From a bacterium (lineage in GTDB: Bacteria; Actinomycetota; Acidimicrobiia; Acidimicrobiales; Bin134), in assembly GCA_026709025.1 (NCBI GenBank), contig JAPOTT010000050.1, positions 79,879 through 128,504 on the forward strand: DNA of 48,626 nucleotides, read 5' to 3'. Of the stretch, positions 1 to 48,626 are shown piece by piece. The notes under the pieces are model-generated. The model worked only from the letters and a program-made list of their open reading frames with translations, made no database searches and was not told the DNA's origin. The translations under genes were made by a program, and so were the position numbers. Positions within the stretch are counted from its first letter, which is position 1, and each line of letters begins with the position of its first letter.

Positions 1-565
1 GTTTCTCGGGGGTTTTTTGCTGGCGCGCTTTGCGGCGCTCGTCTCTAAGAGCTTGTTCCACCGAACTCACCCCCTCGCGCATCATCTTGTTGGCTACCGA
101 CTGTTTGTCTTTAGGCAGACCGGCAATAAAAGCCTCACGATGTACGCGTTGCGGGCGTAGCCGCTTGAACTTAGGGGCATCTGCGCGTTGCCGTGAATCT
201 TGGCTGCGTTGGCCGTCTTTTTCTTTGTGCTTATTGCGCTTTTGTTTGTCTTGTAGCTTTTTGTCTTGGCCTTTGCGCGTAGCCACAAGCTGTGTGGTAA
301 CCAACGGTTGATCTCGGTGAGAGCCGAGTACTTCTAGCGTCTCAGCCATGGGGGAGTTTTTAGGCTGCTGTTTGTGTGCCTCTACGATCTCAATGCCATC
401 TAGGTGAAAATCGGCTTCCACGGTCAGCTCATCACCCACGCTCGCTGGAAAACCAATCAGGTGACCTGCTATCTCACCTTTGGGTTCTCTAGCACCTACA
501 GCACGCCATGTCCAAGACCCATCAGAGCGCTGGCTTGTCAGCTCTATCTCTATTCTGCGAGACAT
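1..565 (-). CDS. Hypothetical charged protein, C-terminus cut by window edge
   Basis: The frame opens with ATG at 565 (MSRRIEIELTSQRSDGSW) and stays open to base 1, so the C-terminus lies outside the window. The first ~65 residues look like a small folded domain. After about residue 75 the protein is very rich in Lys, Arg, Gln and Asp (for example KGQDKKLQDKQKRNKHKEKD), which suggests a disordered or coiled basic linker. It has no signal peptide or membrane segment. It starts 24 bases after the stop of the last Tad-associated gene, so it may be co-transcribed, but nothing in it points to pilus function. I do not recognise the family. Confidence 0.7.
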   Translation of the reverse strand, partial: MSRRIEIELTSQRSDGSWTWRAVGAREPKGEIAGHLIGFPASVGDELTVEADFHLDGIEIVEAHKQQPKNSPMAETLEVLGSHRDQPLVTTQLVATRKGQDKKLQDKQKRNKHKEKDGQRSQDSRQRADAPKFKRLRPQRVHREAFIAGLPKDKQSVANKMMREGVSSVEQALRDERRKARQQKTPEK

Positions 566-589
566 CGGGCCTAACGCTACTTGATAGCC

Positions 590-1051
590 CTAGCAATAAG
601 GCAAAACGGCCATAGCTGAAGTTGTAAAACCTCCAAGATCAACATAGGTAGTGGCCTTCGCTGGGGTCAGCCCCACCAACACCTGTGGCTGCCACGGCAA
701 CGCCGCTTGCACCTGTAGCACCGCTGAGTTAGGCCCACCGCTGATACAGCCAGATAGCTGGGTTTTGTCTGCCAACACCTGCTGAACATCACTGGCTTGG
801 CAACCTTCGCTGGCACAGCCCTGCACGAAGGCTTGAGCAGCCAGGTCCGATCTTTGTGCTGCGATGTTACGGCTTGTTATCAACTCGGCATGATCACCCA
901 ACGAGCCTGCAGCCAGCGCCACTGCCATGCCCAACGACAACAACAAAATTGCAGTATGCACTAAAGGGTGCTTTCGGGTGGGGTGTTCATCAAGCCACGC
1001 ACCTACTTGAGCGGCGCAACGCTTGCTGTGACCACGCGATTGTTTAGCCAA
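590..1051 (-). CDS. Tad-locus TadE/TadG-like secreted pseudopilin
   Basis: This 153-residue protein has a basic N-terminus (about residues 1-30), one hydrophobic segment (about 31-50, HTAILLLSLGMAVALAAGSL) and an extracellular part with cysteines (CASEGC, SGCISG, final Cys). That is the TadE/TadG or helicase/secretion-neighbourhood pseudopilin layout: a short cytoplasmic tail, one helix and an outer domain. Its ATG lies 49 bases inside the preceding gene. I saw no better start closer to the helix, since the candidate Val codon is GTA. It is the last clear pilus-type gene of the operon. The role as minor pilin or assembly factor is inferred from context and architecture. Confidence 0.6.
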   Translation of the reverse strand: MAKQSRGHSKRCAAQVGAWLDEHPTRKHPLVHTAILLLSLGMAVALAAGSLGDHAELITSRNIAAQRSDLAAQAFVQGCASEGCQASDVQQVLADKTQLSGCISGGPNSAVLQVQAALPWQPQVLVGLTPAKATTYVDLGGFTTSAMAVLPYC

Positions 1052-1425
1052 AGCCGCCCTAGTTCCACAGGACAGCTCACCACAGCTGCTACCTCAAAGC
1101 TTCCAGCGTTGGGTTCGTGAGACACCAAGCTAACGCCAAAGTTGGAATCGGTTTGGTTGCACACCCCCGCAGTGGCGGCCCGTCCGGCTTGTTCTGTAGC
1201 AGCAGATGCCTCAGCCCAGCGCGACCGCGAAGATGCTGGCCCTGCAGCAGTGGCCGAGCGCGACAGCACCTCAGCAGACTGCACAGCAGCCATCTCCACA
1301 AAGGTGGCGCTACGATGCCTAGCGATACCCAGCGTGCCTGCGGCATCTAACACAACCATGGCTAGCACCATGGCGGGCAAGATCAACAAAAAAGCAACGG
1401 CATCGCTCATGGCTGTTGTGAGCAC
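1003..1425 (-). CDS. TadE-like pseudopilin
   Basis: This 140-residue protein begins MLTTAMSDAVAFLLILPAMV, with a hydrophobic helix at about residues 7-30. An Ala/Ser-rich region follows, then an outer part with two cysteines (GVCNQTD, VVSCPVE). This is the usual form of TadE-type minor pilins, which prime or stabilise Flp pili at the membrane. It is the middle of three such genes in a row (590-1849) downstream of tadC. The 3' end overlaps the next gene by 49 bases. Family assignment rests on architecture and position and was not confirmed by a profile search. Confidence 0.6.
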   Translation of the reverse strand: MLTTAMSDAVAFLLILPAMVLAMVVLDAAGTLGIARHRSATFVEMAAVQSAEVLSRSATAAGPASSRSRWAEASAATEQAGRAATAGVCNQTDSNFGVSLVSHEPNAGSFEVAAVVSCPVELGRLWLNNRVVTASVAPLK

Positions 1426-1447
1426 ACAGTGGGGCTTAGCATGATGC

Positions 1448-1849
1448 TTAGCATGATGCTGGCACGTTCAAGGTGGCCGTGTTGCTAGTAGACCGACATG
1501 CCACGGCTGTTGTTGCTAACGCATTGGCTCGAATGCTCAAAGGTGCTGTGGTAACAGAAGTAAGCAGATTGCAAGCATCGGCATGCAACTCCACAGATAT
1601 CGGTTGCACCGCTAGGTGCTGTATCTGCTCTGCCGAAGCTATAGCTGCGGCTTGGTGGGCCTCGGCTGGCACCACAAGCCCACAATCCCAGCCCGCTGCG
1701 GTAGCTGCTTGAGCCGCAGCAACAGCAGCAGACTGAGCCGCTGCGTCTGCGGCTAGTCGGTTCACATGCAGCACATAAAAGCCCGTAACCAAGCTCAACA
1801 AGAACATGATCAGCACCGAGGTACGCAGAACAATCAGCGAGGTGGTCAT
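1448..1849 (-). CDS. TadE-like pseudopilin
   Basis: This 133-residue protein has an N-terminal helix at about residues 5-30 (LRTSVLIMFLLSLVTGFYV). A long Ala/Gln-rich amphipathic stretch follows (ADAAAQSAAVAAAQAATAAG), then an outer domain with four cysteines. The Ala-rich continuation of the helix is typical of pilin-like proteins that pack into a filament or complex. It starts 7 bases after the small pilin-like gene and is part of the Tad operon. Minor pilin/TadE function is inferred from shape and position. Confidence 0.6.
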   Translation of the reverse strand: MTTSLIVLRTSVLIMFLLSLVTGFYVLHVNRLAADAAAQSAAVAAAQAATAAGWDCGLVVPAEAHQAAAIASAEQIQHLAVQPISVELHADACNLLTSVTTAPLSIRANALATTAVACRSTSNTATLNVPASC

Positions 1850-1856
1850 TTACCTG

Positions 1857-2051
1857 CTACGAACACTTGCTGCCGCTCCAAGTACCGCCCACGGCATCAC
1901 AAAGCGTTTTGGTTGTGATGCGTCCTTTGTCGATGTTGTCGCCTGCTGTGGGCGAGTTGTTGCTTAGCTGGGCATACACGATCACGGTCACGATCGCTGC
2001 CGCAGCGATGGCCACCACGATCAAGATCATTTGCACGATGGCAGATTGCAT
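1857..2051 (-). CDS. Small Flp-pilin-like protein
   Basis: This 64-residue protein is mostly one hydrophobic helix (about residues 4-28, QMILIVVAIAAAAIVTVIVY). The short outer tail ends in a Cys-containing GGTW motif (LCDAVGGTWSGSKCS). A clear AGGAGG ribosome site precedes the ATG by six bases, fitting an abundantly translated subunit. Its size and its place directly after tadC make it the best candidate for the major pilin. However, it lacks the usual Flp processing motif (a Gly followed by a Glu-Tyr pair), so it may be a variant pilin or another minor pilin. Confidence 0.6.
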   Translation of the reverse strand: MQSAIVQMILIVVAIAAAAIVTVIVYAQLSNNSPTAGDNIDKGRITTKTLCDAVGGTWSGSKCS

Positions 2052-2148
2052 TTGAGTTTCCTCCTACAGAAATTGCAGTTTTTGATATGTGTTTCGGATT
2101 AGGGCCTTAGCCGATAAAGATTGAATAACGAGTTCGCAACCTGAGCTG

Positions 2149-2865
2149 TCACAACACAAAGATCACCGCCCCCATAACTGCGAGCCCGGCAAGCGCCGAC
2201 ACCATGGTCACCGTGGTGCCGATAGCCCTGCTCATCTGATCGATGGCTAAGCGGCGTTCTGACTCCAAGCTTCGCACCGCCCTAGCCAAAGATTTGTCCA
2301 ACAACTCCGAGGATGCCGCACCAGCCCGTTCCGCAGCCACCACCGAGGCCAACAGAGGCTCAACAGGAGAACCAGCAATAGCTCTAGCCACAGCAGGCAG
2401 AGGATCTCGCCCAGCCTCCAATGCGGCTCCAATGGCACCTTGGGCCACCGTGAAGGCCCGCCCACAAACCGTGAGCGCCGAGTTCACCGCAGCAGCATTA
2501 ATAGGCTGACCTGCAGCGGTCAACAAACGCAGCTTACGCATCCACTCCAACATCGCTTGATCTCTTTGGCGGCGATAAGAGCTAGCCGCTAAAGAACGAA
2601 TGGCTGCTGGCAACAGCCAGGGCAGCCATGTTCCGACTATCACTGCCACAGCGAAGGAACCACCCCAGCCCCCAAGAGCCCGTCCCAACAAACCACCCAA
2701 CAACACACCTGCAGAAGATACCGTCCAGCTAACCATGAAGATGTGGTGAGGTGGCCAGCCCATGGCTGCTGCTTGCCTGTCTACCCTGTCGCTGGGCTTA
2801 GGGCTGCTCAAAAGCAACGCAGCCACTCCAATGCTGCCAGAAAGCCCGCTCAACAAAAGCATCAT
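2149..2865 (-). CDS. tadC: TadC-like inner-membrane platform protein
   Basis: This is the second platform protein of the Tad/Flp pilus machine (type II secretion GspF family), which anchors the TadA motor in the membrane. I place the start at ATG 2865, which overlaps the tadB stop as ATGA and gives 238 residues. The longer frame upstream would run into tadB. Hydrophobic segments lie near the N-terminus (MMLLLSGLSGSIGVAALLL), around residues 50-85, and at the C-terminus (GTTVTMVSALAGLAVMGAVI). Between them is the GspF-type soluble helical region (PLPAVARAIAGSPVEPLLAS). Assignment is by architecture and neighbours. Confidence 0.8.
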   Translation of the reverse strand: MMLLLSGLSGSIGVAALLLSSPKPSDRVDRQAAAMGWPPHHIFMVSWTVSSAGVLLGGLLGRALGGWGGSFAVAVIVGTWLPWLLPAAIRSLAASSYRRQRDQAMLEWMRKLRLLTAAGQPINAAAVNSALTVCGRAFTVAQGAIGAALEAGRDPLPAVARAIAGSPVEPLLASVVAAERAGAASSELLDKSLARAVRSLESERRLAIDQMSRAIGTTVTMVSALAGLAVMGAVIFVL

Positions 2866-3677
2866 TGGCTGGCCCTCCACGCTGGTGCCAGAATACGCCC
2901 ACACAAAACCGCCGTAAATATGGCCATAACCAACATAAGCTGTTGCCCGGTTGCGGATGTCAACCACTGGCCAACGTCTTTAGCAGCAAAGCCGGTTATG
3001 GCCAACATGGCTGCGGCCAACACAACCGTCACTGCTATCTGAGGCATCAAGGCGGCCACATGTCGATGAAAATGCCGAGCCGTCTCTGCAAACTCGCTAG
3101 CCTCGCTAGCCAACACGCTAGCTAGGCCCACCCACTGAGCACCTCCCCGAAAAGCCTCAATCAAAACGGTTGACATCATCTCGGCAATGGGTCGGTTGAT
3201 GGTACTTGCAAAGCGATTGGATGCCTCCACCAAGCCACCTGTTTCGCATTCTGCGGCCATCTGTTTTGCAGCCAAACCCACCCTGCCTTCAACCAATGCC
3301 GCAGAATGCTGTATGGCCTGCACAACGGTAGGAGCAACTAAGGCTTGGTTGGCCAAGCTGTTGGTGAGCTGTGCTAACTGATCGGCTTCTTGCAAGCTGT
3401 GCCGAGAACGGGTTTGCACTGCTATTGCCCAAACGCAAATTGCCGCCAAAACCAATATGGATGCGCCGGTGATTGGCCCAAACAGCATCACCCCGACCAC
3501 ACAAGAACCGAGCATCACAAGCCCCGACAGCATGCTTGCAAACCGAATATGGCGGCGCGGTGCCAAAAGCACACCGCTCCAGAGCAACTCTGAAGGGCTG
3601 CCCGCACCGCTTGGCCACCATATCGGCACCATCAACAGCAGCGCTGCGGTTAGCACAACAACTAGCGTCACGCTCAT
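2862..3677 (-). CDS. tadB: TadB-like inner-membrane platform protein
   Basis: This 271-residue GspF-type protein has an N-terminal membrane segment, two more at about residues 48-90, and a pair at the C-terminus (about 210-265). They flank a cytoplasmic helical domain containing the characteristic LTNSLANQALVAPTVVQAIQ and AFRGGAQWVGLASVLASEAS stretches. TadB and TadC together form the platform on which the TadA ATPase drives pilus extension. The start overlaps the tadA stop by four bases (ATGA) and the end overlaps tadC in the same way, so translation is probably coupled. Confidence 0.85.
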   Translation of the reverse strand: MSVTLVVVLTAALLLMVPIWWPSGAGSPSELLWSGVLLAPRRHIRFASMLSGLVMLGSCVVGVMLFGPITGASILVLAAICVWAIAVQTRSRHSLQEADQLAQLTNSLANQALVAPTVVQAIQHSAALVEGRVGLAAKQMAAECETGGLVEASNRFASTINRPIAEMMSTVLIEAFRGGAQWVGLASVLASEASEFAETARHFHRHVAALMPQIAVTVVLAAAMLAITGFAAKDVGQWLTSATGQQLMLVMAIFTAVLCGRILAPAWRASQ

Positions 3678-5332
3678 CTAGCCCCCAGATGCTCGCGCTG
3701 AGTGCCATTGGTTGCTGCGGGCTCACGAAATACCCCATTGGCCACCACAGGCTTGGCAGATGCACCACCGGCCGCTACCGGATTGGCAGATGTGCCATTT
3801 GCTACCACAGACTCATACAAACGTTCAACCAAACCGTGAGGTCGCCCCACTGGAGTGGCCCAGCGCTGGCCCGGCTTTAGTGCCCACAAACAGCGGGTTT
3901 CAACAGAATCGCTACGGTCGTCATAACTAACTATTTGCGACACATCCGATATAACCCGCTCGCCTAGCTCATTGCGTCCCATCCATACCAAAAGGTGTAC
4001 GGCGATGGCTATCTGCTGGCGAGCAAATCGTGGGTCTGCTCCTTCGCTGCAAGCGTAAGACAACAACTTAGCTAGCACGCCCGGGCCAGGCTGGCTATGC
4101 AGGGTTACCAAACAGCCGTTGAGCCCACTGCTCATGGCATCTAGCAGTGCCAAAGTGCCCTCGCCTCTGGTTTCACCAATAACCAGCTTTGAAGAGTTGG
4201 CCCGTTTAGCGTCGCGAATGTGATCGCTCATAGACAGCTTGCCTACGCCGTCGTTGTTGGCCTCTCGTGTGAGGCGTTCAAAGGTATTGGGATGAATCTC
4301 ATACTGAGCGAGACGCAACTCTGGCGTGTCCTCGATGGTGTCGATACGCTCTGAGGGATCCACATTGGCTAGAAGTGCCTGACAAAGCGTAGTTTTGCCA
4401 CCTCCCATAGCAGCCGCTATAACCACATTGGCGCGTACCTTGCCCGAAACCGCTTCCAGCAGAATCTTCTGCAAAGGCACACTAGCTAAGTTGAGGTCGG
4501 CCAAGGTGGCCTTGCCAGCCATGTTGGAACGTAGCACCATGGTGGGGGGCTGACACATGAACGCCTCGGCGTGCAGTCGCCATCTGTCTCCGAGGCGGAT
4601 GTCTAGGCGGCTGTCTAAGATGTCAAAACGTTGCGGATGTCCCCCTGAGAAGCTAGCAAGATGCCTGACCGTTTCAATCAACTCTTCGTTGCTAGTAAAA
4701 GGCGACTTGCGTTTTTCCCGCTCTCCAGATGCCCGATGCACGATCATGTGCTCACCGCCTCTGATCTGAAACTCCTCCACATCATCTGCATCTAACAGAT
4801 CATGCAGACGACTTTGAGCTGCATGAGAGGCTGACCACAGGTGCGTTTCACGATCCAAAGGATCTAAGCGGCGAGGAGCGACTGCTGTCCAGGCCAGTCG
4901 CCGCCCTAAACGTTGCAGGCGTCGGCGGTCGCTGCGCTCTAGGGTGGGTGGCACCCAGAGCATCACTACCTTTTGACGACGAAAACGCTGCTGTGTGGGT
5001 TGATCGTCCGATACCACCACCGACACGATGGGAGTGGCGCGACGGCTCCCTGTGTCTAAGCGAAGTTGCGAGCGCACATCGGTGCTCTCTTCGGTGGTGA
5101 TGCGGAGCACAGCCGCAGCCGAAGCTACCGCCGACTCCAAACGAGTTTGCGGCTGATCATCACCTATCAGCAACACGGTGGGATGCCCAGCCGCAGATGC
5201 ACTGTCTACCTCAGCGGGGGATTGAGCCAGCACTGCTCCTGCTGCTACAGACTCGATGCCCTCCATAACAGCATCCATGAGGTGTTGCATAGGCTTGTTC
5301 TTTAGCCACCTATCGGCTACCACCAAAAGCAT
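3674..5332 (-). CDS. tadA: TadA-family pilus assembly ATPase
   Basis: This is the hexameric motor ATPase of the Tad pilus (VirB11/GspE superfamily). I start it at ATG 5332, which overlaps the upstream stop as TAATG, giving 552 residues. The Walker A motif is AAMGGGKTTL at about residues 308-317, the acidic IEDTPEL motif lies near 333, and the Walker B-like region LVIGETRGEG is near 383-391. About 170 N-terminal residues precede the usual N-domain and could be a degenerate receiver/TadZ-like module (inference). The last ~40 residues are an Ala/Asn/Gly-rich imperfect repeat (VANGTSANP, VAAGGASAKP, VVANGVFREP, AATNGTQ), unusual for this enzyme. It sits upstream of tadB in a coupled operon. Confidence 0.92.
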   Translation of the reverse strand: MLLVVADRWLKNKPMQHLMDAVMEGIESVAAGAVLAQSPAEVDSASAAGHPTVLLIGDDQPQTRLESAVASAAAVLRITTEESTDVRSQLRLDTGSRRATPIVSVVVSDDQPTQQRFRRQKVVMLWVPPTLERSDRRRLQRLGRRLAWTAVAPRRLDPLDRETHLWSASHAAQSRLHDLLDADDVEEFQIRGGEHMIVHRASGEREKRKSPFTSNEELIETVRHLASFSGGHPQRFDILDSRLDIRLGDRWRLHAEAFMCQPPTMVLRSNMAGKATLADLNLASVPLQKILLEAVSGKVRANVVIAAAMGGGKTTLCQALLANVDPSERIDTIEDTPELRLAQYEIHPNTFERLTREANNDGVGKLSMSDHIRDAKRANSSKLVIGETRGEGTLALLDAMSSGLNGCLVTLHSQPGPGVLAKLLSYACSEGADPRFARQQIAIAVHLLVWMGRNELGERVISDVSQIVSYDDRSDSVETRCLWALKPGQRWATPVGRPHGLVERLYESVVANGTSANPVAAGGASAKPVVANGVFREPAATNGTQREHLGAR

Positions 5333-5952
5333 TACCCCACACCCCTCTCGCTGCTCACGCACTGCGGCCACCCTCCGGGCGGTGCCTCCCAGATCCACCA
5401 TTCGTAATCCGCTAAGGTTTGAGCAAGCTGCGGTGTAGCCTGCACGGTTACCTTGAGCTGTTCTGTGTCACCCTCTACGGCGGTGAGGGGCTGAGTAGTG
5501 GTTGCACAACCACCTGGAGAAGACGAGAAGACCGCAATATCCCCAGCTCTGGGGCCCGGGTTGGGCCATAAGCCAGCGCTCACACCAAAGGTCATAAGCG
5601 TGGTTTGCCTGCTGGTGTCGCGGGGTCGCACAGGCCGCAACATTTGGGGCGACACTAGGCTGCCTTCAGGCACGTCTACAGCCGCAACCTGTTCCTCTAA
5701 ATCGGTGGGTACTGCAAACAGCGCTGCCAAATCAGCAGGCACCGGTACAAGTGCATGATCACCCACGGGGTAACCCTCAAGCCAACGTTGAGTAGTGGCA
5801 ACTACTAGCACCTCGGGTGCTTCTTCTCCGTCTAGCGACAACAAGAAGATGGCCACAGCGGTTGCTGCTAACACCCCGAGGGCTGCCAGCAACCGCCAAC
5901 GCAGGCTAACTGGCCAAGTGCTAAGCAACCGCTCGGTGGTTTCTGCTACCAC
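5332..5952 (-). CDS. cpaB: CpaB/RcpC-like (SAF-domain) pilus assembly protein
   Basis: This 206-residue protein starts at a GTG that overlaps the upstream stop by seven bases. One membrane helix (about residues 18-38, WRLLAALGVLAATAVAIFLL) is followed by an extracytoplasmic region with SAF-like features, including alternation of VLVVATTQRW and VPEGSLVSPQMLRPV. CpaB/RcpC proteins stabilise Tad secretion complexes outside the membrane. Position directly before tadA supports the call. Sequence identity to known CpaB is likely low, so the domain call is moderate. Confidence 0.7.
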   Translation of the reverse strand: MVAETTERLLSTWPVSLRWRLLAALGVLAATAVAIFLLSLDGEEAPEVLVVATTQRWLEGYPVGDHALVPVPADLAALFAVPTDLEEQVAAVDVPEGSLVSPQMLRPVRPRDTSRQTTLMTFGVSAGLWPNPGPRAGDIAVFSSSPGGCATTTQPLTAVEGDTEQLKVTVQATPQLAQTLADYEWWIWEAPPGGWPQCVSSERGVG

Positions 5953-7373
5953 AGCGTCACCTGCTTGGTGAGATAGCCGTTAGCTTCGCGAAACCAAGAG
6001 ATATCCTCTGCCACAACCCTTGTGTGCAGGTCGCCTGTTTCAGAGACATACTTGATCACAAGTTGCCACCGCCAAAAGCCTTGTCTGGGTATCAACCAGC
6101 GACAGCGATCGTAGGTAGCCCTCCAGCGGCTATCTAGGCTCAAAGCCTTGCTAGCGGGCTCTGTCCATTGTGGTAAAGCCCCAGGAGAGCACCATACGGT
6201 GGCAGGGTCGCTTCTTGGGAATGCCCTGATGTACCAATGCTGGCGTTGCTGGCTAAGCCTTTGCCACAGCTGAGCTGCTTGACGAGCTTGAGGGGCGGCT
6301 GCCACGTTACCCGGAGCATGCAGAGTACGTAGATCGGCGGGCCAGTGGGGGAGTATTTCCCGCAATGTGACACCTACCTCTGTGGCCTGCCATTTACAGC
6401 CGTTGGTGAGGGCATCCACAACATTCAGGTTTGTGCCAGATTTAAGGGCCACCCAGTGTTTTGCGGCTTCTTTGGGGCCAGAAGCAGCGGTTAAGAAATG
6501 CTGGCCCCCCGGAACCTCGCTATGGTGCTTTGACCCATAGCCGTTGGAGTACGGAACGATGGATTCCCATCGAAGCGCTTGGCGTAATTTTTGGGTTTGT
6601 GAGCTAGGCCACGAGGTTTTGCAAACCTTCTGAGGGGAAGATGGGTTGTTTGGATTAGGTTTTTTGTCTGGGTTTTCCCAGGGACAGTTGTTGGGTATGT
6701 TGTCGTTCACACAAGAGGGAACACAGCCGCCGATAGCGCAAGGATTAACGCGAGGAAAGTTAATAGTTCCGGGTGCAACCGGTGGCTTGGGCGGGGGAGG
6801 GGAGGTAGACACTCCAGGGCTAGTTGGAATCGGCCTAGGCGTTGGGCCCGATGTTGGCTGTGATGTTGGCTGCGGTGTTTGCTGTGATGTTTGCTGCGGT
6901 GCAGCGGTGGGAGAGGGGGCGTGGGTATGGGGTAGCTTGGCACGCAAGTTTCCACTCCACCGATAATTGGTGTTGTGGTGACCACTCCAGACCGTCCAGC
7001 TACCAGCACCTGTACTTTTTGGAGTGCTGCTATGCGGGCCATGACCACAGTTGTTGGTGTTACTACAAGAACTGGTGTAGCTAGACGAGCTGATGGTTAT
7101 CCCACACGTACCAAGCGTGGCGATGGTACAGCCAGCTGGCACTCGGGCCTTGTAGCGAGTCCATCTGTTCACGTGAGTCCAAGTCAACCTGCAGTTGGAC
7201 AAAGATGCGGGGCAGTTCCTACCCGAGCCACTCATTGGAACCCATACATATTGATCGTGGGCGAGTGCTTGTTGGTCAGATAAGTTAACGGCAACCAGCC
7301 CACCAACTAGGACTGCTAGCAACAACAAACCGGTAGCTAGACGCACGCTAACTCGATGCAACATCACCCTCAT
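5946..7373 (-). CDS. Cys-rich secreted protein with Pro/Thr linker, Tad operon
   Basis: This 475-residue protein has a signal peptide or anchor at residues 10-38 (ATGLLLLAVLVGGLVAVNL, then ALAHD). A first Cys-rich module spans about 40-145 (NCPASLSNC, SSCSNTNNC). A Pro/Thr/Gln low-complexity linker covers about 150-205, a four-Cys patch follows (NPCAIGGCVPSC...NNCPW), and a C-terminal Trp-rich domain runs from about 250 to 475. Spacer-separated, disulfide-rich modules suggest a surface or pilus-tip protein. Its start overlaps the upstream lipoprotein stop (ATGA), so it belongs to the Tad operon. I do not recognise any domain; an adhesin-like role is inference from context. Confidence 0.75.
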   Translation of the reverse strand: MRVMLHRVSVRLATGLLLLAVLVGGLVAVNLSDQQALAHDQYVWVPMSGSGRNCPASLSNCRLTWTHVNRWTRYKARVPAGCTIATLGTCGITISSSSYTSSCSNTNNCGHGPHSSTPKSTGAGSWTVWSGHHNTNYRWSGNLRAKLPHTHAPSPTAAPQQTSQQTPQPTSQPTSGPTPRPIPTSPGVSTSPPPPKPPVAPGTINFPRVNPCAIGGCVPSCVNDNIPNNCPWENPDKKPNPNNPSSPQKVCKTSWPSSQTQKLRQALRWESIVPYSNGYGSKHHSEVPGGQHFLTAASGPKEAAKHWVALKSGTNLNVVDALTNGCKWQATEVGVTLREILPHWPADLRTLHAPGNVAAAPQARQAAQLWQRLSQQRQHWYIRAFPRSDPATVWCSPGALPQWTEPASKALSLDSRWRATYDRCRWLIPRQGFWRWQLVIKYVSETGDLHTRVVAEDISWFREANGYLTKQVTLW

Positions 7374-8437
7374 GGCGTTGCCTCAAAGGCACGATACTGG
7401 CACCCAATGTGGGGGTTATCGGGGGAGCGGTTGTCTAAACCAGACTGGCGAGCCCACACATAGCTCAAGAATGCATGAAAGCAAGCGTGCGGGCTGTCGG
7501 GAAGCCCTAAAACGGTGTTTTCATGTGCATGAGCTTGCACAATCTCCAAAATGGGTTTCCAGCATGACGGAAGTGGGTAGCTATCGGTACCGCTCTCAGA
7601 TGCATTTGCAGGGTACGCAACGTTTGGTGTGTTGGATACCAGCTTCTTGCACTGTGCTTGTAGCCACCCTGTGGGGCGGGGTGCTGTTGGGTCGTAACCC
7701 ACCGAGGCACAAGTTGCTAGAGGGCTAAAGCTGTCGTTGTAGAACATGGTGTGGTTCATCACGGTGCTAGACACACAAGCCAAGCCCGCTTCGTTCCACC
7801 AATAGCTAGCTAATAAGTCGGCAAGGTGGGATAATCCGCCCAAACAATCGTGGAAACCTTGAGCAGCTACTTGACCCCTAACCGTGTCTGGTGAATTAGC
7901 CGCTGGTTTTATGTGATAGTCAAGACACTTCTGAAGCCACAATCGGGTATTTGCTGTATCAACGATTTCTCCGTGTTGATGCCCCATCTGCTCACGCAGG
8001 TGTGTTAGTGCCTTGTGTTGGGCTGGCACCTTCAGAACTACAGGTTGACCCTGATCGTCCCAGCCGAATGCTCCATCGCCAAACTGAAAGAACGGGCTGT
8101 TACTAGCAGAACGCTTGAGCGTGGCTATGTCGGGAGTAACAGGTATTTCGGGGGTGAGCTGTGTAACAGGGGTGGCAGGGAGCACATCGGGCGTAGCTGC
8201 TGCGATGGGCACATCGGGTGTGGTGGTTACGTTGGGTGTGGCTGGCACCTGTGTGGCAACAGGTTTGTGGGCGGTATTAGATGCGCCCGCCGCCAACGAA
8301 GGCTGAAACATCGAAACAACAGTTGCCGCTTCAACAGGCGGGGCTGTTCGCACCGAAGCCGATTCAGCCGAGCCACATCCCACGGCGCAAAGAGCCAGCA
8401 CAACAAGCAGGCAGGCAACAAAACGGGTGATACCCAT
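7370..8437 (-). CDS. Putative secreted lipoprotein, first gene of Tad operon
   Basis: The 355-residue protein has a lipoprotein signal with lipobox AVGC at residues 18-21. A low-complexity Thr/Pro/Val spacer follows (residues ~60-105, repeated TPDV and VTPD units), then a Cys-rich domain (about 110-355) with at least eight cysteines and Trp/His patches. An AAAGGAAAAGG ribosome site precedes ATG 8437. It is the first gene after a good promoter-like sequence and overlaps the next gene by four bases. The anchor, spacer and disulfide-domain layout resembles that of the next gene product, so the two may act together outside the cell. Function unknown. Confidence 0.75.
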   Translation of the reverse strand: MGITRFVACLLVVLALCAVGCGSAESASVRTAPPVEAATVVSMFQPSLAAGASNTAHKPVATQVPATPNVTTTPDVPIAAATPDVLPATPVTQLTPEIPVTPDIATLKRSASNSPFFQFGDGAFGWDDQGQPVVLKVPAQHKALTHLREQMGHQHGEIVDTANTRLWLQKCLDYHIKPAANSPDTVRGQVAAQGFHDCLGGLSHLADLLASYWWNEAGLACVSSTVMNHTMFYNDSFSPLATCASVGYDPTAPRPTGWLQAQCKKLVSNTPNVAYPANASESGTDSYPLPSCWKPILEIVQAHAHENTVLGLPDSPHACFHAFLSYVWARQSGLDNRSPDNPHIGCQYRAFEATP

Positions 8438-8508
8438 GAGGCCCTTTTCCTTTGTGATTATCGTGAGGGGCCTGTGGGCCGATATGCGTGGCTCAAGCCA
8501 GCAGGTAT

Positions 8509-8537
8509 ACTCTATAAGCTGATTTTTAGTTTGTCAA
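8509..8537 (-). promoter_or_regulatory. Sigma-70-like promoter of the Tad operon
   Basis: On the minus strand TTGACA (8537-8532) is followed after 17 bases by TAGAGT (8514-8509), about 70 bases upstream of the lipoprotein start at 8437. The -35 hexamer is a perfect match and the spacing is ideal. The surrounding A/T-rich tract (8515-8560) stands out from neighbouring DNA. The rest of 8438-8660 holds nothing else I can support. Confidence 0.5.
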
Positions 8538-8660
8538 CAAAAAGTTTCAAACAATTTTCGGCACTAGTAACTCTAAACAATGCATACTGTGTTTCTTCAT
8601 GTCAAGTCCTTGCAGAATCTCATTGCTGCATCTAATTGATACATTGTGTCCAGCGCATGT

Positions 8661-9092
8661 CTAGTATGGTTTGCAGGCCCACTCCGCCCAGGCATCTTGT
8701 TCTGTGACCACCTCGAAGTAGCGAATGAACTTGGCTGCCCGCAAGTTGGTAGCTGGGTCTTCCAAATCTACGGGCTGACCGTCGTGTCCAGGAAAGGCCC
8801 AATCTGGGTCTTGCCAGCCAGTTAGCCAACCCTCGTTGATCTGTAGCAAGCCAACCGATTCTTGACCCCATTCTTCCATATTGCGACTTGTGGGGTCACC
8901 AAACGACTCACACTGAATCACAGCAAGCACATCGTTTACCTCGTCTGCGGGGAAGACCTGCTCGGTGAGGCTCCGCCAACGTTCCACCTCAGGCGCGAAG
9001 ATACTCTGCGAAGACGCTCCCATAGCGGTGAGCGCGCTCAGGGTTACGGCAAACAAGCCAACAAGAATGAATAAGGGTTTGGGTAGGTACAT
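8661..9092 (-). CDS. Secreted lytic-transglycosylase-like (SLT/Rpf fold) protein
   Basis: This 143-residue protein has a signal peptide (about residues 6-27, PLFILVGLFAVTLSALTAMG). It is followed by a lysozyme-fold core with the catalytic-type Glu in IQCESFGDP (Glu62) and the SLT signature SVGLLQINEGW (79-89). Such enzymes cleave peptidoglycan glycan strands between MurNAc and GlcNAc. A small muralytic enzyme next to a pilus operon would fit opening the wall for a surface appendage, but it has its own upstream region and need not be part of that system. The two cysteines (CES..., ACKPY) could form a disulfide. Confidence 0.8.
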   Translation of the reverse strand: MYLPKPLFILVGLFAVTLSALTAMGASSQSIFAPEVERWRSLTEQVFPADEVNDVLAVIQCESFGDPTSRNMEEWGQESVGLLQINEGWLTGWQDPDWAFPGHDGQPVDLEDPATNLRAAKFIRYFEVVTEQDAWAEWACKPY

Positions 9093-9261
9093 GAGTGGGA
9101 AGACATCCTACGGGCACTAGCGCTTTGAAGCTTGAGACTATTTTGGCATCCCGCAGGAGCGATATTCAATGCCCCAATTATAGGCCACGCAGAGCCCACC
9201 CGCAACGAGCAAACCGGCCAACACTGGTGCCATTATCTAAGCCGCACCGTTGGGAATATAT

Positions 9262-9312
9262 CTTATGTAAAGTTTAGCTTATGTAAAGTTTGAGGTATGA
9301 GCTTATGTCAAG
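9262..9312. repeat. Three phased direct repeats, upstream of the SLT-like gene
   Basis: The 14-mer cttatgtaaagttt occurs at 9262-9275 and exactly again at 9278-9291 (16-base period). A third, shorter copy, cttatgtcaagtt, lies at 9302-9314. They sit in the 247-base gap between the gatB stop (9340) and the SLT-like gene start (9092). On the minus strand the copies contain TTTACA or TTGACA, so they could overlap -35 elements or be binding sites for a regulator. No other feature is visible in this gap. Confidence 0.6.
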
Positions 9313-9339
9313 TTATGCGTAAGCGGTTTGGGTTTTGTG

Positions 9340-10794
9340 TCAACTGCTGCGGCGGGAGTTTAGGAGTTGGGTTAGGGCTTTACCATCGGCCTTGCCTTGA
9401 GTGGACTTCATAGCTTGGCCCACAAAAAACCCTGTGAGCTTGGCATCGCCATCACAAAAGCGCTGCCATTCAGCGGGATAGGTAGCCAGCAGCTCATCTA
9501 GCAAGGCTTCTAGTTGCTCCACCGCCATGGCTTCAAACCCCATGCCTGTAGCTAGCTGTCGAGGCGCGCCCCCTTCTGCAACTAACGCTTCCAGCACCTT
9601 TTTGGCTTGGGTTGACGTTAGCTCTTTTGCCTCCTCCATCTGGGTCAACTCAGCTAAGGCATCTGCCAGCAAACACCCAACCCCGTCTGCCAGATTATGC
9701 ACAACATGATTGTGTACCCGTTGCGCTACGCCACCCGCACCGATGGCATCTGTAACCAGCGTATCCATGCCCCGCTCCACCACAACAGCCACGCTGGCTG
9801 CGTTAGCTGATGGCAACAACTCAGCTAGCTTGCTGCGCCGGTCTCGTGGCAACGGTGGCAGAGCCTGTCGGATTTGTTCCACCCAGTCCAAAGAAGGCTC
9901 TAGCGGTAAAAGATCTGGCTCGGGAAAGTAACGGTAATCGTAATCTTCTTCTTTGGAGCGCAATGCGTGGGTACGGCCATCGCTTTCATCCCAGTGACGG
10001 GTTTGTTGCACCACAGGCTCCCCGTTGCTCAGCAACTTAATCTGACGGTTGGCTTCGTAGGTGATGGCACGGGCCATAGACCTCAAGGAGTTCACGTTTT
10101 TGATCTCACAGCGAGTCCCCAACGTCTCAGATCCAACAGGTCGCACCGACACGTTGCAATCCACTCGCAGCGAACCTTCCTCCATCTTGCCATCAGAAGC
10201 GCCTACCGCTACCAAGATGCCCCGCAACTCAGACACATACTGACGAGCTTCTTCTGCCGAGCGCAACTCTGGGCGCCCCACTATCTCAATCAACGGAACT
10301 CCAGCACGGTTGTAATCAACTAGGGAGTATCCAGCCTCATGAATGCGCCCACCTCCCCCAATGTGGGTGGTTTTACCGGTATCTTCTTCTAGGTGAGCTC
10401 GTTCGATGCCAACGCGTTTGCCAGAAGCTAGCTCTAACCAGCCGTCTGTGTTGATGGGCCGGTCGTACTGGCTTGTCTGAAAGTTCTTGGGCATATCTGG
10501 ATAGAAGTAGTTCTTACGAGCAAACACCGAAGGCTGCACGGTGCAGTTCAACGCTAGACCAACCCTGATAGCTAGCTCTACGGCCTTTTGGTTGAGTACC
10601 GGCAACGCCCCAGGGAGCCCCAAAGACACAGGATCGATGTGAGTATTGGGCTCGCCGCCAAAACGGTTAGGGCTAGCGCTAAACAGCTTGGTCTGCGTAG
10701 CTAACTCAGCATGAACTTCTAGGCCGATAACCGTTTCCCATTCGGCCTCAGCTGCAACACCATCGCCAGTGCTTTCCAACCCTTGCTGGCTCAT
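9340..10794 (-). CDS. gatB: Asp/Glu-tRNA amidotransferase subunit B
   Basis: GatB binds mischarged Glu-tRNA(Gln) or Asp-tRNA(Asn) and activates the acyl group for transamidation. I start it at ATG 10794, four bases after the gatA stop, giving 484 residues, the usual length. The GLEVHAELATQTKLF motif is near residue 22 and the conserved RKNYFYPDMPKNFQTSQYD motif near 94. The C-terminal YqeY/tail domain ends in GQAMKSTQGKADGKALTQLL. The order gatC-gatA-gatB is the standard bacterial arrangement. The gene shows nothing odd. Confidence 0.97.
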   Translation of the reverse strand: MSQQGLESTGDGVAAEAEWETVIGLEVHAELATQTKLFSASPNRFGGEPNTHIDPVSLGLPGALPVLNQKAVELAIRVGLALNCTVQPSVFARKNYFYPDMPKNFQTSQYDRPINTDGWLELASGKRVGIERAHLEEDTGKTTHIGGGGRIHEAGYSLVDYNRAGVPLIEIVGRPELRSAEEARQYVSELRGILVAVGASDGKMEEGSLRVDCNVSVRPVGSETLGTRCEIKNVNSLRSMARAITYEANRQIKLLSNGEPVVQQTRHWDESDGRTHALRSKEEDYDYRYFPEPDLLPLEPSLDWVEQIRQALPPLPRDRRSKLAELLPSANAASVAVVVERGMDTLVTDAIGAGGVAQRVHNHVVHNLADGVGCLLADALAELTQMEEAKELTSTQAKKVLEALVAEGGAPRQLATGMGFEAMAVEQLEALLDELLATYPAEWQRFCDGDAKLTGFFVGQAMKSTQGKADGKALTQLLNSRRSS

Positions 10795-10798
10795 CTGT

Positions 10799-12232
10799 TC
10801 ACCCCAAGCTCGCTTCCAGCACAGCAGCAGCACGAAACATGAGCGGTTCGCCCAGCGCAGGGGCCAAAATCTGAACCCCCACAGGCAAACCATCTTGGCC
10901 GCAACCGTAGGGCACCGACATAGCTGCTTGGCCAGTAAGGTTTACCGGCACGGTACACACGTCGCTCATGTACATGGCCATCGGATCGGCAGTGCGCTCC
11001 CCCAGCGAGAACGCTGTGGTAGGCGAAGTGGGGCTCAGCAACAGGTCGAAATCTTCCCAAGCCTTGGCGAAATCCGCAATGATTAAGGTACGCACCTTTT
11101 GTGCCTTTGCGTAATAGGCATCGTAGTAACCAGACGACAATGCATAGGTTCCCAACATGATGCGACGCTTTACCTCTTCGCCAAAACCAGCCGAGCGGGT
11201 AGCAATGTTCATCTCTGGGGTGCTTTTGGCATCTACCCGCAAGCCATAGCGCACTCCGTCAAAGCGAGCTAGGTTGCTAGAAGCCTCTGCTGGGGCGATG
11301 AGGTAGTAGGCAGACAACCCATAACCCGCAGAGGGCACACTAGCTTGGCCAACTTTGGCGCCAGCCGATTCTAGAGCACCTATGGCTTGGTCACAGCGAG
11401 CGGCAACATCGGGAGCTATACCCTTGCCACCAAGTTCTTTGATGACACCTATTCGCACCCCGGCCACACCGTGATCCAGAGTTGGCAAAACATCAGCTAC
11501 AGGCTGGCTAATGGATGTGGAGTCACGGCTATCAAACTGAGCTATCACATCGGTAACTAAGGCTGCATCGGCCACCGTGTTGGCAAACGGGCCAATCTGA
11601 TCTAAAGAGGAAGCAAACGCTATCAACCCGTAGCGCGACACCCTGCCGTAGGTGGGTTTCACTCCAACCACGCCGCACAAAGCGGCAGGTTGGCGAATAG
11701 AGCCCCCTGTGTCGGTGCCCAGCGCAATCGGAGCAAAGCCTGCGGCCACCGCTGCGGCACTACCCCCAGAGGAACCGCCTGGCACCTTGCTGGTGTCTTG
11801 AGGATTGCGAGTGGGGCGAAAAGCGGAGTTCTCTGTAGAGCTGCCCATGGCGAATTCGTCCATGTTGGTTTTGCCGATGATGACAGCACCAGCCCCACAC
11901 AGCAACTCCACTGCGGTGGCATCATACGGTGGCTCCCAACCTTCCAAGATGCGCGAGGAACAGGTGGTGGGGATACCTTTTGTACAAAGGTTGTCTTTGA
12001 TGGCCACCGGCACACCGGCCAACGGCCCTGGGTTATGGCCTTGAGCTATCTGTGCATCTATTTGGGCAGCCCGACTGCGTGCTTTATCTGCTGTGACGAT
12101 GTTGAAAGCGCATATCTCTTCTTCGCTTTGACCAATAACAGCTAAATGCTCTTCTACCACAGAAAGAGCCGAACGCGCCTTTGAGCGCACAGCGGCAGCC
12201 GTTTGGCTTGCTGAGGTGGGAGACGGGTTCAC
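10799..12232 (-). CDS. gatA: Asp/Glu-tRNA amidotransferase subunit A
   Basis: This 477-residue amidase-signature enzyme releases ammonia from glutamine for transfer to the tRNA-bound Glu or Asp. The Ser-cisSer-Lys triad is visible: Lys79 (VAIKDNL), Ser154 (PGGSSGGSAA) and Ser178 (TDTGGSIRQP). The Gly/Ser-rich amidase signature is complete. It follows gatC after 25 bases and precedes gatB by 4 bases, so the three subunits are almost certainly co-expressed. Confidence 0.98.
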   Translation of the reverse strand: MNPSPTSASQTAAAVRSKARSALSVVEEHLAVIGQSEEEICAFNIVTADKARSRAAQIDAQIAQGHNPGPLAGVPVAIKDNLCTKGIPTTCSSRILEGWEPPYDATAVELLCGAGAVIIGKTNMDEFAMGSSTENSAFRPTRNPQDTSKVPGGSSGGSAAAVAAGFAPIALGTDTGGSIRQPAALCGVVGVKPTYGRVSRYGLIAFASSLDQIGPFANTVADAALVTDVIAQFDSRDSTSISQPVADVLPTLDHGVAGVRIGVIKELGGKGIAPDVAARCDQAIGALESAGAKVGQASVPSAGYGLSAYYLIAPAEASSNLARFDGVRYGLRVDAKSTPEMNIATRSAGFGEEVKRRIMLGTYALSSGYYDAYYAKAQKVRTLIIADFAKAWEDFDLLLSPTSPTTAFSLGERTADPMAMYMSDVCTVPVNLTGQAAMSVPYGCGQDGLPVGVQILAPALGEPLMFRAAAVLEASLG

Positions 12233-12257
12233 TTGAGCTTAAGCCGCTTAGCCGCAA

Positions 12258-12563
12258 CTATGAGGCTTCGCCCAAAACCGGAGGCACCCGAAACTGGCCG
12301 TTTTCGATGTGCGGAGCTTGGGCTAACACCTGATCGCGATCCAGCGTCTGGGCGGGTTCATCTGCACGAAGCAGGTTCGAGATGCCAAAAGGGTGCTGCG
12401 TGGCAGGTAAGTCGTCAATATCTAAAGACTCCACCTCGGCTACATGATCTAACAACTCGCCTAACTGCGTGCTGAAGCGATCCAGCTCATCATCGGTTAG
12501 ACGCAGCCGGGCTAAGGCCGCCACATGAGCGCATTCGTGTTTGGTGATTCGCTCTTGGCTCAT
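12258..12563 (-). CDS. gatC: Asp/Glu-tRNA amidotransferase subunit C
   Basis: This 101-residue protein has the typical GatC pattern: ITKHECAHVAALARLRLTDDEL at the start, then QLGELLDHVAEVESLDIDDL. It is a small helical strap that holds GatA and GatB together. It starts 42 bases after the kinase gene stop and heads the gatCAB run. Length and motifs are normal. Confidence 0.95.
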   Translation of the reverse strand: MSQERITKHECAHVAALARLRLTDDELDRFSTQLGELLDHVAEVESLDIDDLPATQHPFGISNLLRADEPAQTLDRDQVLAQAPHIENGQFRVPPVLGEAS

Positions 12564-12605
12564 ATCGGTTGCCCATAGTATCGCCCAGCTTTAGCTAAAG
12601 CCTCA

Positions 12606-14507
12606 CTAAGGTCGGGTTATCAAGCGCACGCAGGTGCCACTTGGCACAGTTACCCCTGCGGGCGGGTCGGAGGCAACTACCTCGGTTTCTGACGGGCCAT
12701 CTATCTCGCCCAAACACAACATCGCATCTGTGAGCACCGCTTCTGCTTCGGTCACCGGCAAGGTAGCCAACGCAGGCACCGCTACCTCCACAGGCCCACT
12801 AGAAACCACTACCGTTACAACAGAGTCGGCTAAAACCTGCGTACCCGCTATTGGTTCAATGCGAACTACCCGCCCGGCAGGGATGTCGTTGCTTTGTTCT
12901 TGGGTTTCTACAATCGCCAGCCGAGTTTCCACAAGGCGCTCTGTAGCAAATGCAAGTGACACCCCAGGTGCTATTTCTGGCACGATGCGCGGCTCTGGGC
13001 CAAGAGAAATCACAAGATCCACGCTGCTAGCTGGCAACACCTCCACAAACATCGCATCTACCTCCACGATTGCGCCTTCGGGCACCTGTTCGTGGTGCTG
13101 AGCGTGGGTTTGACCCACCTCTAACCCCACCGCTGATAGCGCCAGTTGAGCTTCGGCCAAGCTGCGGCCCACAAGATTCTGGGGAATTGCCACAAGCTCA
13201 GGCCCCAAAGACACAAACACCCTCAACGTGTGACCCGCAGCTAATCGAGTACCCGCAACAGGCTCTTGGCGCACAACCTCGCCGGGGGTTGTGCCGTCTT
13301 GGCGCACATCTAGACGCTCTAGCACCCAGCCAGATTCAGCCACGATTGCACCCAGATCGGCCTCGGTAACCTGCAACAAATTGGGTACTGCTGTGTGTTG
13401 CGTTGCAAAAAAGTTGCTCCACAACCAGTAGCCACCACCCCCAAAGCCTCCCACCACCACAACGACTAACACCGCTAGCATGAGCTTGCGCACCGAAGCC
13501 CCCCGCCGCTTAGGGCTATCTTGGGTAAGATCATCTCCAGAGGCCGCACTAGAAGAAGGTGGCGTATGAGGGGTGCCAGCTAAGGGTACAAAAGCACTCG
13601 GATCCTCTGTTGGCACGGGCAACGGTTCGGGACGAGGCAATGTCTCGGCTACTTTGAACAGGGATTTCGCTAGTTCCGCCCCTGTAGGGCGCCTATCTCG
13701 TTCGGGGCGTACAGATGATTCCAGCACGCGCCCTAAGCTTGCGAACTGCCCAGCTAAATCTAGCTGACGGCTCATCTTGAACACTTCAGTGGATTCAGGG
13801 TCGGCTGAGTCAAACGGCACCCGACCTGTCAACGCTTCGGTGAGCACCAACACCAAAGAGTAGATGTCGCTTTTGTGATCGGGCTGAAGATGCTGGGCTT
13901 GTTCTGGGGAGGCATAGCGCAACCCCTCAGGGGGCAAAAAAGTGGGCCGCGAACACAAAGTGCCGGCTGTTTCGGCTGCCAACAGCACTCCGAGGATGCC
14001 GATGTCTACCAAGCGGGTACGTCCTAGCCTGTCGAACAAGATGTTGGTGGGGCGGACATCGCCATGAACAAGCCCTTGGCGGTCTATCTCAACAAGAGCT
14101 TGGGCAGCTTCTAGGCCCACCACGAGTGTTTGGGATGGGGACAGCAAATAGCCGCTAGCGAGCATCTGCCGCAGGCTGCCTCCGCTTAGAAACTCACTTA
14201 CAATATAAGGGCCGACATCGGATTCACCCCAATCCCTTATGGCTGCAAGGTGAGGGTGCTTCAAACCACTAGCAGCCTCGGCAGCTTGCAAAACGCCCTG
14301 GATTAAGGATTCGTCTTGCTGCCAACCATCTGCCATGCATTCATTCGCAAGCAGCTTGACAGCCACACGGCTGGACTGCGACAGGTTGACCCCGATGTAA
14401 GTGTCGGTGAAGCGACCCGCGCCCACACGCTTCAAGAGGCGATAGCGACCGCCCAACACTCGGCCAACTTCAGCAGCGGTTCTTTCAGGGGTGCTATCAA
14501 AAGGCAC
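12606..14507 (-). CDS. PASTA-domain Ser/Thr protein kinase, non-RD type
   Basis: This is a 633-residue membrane kinase of the PknB/Stk type, which senses cell-wall fragments. The N-terminal kinase domain (about 22-285) has a Gly loop (VGAGRFTDTY), the VAVK lysine (Lys51), catalytic Asp150 and Asn155 in HGDVRPTNI, Asp168 in DIG, and the YASPEQ activation segment. The usual HRD Arg is Gly149 and DFG is DIG, so it is a non-RD kinase with an altered Mg loop. A juxtamembrane Pro/Ser linker leads to one membrane helix (about 342-363) and four PASTA repeats (about 373-441, 442-509, 510-575, 576-633). The start is GTG 14507, with TACCCT seven bases upstream, which may indicate a leaderless transcript. 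Confidence 0.92.
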   Translation of the reverse strand: MPFDSTPERTAAEVGRVLGGRYRLLKRVGAGRFTDTYIGVNLSQSSRVAVKLLANECMADGWQQDESLIQGVLQAAEAASGLKHPHLAAIRDWGESDVGPYIVSEFLSGGSLRQMLASGYLLSPSQTLVVGLEAAQALVEIDRQGLVHGDVRPTNILFDRLGRTRLVDIGILGVLLAAETAGTLCSRPTFLPPEGLRYASPEQAQHLQPDHKSDIYSLVLVLTEALTGRVPFDSADPESTEVFKMSRQLDLAGQFASLGRVLESSVRPERDRRPTGAELAKSLFKVAETLPRPEPLPVPTEDPSAFVPLAGTPHTPPSSSAASGDDLTQDSPKRRGASVRKLMLAVLVVVVVGGFGGGGYWLWSNFFATQHTAVPNLLQVTEADLGAIVAESGWVLERLDVRQDGTTPGEVVRQEPVAGTRLAAGHTLRVFVSLGPELVAIPQNLVGRSLAEAQLALSAVGLEVGQTHAQHHEQVPEGAIVEVDAMFVEVLPASSVDLVISLGPEPRIVPEIAPGVSLAFATERLVETRLAIVETQEQSNDIPAGRVVRIEPIAGTQVLADSVVTVVVSSGPVEVAVPALATLPVTEAEAVLTDAMLCLGEIDGPSETEVVASDPPAGVTVPSGTCVRLITRP

Positions 14508-14589
14508 GCAATGAGGGTACTTGATGCTTCGGCAGATTCGGTGTAGCCGGGGTGTGATATGACCCCATAAGCGGGCACACTAACTCATA

Positions 14590-15024
14590 GTGTTAATCTC
14601 TAGGATTTTGGAATCTGGGGCGCTACGACGAGCGGTGCTGGGTTTGGCCGCTTTAGCAGGCGCTGCGACGGTGGTGTTGGCTTTGTTGTTAGCCGACACA
14701 GACGGCAACGATGTAAGCGTAACCGGCAACGCTTCCATAGATGCGCTGATTCCGCCTCGCAGCGCAGAGGTGCTCTCACAAGAGACGGTAGGAATAGACT
14801 TAGCACAGGGATATGAGGTGCGCCTCGTGCTAAACGGAGTGGAGCTTCCTGCTGATCAGCTGCGTCATTCGCCCGACATCAATCGCTACAGTTTCAGGCC
14901 CGACCGAGGCAAGGTGGTGGAGCGTCTGCGGGCTGAACAGAACTGTGTGCAAGCCACCTATTGGCCACAAGAAGTAGGCCCTTCAGATTCACAAACCATC
15001 ACTTGGTGCTTCGCGGCATCCTAA
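14590..15024 (+). CDS. Hypothetical single-pass membrane protein
   Basis: The frame opens with GTG 14590 and encodes 144 residues. Basic residues precede one helix (about 15-35, LGLAALAGAATVVLALLLA), then an outer domain with two cysteines (QNCVQ, ITWCF) and the stretch YEVRLVLNGVELPADQL. It is divergent from the PASTA kinase with an 82-base gap and convergent with the next membrane protein, leaving 14 bases between stops. I do not recognise the family. The membrane anchor and small outer beta-rich domain could make it a partner of the kinase, but only position suggests that. Confidence 0.7.
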   Translation: MLISRILESGALRRAVLGLAALAGAATVVLALLLADTDGNDVSVTGNASIDALIPPRSAEVLSQETVGIDLAQGYEVRLVLNGVELPADQLRHSPDINRYSFRPDRGKVVERLRAEQNCVQATYWPQEVGPSDSQTITWCFAAS

Positions 15025-15038
15025 GGCTTACCTCTGCC

Positions 15039-15890
15039 CTACAAGCGTTTTTCAGCTAGAGAAACGGCCAAACCGCATCTGCAAGGAGCTACCAACAAGG
15101 CATCTGCAGTTGTTTGGGTGCGGGTTTTGGGCAGCAAAAAACTGATGGGGCCACTGCCGGTTATCTGTAAAATCAGCCCAGTTGCTCCCCCGGTTAAATC
15201 TACGGCATTAGCCCCCCGCTCAGCTGCTGTGAAAGAACTGATTGCCCTGCGCCTCAACAGCAGCGGATCCTGTACAGCTAGATGATCGTGAAGCAGCACA
15301 CCTGCGGGCACAAACACCAACCATCTTTGGGTGAGCGAATACAAAGAGCGAATGCCGATGGCAGCCAAACACCAACCCACAGGGGTGATGATGCCACCAA
15401 GAATCCAATGCTCAGCAGCCAAAAGCAAAGGCCCGCTTACCCAGCCACCGGTTGATACCACGCCAGCCACAGGAATGCCCACCACCAGCAACACAACAGG
15501 TGGACGTAACAACAAGCGAACTTCGTCGCCATAAGAAATGCCGTTTACAAAAAAATGTCCAACCGGTGCGCTAAGCGACAACACAGCTATGGCGGCTGTC
15601 AGCGCAGCCACCAGAGTTACGCTAAGCCCATCTGCGGCACCCAGCCCAGCCCACACAGACGCAACCAACGCACCCGGCAAAGCCAAGCGGATCAGCACCA
15701 AGGTTTTAGGGTGTGCCACGAGCGAGCCCAAAAGCACTGCGGCCCAAACCACCCATAAGCCCAACGAGGCAGTTGTCCGCCACGCTGTAGCTGTGGGGCT
15801 CAGCGCATCGGCCAATACCGGGCCAGCCGAAAAGGGCAGTGCTGCCCACCAGGCTCGCACTGTCCAAACCCAAATCCGCTCCACTAGCAA
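15039..15890 (-). CDS. Hypothetical multi-pass membrane protein
   Basis: This 283-residue protein has about six hydrophobic segments (for example 47-60, 68-85, 92-112, 128-148, 155-178). A soluble C-terminal part follows, with RRRAISSFTAAERGANAVDLTGG and a final ALLVAPCRCGLAVSLAEKRL. The C-terminal soluble half may bind a ligand or nucleic acid. It starts 3 bases after the lysA stop on the same strand, so it is probably co-transcribed with lysA. I do not recognise the family. Confidence 0.75.
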   Translation of the reverse strand: MLVERIWVWTVRAWWAALPFSAGPVLADALSPTATAWRTTASLGLWVVWAAVLLGSLVAHPKTLVLIRLALPGALVASVWAGLGAADGLSVTLVAALTAAIAVLSLSAPVGHFFVNGISYGDEVRLLLRPPVVLLVVGIPVAGVVSTGGWVSGPLLLAAEHWILGGIITPVGWCLAAIGIRSLYSLTQRWLVFVPAGVLLHDHLAVQDPLLLRRRAISSFTAAERGANAVDLTGGATGLILQITGSGPISFLLPKTRTQTTADALLVAPCRCGLAVSLAEKRL

Positions 15891-15893
15891 AGC

Positions 15894-17162
15894 CTAAAGA
15901 TCGTGAATTATGAGGTCTTGGAGGCTCTCGCGACGTACCACCAAGCGGGCATCACCTTGGCGGGCGAACACCACTGCTGGTCTTGGAACTTTGTTGTAGC
16001 TAGAACCCATTGAATGGCCATAGGCCCCGGTAACAGGCGTGGCCAAGATGTCGCCCACGCAGATGTCGTTCGGCACCCACCCCTCTCGCACCAGCAGGTC
16101 GCCCGATTCGCAGTGCTTGCCCACCACTCGTACTTGTTTGTTGCGCTCAGCATCAGTTGCCCGAGGCAGGAAGGTTTCATAGCCGCTGCCATACAGCACC
16201 GGACGGGGGTTGTCGCTCATGCCGCCGTCTACAGCCACATAAGTACGTATGTTGTCCAGTTCCTTTATGGTGCCCACTTCGTAGCAGGTGATGGCGCTAG
16301 CAGCTACCAGAGCCCGCCCCGGCTCCACGCTTATGGGAACGCTCACTCCAGAGTTGGCGCAGGCTTGGGCAATGGCACTCCCCCACTGTGTGATGCTGGG
16401 CGCTGTTTCGCCTTCCACATAGGCCACCCCTAATCCCCCACCCAAAGACAACTCTGGCAAGCCATAAGGTGCTGCAAAGCTAGCCGTTACCTCTACCGCT
16501 TGCTGAAAGGCACTTAGCTCAAACACTTGACTACCTATATGGGCGTGCAGGCCCACCAAATCCACCGACTCCGCTTGGCTAGCTCTGCTAATAGCAGCAT
16601 CTGCAAGCCCCAACGAGGCGGTGAAACCAAACTTGGTGTCGTCCACTCCGGTGGTTACATATTCATGAGTGTGAGCCTCCACCCCTGGGGTGATGCGCAA
16701 CAACACCTTCGGGCGCATGCCGGTTTCGTTGTGGAGCGCATCTAGGCGGTCTAGTTCGTCAAAAGAATCCACCACGATGCGACCCACTCCGGCATCTACC
16801 GCAGCAGTTAGCTCAGCGGTGGATTTGTTGTTGCCATGCATCACGAGGCGCTCGGCGGGTACCCCAGCGGCCAAAGCCACATAAAGCTCCCCACCGGTGG
16901 ACACGTCAATGTCTAGCCCCTCTTCGTGTACTAAACGGGCCATGGCCAAACACAAAAACGCCTTAGACGCATAAGCCACAGAACCGCTTATGGCCTGTTT
17001 GGCTTCACGACAGCGTGCGCGAATGTGTTCTTCGTCATACACAAACAGAGGGGTGCCAAAATCCTTTGTCAGCGACAGCACATCGCAGCCAGCAATGTGC
17101 AACCTGCCGTTTGTATCCACCGATGCGTTGTCAGAAAGCAAGTGTTTCGGTAATGCCGACAT
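15894..17162 (-). CDS. lysA: Diaminopimelate decarboxylase
   Basis: This PLP enzyme converts meso-diaminopimelate to lysine, the last step of the pathway. It has 422 residues, normal for LysA. The PLP lysine is Lys67 in YASKAFL, and HIGSQ lies near residue 206. The Gly-rich phosphate-binding GGGLGVAY and EPGR motifs and the CESGD motif of the fold-III decarboxylases are all visible. It lies between argS and a membrane-protein gene on the same strand, with gaps of 10 and 3 bases. Confidence 0.97.
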   Translation of the reverse strand: MSALPKHLLSDNASVDTNGRLHIAGCDVLSLTKDFGTPLFVYDEEHIRARCREAKQAISGSVAYASKAFLCLAMARLVHEEGLDIDVSTGGELYVALAAGVPAERLVMHGNNKSTAELTAAVDAGVGRIVVDSFDELDRLDALHNETGMRPKVLLRITPGVEAHTHEYVTTGVDDTKFGFTASLGLADAAISRASQAESVDLVGLHAHIGSQVFELSAFQQAVEVTASFAAPYGLPELSLGGGLGVAYVEGETAPSITQWGSAIAQACANSGVSVPISVEPGRALVAASAITCYEVGTIKELDNIRTYVAVDGGMSDNPRPVLYGSGYETFLPRATDAERNKQVRVVGKHCESGDLLVREGWVPNDICVGDILATPVTGAYGHSMGSSYNKVPRPAVVFARQGDARLVVRRESLQDLIIHDL

Positions 17163-17172
17163 CTATGGTGCC

Positions 17173-18795
17173 TTACATGGCCTGCGGCGCGCTCACGCCC
17201 AGAGTTGCTAGGCCCGCCGCTAAGCCCACCCTGCCAGCATCCACCAACGCCAAGCGAGCTTGTGTGAGTTCAGGCGCTATGTGGCTGCCCACCACGTAGC
17301 AGTCGTGGTAAAAGCCGTGTACTGTCCCTGCGAAATCTCGCAGCCACGCTGTTACCCGATGCGGTGCCCGCTCTTGGGCTGCGGCAGCTGTTATTTCGCC
17401 AAACAGGGCTAGTTGACGAATCATCTCGTGTTCTCGCTCGTGCGTAAGCAACCCCAGATTGGTTTGGTGGGTTCCACCTTGCACAACTCCTGCGGCGCGG
17501 GCCCTATCTGCAATAGAACACAGGCGAGCATGAGCCATCTGCACATAGAACACAGGGTTTTCCATCACCTGCGCTGCTACTTTGGCCAGGTCAAATGTGG
17601 GCGCAGTGTCCATGGATTGCAAAAGATAGGTGAACCGAGCGGCATCTGCACCCACCTCATCAATCACATCTCGCAGCTCAACGATGGTGCCGCTGCGCTT
17701 AGCAATGCGTACCTCCACACCGTCGCGCTCCAAACGCACTAGCTGGGTTACCTCGACTTCTAAGCGGGAAGGGTCGTGGCCCAATGCAGCCAGCGCCGCT
17801 TTCATGCGGGCGATGTAGCCATGGTGATCGGCACCCCAAACGTTGATCAACACGCCATCTGGGCCCACCCGCTTCAGCTTGTCGCAATGGTAGGCGATGT
17901 CTGGCAGAAGGTAGGTGTACTCGCCGTCTGCTTTGATGAGCACTCTGTCTTTGTCGTCACCATAATCGCTAGAACGCAGCCACAGAGCGCCTTGGGCTTC
18001 GTAGGTGGCATCGGCAGATTTGAGGGCCTCTAGGGTGTGGGCTATTGCTCCTGAATCCACCAAGGCTTGCTCGCTGAACCACGTATCAAAGCTAACCGAC
18101 ATGGCTTGCAGCACCTGTTTTTGGTCTACCAGAGCACGTTGGCACCCCCATTGGCGGGCATCTGTGTTGGCTGGCATCTCTTGTACCCAGTCGCTGATGT
18201 ATTGACCACTGTAGCCGTCTTCTGGAACAGGCTGGCCTTTGTGCCTAGCTGTTAGAGAAGCGCCAAATAAGTCCATCTGGGTGCCGCGGTCGTTGATGTA
18301 GAACTCCCTGTTTACTGTGTAACCGCAGCGCTCTAGCAACCGAGCTACCGCATCCCCGTATGCTGCACCCCTGCCATGTCCAGCATGTACCGGGCCGGTG
18401 GGATTGGCGCTCACAAACTCCACGATCACGTTTTGACCGTTGCCAAAAGCATGCCGACCGTAACTGTCTGCACCGGCTTGCACAGCATCTGTAATCACAC
18501 TGTGTAGCCAAGAGTCGGCTAGATGAAAGTTCACAAAACCTGGCCCAGCTACGGTTACCTCGGCTACATGAGTTGGGCGGTTGGTCTCTAGCCAGCTAAC
18601 GAGTTGGCTAGCTAGCTCACGCGGGTTGCATCCAACAGGCTTAGCCAACACTAGGGCTGCATTGGAAGACCAGTCTCCGTGCTCACGGCGCGCCGGACGC
18701 TCCAAGCCCGCCTGAAACCCAGGGGGCAGTTCCACAGCAGCGCTCTGCAAAGCACCGTGTAGGGCATCAATGAGACTCAAACGAATGTCGGCCAT
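17173..18795 (-). CDS. argS: Arginyl-tRNA synthetase
   Basis: This class I synthetase charges tRNA-Arg. It has 540 residues, slightly short of the ~550-580 typical length. The N-terminal additional domain covers about 1-115, and the HIGH-type motif is HAGH at 137-140 within SANPTGPVHAGHGRG. The KMSK loop is degenerate (AKRSGTIVEL), as is usual in ArgRS. The C-terminal helical DALR-type domain ends in ALVDAGRVGLAAGLATLGV. Its start lies 52 bases from the divergent tRNA-Arg(CCG) gene, its own substrate type. Confidence 0.97.
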   Translation of the reverse strand: MADIRLSLIDALHGALQSAAVELPPGFQAGLERPARREHGDWSSNAALVLAKPVGCNPRELASQLVSWLETNRPTHVAEVTVAGPGFVNFHLADSWLHSVITDAVQAGADSYGRHAFGNGQNVIVEFVSANPTGPVHAGHGRGAAYGDAVARLLERCGYTVNREFYINDRGTQMDLFGASLTARHKGQPVPEDGYSGQYISDWVQEMPANTDARQWGCQRALVDQKQVLQAMSVSFDTWFSEQALVDSGAIAHTLEALKSADATYEAQGALWLRSSDYGDDKDRVLIKADGEYTYLLPDIAYHCDKLKRVGPDGVLINVWGADHHGYIARMKAALAALGHDPSRLEVEVTQLVRLERDGVEVRIAKRSGTIVELRDVIDEVGADAARFTYLLQSMDTAPTFDLAKVAAQVMENPVFYVQMAHARLCSIADRARAAGVVQGGTHQTNLGLLTHEREHEMIRQLALFGEITAAAAQERAPHRVTAWLRDFAGTVHGFYHDCYVVGSHIAPELTQARLALVDAGRVGLAAGLATLGVSAPQAM

Positions 18796-18847
18796 TAACT
18801 AAGCCATGCTAATGGCGCAAGGTTAGTTATACTCACCTATTTGACAA

Positions 18848-18920
18848 GCCCACGTAGCTCAGGGGAAAGAGCACTTGCCTCCGGAGCAAGGGGTCGCAGG
18901 TTCGAATCCTGCCGTGGGCG
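18848..18920 (+). tRNA. tRNA-Arg (CCG)
   Basis: All four stems fold. The acceptor is GCCCACG (18848-18854) with CGTGGGC (18913-18919) and discriminator G. The anticodon stem-loop is CTTGC-CTCCGGA-GCAAG, giving anticodon CCG, which reads CGG codons. The T arm is GGTTCGAATCC. No CCA is encoded. A TATACT hexamer at 18828-18833 is a plausible -10 element. The gene is divergent from argS. Confidence 0.97.
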
Positions 18921-18937
18921 CTTTTGCTAGCAAGCCT

Positions 18938-20038
18938 CTAGGCGGAAACCACATCTAGGTCTGAAGGCGGATAACCAAAGCAGTCTAGAAATACCTCTGC
19001 TCTCTTTATGATGCTCGCCCCACTCAAGTTCATGTCAACAAAGTATCCCGCAGATGCCACTTCATAACTCCTCTCTGGTTTGATCAGAGCGTTGCGGTCA
19101 CGGGCAACAAACGGGCGCTTTGTTCCCTGTAGTTCTAGCAGTTTGTGGAACTCAGCAGCGTGACGTTCGTAGAGCTTCTCCGTGACGATGCGAAGAATAT
19201 CAGCGTAGCTTTTCGCTGGATGCCGCTGGCCCCACAACACAATCTCAATGGGCTTGGTTGTAGATACTGGCGATACTGACGGTGAAGGCTTTGTAACTTC
19301 AACCTTGCCCTGAGGCGCGCCATGATATGTGGGGGGTGCAGAAGCAGCCTGCGACGCGGAAGCAGCTTGCGGCACCGGCAGGTTATGCAGTACTGCCCGA
19401 ACCTGTTCATTGCTAGGCCGAATGCTCAATTTATCGTATACCCGCCTGCCGATCAGCTCCACCAACTCCTCATCGGGCCCGCGTAACATTTGGTTCCAGA
19501 TTTTTGGCATCTCCGTTCCAAGCCGATCTGCTTCACGACTTGCATCAATCACCCGCTTTGCCTGCGAGTGCGATTGCCCGCTGCTTAGACTGTTCTTGCC
19601 AAGAAATCGTTCAAAATCTTCGGCTAGCTGCTCCAGAGGATCTTCATCCAGTTTCAGCACAGCAAATCGCCGTTTCGGCGGTGGCCCGGACTCTCGAGGA
19701 AGATACAACCACCACTCCTGTCCGGTGCTTCACACACAGATGTCTACTCCCTCATGAAATGCGTAGCCCAGTACCTGTGTAACGTGGGTAACTAAGTCGG
19801 CATTGGGGGCCTTTGCTTCAATCAGTGCAAGCACTTTGCCCTTGCCCTTCAAAGCAATATCAACTCTCCCTCCTTTTTTCCCGCCTCCTACTGAATACTC
19901 AAACAACACCTGCTCGCCATCAGAATCATCCCATCCCAAAGCTCGCAGAATAGGAGCAATCACATGAAACTTTGCCGACGCCTCGTTTGGCGGACACGCG
20001 GAGGAGCGGATTTTCTCTAAGACATCTTTCAGATCCAT
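18938..20038 (-). pseudogene. HsdR-N-like restriction nuclease gene split by in-frame TGA
   Basis: One reading frame runs from ATG 20038 to the stop at 18938 (366 codons) with a single internal TGA at 19732-19730 (codon 103). The first part has a PD-(D/E)xK-type core (GGRVDIALKG and ALIEAKAP), as in type I restriction HsdR N-terminal domains. The sequence after the TGA, STGQEWWLYLPRESG, continues the same domain without a frame change. A Pro/Ser linker and a C-terminal helical domain follow. The point-nonsense pattern (a sense codon such as TTA changed to TGA) suggests a recent mutation or a sequencing error. The downstream part could restart at TTG 19708 but would lack the nuclease core. It begins 18 bases after tRNA-Arg. 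Confidence 0.75.
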
Positions 20039-20089
20039 CTCACCACAGTAGCCGCCAAAGCCAGCAGCGTGTCACTCACCTACCAGCAA

Positions 20090-20398
20090 TCAAGTAGCTG
20101 GTCCTGCGTGCAACACCACGTCAAAGCTCAATAGTTCGGCTCCGTGGGCTACTGGTTGTTGGCGAGCTTCGGCGTGGCCGCGGGCGAAGGCGGGCGACTG
20201 TACCCAAGCTAAAAAAGCCTCTTCGCTAGACCAGCGGGTGTACACGTACCAGGTGTTGCCTTCGGCTGGCCGAAGGAGTTCGAATCCTTCAAACCCGGCC
20301 ATGGTCTCCACCTCACCAACCCGCTGCTCGAAACGACGCAAAAGCTCGTCTCCAGCCCCCTCGGGCACAGTGATGGCATTAATCCTCACGATAGTCAT
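20090..20398 (-). CDS. mhuD: MhuD/IsdG-like heme-degrading monooxygenase
   Basis: This 102-residue ABM-fold protein aligns closely with mycobacterial MhuD by eye (VRINAIT, LLRPAEGN, AFLAWVQSPAFARGHAEA). The key heme-site residues are present: Asn7, Trp65 (Trp66 in MhuD) and the proximal His75. MhuD degrades heme and frees iron for cytosolic use. A GGAGAA ribosome site precedes ATG 20398. It is the last gene of the iron/heme uptake locus, downstream of the binding lipoprotein, which fits internal processing of imported heme. Product chemistry (mycobilin or staphylobilin type) cannot be read from sequence. Confidence 0.85.
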   Translation of the reverse strand: MTIVRINAITVPEGAGDELLRRFEQRVGEVETMAGFEGFELLRPAEGNTWYVYTRWSSEEAFLAWVQSPAFARGHAEARQQPVAHGAELLSFDVVLHAGPAT

Positions 20399-20592
20399 TA
20401 ATTGTTCTCCTTTGTTCGGTTAGTCGAATGTGTAATGTTTGAGTTCAAGTGGGGCAGATCGGGTTCAAGCACGCGGTTGTTGGACTGCTTCAAAAGTTCC
20501 GATACAAGACAAGCGCTGTACACAGTGACAGCAACTTCACCGATATCAACAAACGAATCGTTGGTACTCAAGCACACAGCCGTCACGCCCAA
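20398..20592 (-). CDS. Doubtful small ORF between binding protein and mhuD
   Basis: A 64-codon frame with TTG start (20592) and stop overlapping the mhuD start fills the 209-base gap between the binding protein and mhuD. A better initiation signal lies in another frame: AAGGAGG followed by an ATG at 20611 that overlaps the binding-protein stop (ATGA), but that frame ends after 20 codons. Joining the two frames near a GGG run would give a roughly 70-residue protein. This could be a small gene with a frameshift, or just leader sequence for mhuD. The protein matches nothing I know. Confidence 0.25.
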   Translation of the reverse strand: MGVTAVCLSTNDSFVDIGEVAVTVYSACLVSELLKQSNNRVLEPDLPHLNSNITHSTNRTKENN

Positions 20593-20607
20593 CGCTGCTC
20601 CGAGTGG

Positions 20608-21678
20608 TCATGAATCCTCCTTGGGATCAGTTGTTTTCGCCACAACCACAGCACGCAGGTCGTCGCGGAGTTGGGCAAGCATCTCTGCGGTTCTGGGCCC
20701 GTTACCCAACAAGAGTTGGTCGTCGTAGGCCAAGACATGGCCGTTCTGTCCAGCGGGGGTCTGCCCGAGTCCTCCGATCTCCAACAGCCCCTCTACCCCA
20801 CCCACCGACTCAAGGCCCACTGCTGGCACTACCAGCACATCGGGAGCAGCAGCCAAGATAGCCTCGGCTGATATCGGCGCGGAGTCTGCGATACCCATTG
20901 CCTCGGACACATCAACGCCGCCAGCTGCATGGATGAGCCAGCGGGTGTTGGCCGACTCTCCCAACACCAGTTGCGCCGTCGACCCACGCACATACAGAGC
21001 TAACACCCGCGGGCGCCCCAAATCACTGTCGGCCAACTCACTGTTTGATGGAACAGAAGCCTCCGCTATGGCTGCATCAAGAGCAGCAGCCACCTCTTGG
21101 CCTCGCTCTGACATACCCAGGGCATTGGCCACCGCCCTTATTTTTTGTCCAGCACCGGCCGGAGTGGCCTCGTTGGGCACAATAACTAGAGGGTAGCCAA
21201 GCCTTCGCATATCATCTAGCGCTTCAGGAGGCCCAGCGATATCGGTGGCCAACAACAAAGTAGGGGCGAACGATGCCACCGTCTCGGCCGACAAGGCTCG
21301 TTGGTAGCCGATCTCTGGCAGCGCATCGGCTTCAGGCGGATACGTTGCCGACAGGTCTGTGGCCACCACGTTGTCGCCCATACCCAGAGCAAAGACAACC
21401 TCGGCAACCGTGCCATCTAGGGGGATTATCCGCTCTGTGGAATCAATGGTGATCTCTGCCCCAGTCTCGTCCACCACAGACACCGGCAACATCGGGGCTT
21501 GTGGTGTGGGTTCGTCTTGTACATCTTGTGCTGAGGCACCTTGTGCTACAAGGCTGTCGGTGGCCGAGCTGCTCTGCCCACCACAACCACCTAGACCACA
21601 CACAAGAAGCGCCACGCAGAGCACTTGTGCCGCTAATCGGCCTGTTATGAGATTGTTAGTTATGAGGTTTTTATCCAT
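20608..21678 (-). CDS. hmuT: Heme/iron-siderophore ABC transporter binding lipoprotein
   Basis: This 356-residue protein has a lipoprotein signal (LVCGLGGC, lipid Cys about residue 32) and the two-lobed class III periplasmic-type binding fold of iron-complex receptors. Motifs typical of HmuT/PhuT hemin receptors are present: EIGYQRALSAE, TPAGQNGHV and LLLGNGPRTAEML. It therefore likely delivers heme to the permease, though a siderophore ligand is possible. Residues GYQR replace the GYHR of corynebacterial HmuT, so the axial ligand set may differ. A DtxR/IdeR-like box overlaps its likely -10 element, and the ATG appears to be at the transcript start. Confidence 0.85.
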   Translation of the reverse strand: MDKNLITNNLITGRLAAQVLCVALLVCGLGGCGGQSSSATDSLVAQGASAQDVQDEPTPQAPMLPVSVVDETGAEITIDSTERIIPLDGTVAEVVFALGMGDNVVATDLSATYPPEADALPEIGYQRALSAETVASFAPTLLLATDIAGPPEALDDMRRLGYPLVIVPNEATPAGAGQKIRAVANALGMSERGQEVAAALDAAIAEASVPSNSELADSDLGRPRVLALYVRGSTAQLVLGESANTRWLIHAAGGVDVSEAMGIADSAPISAEAILAAAPDVLVVPAVGLESVGGVEGLLEIGGLGQTPAGQNGHVLAYDDQLLLGNGPRTAEMLAQLRDDLRAVVVAKTTDPKEDS

Positions 21679-21685
21679 GAGGTAA

Positions 21686-21704
21686 TGTTAGGCATACCTA
21701 ATAA
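21686..21704 (-). promoter_or_regulatory. DtxR/IdeR-like iron box, binding-protein promoter
   Basis: The core TTAGGCATACCTAA (21688-21701) is a near-perfect palindrome matching the DtxR/IdeR iron-repressor operator (TTAGGTTAGCCTAA type). On the minus strand TTGCAA (21713-21708) and TAACAT (21690-21685) are spaced by 17 bases and the box lies across the spacer and -10. Repression under iron-replete conditions is expected. The start codon (21678) is 7 bases from the -10, so the transcript is probably leaderless. Confidence 0.75.
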
Positions 21705-21720
21705 CTTTTGCAAATCTAAA

Positions 21721-22527
21721 CTAATAAATGTAGCGATATGGTATGCACAAAGGGGTTCTGGTAACCGGACAAGAGACCACGCTGACCTTGAGCCCGAACA
21801 CCCGCTGTATCAAATCAGCGGTCACCACCTCAGATGGGCGACCAGCAGCTTCAATGCGGCCGCTAGTCAAAGCGACGATGTGGGAGGCATAGCGGCACGC
21901 TTGGTTGAGATCGTGAAGCACCATCACCACCGTGCGGTTCTCTGTTCGGTTGAGCCGAGCCAACAGATCCAGCATCTCTACCTGATGGGCAATGTCTAAA
22001 AACGTGGTGGGCTCGTCAAGCAGCATCATAGGGGCATCTTGGGCCAATGCCATGGCGATCCATGCCCTCTGGCGTTGACCCCCCGACAACTCATCTACGG
22101 CCCGACCACGCAGCTCAGCTAAGCCGGTGAGGTTAAGTGCCCGCTCCACGGCCTGGTCATCAGTTTTGGACCATGTGCAAAAAAATCGCTGATGAGGGTA
22201 GCGGCCCCGGCGTACAAGATCTTCAACCAACACCCCATCGGGCACCCGAGGCGACTGCGATAGCAAGCCAACACGGGTAGCCACCGAACGGGTAGGCAGA
22301 CAGCAGATGTCGGCGCCATCAAGGTAGACGGTGCCCTGTGATGGCCGCAGCAAACGCGCCAACGCTCGCAGCAGCGTGGACTTACCCGAGGCGTTTGCAC
22401 CAACTATCGCTGTTATCTCACCAGCAGGAATCTCAGCTGTAAGATCTTTCACCACCGGGGCACCGCCGTAGTCGGCGAAGAGCCGCTCTGCTCTAAGCTT
22501 GGGGCCAGATACCCAATCAGGCTGCAC
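21721..22527 (-). CDS. fepC: Iron-siderophore/heme ABC transporter ATP-binding protein
   Basis: This 268-residue ATPase is of the FepC/HmuV family. Walker A is GANASGKST (about residue 45), the Q-loop is LLSQSPRVPDG, the signature is LSGGQRQRAWIAMALAQ, Walker B is MMLLDEPTTFLD and the switch His is in VLHDLNQA. The RYPHQRFF stretch before the helical domain resembles siderophore FepC. It starts at GTG 22527 with AGGAGG seven bases upstream, overlapping the permease gene by 11 bases. Confidence 0.95.
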   Translation of the reverse strand: MQPDWVSGPKLRAERLFADYGGAPVVKDLTAEIPAGEITAIVGANASGKSTLLRALARLLRPSQGTVYLDGADICCLPTRSVATRVGLLSQSPRVPDGVLVEDLVRRGRYPHQRFFCTWSKTDDQAVERALNLTGLAELRGRAVDELSGGQRQRAWIAMALAQDAPMMLLDEPTTFLDIAHQVEMLDLLARLNRTENRTVVMVLHDLNQACRYASHIVALTSGRIEAAGRPSEVVTADLIQRVFGLKVSVVSCPVTRTPLCIPYRYIY

Positions 22528-23497
22528 GGTTGAACCTCCTCAGCACAAAAAGTAGGTAGGGCCCGCCCATTGCTGCGGTCACCACTCCGGCAGGCAGCAC
22601 CGTTGGCGCGAAAAGGCGTTGAGCCACCAAATCAGCCGACAGCAACATAACCGCACCCAACAAAGCAGTGAGCAACAACACGCCTCCCGAAAAAGCGCCA
22701 GCCAGCGCGCGGGCCACATGCGGCACCAACAGAGCTACGAAACCGAGCGGCCCCACAACAGCCACAACGGTGGCAGCCAAACCACAGCCCACGATGATCA
22801 CTGTGAGCCGGCTTGGCTCAAGGCCAACGCCCAATGCAATGGCGGTGTCATCGCCGAGTTGCATCACTCGAAGCTGCCGAATAAGCAAAAACGCTGCTGG
22901 CACCAGTAGAGCCATGCCGATAGCCAGAGTACGGGCATCCCCCCAAGAGGAAGATGAAAGGGTTCCAGCCTGCCATCGGGCTGCGGCGCTCACCCTCTCA
23001 ATGGGAAACCTCACCAACATGTAGGTAATCACCGCGGTAAGCAAAGCGTTGATGCCAATGCCCACCAGCACCAGCCGACCCCCACTAAACCCACGCCGCC
23101 AAGACAACACGAAGATGAGTCCGGCGGTTCCCACTGCTCCAGCAAAGGCAGCGTAAGGCAGCAAGCGGGTGTCCAAACCCAGGGCCAGCACCGCCACTGC
23201 CATAGCTGCCGCGCCGGTGTCTATCCCGATGATGTCGGGCGATACCAGTGGGTTGTCGATCAGTGTCTGAAATAGCGCGCCAGATACCGCTAAGCAGATC
23301 CCAGCCAAAACTGCCACCACTACCCTGGGGAATCGCAAGGAGTTGACTACGAAATCGAACTCGCTGCCCCGATCCCAGATGGCGGTAGCAAGGGCCTCCC
23401 GTGCGGGAACAGGGAAGTCGCCGACAACCAACCCAACCACGGCCAGCGCCAAAATCCCCGTCGCAGACGCAGTACACAAGCTCGCGGTTCGGGTCAT
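22517..23497 (-). CDS. fepG: FecCD-family iron-complex permease (second subunit)
   Basis: This 326-residue membrane protein is of the FecCD/BtuC type with about ten hydrophobic helices. The coupling motif region is GPLGFVALLVPHVARALAG, which contacts the ATPase. I start it at ATG 23497, overlapping the first permease stop (ATGA), rather than at the longer upstream frame, which reads through the first permease in another frame. With two permease genes the channel is probably a heterodimer, as in FepDG, in contrast to the homodimeric HmuU. Confidence 0.93.
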   Translation of the reverse strand: MTRTASLCTASATGILALAVVGLVVGDFPVPAREALATAIWDRGSEFDFVVNSLRFPRVVVAVLAGICLAVSGALFQTLIDNPLVSPDIIGIDTGAAAMAVAVLALGLDTRLLPYAAFAGAVGTAGLIFVLSWRRGFSGGRLVLVGIGINALLTAVITYMLVRFPIERVSAAARWQAGTLSSSSWGDARTLAIGMALLVPAAFLLIRQLRVMQLGDDTAIALGVGLEPSRLTVIIVGCGLAATVVAVVGPLGFVALLVPHVARALAGAFSGGVLLLTALLGAVMLLSADLVAQRLFAPTVLPAGVVTAAMGGPYLLFVLRRFNRAA

Positions 23498-24510
23498 AGC
23501 TGAGCCAACTTCGTGCCCCGAACCAGATAGATCAAAAACGGTGCCCCTATCGCCGCACTGACGATGCCCACTTGTAGCTCGGCGGGTGAGATGATCAGCC
23601 GCCCAACGATGTCGGCCCCCAACAGCATGCACGGCCCAAGCAAGGCCGAATACAAGATGATCCAGCGATAATCGGGGCCTAGCACCGAGCGGACGATGTG
23701 CGGCACGGCCAGCCCCACGAATGCCACCGGCCCGGCCATAGCTACCGCAGAACCAGCCAGAGCCACCACGCACAACCCTGCGGTTGCCCGTACCAGGGCA
23801 GTGCGCTGGCCGAGCCCGGTAGCCATCTCCTCACCCAGACTCAGGGCATTCACTTGGCGACCCATGCACAACGCCGCTGCCAATGCAACAGCAACCACCG
23901 GCAACAGTAACTCAACCTCCTCGGTGCCCCGCCCCGAGAGAGACCCGGCCAACCAGAAACGAGCTTGATCCAATGTCTCCAGATCTAGTAGCAACAGCGC
24001 AGCCGTCCACGATCCCAGCAGTGCGCTAATCACAGCGCCAGCTAGGGCTAGCTTCACCGGTGTCGGGCCGCTGGCACCGGCTGAGGCCACCAGATACACC
24101 AAAACTGTGGCACCTAAAGCACCAGCAAACGCAAACCACACGTATCCAGCAGGTGTGGTGATACCCGCGCTGTAGATGGCGGTTACCACGGCAAACGCCG
24201 CTCCTGCATTCGTACCCAAGATTCCCGGCGATCCCAGTGGGTTTCGGGTTACTCCCTGTGTGAGCGCTCCAGCCACGGCAAAGCCTGCCCCGGCCAATAT
24301 GCCGATAATGGTTCGAGGAACCCGCAGTTCTCGCACCACAACCTGGCTTTGGTTGTTGCGGTCGTAGTGCCAAACAGCGTCCCACACTGTGGCTACATCA
24401 ACACGAAGGACTCCATAGCGCAGGCTCAAAAGACCCACGACAATCAGCAAGGCCCCAGCCCCAAAAAGACCAGCCAAATGACATCGCCATGACAGACGAC
24501 CTGCATCCAT
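23494..24510 (-). CDS. fepD: FecCD-family iron-complex permease (first subunit)
   Basis: This 338-residue FecCD-type permease has the conserved LRVPRTIIGILAGAGFAVAGALTQGVTRNPLGSPGILG region and the coupling helix GPVAFVGLAVPHIVR. It is the first gene of the permease-ATPase unit. The promoter region carries an iron box, a TATACT -10 (24522-24517) and the ATG 7 bases downstream without a ribosome site, so translation is probably leaderless. The next permease follows with a four-base overlap. Confidence 0.93.
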   Translation of the reverse strand: MDAGRLSWRCHLAGLFGAGALLIVVGLLSLRYGVLRVDVATVWDAVWHYDRNNQSQVVVRELRVPRTIIGILAGAGFAVAGALTQGVTRNPLGSPGILGTNAGAAFAVVTAIYSAGITTPAGYVWFAFAGALGATVLVYLVASAGASGPTPVKLALAGAVISALLGSWTAALLLLDLETLDQARFWLAGSLSGRGTEEVELLLPVVAVALAAALCMGRQVNALSLGEEMATGLGQRTALVRATAGLCVVALAGSAVAMAGPVAFVGLAVPHIVRSVLGPDYRWIILYSALLGPCMLLGADIVGRLIISPAELQVGIVSAAIGAPFLIYLVRGTKLAQL

Positions 24511-24517
24511 AGAACAA

Positions 24518-24537
24518 GTATAAGGCTTACCTTACAA
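24518..24537 (-). promoter_or_regulatory. DtxR/IdeR-like iron box, permease promoter
   Basis: TAAGGCTTACCTTA (24521-24534) is a palindrome of the same layout as the box at 21688-21701, with the core AAGGCnTACCTnA shared. It overlaps a TATACT hexamer (24522-24517 on the minus strand). It lies 10 bases upstream of the permease start at 24510. The pair of sites supports one iron-responsive repressor controlling two promoters. Confidence 0.7.
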
Positions 24538-24617
24538 ATAGTAACAAGCTAACTAAATAATACTGACCACCTCAAAAATATCAGCGAAGAAGGGCGACTA
24601 GTGATGTTCAACACCGA

Positions 24618-25049
24618 ATGGCCAAGCGCAAGCGCAAGAGACGCAACTTTAAGTCATCGTCACTATCAGATGAACTAGGTGGGATGATGGCTGACAATGC
24701 GGCTGAAGTGTTTGGCTACTTGAGCTTAAATCTAGTAGAGCAGAAGATAGTTGCTAGTGGGTTGGTACCGATAGTTGGCCTTGACCATAAGCCGGAATGG
24801 TGGCAGGGGCTAAACCTTGCGGTTGATGATGAAGTGTCCGAAGCAGATAAGACAACCGCAAAGTGGGGCATCTGGTACTTGATTGTCAAGCAATAGTTAG
24901 AGGTAGAGTTTGCTACAGACGATGGCGATGTTCAAGCATTGGTGACTGCTAATGAGCAACCTTTATTGTCGCACCGTGACGGTAGCCGTTGGGATGAACT
25001 GCAAGCGTTTGAACAAGCTCGCAACTACCAACTAGCAAGTACAATTTAA
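24618..25049 (+). pseudogene. Small hypothetical gene interrupted by in-frame TAG
   Basis: A frame starting at ATG 24618 (very basic start MAKRKRKRRNFKSSS) stops at TAG 24894-24896 after 92 codons. The same frame then stays open for another 50 codons (EFATDDGDVQALVTANEQPL, ending ARNYQLASTI) to TAA 25049. Both halves look like coding sequence in composition, so one substitution probably broke a ~143-residue gene. The first half alone could still be a small protein. I do not recognise the family. Confidence 0.45.
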
Positions 25050-25060
25050 GATAACCAACC

Positions 25061-25921
25061 CTAACCCTTAGCCGTAGCCAACCGTTCAAGCAACACAACC
25101 CACCTCTTAGATGTCCCTTCGGCAGCGCCTACCAAGGGTGCCTCGGTGGCAGCGCCTACTGAGAGCCATGCGATTGCTCGTTCAGTTTGTCCTGCGTCAC
25201 CTACCACCAGGAAAACGCCTTGGGCTGGAACATCAACGGTGATTTCTCTTTCAAAGGAGCCATCGGAGATCCCGAAGGCATTGGCCGTGAATACCGTTAT
25301 ATCCAAGTTTCCACCTGCTAACGCGCAGTGTTCGGCCCGGGCTGAATCATCTAGGTTGGCAGCGTTTACATCTTCAGGGATGCTACAGGTACCGAGGAAT
25401 CCCCCCGATATAGACCACCCAGATCCGGTAACCGTAACCGTAGCCTCGCCCGCCTCGGCAATGCTAGAAGGGTTTAGCGTTATAGAAGGCCCGTCTTGTG
25501 CTGTTATAGAAAGCCCGTCTTGTGCTGTTATAAAAGGCCCGTCTTGTACTGATTCGGCATTGCTTACAACTAGTGTCATCTGACCACCAGCGCACGCGCC
25601 ACCAGCAGCATGGCTAACCAAAAACCCCACCACAGGCGGCGGGGTGCTACTGCAACTTTGCCCGTTAGTATCTTGTACGGTCACCTTTGCTTTGCTGCTA
25701 TCACCACCCATAGCCATTGTCAAACGCCAAAAACCAGGCTTGAGCCTGCCAAGCTCAAAACTAGCATCACCTGTACCCCGTACTATCCGATGCTCAAGCA
25801 CCGCAGGGCCACCGCCCACAGCCTGCCTAGTGGGCGCATCACCAGACACAACCTGAGAGGTGACCATTGCTGTAGCTGCGATGATTAAAGCCATCGCTAG
25901 CACTTTTTTGACCAAAATCAT
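25061..25921 (-). CDS. Hypothetical secreted protein with short repeat
   Basis: I start this at ATG 25921, giving 286 residues with a clean signal peptide (MILVKKVLAMALIIAATAM). A TACGAT hexamer ends 7 bases before it, consistent with a leaderless transcript; ATG 25939 is the alternative. The mature part has four cysteines, a beta-rich central region resembling Ig-like or invasin-type sheets (ATVTVTGSGWSISGGF), and three 8-residue repeats of the type TAQDGPSI. No known enzyme motif is visible. A surface or exported role is likely from the signal peptide. Confidence 0.7.
   Translation of the reverse strand: MILVKKVLAMALIIAATAMVTSQVVSGDAPTRQAVGGGPAVLEHRIVRGTGDASFELGRLKPGFWRLTMAMGGDSSKAKVTVQDTNGQSCSSTPPPVVGFLVSHAAGGACAGGQMTLVVSNAESVQDGPFITAQDGLSITAQDGPSITLNPSSIAEAGEATVTVTGSGWSISGGFLGTCSIPEDVNAANLDDSARAEHCALAGGNLDITVFTANAFGISDGSFEREITVDVPAQGVFLVVGDAGQTERAIAWLSVGAATEAPLVGAAEGTSKRWVVLLERLATAKG
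25479..25550. repeat. Three tandem 24-bp repeats within a secreted-protein gene
   Basis: Copies lie at 25479-25502, 25503-25526 and 25527-25550, each beginning gttata and ending gtcttgt plus a variable tail. They differ by only a few bases and keep the reading frame, encoding the repeated AQDG-SIT unit. In-frame 24-bp units can vary in number by slippage without breaking the protein. Confidence 0.8.
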
Positions 25922-26115
25922 CAAGCCATCGTAACACATAACCCTTAGCTCAACCTCTTGTGGGCCATGGGCAAACACGAGCGCGCACCAGAGCAGTGGA
26001 GGGGATCGGCTAGCCCAGCGTGGGCGAACCATCCCCCGATGATATGGATGCCCTGGTCGTACTCCAAGCCGCACGTCACCAGAGCTGAGCATCCAGCGCT
26101 TCTAGCATTGCTAAG

Positions 26116-26200
26116 TGCCCGGGGAGGGACTCGAACCCTCACTCCCTTGCGGGAACCGGATTTTGAGTCCGGCGCGTCTACCAATTCCACCACCCGGGCA
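26116..26200 (-). tRNA. tRNA-Leu (CAA)
   Basis: This is an 85-base tRNA with acceptor TGCCCGGG pairing to CCCGGGCA and a long variable arm (TTCCCGCAAGGGAGT). The anticodon loop CTCAAAA sits on stem CCGGA/TCCGG, giving CAA, which reads TTG. The T arm is GGTTCGAGTCC. The class II size and CAA anticodon make it leucine and rule out tRNA-Sec. It is divergent from fabD. Confidence 0.97.
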
Positions 26201-26327
26201 ACAGTGCAGCACTTTAGGATACTGCATGCTGTGGAGCCAACACTCACATTTTGCCCTTGCAATCCTCTAAAGTACACAAACCTCAATTAAACGAAACCCT
26301 TATTTAGTTCGAGAGGTCTGAAAGCTA

Positions 26328-27503
26328 ATGATTTGTTTTACCTATCCCGGCCAGGGATCCCAAAAGGCCGGTATGGGTTCAGACTGGGTGGATCACCCTT
26401 CCTGGGAGCTAGTGGCTGAAGCCTCACAAGCCGCCAACCGGGACATAGCCCACCTGCTGCTGAACGCCGACGATGAGGAGTTGCGCCAAACCCGCAACTC
26501 ACAGCTAGCCACCTTTATGGTGTCCATGATTGCTTTGGATGCCACAGGTCGGGTGGGCATCGATACCGCCTGCCATGCTGGACACAGCCTGGGCGAATAC
26601 TCCGCATTGGTAGCCGCTGGCGTAATTGATTTTGTTGACGGGGTAAGACTCGTCACCGAACGAGGTGAGGCAATGCAAATAGCCGCCGAGGAGCAACATG
26701 GCACTATGGCGGCAATTATGGGCCTAGACGACAACCTAGTGGAACAAGCCTGCCAGCAAACCCAAGGCGAGGTTTGGGTGGCCAACTACAACGCCCCCGG
26801 TCAGGTGGTGATTGCAGGTGTGCCAGACATCGTAGACGCAGCCAGCCAAATCGCTAGAGAACTAGGTGCCAAACGGGTGGTCAACTTACCGGTAGGGGGA
26901 GCATTTCACACTCCCTTTATGGCATCTGCCCGTGAACGACTAAAAAAAATTATCTCCCAAACCGAGTTCCGCGCCCCCGACCACCCCGTATATGCCAACG
27001 TAGATGCCAATGCCCACAGCGGTGCGTCCGAATGGCCTGAACTGTTGAGCAGTCAGCTCACCAGCCCTGTGCGCTGGCGGCAATCGCTTCACAACATGTG
27101 CGACGCAGGCTACAGCACCTTCGTTGAAATAGGCCCAGGTGCAGTGCTAACCGGCACCGTCAAGCGCACCACCAAAGATGCCAAGCCCCTCAAGATCAAC
27201 TCCCCTGCCGACATAGACATAGCCCTAGAAGCTCTAGCTAGTCCGCCTACAACGGTAACAGGCCCCCTAGAGGGCGAAGCTCTGTTTGCCACCGAGCGCT
27301 TGGTGGTGAGCCCTGCTGTAGGAATCTTTCAGCCCGCTAACACTGAGCTTGCCAACACTCCTGTAGCAGCAGGCCATCTGTTAGGCCATGTTGGCGAAAC
27401 AGAGGTGCGCTCGCCGTGGGCTGGCATTGTAGTGGGATTTTTGGCAGTTTCAGGAGAACGGGTAACGGCTAGCCAACCCATCGCCTGGCTGCGTACCCAA
27501 TAG
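26328..27503 (+). CDS. fabD: Malonyl-CoA:ACP transacylase with C-terminal lipoyl-like domain
   Basis: FabD loads malonate from CoA to acyl carrier protein. The 391-residue protein has the usual catalytic part (about 1-300) with Ser87 in GHSLGEY, the FTYPGQGSQ oxyanion motif at residues 4-12 and His194 in AFHTPFM. It is ~80 residues longer than a typical FabD. The extra tail (about 320-391) has the biotinyl/lipoyl-like half-repeat pattern (VSPAVGIF, VGETEVRSPWAGIVVGFLAV, GERVTASQPIAWL) but no Lys at the attachment turn. It heads the fabD-fabH-fabG-acpP-fabF cluster, and GAGAGG precedes the start. Confidence 0.93.
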   Translation: MICFTYPGQGSQKAGMGSDWVDHPSWELVAEASQAANRDIAHLLLNADDEELRQTRNSQLATFMVSMIALDATGRVGIDTACHAGHSLGEYSALVAAGVIDFVDGVRLVTERGEAMQIAAEEQHGTMAAIMGLDDNLVEQACQQTQGEVWVANYNAPGQVVIAGVPDIVDAASQIARELGAKRVVNLPVGGAFHTPFMASARERLKKIISQTEFRAPDHPVYANVDANAHSGASEWPELLSSQLTSPVRWRQSLHNMCDAGYSTFVEIGPGAVLTGTVKRTTKDAKPLKINSPADIDIALEALASPPTTVTGPLEGEALFATERLVVSPAVGIFQPANTELANTPVAAGHLLGHVGETEVRSPWAGIVVGFLAVSGERVTASQPIAWLRTQ

Positions 27504-27550
27504 CTGTATGTTGCCCAATAGCTGTATGTGCTCAATAGCTGTATGTTGCC
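27498..27550. repeat. Three tandem copies of a 17-18 bp unit after fabD
   Basis: The unit caatagctgtatgt plus a short tail occurs three times at 27498, 27516 and 27533. The first copy contains the fabD stop codon TAG. The repeat fills the start of the fabD-fabH gap (27504-27599). It shows no strong hairpin. It may be a slippage-prone repeat without function, or a spacer affecting fabH expression. Confidence 0.8.
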
Positions 27551-27599
27551 ACCCAAAAGCCCTCAACACCACAAAACCACACACACCAAAGACACATAA

Positions 27600-28568
27600 A
27601 TGACCATCACCACAAACCCCCAAACATCGCTTACACCCACCACTAGGGCCGCAATCAGCGGCTTAGGCACCGCCCGGGGTCATAAGGTGGTCACCAACCA
27701 CGACCTCACATTAACTTTGGACACCAGCGATGAGTGGATTATCGAACGCAGCGGCATTCGTGAGCGCCGCATAGGTGGAAGCTGCTTAGAGCTCAGCACA
27801 GAGGCCGCTCGCAAGGCGCTTACCCAAGCTCAAGTACAACCCCAAGAACTAGACCTAATCATCTGTGCCACTTGCACTCCCGATCAGGTGTTTCCGGCAG
27901 TCTCCAACCGCCTGCAAAACGAGCTAGAAGCCAACTGTGGTGCTTTTGACCTAAACGCAGCTTGCTCCGGGTTCACCTATGGCGTAACCGTGGCCGAAGC
28001 CCAAATCGCAGCAGGCATGGAACGCATACTCGTGGTGGGCGTTGACACCCTCAGTCGCTTCACCGACTGGAACGACCGCTCCACCGCAGTGCTCTTTGGA
28101 GATGGTGCTGGAGCCATAGTGCTAGAGCGCACCCACAACACACAAAAGGGTATCTTGAGCACCTTTTTGGGTTCAGAGGGCCGCTTCGCAGACCTGCTTA
28201 CCTGCGATTTTGGCGGCTATATCCAAATGGAAGGCAAAGAGGTATTCCGCCAAGCAGTTCGGGTGATGGTATCGGCTAGCCAACAAGTGTTAGCCGCTGC
28301 GGGGCTCACGCCACAAGATGTGGATGTTGTGGTACCCCACCAAGCCAACATGCGAATCATCGAAAGTGCCATGAAACGTCTTAGCATCCCACTTCAAAAA
28401 GCATCCACCGTGCTAGAGACAACCGGCAACACCTCCTCATCGTCCATCCCATTGGCCCTAGATGCTGCGGTATCTAAGGGCCTCATCCAAGACAACAGCC
28501 TGGTATTGATGGTTGGCTTTGGAGCGGGCATGAGCGTAGCTGCAGCACTGGTACGATGGGGCCAGTGA
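27600..28568 (+). CDS. fabH: 3-oxoacyl-ACP synthase III
   Basis: This enzyme starts each fatty-acid chain by condensing an acyl-CoA with malonyl-ACP. It has 322 residues with the catalytic triad Cys122 (NAACSGF), His247 (PHQANMRII) and Asn277 (TTGNTSSSS). The DTSDEWIIERSGIRERR motif and C-terminal GFGAGMSVAAALVRW are typical. It overlaps fabG by 13 bases. The acyl-CoA preference (straight or branched) cannot be judged. Confidence 0.97.
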   Translation: MTITTNPQTSLTPTTRAAISGLGTARGHKVVTNHDLTLTLDTSDEWIIERSGIRERRIGGSCLELSTEAARKALTQAQVQPQELDLIICATCTPDQVFPAVSNRLQNELEANCGAFDLNAACSGFTYGVTVAEAQIAAGMERILVVGVDTLSRFTDWNDRSTAVLFGDGAGAIVLERTHNTQKGILSTFLGSEGRFADLLTCDFGGYIQMEGKEVFRQAVRVMVSASQQVLAAAGLTPQDVDVVVPHQANMRIIESAMKRLSIPLQKASTVLETTGNTSSSSIPLALDAAVSKGLIQDNSLVLMVGFGAGMSVAAALVRWGQ

Positions 28569-29293
28569 ACCAATCACGCGTTGTTCTGGTAACCGGTGGG
28601 AACCGGGGCATCGGGCTAGCGGTTGCTCAGCACCTCGCCGTACAAGGTCACAAGGTAGCTGTTACCTATCGCAGCCAACCACCCCCCACCGAAGCAAGTG
28701 CTGCCACAACCCTTCACAGCGTGTGCTGCGATGTAACCGATGATGCCCAAGTAGAGGCCGCGTTCTTGGATGTAGAACAAAACCTGGGCCCCGTAGAAGT
28801 GCTTGTGTCCAACGCTGGCATCACCCGAGACAAGCTGCTCATGCGCATGCAAAGCCAGGATTTCACCGAGGTGATAGATGCCAACCTCACCTCTGGCTAT
28901 CGGGTAGCCAAACGTGCTGCTAAGTCGATGATGCGTAAACGTTGGGGACGAATCGTGTTTGTCTCCTCAGTAGTGGGCATCATGGGACAAGCTGGACAGT
29001 CCAACTATGCCGCCTCCAAAGCAGGTCTCATCGGGCTAAGCCGCTCTTTGGCCAAAGAGCTAGCTAGCCGCAACATAACGGTAAACGCGGTGGCACCCGG
29101 CCCCATAGATACTGCCATGATCCAAGCATTAGATACCGAACGCCGCGATGCCATCATCACAGCGGTGCCTCTGGGTCGCCTCGGTGAACCCACAGAGGTG
29201 GCCGCAGCCATCGCGTACTTGGTGTCTGATGCCGCTGGATATATTACCGGTGCAACAATTCCGGTAGACGGAGGTCTTAGCATGGGTGGGTAG
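28556..29293 (+). CDS. fabG: 3-oxoacyl-ACP reductase
   Basis: This 245-residue short-chain dehydrogenase performs the first reduction of the fatty-acid cycle. The Rossmann motif is TGGNRGIG, the active-site residues are Asn110, Ser138, Tyr151 and Lys155, and NAG is in LVSNAGITRD. ATG 28556 overlaps fabH by 13 bases; GTG 28565, which forms GTGA with the fabH stop, is an equally plausible coupled start. Confidence 0.96.
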   Translation: MGPVNQSRVVLVTGGNRGIGLAVAQHLAVQGHKVAVTYRSQPPPTEASAATTLHSVCCDVTDDAQVEAAFLDVEQNLGPVEVLVSNAGITRDKLLMRMQSQDFTEVIDANLTSGYRVAKRAAKSMMRKRWGRIVFVSSVVGIMGQAGQSNYAASKAGLIGLSRSLAKELASRNITVNAVAPGPIDTAMIQALDTERRDAIITAVPLGRLGEPTEVAAAIAYLVSDAAGYITGATIPVDGGLSMGG

Positions 29294-29383
29294 AGCCTTC
29301 AATACCCCTCTAGCGCCACCAACACTCAGTACAATCAACCTAAACTTAACCATCTCAGCCAACAAAAAAGGAGCCACAGCAGC

Positions 29384-29623
29384 GTGAGCCAAGATAACTT
29401 CACCAGATTCCAGAACTGCGCCGTAGAGGTGCTGTCGGTGGAAGCCGCCCAGATTACCCCTGAGGCTAACTTTGCAGACGACCTAGACTCAGACAGCCTC
29501 GACTTAGTAGAGCTAGTGATGGCCTTAGAGGAAGAGTTCGATGTGACCATCGATGAAGAAGAGTTAGAGGGCATCCAAACAGTAGGCCAAGCCTTCGACT
29601 TGGTAACCCAAAAGTTGGGATGA
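29384..29623 (+). CDS. acpP: Acyl carrier protein
   Basis: This 79-residue acidic protein has the phosphopantetheine Ser38 in DSDSLDLVE and the helix-III pattern EEFDVTIDEEELEGIQTV. It carries growing acyl chains between the Fab enzymes. The start is GTG 29384 with an AAAGGAG ribosome site. It overlaps fabF by four bases (ATGA), coupling the two. Confidence 0.97.
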   Translation: MSQDNFTRFQNCAVEVLSVEAAQITPEANFADDLDSDSLDLVELVMALEEEFDVTIDEEELEGIQTVGQAFDLVTQKLG

Positions 29624-30801
29624 CCTCTCCACGCCGGGTAGCCATTACCGGAGTTGGGGTGCTGGCTTGGGCGGGGCTAGGCAAAGATGCCTTTTGGCAA
29701 GGACTGCTAGCCGCACCCAAAGAAGGCCCTCGAGTGATGGATCACTTTGATCCGCTCCCCCACTTTGACAACCCCAAAGAAGCTAGACGCACAGATCGAT
29801 TTGGGCAGATGGCTTTAGCAGCCGCTGCTGAAGCCCTAGAGCAGTCTGGCCCACTCAACGCCGCTCCTGATCGCATCGGTGTGTGGGTGGGTACCGGCGT
29901 AGGTGGCCTACGCACCCTAGAAGACCAAGTAGAAATACGCCTAGAGCGGGGCCAACGCCGGGTATCGCCTTTTTTGGTACCCATGATGATGGCAAATGCA
30001 GCCAGCGCTGCCATATCCATGCGCTATGGCTACTCTGGCCCGTGCGAGAACACCGTTACTGCATGCGCGGCGGGCACCCAGTCTATCTCCAATGCGGCGC
30101 TTTTGATTCGCTCTAATCGCTGTGATGCCGTTATCACCGGAGGCAGCGAAGCTTGCAACTCTGCTACCGGCGTAGCTGCGTTCAAGAACATGACCGCCGT
30201 ATCTGCTAGCAACATCAGCCGACCTTTTGATCTAGAGCGCGACGGCTTCATTCAAGCCGAGGGCGCAGCAGTGTTGGTGCTAGAAGAACTTGAGATGGCA
30301 CGCAGGCGCGGTGCAACAATTTTGGGCGAGATACTAGGTGGGGCTAGCACCGCTGATGCCCACCACATCACCGCACCCACACCGGGCGGCGCTGGCGCAG
30401 TGCGCTGCATGGAGTTGGCCTTGGCAGATGCACAACTGCTGCCCGACAACATCGCACACATCAACGCTCACGGCACCTCTACGCCACTTAACGATGCCGC
30501 CGAAGCCGAAGCCATCTGCAAGGTGTTTGGCACCCCAGGGCCTTTGGTTACCTCCACCAAAGGAGTAACCGGGCACGCTTTGGGGGCCGCTGGTGCTATC
30601 GAAGCCGCTGCGGTTGTGCTAGCTATGCAACATCAGCTAATCCCGCCAACCTATGGATACCAAACCCCAGATCCAGAGATGGCACCCATACGTATTGTGG
30701 CATCTGAACCAGCGGTTTGGACACCGGGCCCGTCGATTTCTAACTCTTTTGGGTTTGGCGGCCACAACGGAACCATAATTATCGGCCCGGCCCCTAGTTA
30801 G
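29620..30801 (+). CDS. fabF: 3-oxoacyl-ACP synthase II
   Basis: This 393-residue elongating condensing enzyme has nucleophile Cys149 (VTACAAGTQS) and histidines His284 (NAHGTST) and His319 (KGVTGHALGAAG), with GFGGHNGTIII at the C-terminus. It is slightly shorter than the ~410-residue average. It closes the fab cluster and is coupled to acpP. The N-terminal GVGVLAWAGLG differs from the usual GMGVVSPLG but keeps the fold motif. Confidence 0.96.
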   Translation: MTSPRRVAITGVGVLAWAGLGKDAFWQGLLAAPKEGPRVMDHFDPLPHFDNPKEARRTDRFGQMALAAAAEALEQSGPLNAAPDRIGVWVGTGVGGLRTLEDQVEIRLERGQRRVSPFLVPMMMANAASAAISMRYGYSGPCENTVTACAAGTQSISNAALLIRSNRCDAVITGGSEACNSATGVAAFKNMTAVSASNISRPFDLERDGFIQAEGAAVLVLEELEMARRRGATILGEILGGASTADAHHITAPTPGGAGAVRCMELALADAQLLPDNIAHINAHGTSTPLNDAAEAEAICKVFGTPGPLVTSTKGVTGHALGAAGAIEAAAVVLAMQHQLIPPTYGYQTPDPEMAPIRIVASEPAVWTPGPSISNSFGFGGHNGTIIIGPAPS

Positions 30802-30834
30802 TCCGCCGCTCACGCTTGCTGTAGCCTATGGTCT

Positions 30835-31398
30835 ATGAAAAAACCCATCATCTTCGCAATCGCCGTAGTCTCGGTGCTAGCAGCCACAGCAGGGGTACTA
30901 GCAGCCACCGGCTCATTTAGCGGCAGGCAAAACGGCTCACCCGTCAAAGACCACTATGTAATAACCGGCACGATTACAAGCACCAAACAATCACCGGGCA
31001 TAAACGGTGACAAGAGAATGTATGCTGGACAATCAAATGTTGATATTCGGTTGCGGCCTGGGGTTTACCGGTTTGCTTCCACAGTAGAACGATCAGATAT
31101 CTATATGGACAGTAAGAAAATCTGGCAACATAGTTCTGACAGTCACCATTCGTGGCGAATAATTTCCAGCAGAACCGGCAGAACATGCGCTAAATATACT
31201 TATGGATTTAATTATAGTGGAATATTTGACACTCGTAGAGGTGATTGTAGCGGTGCATTAACGCTTCAGTTTAAGAACTCGTGGTCCAGCCCGCTTGACG
31301 GAACGGTGGATACGGCTGACGACAACATACCGGTAGAACCCCTTCCATCTGTAGACTGGACTTTAATACTAGAGCGTATTCACCGCTTCAAAGATTAG
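30835..31398 (+). CDS. Hypothetical secreted protein, AT-rich insert
   Basis: This 187-residue protein has a signal peptide (about residues 4-25, PIIFAIAVVSVLAATAGVLA). The mature part has two cysteines (RTCAKYT, RGDCSGA), many Ser/Tyr/Lys residues and no known motif. The DNA from about 31020 to 31270 is visibly more AT-rich than the neighbouring fab genes, and codon use is less GC-biased, which suggests later acquisition. It starts 33 bases after fabF and ends before convergent fabZ. I do not recognise the family. Confidence 0.7.
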   Translation: MKKPIIFAIAVVSVLAATAGVLAATGSFSGRQNGSPVKDHYVITGTITSTKQSPGINGDKRMYAGQSNVDIRLRPGVYRFASTVERSDIYMDSKKIWQHSSDSHHSWRIISSRTGRTCAKYTYGFNYSGIFDTRRGDCSGALTLQFKNSWSSPLDGTVDTADDNIPVEPLPSVDWTLILERIHRFKD

Positions 31399-31443
31399 AT
31401 TGTAAAAATGATTGGTTTACCGTAGGTAATTCTGCCTTCTGCA

Positions 31444-31875
31444 TTAGCGGGTTGCGTCTGTCACCACAAACAACAGTTCACATTCGCACGCCAACTCATT
31501 AGCTACCGAGGCCGTTCCACGCCCACGACCACCCCGAGAAGATAACCTTGTCATCTCAATAGCTATATCTAGGCGTTCTGGCGGCACCACTTGACGACGA
31601 AAACGGGCCCCATTTATGCCGCCAAAAAGCGGCAACTTGCCAACAAAACGCTCCTCGCACAACACCACATAAGCACCAAGCTGGGCAATGGCCTCAGCCA
31701 TCAACACACCCGGCAAAGTGGGTCGACCAGGAAAGTGCCCGTCAAAAAAGGGCTCTTTACCGGTGAGCTGCCAGAAACCTTTAGCACTCTTGGCAGCCAC
31801 CATCTCCGTAACCTCATCTAGGAACAAAAACGGCCAACGATGAGGCAGAACCTCAGCAGGGGGCCGCAGCAACAC
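31444..31875 (-). CDS. fabZ: 3-hydroxyacyl-ACP dehydratase
   Basis: This 143-residue hot-dog-fold enzyme removes water from 3-hydroxyacyl-ACP. Catalytic residues are His12 (LPHRWPFLFLDEV) or His47 (GHFPGRPTLPG) and Glu61 (VLMAEAIAQLG). It completes the fatty-acid set encoded nearby on the other strand. It starts 9 bases after the selenoprotein-like peroxiredoxin stop, so it probably shares its transcript. Confidence 0.95.
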   Translation of the reverse strand: MLLRPPAEVLPHRWPFLFLDEVTEMVAAKSAKGFWQLTGKEPFFDGHFPGRPTLPGVLMAEAIAQLGAYVVLCEERFVGKLPLFGGINGARFRRQVVPPERLDIAIEMTRLSSRGGRGRGTASVANELACECELLFVVTDATR

Positions 31876-31884
31876 CGATCTGCT

Positions 31885-32349
31885 CTAGGCAGTTAGAGCT
31901 TCGCGCAGCTTGGGACCGCTTTCGCTCACGCTGATCTTGTAAAAAGCGTGCTCCACTAAGCCATCCGCGCTGATCACAAAGGCAGAACGCACCACGCCCA
32001 AGTAAGACTTGCCATACAACCACTTCTCACGCCACACACCAAAGGCTTCTGCCACTTGATGGTCAACGTCAGACAAGAGCGAATAACCCAAGTCGTTCTT
32101 GTCGTCAAAACGCTTTTGACGCTCCGATGCATCCCCGCTAATGCCAATCACCGCTACATTCTCAAACTCTGCAACCGTGTCACGCACGGACTTTGCTTGA
32201 TTAGTTCAACCCCCGGTGAGCGCCTTGGGGTAAAAGAACACCACCACCCGCTTGCCCAAAAAGTCGCCTAGGGATACCTCTTGGCGATCTTGATCCAACA
32301 AGGTGAACTGCGGTGCCGGGTCTCCCGGCTTTAAAAGCCACTCAGACAT
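31885..32349 (-). CDS. bcp: Bcp/PrxQ peroxiredoxin, probable selenoprotein (TGA at Cys site)
   Basis: The frame from ATG 32349 to the stop at 31885 is 154 codons with one internal TGA at 32208-32206 (codon 48). The sequence around it reads FFYPKALTGG-[TGA]-TNQAKSVRD, aligning with the canonical FYPKAxTPGCTxQA of Bcp/PrxQ. The TGA replaces exactly the peroxidatic Cys of the PxxxTxxC motif. The downstream part keeps the fold (VIGISGD, GKSYLGVVRSAFVI with the conserved Arg). The usual Bcp resolving Cys position is Lys, so it would be a one-Sec enzyme. It is preceded by HU and followed by fabZ. Known family role: reduces peroxides with thioredoxin. Alternatives are a nonsense mutation, or initiation at GTG 32187 without the active site. 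Confidence 0.82.
32171..32196 (-). promoter_or_regulatory. Candidate bacterial SECIS hairpin
   Basis: Directly 9 bases after the in-frame TGA the RNA can form GCAA (32196-32193), a three-base bulge AGU, then CCGUG (32189-32185) closed by loop CGUGA and CACGG (32179-32175), and UUGC (32174-32171). The apical loop starts 21 bases after the TGA and has a G at its second position. Both features lie within the range reported for bacterial SECIS elements, which recruit SelB to insert selenocysteine. It overlaps the coding region, as expected in bacteria. Fold was judged by eye. Confidence 0.6.
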
Positions 32350-32367
32350 GAGACGATGCTAGCAGGC

Positions 32368-32646
32368 TCAGGTGCCCTTCACAGCACCTTTGAGACGAGC
32401 ACCAACGGTTGCCTTGCATCCCTTAGCTGCAGGGATCTTGAGGGTTTCGCCGGTTCGGGGATTACGCCCCGTGCGCTCCCCTCGTTCTGTTTGCTCAAAG
32501 GAGATGAAACCGGTGATGGACACCTTCTCACCCAAGATGACTTGTTCGGTGACTACCGACTCCAAGCTGTTGAGCACAGTCTCTACGCTGTTTTTGGACT
32601 CGCCGGTCCGTTCACTGATGGCATTAACCAGTTCAGACTTATTCAC
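32368..32646 (-). CDS. hup: HU-family DNA-binding protein
   Basis: This 92-residue nucleoid protein has the HU core (MNKSELVNAISERTGESKNSV) and the DNA-clamping arm motif GRNPRTGETLKIPA. It binds and bends DNA as a dimer. The start is GTG 32646 with AGGAGG six bases upstream. It lies between trpA and the selenoprotein-like bcp on the same strand, 60 bases after the trpA stop. Confidence 0.95.
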   Translation of the reverse strand: MNKSELVNAISERTGESKNSVETVLNSLESVVTEQVILGEKVSITGFISFEQTERGERTGRNPRTGETLKIPAAKGCKATVGARLKGAVKGT

Positions 32647-32706
32647 AAAATCCTCCTAAGGATGAAGTTACTGATAATGAAATTACCAAGCTGCAATTTT
32701 ACAAGT

Positions 32707-33495
32707 TTAACTAGCAAAACTCAAGGATTGACGGAACTTACCCACCAACTCGCCTAAAGCAATGGGGTCATTATGCTCCAACATACAACGCACCATAGCA
32801 GAGCCCACTACTACCCCATCAGCCACGCTGCACACTTGTTGGGCTTGTTCTGGCGTACCCACTCCTACCCCAACTAGCACCGGCTTATGGGTACGCGCCT
32901 TAAGGCGGGCAGCTATAGCGGTAGCAGATTCCGCTAACGAGCTACGCACCCCGGTTACCCCCAACAAGCCAACCCCGTACACAAACCCCCTGCTGCGTTC
33001 ACAAATGCGCCCCAATCGCTCATCTGAAGCAGTTGGAGCAGCCAACAAAACGGTTTCAACACCTGCGGCATCAGCCGCTTGTACCCACGGGTCTGCTTCC
33101 TCTAAAGGCAAATCCGCCAAGATGGCGGCGGCCACGCCGCAAGAAGCCAGCACTGCCGCAAAGCGCTCCAAGCCGAAGCGAAAAGCAATGTTGTAGTAAG
33201 TCATCACCGCTATGGGCACACCCACATCTAGCTTGCTCAGGGCGTTCAGCACCCCCAGAGGTGTAGCTCCAACGCTCAGCGCTCGCTGGTTGGCTTCTTG
33301 AATAACAGGGCCGTCCATCACAGGATCCGAAAATGGAATGCCCACCTCCAAAGCATCAGCCCCCGAATCTACGGCTGCGGCCAAGCACTCCTGCCACTTA
33401 CCCAAACCCCCTGTGAGGTATGGCACTAGGGCCTTTTCACCACCAGCACAACGGTTACGCAGGGCCAACTCCAAGCTGCCAAGCTCAGCGTTCAC
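32707..33495 (-). CDS. trpA: Tryptophan synthase alpha subunit
   Basis: This 262-residue TIM-barrel enzyme cleaves indole-3-glycerol phosphate to indole and glyceraldehyde 3-phosphate. Catalytic Glu50 and Asp61 are in [18 protein letters not shown], and the phosphate site includes [11 protein letters not shown]. It overlaps trpB by 11 bases and is the last gene of the long his-trp cluster. Confidence 0.97.
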
Positions 33496-34642
33496 CCAAG
33501 TGTTCCATCATTTGATCTACGTCTTTGTCGCCTCGCCCGCTCATATTCACCAACACCGTTTTGCCTGCTAGAGAAGCGCAATCGCGCTTTACCCAAGCCA
33601 ACGCATGAGCTGGTTCAAGCGCTGGAATGATGCCCTCGGTGCGCGATAACAGCTCAAATGCGGCCACTACCTCCCAATCCTGTACACACTCATAGCGAGC
33701 GCGCCCTATAGCAGACAGGTGGGCGTGCTCAGGGCCTATGCCCGGGTAATCCAAACCCGCAGATATGGATTCGGCTTCTAGCACTTGGCCTTGTTCATCT
33801 TGCATCAGGTAAGACTTCGAGCCGTGTACCACCCCTGGTGTGCCCCTGCCGATGGCAGCCCCGCCCGCGGGCTCCACCCCAACTAGGCAAGCATCACCAT
33901 CCACAAAACCGCTAAAGATACCTATGGCGTTGCTCCCCCCGCCCACACAAGCCGCAACCACATCTGGATCGCCGCCCAACAGCGCTGCACATTGTGCGCG
34001 AGCTTCGGTGCCAATCACCCGATGCAACTCCCGCACCATCCATGGATAAGGATGCGGGCCCATCGCCGAGCCCAAACAGTAGTGGGAGGTTTGCAGCGTA
34101 GCTACCCAATCTCGCATGGCCTCGTTGATGGCATCTTTGAGGGTACGGCTACCAGAAACCGCGGCGCGCACCTCAGCCCCCAAAAGCTTCATCCGAAACA
34201 CGTTGAGGGCTTGGCGAGCTATGTCCACCTCACCCATATACACCACGCACTCCAAGCCCAAAAGCGCTGCAGCAGTAGCAGTAGCTACCCCGTGCTGGCC
34301 TGCGCCGGTTTCAGCCACAAGGCGGGTTTTACCCATTCGTACAGCTAACAGCGCTTGGCCTAACACGTTGTTGATCTTGTGCGAACCGGTGTGATTTAAA
34401 TCCTCACGCTTGAGCAGCAGCCGCAAACCCAACTCTTCAGATAAACGCTTGCACTCGGTTATTGGCGAGGGTCGACCGGCGTAGTCTGCTAACAGCCGAT
34501 TTAGCTCATTGGTAAACTCGGCATCTGCCCAGGCCGAGCGAAAAGCGGCCTCCAACTCCTCACACGCTGGCACCAACGTTTCTGGCACAAACCTGCCGCC
34601 AAAGTCTCCAAAACGCCCTGCTTGAGGCTCTGTCATGGTCAC
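33485..34642 (-). CDS. trpB: Tryptophan synthase beta subunit
   Basis: This 385-residue PLP enzyme joins indole and serine. Lys89 in HTGSHKINN holds PLP and GGGSNA is the phosphate-binding loop. Start is GTG 34642 (forming GTGA with the trpF stop) or ATG 34636. It has the normal TrpB1 length and is coupled to trpF and trpA. Confidence 0.97.
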
Positions 34643-35376
34643 GACACACCTTCTTCGGACCAGTTATAGGGATGCTCATCACCGTGATGCTTCTTTGGCA
34701 CAAAGCCAACACTGCGTGAGCTACTAGAACTGTGTGATGCGCCAACACCCGAGGCGGGAGCGTCGGCAGATGCAGCTTGGGCTTTGCGCACTGTCTCAAT
34801 GAAGGCTCGCATCCTCACTGGATCTTTGCGTCCTGGAGAAACCTCTACCCCGCTAGACACATCCACGCCCCAAGGCCGGGCCTTAGCAATGGCCATCAAC
34901 ACATTGTTGGCGGTCAGCCCTCCCGCCATGATCAGCTTCACCCCGCCGGGGGCATTTTCTGCCAACGACCAGTCAAACACCTCACCCGAGCCCGGGGTTT
35001 CAGAATCCACCAAAACCATGTCTGCGCCATAGGAATGGGCATGCAACAATGCATGACTACCCCCAGCAAACGCCTTAATCACAACCGGAACCTGCGCCCG
35101 CACCTGCTTGGTTACAGCAACGCTCTCAGCCCCATGTAGTTGTGCAGCCTTCAAACCACAGCGGTGGGTTATCTCCACCACTCGCTCGGGGGTTTCGTTG
35201 CGAAACACGCCCACAGTTAGCACTTCTGGCGAAAGACGGCTAACTATGGCTTGCACATGCGTGGGCGGTACTTGGCGTGGCGAAGGGGCAAACACAAAAC
35301 CAAGCGCATCAGCACCTAAAGCAGAGGCCAAAAGAGCATCATCGGTGGTGGTAATTCCGCAGATCTTGATAAACAC
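34639..35376 (-). CDS. trpF: Phosphoribosylanthranilate isomerase with C-terminal tail
   Basis: This is a TIM-barrel isomerase of the tryptophan pathway. It has 245 residues, where ~205 is typical. The core shows [16 protein letters not shown] with Cys at position 6, [15 protein letters not shown], and the phosphate loop [12 protein letters not shown]. The extra ~45-residue tail is Ser/His-rich and unlike the family. The start is GTG 35376, 26 bases after ygfZ. It overlaps trpB by four bases. Confidence 0.93.
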
Positions 35377-35402
35377 TGCCCCTAAACCTACCGGCTCAAC
35401 TG

Positions 35403-36266
35403 TCAGCGAGGCACCGGCGATGCGACAGCTTCATTACCAGCAACCATCACCATAGCTGGCATAGCTACAGATCTCTTTATGTAGCCCAACGCAACCTTAC
35501 GTTGCCCAACGCCATCAACAGCCACGCTTGTAATCATTCCAATCTCGTTTTCATGTTCATCGCAGATCACATCTTTGTGAGCTACGGCTGCGGTTTGGTG
35601 CAAGCTCAGCACCCGCAGATAACGAGGCGCTGTGTTGCCCCTTGAGTTCATGCGCGCCACAAGCTCCTGACCAGTAAAACAACCTTTGGTAAAGCTCACG
35701 GTGTGTGCAACGATCTCAGCCTCAGCAGGAATGGTTCGTTGATCGATGTCTACCCCCATGCGCGGCCACCCAACCGTAATGCGGTGTGCGTCAAAGGTAT
35801 GCTCATCCATCTGGGGCAACTCCTCTGACACCTCTATATCAACCCCCAAATAGTCCACACCTCCCTTAGGGCACACCCCACGCACCTCATGGCCTTTTAC
35901 TGCCACTAGGTGATCTTGATAACCCCTGATCGACATGCAACCCCACCGAACCGGCTCAAGGGTTGCTTTTGTTCGCAACATAAAGCGATCTAGGCGTTCT
36001 AGCAACGGCCCAAGCAGGCCATCTGTGTCTAAAACAAAGTGCTCTGGCCCCAGTCGGCTAACCCTCACAAAGGCATCTATCCGCCCTTGAGGTGCCAAAA
36101 CAAGCGACCAAGCCGACTGTTGAGGTGCCAACGCTGCCACATCTTGGGTGAGCTGCCCCTGTAGGAAGGCTTCGGCATCTGAGCCGGTTACAGCTAACAT
36201 GCTGCGCGGCATCACACACCATGCAGCGCTAACGCCTAAGTCCACCGCTGCGGCCTGTGAACTCAT
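35403..36266 (-). CDS. ygfZ: YgfZ/GcvT-like folate-binding Fe-S maintenance protein
   Basis: This 287-residue protein is of the GcvT-like fold with the diagnostic YgfZ motif KGCFTGQE (194-201, Cys196). YgfZ binds tetrahydrofolate and supports the assembly or repair of certain Fe-S enzymes. Its start overlaps the trpE stop (ATGA) and it lies inside the trp run, an unexpected place. The nearby cysteine desulfurase and NifU-type genes are related in function. Confidence 0.93.
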   Translation of the reverse strand: MSSQAAAVDLGVSAAWCVMPRSMLAVTGSDAEAFLQGQLTQDVAALAPQQSAWSLVLAPQGRIDAFVRVSRLGPEHFVLDTDGLLGPLLERLDRFMLRTKATLEPVRWGCMSIRGYQDHLVAVKGHEVRGVCPKGGVDYLGVDIEVSEELPQMDEHTFDAHRITVGWPRMGVDIDQRTIPAEAEIVAHTVSFTKGCFTGQELVARMNSRGNTAPRYLRVLSLHQTAAVAHKDVICDEHENEIGMITSVAVDGVGQRKVALGYIKRSVAMPAMVMVAGNEAVASPVPR

Positions 36267-37822
36267 ACCTCTCCTTTCAGCCGGTCACGCCTAGTTGCTG
36301 CTTGCTGGTGGTTCGCGCGGCGCTGCTGGCTCATGCGTCGGGCCGCAGGCACCGTTGCCAGCAAAGCACGGGCTTTGTTACGGCATTCTTGGTCTTCTTG
36401 GGCAGCCACGCTGTCGGCCACAATACCAGCACCGGCTTGCACCGAAGCTTTTTGACCCCGTATCACCATGGTTCGTATGGCAATGGCCGTATCGATGTTG
36501 CCTGAGAAGTCCAAATAGCCCACTACCCCAGCATAAGGCCCTCGCTTTGTGGGCTCTAGGTTATCTATGATCTCCATGGCCCGCACCTTAGGAGCCCCCG
36601 ATACCGTGCCCGCTGGCAGCGTGGCCCGCAACACATCTGTGGGTGTACGCCCATGGCCGAGCGTGCCTGACACCTGTGAGGTAAGGTGCATAACATGGCT
36701 ATAGCGCTCTAGCGTCATGGTCTCATCCACCTGCTCAGAGCCAAACTCCACCACCCTACCCACGTCGTTGCGAGCCAAATCCAACAGCATTATGTGCTCA
36801 GCCACCTCTTTGGGATGCTCTAACAACTCAGCACCCAAACGACGATCCTCGGCTTCGGTGCTACCCCGGCGACGCGTGCCAGCAATGGGCCGGGAGATAA
36901 CCCGACCGTCCAACAACTGCACCATGGGTTCGGGCGAACATCCCACCAAGGTCACCTCTGGCAGTCGCACGAAGTACATGTAGGGGCTGGGGTTCACCTG
37001 TCGCAATGCACGATACACATCAAAGGGTTCAGCTTCTAGCTCAAAATCAAAGCGCTGCGAAAGCACCACTTGGAAGATATCGCCAGCCAAAATGTGTTCT
37101 TTGGCCACCTCCACCGCCTCGCAGTACCCCACAGTGCCCATAGAAGACACCACCTCTGGCAGCTCATCGGTAAGCTGTGGGGGTTCCAACAAGGGCTCTT
37201 CGCTAACCCGAGCCCCGTCTTGGGCTAGTGCATCTAACGAAGCGACTGCTTTGTCGTAAGCCTCGTCCATTTGAGCCCCATCGGCATCTGGGGGAATGAT
37301 TACGTTCTCGATCAGCATCACGCGCTGGCGCCAGTGGTCAAAAACGGCCAGCTGCCCGATAGCCGACACCACAGCATCCGGCAAGCTTTGATCGTCTGTG
37401 GGCACATTGGGCAGGTGCTCTACCTCTCGCACCACGTCATAGCCCAAATAACCCACCAAGCCGCCATGTAAGGGTGGCAGCTCCGCAATCGCAGGCGAAC
37501 GCCATCTGTCCAAGATGTGTTCTATGGCACTCAAGATGCCCTTATCTAGCGGGGTTCCCTCTGGGATCGGCCCGGTAACATCCACATTTTGGCCCCACGC
37601 CACAAGCGTGGCCAGCGGACGGCGCCCCAAAAACGAAAACCGGCTCCAGCGCTCTCCGTGTTCAACAGACTCCAACAAAAACCCGGGCTCTGTGCCAACC
37701 ACTCTGCCAAAAGCTGCTACCGGTGTGGTTAGATCGGCAACCAACTCCCGCCAAACCGGTACCACCGTCCATTGTGTACCAAGTCGCCGAAACTCCGCCC
37801 TGTCTGGTTTAACTACGCTCAT
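36263..37822 (-). CDS. trpE: Anthranilate synthase component I
   Basis: This 519-residue chorismate-utilising enzyme makes anthranilate from chorismate with ammonia supplied by TrpG. The C-terminal catalytic part has PSPYMYFVRLPEVTLVG, PIAGTRRRGSTEAEDRRL and GTVSGAPKVRAMEIIDNLE. The N-terminal LLESVEHGERWSRFSFLG contains the feedback-binding LLES motif, so tryptophan inhibition is likely. No trpG, trpD or trpC is in the window. It precedes ygfZ. Confidence 0.96.
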   Translation of the reverse strand: MSVVKPDRAEFRRLGTQWTVVPVWRELVADLTTPVAAFGRVVGTEPGFLLESVEHGERWSRFSFLGRRPLATLVAWGQNVDVTGPIPEGTPLDKGILSAIEHILDRWRSPAIAELPPLHGGLVGYLGYDVVREVEHLPNVPTDDQSLPDAVVSAIGQLAVFDHWRQRVMLIENVIIPPDADGAQMDEAYDKAVASLDALAQDGARVSEEPLLEPPQLTDELPEVVSSMGTVGYCEAVEVAKEHILAGDIFQVVLSQRFDFELEAEPFDVYRALRQVNPSPYMYFVRLPEVTLVGCSPEPMVQLLDGRVISRPIAGTRRRGSTEAEDRRLGAELLEHPKEVAEHIMLLDLARNDVGRVVEFGSEQVDETMTLERYSHVMHLTSQVSGTLGHGRTPTDVLRATLPAGTVSGAPKVRAMEIIDNLEPTKRGPYAGVVGYLDFSGNIDTAIAIRTMVIRGQKASVQAGAGIVADSVAAQEDQECRNKARALLATVPAARRMSQQRRANHQQAATRRDRLKGEV

Positions 37823-37848
37823 CTAACACACAAGGTCACACAAAGGGC

Positions 37849-38232
37849 TCACTGCTTGTTATCTGCAACCGGTTCGTCAAACGACCTAAAAAAACAAGAG
37901 TACTCACCAGTGTGACAAGCCCCTCTACCTTCTTGTTCCACCACAAACAACAAGGTGTCCCCGTCGCAGTCATAAAATGCACTGCGGACGTATTGGCGAT
38001 CGCCAGAGGTCTCACCCTTGCACCAGTACTCTTGACGAGAACGGCTCCAGAACCAAGTTCGACCAGTTTCTAAAGTGCGCTTTAGCGATTCGGAATTCAT
38101 CCAAGCCAGCATCAACACTTGACCGTTGCGGTTGTCTTGCACGATGGCTGGAACTAACCCATCGGAGTTGAAGCTCACCTGCTCAAGACTGCCTTCTGCA
38201 ATGTTTATGGGAGTGGTTTCGGGCATCTGCAT
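37849..38232 (-). CDS. hisI: Phosphoribosyl-AMP cyclohydrolase
   Basis: This 127-residue Zn enzyme opens the adenine ring of PR-AMP in histidine synthesis. The motifs [20 protein letters not shown] and [10 protein letters not shown] and the zinc-binding cysteines in [12 protein letters not shown] are all present. No fused HisE domain follows. It starts 11 bases after hisF and is the last his gene before trpE. Confidence 0.97.
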
Positions 38233-38243
38233 AGCTTATTTGC

Positions 38244-39056
38244 TCAGGCCAACGCGGGCCGTACTGCTATGCCAGCTGCGCTCATATATGCTTTGGCCTC
38301 GGCCACCGTATGTGCGCCAAAGTGGAAGATAGAAGCAGCCAATACCGCATCGGCACCGCCTGTAACCACGCCCTCTACCAAGTGCTCTAGGGTGCCCACA
38401 CCACCGCTAGCAATCACCGGCACTCCTACGGCCTCGACCACTGCCCGGGTTAGCTCCAAGTCAAAACCATCGCGGGTACCGTCTCTATCCATAGAGGTGA
38501 GCATTATCTCCCCAGCCCCCAACTCGGTTACACCGATGGCATAGGCAATCGCATCTATCCCTGTGGCTGTGCGGCCCCCGTGGGTATACACCTCAAAGGC
38601 AAAAGAACCGCCGTGAGTGCGACGTGCATCAATGGATACCACAGCACATTGGCTGCCAAACTCATAGGCTATCTCAGCCACCAACTCGGGGCGCTGCACC
38701 GCAGCGGTATTGACCGACACCTTGTCTGCACCGGCTCGCAGCAGCTTACGGGCATCGTCAGCGCTGCGTATTCCCCCGCCAATGGTAAAGGGGATAAAAA
38801 CCTCCTCGGCTGTGCGATGCACAAGGTCTAGGGTGGTATCTCGCTGATCTGAGGATGCGGTTATGTCCAAAAAAACCACCTCATCGGCACCCTGTTGGTC
38901 GTAACGAGCTGCTAACTCTACAGGGTCGCCAGCATCAGTGAGATCCACAAAATTAACTCCCTTAACTACCCTGCCAGCCTCCACATCCAAACATGGGATG
39001 ATTCGGGCGTTACAAACCACAGGGGGTAACTCGCTTTTAGGGCTTGGCGCGCTCAC
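38244..39056 (-). CDS. hisF: Imidazole glycerol phosphate synthase cyclase subunit
   Basis: This 270-residue TIM-barrel enzyme forms imidazole glycerol phosphate with ammonia from HisH. The catalytic Asp pair is seen in [15 protein letters not shown] and [14 protein letters not shown]. The [17 protein letters not shown] phosphate loop and ASGGVG are normal. The start is GTG 39056, overlapping the hisA stop by four bases (GTGA). Confidence 0.97.
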
Positions 39057-39823
39057 TTAGCCTGCTCAGGGGGTTTAGCTTTCCGGGTTCTACCAACAGC
39101 TTCAACCAACGTATCTGTGGCTTCGGCCACGCCAAAGCGCCCCTCATATAACGCTCTACCCACAATCACCCCCGCTAAGCGGCGGTTTTTGTGCCCTAAA
39201 CCTGCCAAAACGCTCAAATCCACAAGGCTAGAAACCCCGCCCGAGGCAATCACATCTAGCTCTGTGGCACCTAGCACCTCAGCTAAGCCATCTGTATCGG
39301 GGCCTAACATGGTGCCATCGCGCGATATTTCGGTTACCACAACAGCCTCAGCCCCAGAGGATTCAAATCGTTGCGCCAGCTCCAGCAAATCGCCGCCCCC
39401 ACGCTGTTCCCAGCCGTGCGTAGCCAAATCTTTGCCTCTAGCATCTAGGCCAACCGCTACCCGATATTTGCCAGCAACCTCACCAACCAAATCGGGTTTC
39501 TCCACCGCCGCTGTGCCAATAACCACCCTTGTAGCCCCAGCATCCACCAAAGCCGCAGCAGCTTTTAAGCTGCGTACACCTCCCCCCGTCTGCACTGGCA
39601 CATCTGTCGCAGCAGCGATGGCCGCGATAACCTCCAGATTCACCAACTCCCCGCTGCGGGCTGCATCTAAATCCACCACATGCAGCCAGCTTGCACCTTC
39701 GCTTGTAAACCTAAGTGCCTGCTCTACAGGGTCTTCGTTGTAAGCAGTCTCTGCCTCATACGAACCCTGATACAGCCGCACACAGCGTCCGCCACGCAAA
39801 TCTATTGCCGGATAAAGCTGCAT
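39053..39823 (-). CDS. hisA: ProFAR isomerase
   Basis: This TIM-barrel isomerase acts in the histidine pathway. I use ATG 39823, seven bases after the hisH stop, giving 256 residues beginning [20 protein letters not shown], rather than the longer upstream frame that overlaps hisH. Asp8 and the [13 protein letters not shown] motif hold the catalytic Asp residues. In many actinobacteria this protein (PriA) also performs the TrpF reaction, but a separate trpF here makes a single function likely. Confidence 0.95.
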
Positions 39824-39830
39824 CTGCGCC

Positions 39831-40469
39831 CTAAGCGGCTGCAGCTTGGGTTTGACGCACAAAGTTGGCCAACAGCGTCAAACCTGGCCCAGACGATTTC
39901 TCGGGATGAAACTGCGTGGCGCACACGTTGCGCTTAGCCACCACTGCTGGCACCGGCCCTCCATAATCGCACACAGCCACAACATTGGGCGACATGGGCA
40001 CGCAGTAGGAATGCACAAAGTAAACCCATGCCCCCTCCAAACCTTGCAGCACGAAAGGCACGCTCGCAGCTGCTCTTGACCCAACGAAATCCAAGCGGTT
40101 CCATTGCATCTGTGGCCGCTTCACGTTGCCCTTTAGCAACTTCACAGTGCCCTCTAACACCCCTAGCCCCGCCATGTTTGGTGCCTCCTCAGAGCCCTCA
40201 TACAGAAGCTGCAAACCAATGCAGATTCCCAAAAACGGACGGCCGTCATCTGTAGCGGCGCGGGCGGGCTCATCCAAACCACTGCGCCGCAATGCCTCCA
40301 TACAAGGCCCAAAGGCACCCACCCCAGGTAACACCACACCCGCAGCATCGGCAATCAGCTTTGCATCGGCGGTGAGGCGAGCATCTGCACCCATGCGTTG
40401 TAAAGCTTTTTGAGCCGAACGTAAGTTGCCGATGCCGTAGTCCAGCACCGCAATCAAAGGTGCGCTCAC
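39831..40469 (-). CDS. hisH: Imidazole glycerol phosphate synthase glutaminase subunit
   Basis: This 212-residue class I glutamine amidotransferase has catalytic Cys83 (LGICIGLQLL) and the His188/Glu190 pair (TQFHPEKS). It supplies ammonia to HisF. The start overlaps the hisB stop by four bases. Order hisB-hisH-hisA-hisF is the common arrangement. Confidence 0.97.
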   Translation of the reverse strand: MSAPLIAVLDYGIGNLRSAQKALQRMGADARLTADAKLIADAAGVVLPGVGAFGPCMEALRRSGLDEPARAATDDGRPFLGICIGLQLLYEGSEEAPNMAGLGVLEGTVKLLKGNVKRPQMQWNRLDFVGSRAAASVPFVLQGLEGAWVYFVHSYCVPMSPNVVAVCDYGGPVPAVVAKRNVCATQFHPEKSSGPGLTLLANFVRQTQAAAA

Positions 40470-41074
40470 AGCACGCCCTTAGTGGAGGGAATGCCGACAC
40501 CTTCAACCCGCACCGCATCACGCAGGGCTCTAGCAACTGCCTTAAAGCTAGCTTCGATAATGTGATGCGTGTTGCGCCCCCTCACCAAAACGATGTGCAA
40601 CGTCAATGCCGCAGAGGTGGCAAAGGCCCGCCAAAACTCCTCACAAAGCTGCGGGTCAAAGGGAGGATCGCTCAGTATCTTCTCACCCGGGGGCGACACT
40701 TCGTAGTGCAAAAACGGCCGCCCCGAAAGGTCTACCACCGCCTCAACAACCGCCTCATCAAGCGGCACCGCAATGGAGGCAAAACGTCTTACCCCGGCTT
40801 TGTCGCCCAGCGCCTCCGCGAAACAAGAGCCCAACAAAATACCCACATCCTCCACAGTGTGGTGGGCATCAATCTCCAAGTCGCCTTGGGCATCCACCCG
40901 TAAATCAAATCCGCCGTGGCGACCAAGTTGGCTCAACATGTGATCAAAAAACGGCAAACCGGTTGCAGCTTCACCTTGCCCGGTGCCATCTAAGGTGATG
41001 GCAATGTTTATGTTGGTTTCTGCGGTGCTACGCGCTGCGGTTGCGCTGCGTGCGGGCATGTGGGCTTGGGTCAT
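40466..41074 (-). CDS. hisB: Imidazoleglycerol-phosphate dehydratase
   Basis: This 202-residue enzyme (no fused phosphatase) dehydrates imidazoleglycerol phosphate. The metal-binding motifs LPFFDHMLSQLGRHGGFD, DAHHTVEDVGI and TNHHIIEA-type NTHHIIEASFKA are present. It overlaps hisC and hisH by four bases each, showing tight coupling. Confidence 0.97.
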   Translation of the reverse strand: MTQAHMPARSATAARSTAETNINIAITLDGTGQGEAATGLPFFDHMLSQLGRHGGFDLRVDAQGDLEIDAHHTVEDVGILLGSCFAEALGDKAGVRRFASIAVPLDEAVVEAVVDLSGRPFLHYEVSPPGEKILSDPPFDPQLCEEFWRAFATSAALTLHIVLVRGRNTHHIIEASFKAVARALRDAVRVEGVGIPSTKGVL

Positions 41075-42174
41075 TGCTTTACCTCGCTAAGCACATCACT
41101 AAGGGCCGACAAAAAAGCATCGTTTTCGGTTTTGGTGCCCACGGTAACCCGCAAGCACCCAGATAAGTTGGGCCAAGAGGCGCAGTTCCTCACCAGTACT
41201 GAGCGCTCTAAGAGCTCCTCCCACACCTTTTGACCATCTCCATGGTTGGGCCTGAACAAGATGAAGTTGGCACCAGAGGGCCACTGTTGCACCTCAAGGC
41301 TACCTAATGCTACTGCTAAACGCTCTCGCTCTTTTGTCAACTCGGCCACACGTTGGGACATCTCTGTGTGATACTCCAGCGCCAAACATCCTGCTATTTG
41401 CTTGAAGGAGTCTAAGTGATACGGCAAGGCCACCTTGTCCAATGCGGCCACCACCCAACTTGGGGCAATCAGGTAGCCTAAGCGCGCTGCAGCCATAGAC
41501 CATGTTTTGGAGTATGTGCGAGCTACGGCTAACGGACGAGCTTCATCTATCATGCCAATGGCGCTGTGGGTAGCAAACTGGCCATAAGCCTCATCCACCA
41601 GCAAAAGCCCACCTAGCACGGTCACTTCTGCTAGCAGCGTGTCGGTACACTCTGGAGCATCCACCGTGCCGGTGGGATTGTTGGGCGAGCACAAAAACGT
41701 CACTGCGGGGCGCTCGGCCGCAAGCGTGTCTATAGCATGGGTCAAGTCGATGCTGAAGTCCTCGCAGCGCTGCGCTGCCACCACCTCGGTAGCAGCAAGC
41801 CGCGCTATGTGCGAGTGCAGCGCATAGGTGGGTTCAAACACCAGGGCTTTTCGAGTTGGGCCACCAAAGGCCAGCATCACCGCCTGCAAAACCTCGTTAG
41901 ACCCGTTGGCCGCAAAAACCTGCTCTGAAGCTACGCCTTCATGTTGGGCAATGGCTGCACGAAGCTTGGTTGCGCTGCGGTCGGGGTAGCGGTTCCACGC
42001 AATCTGGTTTTGGGCAGCTTGGAGCGCTCCTAGCCATGCCTGCGGTGGCATCACCGGCGACTCGTTGGTGTTCAGCCGCACCCGCACATCAATCTGAGGC
42101 GAGTGATAGCCCTCCATCAGCGCCACGTTTTCCCTCACGGTCACTCTAGGCTCTGGCACTGTAACCCCGGTCAC
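41071..42174 (-). CDS. hisC: Histidinol-phosphate aminotransferase
   Basis: This 367-residue PLP aminotransferase (fold type I) has PLP lysine in ARTYSKTWSMAAARLGYLI, NPTGT in LCSPNNPTGTVDAPE and LLVDEAYGQF. It converts imidazole acetol phosphate to histidinol phosphate. Overlaps of four bases with hisD and hisB support one transcript. Confidence 0.96.
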   Translation of the reverse strand: MTGVTVPEPRVTVRENVALMEGYHSPQIDVRVRLNTNESPVMPPQAWLGALQAAQNQIAWNRYPDRSATKLRAAIAQHEGVASEQVFAANGSNEVLQAVMLAFGGPTRKALVFEPTYALHSHIARLAATEVVAAQRCEDFSIDLTHAIDTLAAERPAVTFLCSPNNPTGTVDAPECTDTLLAEVTVLGGLLLVDEAYGQFATHSAIGMIDEARPLAVARTYSKTWSMAAARLGYLIAPSWVVAALDKVALPYHLDSFKQIAGCLALEYHTEMSQRVAELTKERERLAVALGSLEVQQWPSGANFILFRPNHGDGQKVWEELLERSVLVRNCASWPNLSGCLRVTVGTKTENDAFLSALSDVLSEVKQ

Positions 42175-43469
42175 TTAAAGCCTTCAGCTAAGTGGTCTGT
42201 TCGCAACCGAACGGATTGAGCATGTGCGTCTAAGCCCTCGGCTTTGGCTATGGCCATCAGATGGTTGCCGCAACCCTTCAAGCCTTCGGCAGACACCGTT
42301 ATCTCATGCATGGTTTTCACAAAATCCCGCACGCCCAGCGCCCCACCAAAGCGGGCGCTGCCGTTGGTAGGCAGCACATGAGATGGTCCAGCCAAATAAT
42401 CCCCAACAGATGCCGGTGCCATCGGGCCGCTAAAGATAGCCCCAGCGTTGCATACATCAGCAATCACCGCTTGCGGGTCGGCGGTCATAACCTGTAGGTG
42501 TTCTGGCGCGATTGCGTTCACCACCGCAGCTGCGGCCTGAGCGTCATCTACCAACACAATATGGCCGCTTCGCTCAAAGGTGGCTGCTATGTCGTCTCGA
42601 CGCGCAGCTTTGGTACACAACTCGCTCACAGCGGTTTCAACGGCATCGGCCACCTCGTCATCAAAGGTAACCAACCATGCCAAACCGTCGGGTCCGTGTT
42701 CGGCTTGCACCATCAAATCTATGGCTCCATAGCTAGCCGGAACAGATGCATCAGCCACCACCACCACCTCAGATGGCCCCGCAAACGCAGCTGGCACACC
42801 CACCTTAGAAGCCACTAGCTGCTTGGCCGTAGCCACATACACATTGCCGGGCCCAACAATCACATCAACTGGCATAACAGACTCTGTGCCATAAGCCATG
42901 GCTGCGATGGCCTGAGCCCCACCCAGGCTATACACCTCCTCAACACCAGCAATGGCTGCTGCTGCCAAAGTAACGTCTGCCACTTGACCATCTGGGCCCG
43001 GCGGCACACACAGCACAACCTGGCCTACTCCTGCGGCCTTAGCAGGCAGTGCTGTCATCAAAACGGTGGAAGGATAAGCTGCCCGCCCACCGGGTACATA
43101 ACAACCAGCCCGACCCACCGGCTGATCCCAACTACGCACGGTGATACCGTTGAGTTCACTGGCATGTTCAGCCGTTACCTGATGGGCGTGAAACTCCGCC
43201 ACGTTTTGTGCAGCCGCCTCCAATGCCACCCGCAAATCAGGTGTAATCTTGTTGAGCGATGCTTGGATTGTTGCGCTAGACACCCGCAGCTGAGCCAACC
43301 TAACGCCGTCTAGCTGTTCTGTGTAGCTCAGCAGAGCCTCGTCACCGGTTCGGGCTACCGCATCCACAATCTGGCGCACCGTGGCTACCACATCTTCAGG
43401 TACCTGTTCGGGACGTGGTAATAGGCGCGCAACATCAGCCACACCCCGCAGATCCAATCGATTGAGCAC
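42171..43469 (-). CDS. hisD: Histidinol dehydrogenase
   Basis: This 432-residue Zn enzyme oxidises histidinol to histidine in two NAD-dependent steps. Motifs GCYVPGGRAAYPSTVLMTALPAKAAGV, GPGNVYVATAKQLV, AEHGPDG and the C-terminal HVLPTNGSARFGGALGVRDF are present. The start is GTG 43469, overlapping the mnmA stop (TAGTG). It is the first his gene in the run. Confidence 0.97.
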   Translation of the reverse strand: MLNRLDLRGVADVARLLPRPEQVPEDVVATVRQIVDAVARTGDEALLSYTEQLDGVRLAQLRVSSATIQASLNKITPDLRVALEAAAQNVAEFHAHQVTAEHASELNGITVRSWDQPVGRAGCYVPGGRAAYPSTVLMTALPAKAAGVGQVVLCVPPGPDGQVADVTLAAAAIAGVEEVYSLGGAQAIAAMAYGTESVMPVDVIVGPGNVYVATAKQLVASKVGVPAAFAGPSEVVVVADASVPASYGAIDLMVQAEHGPDGLAWLVTFDDEVADAVETAVSELCTKAARRDDIAATFERSGHIVLVDDAQAAAAVVNAIAPEHLQVMTADPQAVIADVCNAGAIFSGPMAPASVGDYLAGPSHVLPTNGSARFGGALGVRDFVKTMHEITVSAEGLKGCGNHLMAIAKAEGLDAHAQSVRLRTDHLAEGFK

Positions 43470-44527
43470 TAGCCCTTTAAGCTAGCGTCCACAGCCCCGC
43501 TAGCCACTGCCCCGCCAACCACAAGGTCGCCTTGATAAAAGGCCACCGCTTGGCCCGGAGCCACACGGCGCTGCGGTTCTTGCCAGCAAAGTGTGCTATG
43601 AGCTGTATCTACAGTGGCTACAGTTGGGATGCCATGTGCGCTCACCTGCACCTCCACGGGCCCCGCCACAGCCATGTCAGCCCACACGATGTGCTCTACT
43701 GGCTGTGTTTGGGTATACAAATCCTCCTTGCAACCAACCGTTACCTTTGAGTTGGCTAAATCTATGTCTGTCACATAGCGGGGCTCTGCGCTGCCTCCTA
43801 AGTTCAACCCACGACGCTGACCAATGGTCACTGCTTGAACCGACGCCACCCGACTCAACACCGTCCCGTCAGCATCTACCACCACACCCGGAGATTCACC
43901 TAGATGTCTCGTCAAAAAACCCTTGCGTCCACCCTGTCGGTTAGCAATAAAGCACACATCTTGGCTGTCGGGCTTGGCAGCATTGCGTAAGCCCAATGCT
44001 TGAGCATGTTGGCGCACCTCAGCCTTGGTAAGGTGGCCGATGGGAAACAACAGCCGCGCTAGCTGTCCCTGATTCAGCATGTAAAGCACATAAGACTGAT
44101 CTTTAGCCATATCCACGCCACGGCGCACCCGATAGCTACCATCAACCGCTGCCAAACGCACATGATGGCCAGTAGCCACAGCATCAAATCCCAACGCAGC
44201 CGCTCTGATCATCAACTTGTCAAACTTGATGTGGTGGTTGCAAGCCACGCAAGGATTGGGCGTAAGCCCTGCGGCGTGCCCATCTATATAAGGGCCTATC
44301 ACCTGCTCGCTGAAAGCATCCCCAAAGTTAAACACATGATGCTGCACGCCCAACAGATCGGCCACCCGGCGAGCATCTTGGGTATCTGACACAGAACAAC
44401 AACCGGTGTCGGATTCTCCTCCCCAAAGCTTAAGGGTCACGCCCACCACATCATGTCCCTCGGCAACCAACAACCCAGCAGCTACCGAAGAATCCACTCC
44501 ACCCGACATAGCAACCAACACCCGCAT
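43469..44527 (-). CDS. mnmA: tRNA 2-thiouridylase
   Basis: MnmA inserts sulfur at U34 of Lys, Glu and Gln tRNAs with sulfur from the cysteine desulfurase. The ATP pyrophosphatase motif is AMSGGVDSSVAAGLL, and catalytic cysteines are in LTPNPCVACN and PDSQDVCFIA. I start it at ATG 44527 (352 residues); TTG 44539 would add four residues. It lies 29 bases after the desulfurase gene, a functional pair. Confidence 0.96.
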   Translation of the reverse strand: MRVLVAMSGGVDSSVAAGLLVAEGHDVVGVTLKLWGGESDTGCCSVSDTQDARRVADLLGVQHHVFNFGDAFSEQVIGPYIDGHAAGLTPNPCVACNHHIKFDKLMIRAAALGFDAVATGHHVRLAAVDGSYRVRRGVDMAKDQSYVLYMLNQGQLARLLFPIGHLTKAEVRQHAQALGLRNAAKPDSQDVCFIANRQGGRKGFLTRHLGESPGVVVDADGTVLSRVASVQAVTIGQRRGLNLGGSAEPRYVTDIDLANSKVTVGCKEDLYTQTQPVEHIVWADMAVAGPVEVQVSAHGIPTVATVDTAHSTLCWQEPQRRVAPGQAVAFYQGDLVVGGAVASGAVDASLKG

Positions 44528-44556
44528 CTCAGCTACCAATCCCCACGTTAGACATA

Positions 44557-45870
44557 CTAGGCATCGCTGTATTCTCGCAGTTGAGCCACCGCTACAGGTA
44601 TTGCGGCCAATGCGGTATCTATATCGGCCTCGGTTGTTTCATAGCCTAAAGACAGCCGCAAAGACCCACCTGCTAGCTCGCGACTGTAGCCCATAGCAGC
44701 TAGCACGTGTGAAGGATCCTGCGCTCCGCTAGAACAAGAAGACGCTGCGGAGGCATACACCCCGGCATCTTCCAACAAAAACAGCAACGCCTCCGACTCC
44801 ACCCCCTCAAAACACAAGTGCGCTGAGCCTGCTACTTTGCCAGCACGCTTTGCGGTTTCTACGGTGCCCGGCACTGTTGCGATCAGGCCATCCACCAACT
44901 TGTCGCGCAGCCTGCCAACTCGCAGCACCTGCTGAACACGGGTTTTTAGCACCATCTCAGCTGCAGCCGCCATCCCCACAATGCCTGCCACATTATGAGT
45001 ACCTGAACGCAAGCCCCGCTCTTGCCCGCCGCCCAACAACAACGGCGCTACACCCACATCCTTGCGTACCACCAAAGCTCCCACCCCTTTTGGGCCGCCA
45101 AACTTGTGGGCGCTAACCGATACCAAATCCATATCTGCTGCCAACGTTGCCACATCTAGCCATGGTAGGGCCTGCACAGCATCGCTATGCAGCACGGCTT
45201 GAGGGTTAGCCCGACGCACCACCTCGGCTACTTGGGCTACAGGTTGCACCATGCCTGTCTCGTTGTTGGCCAACATCACCGACACAAGGCCGATGCCAGC
45301 ACTACCCAAAGAGTTAGCAGCAGCACTATCACCAGCGTGCCTGCCGGCATGTTCATCAACATGTCCGGTTGCTTGTCCATCTGCTTGGCTTTCAGCAGCC
45401 TCCATGATCTCCGCTAGGTGATCCATGTCAACCACCCCTTCAGCAGTCACCCCCACAACCTGTCCCCCCAAACGTTGCACCGGCTCCAACACGGCAGGAT
45501 GCTCAATAGCCGAACATACAATTCCAACAGGCTGGCTGCTAGCCTGAGAAAAGCTGCCTGCCTGAGAAAAGCTGGCAGCCAGTGGAAAGCTGCCAGCCAG
45601 ATGGCTGTGATGTCCCAAGATGGCCAGGTTGTCGCTTTCGGTGCCACCTGCAGTAAACACAACCTCATCTGGTTCACACCCCAGAGCCTCAGCCATCACA
45701 TCGCGCGCATCGTCTATTCGCCGCCTTGTGTCTCGAGCCATGCGATGAGCCCCTGTGGGATTGGCATAAATCTGCCGCTGCATCGGCACCATAGCCTCAG
45801 CCGCCTCAGGGCACAGCGGAGTGGAAGCTGCGTTATCCAAATAAGCCACTTCTGTGGGCAATTCCAACAC
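44557..45870 (-). CDS. Cysteine desulfurase (NifS/IscS family) with low-complexity inserts
   Basis: This 437-residue PLP enzyme takes sulfur from cysteine for Fe-S clusters and tRNA thiolation. The PLP Lys is in VSAHKFGGPKG and the active Cys in ASAASSCSSGAQDPSHV, both conserved. It is ~40 residues longer than usual because of two low-complexity inserts: Ser/Ala/Gln-rich around residues 88-110 and His/Ala/Gln-rich around 165-190. The first insert arises from short DNA repeats near 45545-45600. The start is GTG 45870, preceded by GAGGT. It heads the desulfurase-mnmA-his-trp cluster. Confidence 0.93.
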   Translation of the reverse strand: MLELPTEVAYLDNAASTPLCPEAAEAMVPMQRQIYANPTGAHRMARDTRRRIDDARDVMAEALGCEPDEVVFTAGGTESDNLAILGHHSHLAGSFPLAASFSQAGSFSQASSQPVGIVCSAIEHPAVLEPVQRLGGQVVGVTAEGVVDMDHLAEIMEAAESQADGQATGHVDEHAGRHAGDSAAANSLGSAGIGLVSVMLANNETGMVQPVAQVAEVVRRANPQAVLHSDAVQALPWLDVATLAADMDLVSVSAHKFGGPKGVGALVVRKDVGVAPLLLGGGQERGLRSGTHNVAGIVGMAAAAEMVLKTRVQQVLRVGRLRDKLVDGLIATVPGTVETAKRAGKVAGSAHLCFEGVESEALLFLLEDAGVYASAASSCSSGAQDPSHVLAAMGYSRELAGGSLRLSLGYETTEADIDTALAAIPVAVAQLREYSDA

Positions 45871-45984
45871 ACCTCAATCCTACGATGCATCCGTAGCATC
45901 GCGTAACCCCATTTACATCGCTGCCATCGCTAACGCCCGTCGTCAATGCCTACCGCTACTGCCTACAGCCAATACACTGCTGTC

Positions 45985-46428
45985 ATGGCCAAGATTCGGG
46001 TTTCAACCACCATCGATGCCCCTGTTGCAGAGGTTTGGGAATACGTGCGCTGCATTCAAAGCCATACAGAATGGATGGCCGATGCCGAGTCCATCTCCTT
46101 TTGCTCTGACCAAACAGAAGGTCTCGGCACTCAGTTCAACTGTGTAACCAAGATCGGCCCCATCAAGCTCACCGATCAGATGGTGATCACGCAATGGGTA
46201 GAACAATCCTGCATAGGAGTGCGCCACCAGGGGCTAGTAACTGGTGAGGGACGCTTTACCCTAAGTCCGGCGGGAACCAACCGGAGTCAGTTCTGCTGGA
46301 CAGAAGAACTGCACTTTCCCCTTTGGATGGGCGGCCCGCTTCGCAACATCGTGGGGGGGCGCATCCTGGAATGGGTGTGGCGCCGCAACCTCAAAACGCT
46401 CCGCTCCCACTTCGCCGCGCTCGCCTAA
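45985..46428 (+). CDS. SRPBCC-family (START-like) protein
   Basis: This 147-residue protein has the SRPBCC/polyketide cyclase-like pattern: MAKIRVSTTIDAPVAEVWEYV, then TEWMADAESISF, and a long C-terminal helix (LEWVWRRNLKTLRSHFAALA). Such folds hold hydrophobic ligands; the ligand is unknown. I use ATG 45985. TACACT ends six bases before it, so it may be leaderless. It is divergent from the desulfurase gene and convergent with rhomboid. Confidence 0.8.
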   Translation: MAKIRVSTTIDAPVAEVWEYVRCIQSHTEWMADAESISFCSDQTEGLGTQFNCVTKIGPIKLTDQMVITQWVEQSCIGVRHQGLVTGEGRFTLSPAGTNRSQFCWTEELHFPLWMGGPLRNIVGGRILEWVWRRNLKTLRSHFAALA

Positions 46429-46499
46429 TAGCCTCTCATTACCTCTATTGGCACACCAGCCACTGCTCCCACCTACATGCCACCAAGCACAAACAGCTA

Positions 46500-47183
46500 C
46501 TAAGCGTTTACCCACCCGCCTGCAGCCCACAGCGCCCCAAACACAGAACCTACTCCCACCAGCAGCCCTGTAATCAGCGGCACCACCTCGGTGATCTTCG
46601 GATAGCGCCCACGCGCTGCTGCGCTAAGCGCAACCAACGATCCGGCTATGAGTCCACCCAAATGGCCTCCCAATGACACCTGATCTACCGTAAAGCTGAT
46701 CGCTAGATTCACTGCCACCATCGGCCCAATGAGCGTGGAAAAGATGCTGATCCCTTGAGCCAGCGATAACACCACCCAAGCCCCCATCAACCCAAAAATG
46801 GCACCCGAGGCACCTGCTACCAATGCGTTCGGAGTTTCCAGCAATGCCCCAAAAGATCCGCCCAGCAGCGCAGCACAGTACACGGTCAAAAAAGACACCC
46901 TACCCAAGCCTCGCTCAAGAGGAAATCCCAATATGTACAAAGACATCATGTTCACTCCCAGATGGAACGCACCATGATGCAAGAACCCACCAGTAAATAT
47001 GCGCCACCATTCACCATTCACATCGATGGCCACACCCCAAGTTGCAGCCTCAACAATCAACCCATCATTGGCAATGCCACCTGTGAGGGTGTCGCCCATG
47101 GCCACGCTCACCATGAACACCAGCGCGTTCGCTCCAATCAAAACATAGGTAATGCACCAGTTGTCTCTGCTTATGGGTTCCAT
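46500..47183 (-). CDS. Rhomboid-family intramembrane serine protease
   Basis: This 227-residue membrane protein has six or seven helices. The catalytic Ser126 is in AGASGAIFGLMG, His174 in GGHLGGLIAG, and Asn78 in HLGVNMMSLY. It cleaves membrane-anchored substrates within the bilayer; the substrate is unknown. All catalytic residues are intact. It starts 14 bases after the NifU-type gene stop on the same strand. Confidence 0.95.
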   Translation of the reverse strand: MEPISRDNWCITYVLIGANALVFMVSVAMGDTLTGGIANDGLIVEAATWGVAIDVNGEWWRIFTGGFLHHGAFHLGVNMMSLYILGFPLERGLGRVSFLTVYCAALLGGSFGALLETPNALVAGASGAIFGLMGAWVVLSLAQGISIFSTLIGPMVAVNLAISFTVDQVSLGGHLGGLIAGSLVALSAAARGRYPKITEVVPLITGLLVGVGSVFGALWAAGGWVNA

Positions 47184-47197
47184 GAATGGTCAGCTTG

Positions 47198-47461
47198 CTA
47201 CAGGCCAACCGGAGAGCCATCGCTCAGCAGGTTCTGTCCACAGTTGACCACCTCGGTAACGCCGGGCACTCGCTCTTTGAGAATCCTCTCCACCCCTGCC
47301 TTAAGCGTGACAGTAGAAGCCGGGCAACTCACGCAAGCCCCTACCAACTCAACCGTAACCACTCCAGATTCCTCATCTACACCCCGCAGGAAAATATCGC
47401 CGTTGTCAGCTTGAATGGCAGGCCGAATAGCCTCAATAACCTGCTCGATTGCTCCTTGCAC
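47198..47461 (-). CDS. NifU-type Fe-S scaffold protein
   Basis: This 87-residue protein is a lone NifU C-terminal domain with the CxxC motif (Cys43, Cys46) in GACVSCPASTVTLK. It binds a Fe-S cluster for delivery to apoproteins. It fits with the nearby cysteine desulfurase and YgfZ. The start is GTG 47461, with a free upstream region to the divergent small membrane gene. Confidence 0.92.
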   Translation of the reverse strand: MQGAIEQVIEAIRPAIQADNGDIFLRGVDEESGVVTVELVGACVSCPASTVTLKAGVERILKERVPGVTEVVNCGQNLLSDGSPVGL

Positions 47462-47525
47462 GCCCCCTATTGTCGCAACTCACGCTAACTAAGGCCAACA
47501 TCGCCAAACCCGAAGAGGTCTGCTA

Positions 47526-47549
47526 GCAGGTTTTACAGACACAACCTGC
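47526..47549. repeat. Inverted repeat between NifU-type and small membrane genes
   Basis: GCAGGTT (47526-47532) and AACCTGC (47543-47549) form a 7-bp palindrome with a 10-base loop. It lies in the 101-base divergent gap, close upstream of ATG 47563. It could be a regulator site or a small hairpin. It has no T-run and is not a typical terminator. Confidence 0.4.
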
Positions 47550-47562
47550 CAAAATAAGGGTT

Positions 47563-47685
47563 ATGGAACTGTTGGCACACCAAGGCGGTTGGGACGAGAT
47601 TTTGCTGGTTGCTGCCCCATTAGCAATGTTGGCGGCGCTGTTGGTACTAGCTAACCGCCGCGCCAAAAGCAAGCAACAAGATTAG
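47563..47685 (+). CDS. Small single-pass membrane protein (40 aa)
   Basis: ATG 47563 to TAG 47685 encodes 40 residues: a short polar start (MELLAHQGGWDEI), one helix (about 14-33, LLVAAPLAMLAALLVLANRR) and a basic tail. AAGGG precedes the start. Its size is below usual gene-calling limits but the pattern (amphipathic start, helix, positive-inside tail) is that of a real small protein. Function unknown. Confidence 0.55.
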   Translation: MELLAHQGGWDEILLVAAPLAMLAALLVLANRRAKSKQQD

Positions 47686-47703
47686 TCGTTGTCTTGGATG
47701 GTG
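47682..47703. repeat. 22-bp direct repeat, copy 1 (copy 2 at 48103-48124)
   Basis: The same 22 bases (starting ttagtcgttg and ending cttggatggtg) occur at 47682-47703 and 48103-48124, 421 bases apart in the same orientation. They flank the antitoxin and toxin-remnant segment. Both copies read on the minus strand as the end of a protein, TIQDND-stop. The first copy overlaps the end of the 40-aa membrane gene. Confidence 0.85.
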
Positions 47704-47739
47704 TTGCACTCTCATAATCCATCCCCATACAATTTGCCC

Positions 47740-47979
47740 ATGTCTAGTACTTCCACTGCCAAAGTTTCTCATCAAGGCCAAACCAACTTGCCCTCCGAAC
47801 TCCGTCATCGTTGGGGCATTGAAAAAGGTGGTGAAATCGGCATAATCGATCTTGGAGATGCAGCACTAGTCATCCCATGCGGAATACACACAGCCCGAAA
47901 TGAACTGCACAGAGTCCTGCGCGAACGCTATGAAATCGGTGTGGCCGCCATTAACGATCCCAACTTAACCGACCAATAA
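47740..47979 (+). CDS. AbrB/MazE-like antitoxin
   Basis: I use ATG 47740, giving 79 residues. The core STAKVSHQGQTNLPSELRHRWGIEKGGEIGIID is the swapped-hairpin AbrB/MazE DNA-binding pattern (the usual version reads VTIPKELRxxLGI). Such proteins repress their own operon and neutralise a PIN- or MazF-type toxin. A 21-codon stub of a PIN-like toxin follows, so the antitoxin appears orphaned. Confidence 0.7.
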   Translation: MSSTSTAKVSHQGQTNLPSELRHRWGIEKGGEIGIIDLGDAALVIPCGIHTARNELHRVLRERYEIGVAAINDPNLTDQ

Positions 47980-47993
47980 TTTACCCGACCAGC

Positions 47994-48059
47994 GTGAGGG
48001 TTGTTCTAGACGATCGTCTGCTCATTGAAGAGTTACTTCTCGGCCCATCAAACAGATGA
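47994..48059 (+). pseudogene. Remnant of a PIN-domain (VapC-like) toxin start
   Basis: GTG 47994 opens VRVVLDDRLLIEELLLGPSN, which resembles the first strand and helix of a PIN-domain toxin with an early Asp, then stops at TGA 48059. It sits 14 bases after the antitoxin stop, where the toxin should be. The rest of the toxin is missing, so it looks truncated. The assignment is tentative because the fragment is short. Confidence 0.4.
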
Positions 48060-48102
48060 CGCTAGGGTCGGCTCGGGTACCACTTCGGGGGGTATAGGGG
48101 GG

Positions 48103-48171
48103 TTAGTCGTTGTCTTGGATGGTGAGGGTGGTTTGGTTGTTGCTGATGGTTGCGCCTTGTGGGTTGGTGAA
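48103..48171 (-). pseudogene. Calx-beta-like domain remnant
   Basis: On the minus strand 48171-48103 reads FTNPQGATISNNQTTLTI then QDND and stop. This is the typical end of a Calx-beta domain (NPxGA...TIxDND). A TAG lies just upstream in frame, so only the last strand is left. The rest of 48060-48289 contains no gene I can support; with this remnant and the toxin stub, the 310-base stretch 47980-48289 looks like decayed DNA. Confidence 0.5.
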
Positions 48172-48289
48172 CTGCTAACCACAGCTAAAGTCAAAGGTGC
48201 GGCTTTAATGCTACTGCGGCTCAGGTATTATAGCTTAGGGTATTAACAGCTAGAACAAGTTAGCTTAGGCTGAAGGACATCTAAATTAT

Positions 48290-48626
48290 ATGACTAATAT
48301 TGATACTAGATCTGTGGATGTAAAGCTGTTAACCGCAGATGATCTGCTGCGGTTGCACAGCCAAGGCGTGCGCGGTGAGCTGGTTCGGGGAGTACTCCAC
48401 AAGACAATGGCCTCAGGACACCGCCACGGCAAGATCGCAATCAAGCTGGCAGTTACCTTGAGCAACTTTGTGGAACCCAGAAAACTTGGCACGATTGTGG
48501 GTTCTGATTCAGGTGTTTGGTTAGAGCGCGACCCTGATACCGTGCGTGAACCCGACGTTGCCTTCACCTCTGCAACCAAAATCCCCCTAGATGCCAAAAT
48601 TGACGGCTACGCCGAAGTTATCCCCG
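48290..48626 (+). CDS. Uma2-family (DUF820) putative nuclease, partial
   Basis: ATG 48290 opens a frame that runs off the window end (112 codons visible). The pattern LTADDLLRLHSQGVRGELVRGVLHKTMASGHRHGKIAIKLAVTL, then GSDSGVWLERDPDTVREPDVAF, is that of Uma2-type proteins with a PD-(D/E)xK nuclease fold, including the Glu of GELV and Asp of EPDVAF. These are often mobile and expanded in genomes. C-terminus not seen. Confidence 0.75.
   Translation, partial: MTNIDTRSVDVKLLTADDLLRLHSQGVRGELVRGVLHKTMASGHRHGKIAIKLAVTLSNFVEPRKLGTIVGSDSGVWLERDPDTVREPDVAFTSATKIPLDAKIDGYAEVIP

Follow-up and report, generated by a model that had tools for sequence, protein, structure and literature searches.

An exchangeable lipoprotein and secreted-protein pair at the head of a divergent Tad-type operon in Acidimicrobiia: a candidate contact module

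Results

The window analysed here is a 48,626-nucleotide stretch of an Acidimicrobiia contig (JAPOTT010000050.1), and all the features described below lie on its minus strand. According to the list of open reading frames, its operon is headed by the genes of a lipoprotein, LIPO355 (7370..8437), and of a 475-amino-acid secreted protein, CYS475 (5946..7373). The two genes overlap by an ATGA at 7370-7373, CYS475 in turn overlaps by 7 nt a cpaB-like gene (5332..5952, named from its position and from homology within its subtype), and tadA-, tadB- and tadC-like genes come after. The initial annotation had described both reading frames, their ATGA overlap and the passage into cpaB-tadABC, and each of these was confirmed at these coordinates. 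Indeed, among the 21 other genomes of the genus analysed, 20 have a homolog of CYS475 and 8 one of LIPO355, so that both reading frames are real genes. The one genus genome without a CYS475 homolog, G020, has a contig that ends inside cpaB. Of the 20 loci of relatives with the gene, 16 show the 7-nt overlap too. The named relatives are Candidatus Poriferisocius and other MAGs, whose names suggest a link to sponge hosts. One paper of the open-licence PMC literature names Poriferisocius.

CYS475 is made of four successive parts. A type I signal peptide (residues 1-38, 7260..7373), recognized by eye and by a heuristic, has a predicted AxA-type cut before His39; it is followed by a Cys/His-rich N-domain of type A that bears a CGHxP motif (residues 39-150, 6924..7259), by a Pro/Thr-rich linker holding a short Cys cluster (residues 151-248, 6630..6923), and by a constant C-domain of 227 amino acids (residues 249-475, 5949..6629). 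In the C-domain the residues C3, W21, W59, C78, W80, W122, C176 and W188 (domain numbering) are invariant among 16 aligned rows from several families. LIPO355, a type A partner, opens with a signal and lipobox (residues 1-21, LCAVGC, lipobox cysteine C21), continues with a Pro/Thr/Ala spacer (about 22-105) and ends in a predicted helical domain with eight cysteines (about 106-355). Beyond C21, the cysteines 171, 198, 221, 243, 263, 292, 319 and 346 are invariant in the eight aligned sequences, window included. The earlier view of two exported proteins, each with an anchor or signal and a Pro/Thr-rich spacer, thus stands, as does the Cys-rich nature of both; what has to be revised is the unity of the 475-residue protein, since the constant C-domain and the replaceable N-domain have different histories (see below).

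Neither protein matched any family in Pfam (E≤1), NCBIfam or PHROGs (E≤0.01), which rules out a standard adhesin or enzyme domain; in particular, no vWA or other known adhesion domain was found in these three libraries. A prepilin leader and a pilin helix are also absent, CYS475 having an AxA-type signal and LIPO355 a lipobox, and neither protein is a pilin. The remote homology and structure checks proposed by the initial annotation were run, and no clear fold match came out of them. Profiles compared with PDB sequences gave chance matches only (best E 0.32 for the C-domain and 0.055 for the lipoprotein). The AlphaFold2 models are weak, with a mean pLDDT of 52.5 for CYS475 (19-row alignment) and 60.7 for LIPO355 (8 rows), and Foldseek found nothing at E≤0.001 with them. 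VIA-align gave a best Z of 4.5 for CYS475, against many beta-sandwich chains including FnIII over residues 252-467, and of 4.1 for LIPO355. No fold is assigned to either protein from these results.

The operon follows the usual Tad/Flp gene order and has the parts of standard Tad/Flp loci: a TadA-type ATPase, a TadB/TadC-like pair, a cpaB-like gene and small membrane proteins. It differs from them by a TadA below the NCBIfam TadA cut-off, by leaderless proteins at the pilin position, and by the extra lipoprotein and C-domain genes at its head. The ATPase (3674..5401) belongs to the T2SSE family (Pfam, 3.7e-15, 55.9 bits, cut-off 24.9), but its best NCBIfam model, TIGR03819, scores 134 bits for a cut-off of 373. 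The TadC-like membrane protein (2149..2967) reaches 23.0 bits with T2SSF (8.1e-5) for a cut-off of 25.2, around which its relatives are spread (L095 26.3, L150 26.0, L144 21.5). The TadB-like membrane protein (2862..3677), named from its position and the look of its sequence, has no T2SSF match and only sub-cut-off chance matches in Pfam and NCBIfam, and the sole Pfam match of the cpaB-like gene is a chance Creatinase_N (E 0.17). The position of the two genes at the head of a Tad operon is as first described, except that this operon is a divergent Tad-type one and not a standard one.

At the Flp pilin position lies a gene for a 64-aa membrane protein (1857..2051), which starts at an ATG that is preceded by a Shine-Dalgarno sequence and stands directly before the hydrophobic stretch. 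Its frame holds four codons ahead of this ATG, none of which is a start, and 13 of 18 pilin-position genes likewise have no upstream start. For the gene at the operon, no prepilin leader or processing site was found. Three TadE-position proteins follow, the first leaderless (1448..1849), the second at 1003..1425, and the third, for which relatives were also used, at 590..1051. Since the pilin-position proteins are without prepilin leaders, we can only infer that a filament or pilus is built.

In the draws searched, the C-domain was seen only in Acidimicrobiia, in 20 of 395 class genomes, one of them doubtful (G584:C125, E 8e-4, no supporting context); in the phylum draw its single hit among 396 genomes is the window's own genome. 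The suggestion that the proteins are lineage-specific is thus borne out in these draws. Within the class, the C-domain tracks one divergent TadA subtype. Among 148 class genomes drawn with identical settings, this subtype (E≤1e-60) and the C-domain profile occur in the same two, and neither in the other 146. All 22 genus genomes analysed have the subtype, and in 21 of the 22 the C-domain gene adjoins a cpaB-like gene (in L082 and L088, cpaB had been skipped by the gene caller and was recovered by tblastn). Outside the genus, 12 of 14 C-domain genomes have the subtype (E≤2.2e-118), compared with none of 15 chosen genomes without the C-domain (best match 4.9e-38). A distant TadA-like ATPase is present in nine of these 15 (E 1e-23 to 5e-38), which agrees, at the level of genomes, with the earlier statement that standard Tad loci do not carry such proteins. 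The co-occurrence with tadA that had been proposed as a check is therefore strong, but holds for one TadA subtype only.

By our count, operons of this subtype hold 35 of 47 C-domain genes, belonging to several families. The 47 leave out four fragments or weak matches: G584:C125, the 79-aa gene remnant G013:C24, G460:C45 (57 positions) and G489:C49:21096 (43 positions). A match in G029 (E 0.0027, three stops) is likewise not included. The other 12 genes were not seen beside the subtype; one of them has an operon of this kind some 40 kb away on its contig. Nine of the 12 keep a partner gene upstream, and the remaining three are at contig ends or unclear. None of the 12 has a known function, so we did not find homologs spread widely away from Tad loci with another role.

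Comparison within the genus reveals a mosaic. The C-domains are 63-67% identical between types, and those of types A and B average 67%, the same as A with A; the N-parts of A and B are 25% identical, against 56% for A with A. In the 17 typed genus genomes, LIPO355 is present in exactly the nine with a type A N-domain. The type of the lipoprotein thus switches with that of the N-domain, which supports the earlier reading of the two genes as a pair. In a tree of seven machine proteins, B, C and D as one clade were rejected (p-AU 0.005), and the replacement of N-domain and lipoprotein therefore happened at least twice.

The N-domains are not wholly unrelated. A C-x(4,16)-C-[GA]-H-x-P core is common to the A, C and P N-parts and one H N-part; a core of this CGHxP type occurs in 14 of 42 N-parts, a set in which several are truncated at contig ends, and in 0.4% of shuffles. 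Nor do the partners form one lipoprotein family, as their mature domains split into the groups {A, C, P, P2}, {B, B2} and {E, H}, with F35, T2 and S single. By hhalign, A is linked to C at 66.5%, C to P2 at 80.8% and C to P at 60%, with no direct link between A and P (2.1%). Control pairs other than reversed against reversed stayed at 2.6% or below among the 12 best of 176; reversed-against-reversed pairs, which still carry true homology (98.1, 64.3 and 28.2), cannot serve as a negative control. Links obtained with signal peptides kept, which joined lipoprotein families by their N-termini, were not counted. Two proteins of L095, of 352 and 354 aa, are P-type lipoproteins.

Discussion

We tentatively favour, at somewhat less than even confidence, the view that LIPO355 and CYS475 form a non-pilin module of the tip or surface, similar to PilY1. 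CYS475 would be exported by Sec, and its constant C-domain would dock on the Tad-type machine or on the end of a filament built by it. The Cys/His-rich N-domain, on its Pro/Thr stalk, would be displayed outward and do the recognizing. The lipoprotein, membrane-anchored and with its own stalk, would recognize the cognate N-domain and hold, fold or load CYS475. Swapping the lipoprotein gene together with the 5′ half of the CYS475-type gene would then re-target the same machine. In favour of this view are the association of the C-domain with one TadA subtype, the mosaic of constant and variable parts, the joint replacement of N-domain and lipoprotein, the CGHxP core and lipoprotein links common to types A, C and P, and a paired copy found on one contig with conjugation genes and an operon of the subtype. 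The pilus-tip or receptor role suggested at the outset may in this way be retained.

In its logic this module would resemble PilY1 of type IVa pili, to which its sequence is unrelated. PilY1 is described, in the excerpt of PMC7541494, as a tip protein with a type I signal, a poorly conserved N-terminal part and a conserved C-domain that binds minor pilins. CYS475 shares with PilY1/PilC the signal, the variable N-part and the conserved C-domain, and differs by a C-domain of about 230 aa with four cysteines, by its Tad-type operon and by its cognate lipoprotein. As CYS475 has no Pfam family at E≤1, it gives no PilY1/PilC match, and their beta-propeller domain was not found at this threshold. At the end of Tad pili, variable domains of tip minor pilins (CpaL, KilLMN, TadEFG) have been proposed, and the tips are interchangeable in Myxococcus, according to the excerpts of PMC12075869 and PMC12607857. 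Those are pilins with prepilin leaders, whereas here we find a Sec-exported protein and a lipoprotein, with no pilin signal and no vWA. The PilV shufflon adhesin, whose constant and variable parts set the partner range of a conjugative type IV pilus of mobile elements (excerpt of PMC9045228), also has this two-part build. However, PilV is a minor pilin whose variable C-terminal end is switched by inversion, while in CYS475 the N-terminal end varies between genomes.

The surroundings of some relatives bring to mind a fixed part of the envelope: a collar, channel or anchor bound to the wall, with the Tad-type machine working through it. The C-domain would then face the machine, and the N-domain and lipoprotein would be fixed to peptidoglycan or to a surface layer. 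Indeed, the partner gene of L149 has three SLH stretches and the L085 locus holds an SLH protein and a first gene with a PASTA domain, which a wall-bound part fits better than a mobile tip. The long stalks of both window proteins and the proximity of CYS475 to cpaB, usually a base component, go in the same direction. However, in neither protein of the window did Pfam find a domain that binds the wall, and it would be odd for a structural collar to have precisely its distal parts replaced more than once; we consider both this role and this layout unlikely, while still worth weighing.

The constant C-terminal domain, joined to a variable N-part whose partner is replaced along with it, could also be an export tag on a cargo, the Tad-type machine being a secretion system and the lipoprotein a partner, chaperone or immunity protein. 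Several C-domain copies exist in G014, G435 and G489, and the pilin-position proteins are not standard pilins, as would suit such a system. Yet CYS475 already bears a Sec signal, in a class that is single-membraned, and no enzymatic or toxin-like Pfam domain was seen in it or in the relatives scanned; we consider this explanation improbable.

The contig with the paired copy and an operon of the TadA subtype has, as conjugation genes, a TrwC relaxase and genes of the VirB4 and VirD4 types. Conjugation systems have lipoprotein exclusion factors, and the lipoprotein might similarly sit on the cell's own surface, bind the cognate N-domain of sisters' machines and block or mark contact among kin. 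Cognate replacement of lipoprotein and N-domain would be expected of such a device, but nearly all the genus genomes have the chromosomal copy and surface exposure of the lipoprotein is only assumed, and we regard this as very improbable. In a viral collection, a pattern search picked out 50 stretches, none of which was a relative, and one mobile-type C-domain had no match among plasmids.

Several observations count against the contact-module reading that we favour: the lack of prepilin leaders at the pilin position, the weak AlphaFold2 models without a clear match, the SLH and PASTA domains at two loci, the A and P lipoproteins that do not align directly, the 12 of 47 C-domain genes not seen beside the subtype, the 96% complete G489, which has C-domain genes and lacks the TadA subtype, and G524, whose f81 N-part has the CGHxP core yet a partner from another lipoprotein group. 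Moreover, the link between C-domain and machine comes from operon neighbourhood, which is not contact, and the docking is putative.

In conclusion, target recognition by Tad pili has been worked out in a few Gram-negative systems, with minor pilins as the tip (excerpts of PMC12075869 and PMC12607857). No paper on such a lipoprotein and secreted-protein pair was found among the titles and abstract beginnings listed from the open-licence PMC literature, and no "leaderless pilin" or similar phrase occurs among the matches listed there. It is conceivable, if rather doubtful, that the pair is the PilY1-equivalent of Acidimicrobiia Tad-type machines, in which a new docking domain carries exchangeable N-domains with cognate lipoproteins. 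Such cassettes would reside both on chromosomes and on conjugative elements equipped with a machine of their own, contact specificity would be swapped as a module, and the machine may use leaderless pilins. A protein family without a match in the libraries searched tracks one divergent TadA subtype and has a clean split into constant and variable parts, and partner recognition by a Tad-type machine can therefore be tested by domain swaps.

Two exported proteins heading a Tad-type operon

Gene calls on the window confirm what the initial annotation had described, a Cys-rich exported pair whose genes overlap by ATGA and lead into cpaB-tadABC. All genes are on the minus strand: the lipoprotein gene LIPO355 (7370-8437) has this ATGA in common with the gene of CYS475 (5946-7373), a 475-residue secreted protein, which in turn overlaps the cpaB-like gene (5332-5952) by 7 nt; then come the genes for a TadA-type ATPase (3674-5401), TadB-like (2862-3677) and TadC-like (2149-2967) proteins, a 64-residue membrane protein at the pilin position (1857-2051) and three TadE-position proteins (two of them at 1448-1849 and 1003-1425). 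The genome (2.2 Mb, 56 contigs) has a completeness of 95.7%. A small exported SLT-like protein encoded just upstream of the lipoprotein gene (8661-9092, minus strand; Pfam SLT_3, 24.3 bits, cut-off 27) occurs only in the window and in G016 (64.8% identical) among the fetched genus stretches.

The remote homology and structure checks on the pair found no family in the libraries searched: neither protein matched Pfam at E<=1 or NCBIfam and PHROGs at 0.01, and profiles of the lipoprotein and of the constant C-terminal domain of CYS475 (C-domain) retrieved no solved structure below E 0.05. The predicted structures gave no usable fold. As to the machine, the window TadA is a Pfam T2SSE protein (3.7e-15) whose best NCBIfam model, TIGR03819, scores 134 bits, below the cut-off of 373, and the T2SSF score of TadC is weak (23.0 bits, cut-off 25.2; those at L095 and L150 reach 26, that at L144 21.5). 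The TadB-like, cpaB-like and TadE-position proteins gave only chance matches below cut-off in Pfam and NCBIfam; such NCBIfam matches included HPr for TadB (0.0011) and TrbK for the pilin-position protein (0.0073). Because of these sub-cut-off scores we speak of a Tad-type machine and not of a Tad pilus; we claim no membership of the pair or operon in PilY1, the TadG-type tips or the standard Tad system.

Exchange of the CYS475 front and its partner

In alignments, CYS475 divides into a constant 227-residue C-domain and a variable front (N-part), with types A (the window's), B, C and D within the genus. Mean identities in C-domain and N-part are 67% and 56% among type A proteins (28 pairs, 8 rows), 67% and 25% between A and B (32 pairs), and 63% and 26% between A and C (16 pairs). 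As read from these alignments, the front half is exchanged with the C-domain retained, and the first gene of the operon swaps together with it. LIPO355, with relatives in 8 of the 21 other genus genomes, is confined to exactly the nine type A genomes. The type B partner is a 422-residue, 15-Cys protein in four of five genomes, the fifth (G017) being cut by a contig end, the type C partner a 353-354-residue, 9-Cys protein in both genomes, and the type D partner (one genome) a PASTA-domain protein; contig ends leave four more genus genomes untyped. On a tree of the machine (cpaB, tadABC and TadE proteins; 22 rows, G007 just 44% filled) the type labels need 3 changes. B, C and D as one clade is rejected on this tree (p-AU 0.005), a grouping chosen after the single-gene trees had been viewed and so not blind.

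Of 41 C-domain proteins judged by eye, 33 have a visible signal; the mature protein is predicted to begin with His in about 19 of these and with Asp in about 12. In the window CYS475 this residue is His39 (7257-7259). This His, together with HxH motifs, hints at metal binding.

Distribution and association with one TadA subtype

CYS475 relatives occur in 20 of the 21 other genus genomes, and all 21 genus loci with a C-domain gene have the order C-domain gene, cpaB-like gene, tadA. The cpaB-like genes of L082 and L088, missed by the gene caller, were recovered with tblastn; the contig of L091 carries just the start of tadA, and that of G020, the 22nd genus genome, stops within the cpaB-like gene. 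The C-domain genes of L075 (G013) and L080/L117 (G019) each run over two frames, through either a lesion or an assembly error. Upstream of the operon of G021, L085 encodes a 1023-residue SLH-domain protein (2744-5815). A pattern search of genome contigs gave 19 loci out of 37 matches, labelled Acidimicrobiia, Acidimicrobiales, Candidatus Poriferisocius, marine group bacterium Sva0996 or plain "bacterium".

Beyond the genus, C-domain profile A2 matched 15/298 order and 7/296 class genomes. With six remote rows added, the profile matched 20/395 class genomes in 6/184 genera (G584, the sole one of its genus, is doubtful) and, in the phylum draw, 1/396, the window's own, which bears out the proposed lineage specificity. 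The 16 diverse C-domain rows compared all keep C3, W21, W59, C78, W80, W122, C176 and W188. Outside the genus, the C-domain gene lies directly 5' of a cpaB-like gene in nine loci (family f35: L142-L144; f70: L150, L154, L156, L157, L164; f81: L158) and at the opposite operon end in four f81 loci (L147, L148, L159, L160). By our count, 35 of 47 C-domain genes lie within such operons (21, the second operon of G014, and 13). The other 12 (L093, L096-L099, L145, L146, L149, L151, L153, L155, L161) comprise nine with an upstream partner gene and three (L096, L099, L161) that are cut or unclear.

The suggested check of co-occurrence with tadA showed that the C-domain accompanies one TadA subtype. 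With identical settings and genome list, the window TadA (E<=1e-60) and the C-domain profile matched the same 2/148 class genomes, two positives being few. In a non-random set of 30 chosen genomes, this TadA (E<=2.2e-118) was present in 12 of 14 C-domain carriers, the exceptions being G261 (mobile type only) and G489, and in 0 of 15 non-carriers (best 4.9e-38); the thirtieth, G584, has a doubtful C-domain match and no such TadA. In 139 genomes of the phylum, this TadA turned up in that of the window alone. On these comparisons, the pair marks one TadA subtype.

Copies on a putative mobile element

Contig C32 of G015 (L165-L171, L093, L094) encodes a 420-residue Cys-rich lipoprotein and an 830-residue C-domain protein containing Cys/His repeats, both next to a TrwC relaxase (44 bits). 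It also carries a VirB4-type AAA_10 protein (102.6 bits), a coupling protein of the VirD4 type (TraG-D_C, 59.6 bits) and a helicase-type 1799-residue gene. About 40 kb from this pair is an operon of the same subtype, its tadA 61% identical to the window's. This contig seems to be a conjugative element bringing its own pilus-type machine. C-domain genes of this type also occur in G008 (two), G001, G021 and G261, with a visible partner gene in G008, G001 and G261; the relaxase scanned with Pfam is the one of G015. In the N-part, the mobile-type C-domain proteins carry tandem Cys/His repeats of ~70 residues (GEHxHGxxCExDHPPVPxCVPGL...; L093 5785-8277, L097 6563-8935, L098 11255-13732). A second operon in G014, more diverged, begins with the genes of a 476-residue lipoprotein and an 895-residue, 42-Cys C-domain protein; a separate C-domain gene elsewhere in this genome is flanked by two partner genes.

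A tip or receptor pair?

The proposal of a pilus-tip or receptor pair stands in part: the clean variable/constant split and the tie to a Tad-type machine speak for it, the function itself being inferred; against it, the pilin-position proteins have no prepilin leader. The pilin-position gene usually begins at an SD-preceded ATG immediately before the hydrophobic stretch. A pattern search of 23 loci found 18 such genes: in 13 the frame holds no start codon further upstream, in three the nearest one is at least 58 codons away, and in two (L094, L144) there is a start codon 15-20 codons upstream but no prepilin site. The few G/A-x4-E matches, at residues 26-35, coincide with the hydrophobic stretch or come after it. 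The window proteins at 1857-2051, 1448-1849 and 1003-1425, and those at the same positions in L072-L094 and L142-L144, likewise start at the hydrophobic stretch. Either the subunits would be leaderless, or a standard pilus would not be made; the pilin- and TadE-position proteins are possibly leaderless pilins.

The pair could instead be a wall-bound part, a reading favored by the loci that also encode SLH or PASTA proteins. For a tip or receptor pair, the arrangement is that of PilY1, which like CYS475 is exported by Sec, combines a constant C-domain with a variable front and is tied to a single pilus-type machine. In Myxococcus, according to the sections cited (PMC7541494), minor pilins are the binding partners of the PilY1 C-domain, and the variable end is assigned to the outermost tip. 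Variable tips are also described on Tad pili in the passages cited (PMC12075869; CpaL, PMC12607857); these are pilins, whereas CYS475 and LIPO355 are not. For an IncI2 plasmid, the cited part of one study has partner range set by mobile-element pili with variable tips (PMC9045228).

Judged from sequence comparison, the pair is a protein family that matched nothing in the libraries searched and is linked to a divergent Tad-type machine. What is shown is the genetics; we propose that the C-domain would dock CYS475 and the N-domain would recognize outward, with the cognate lipoprotein doing the holding.
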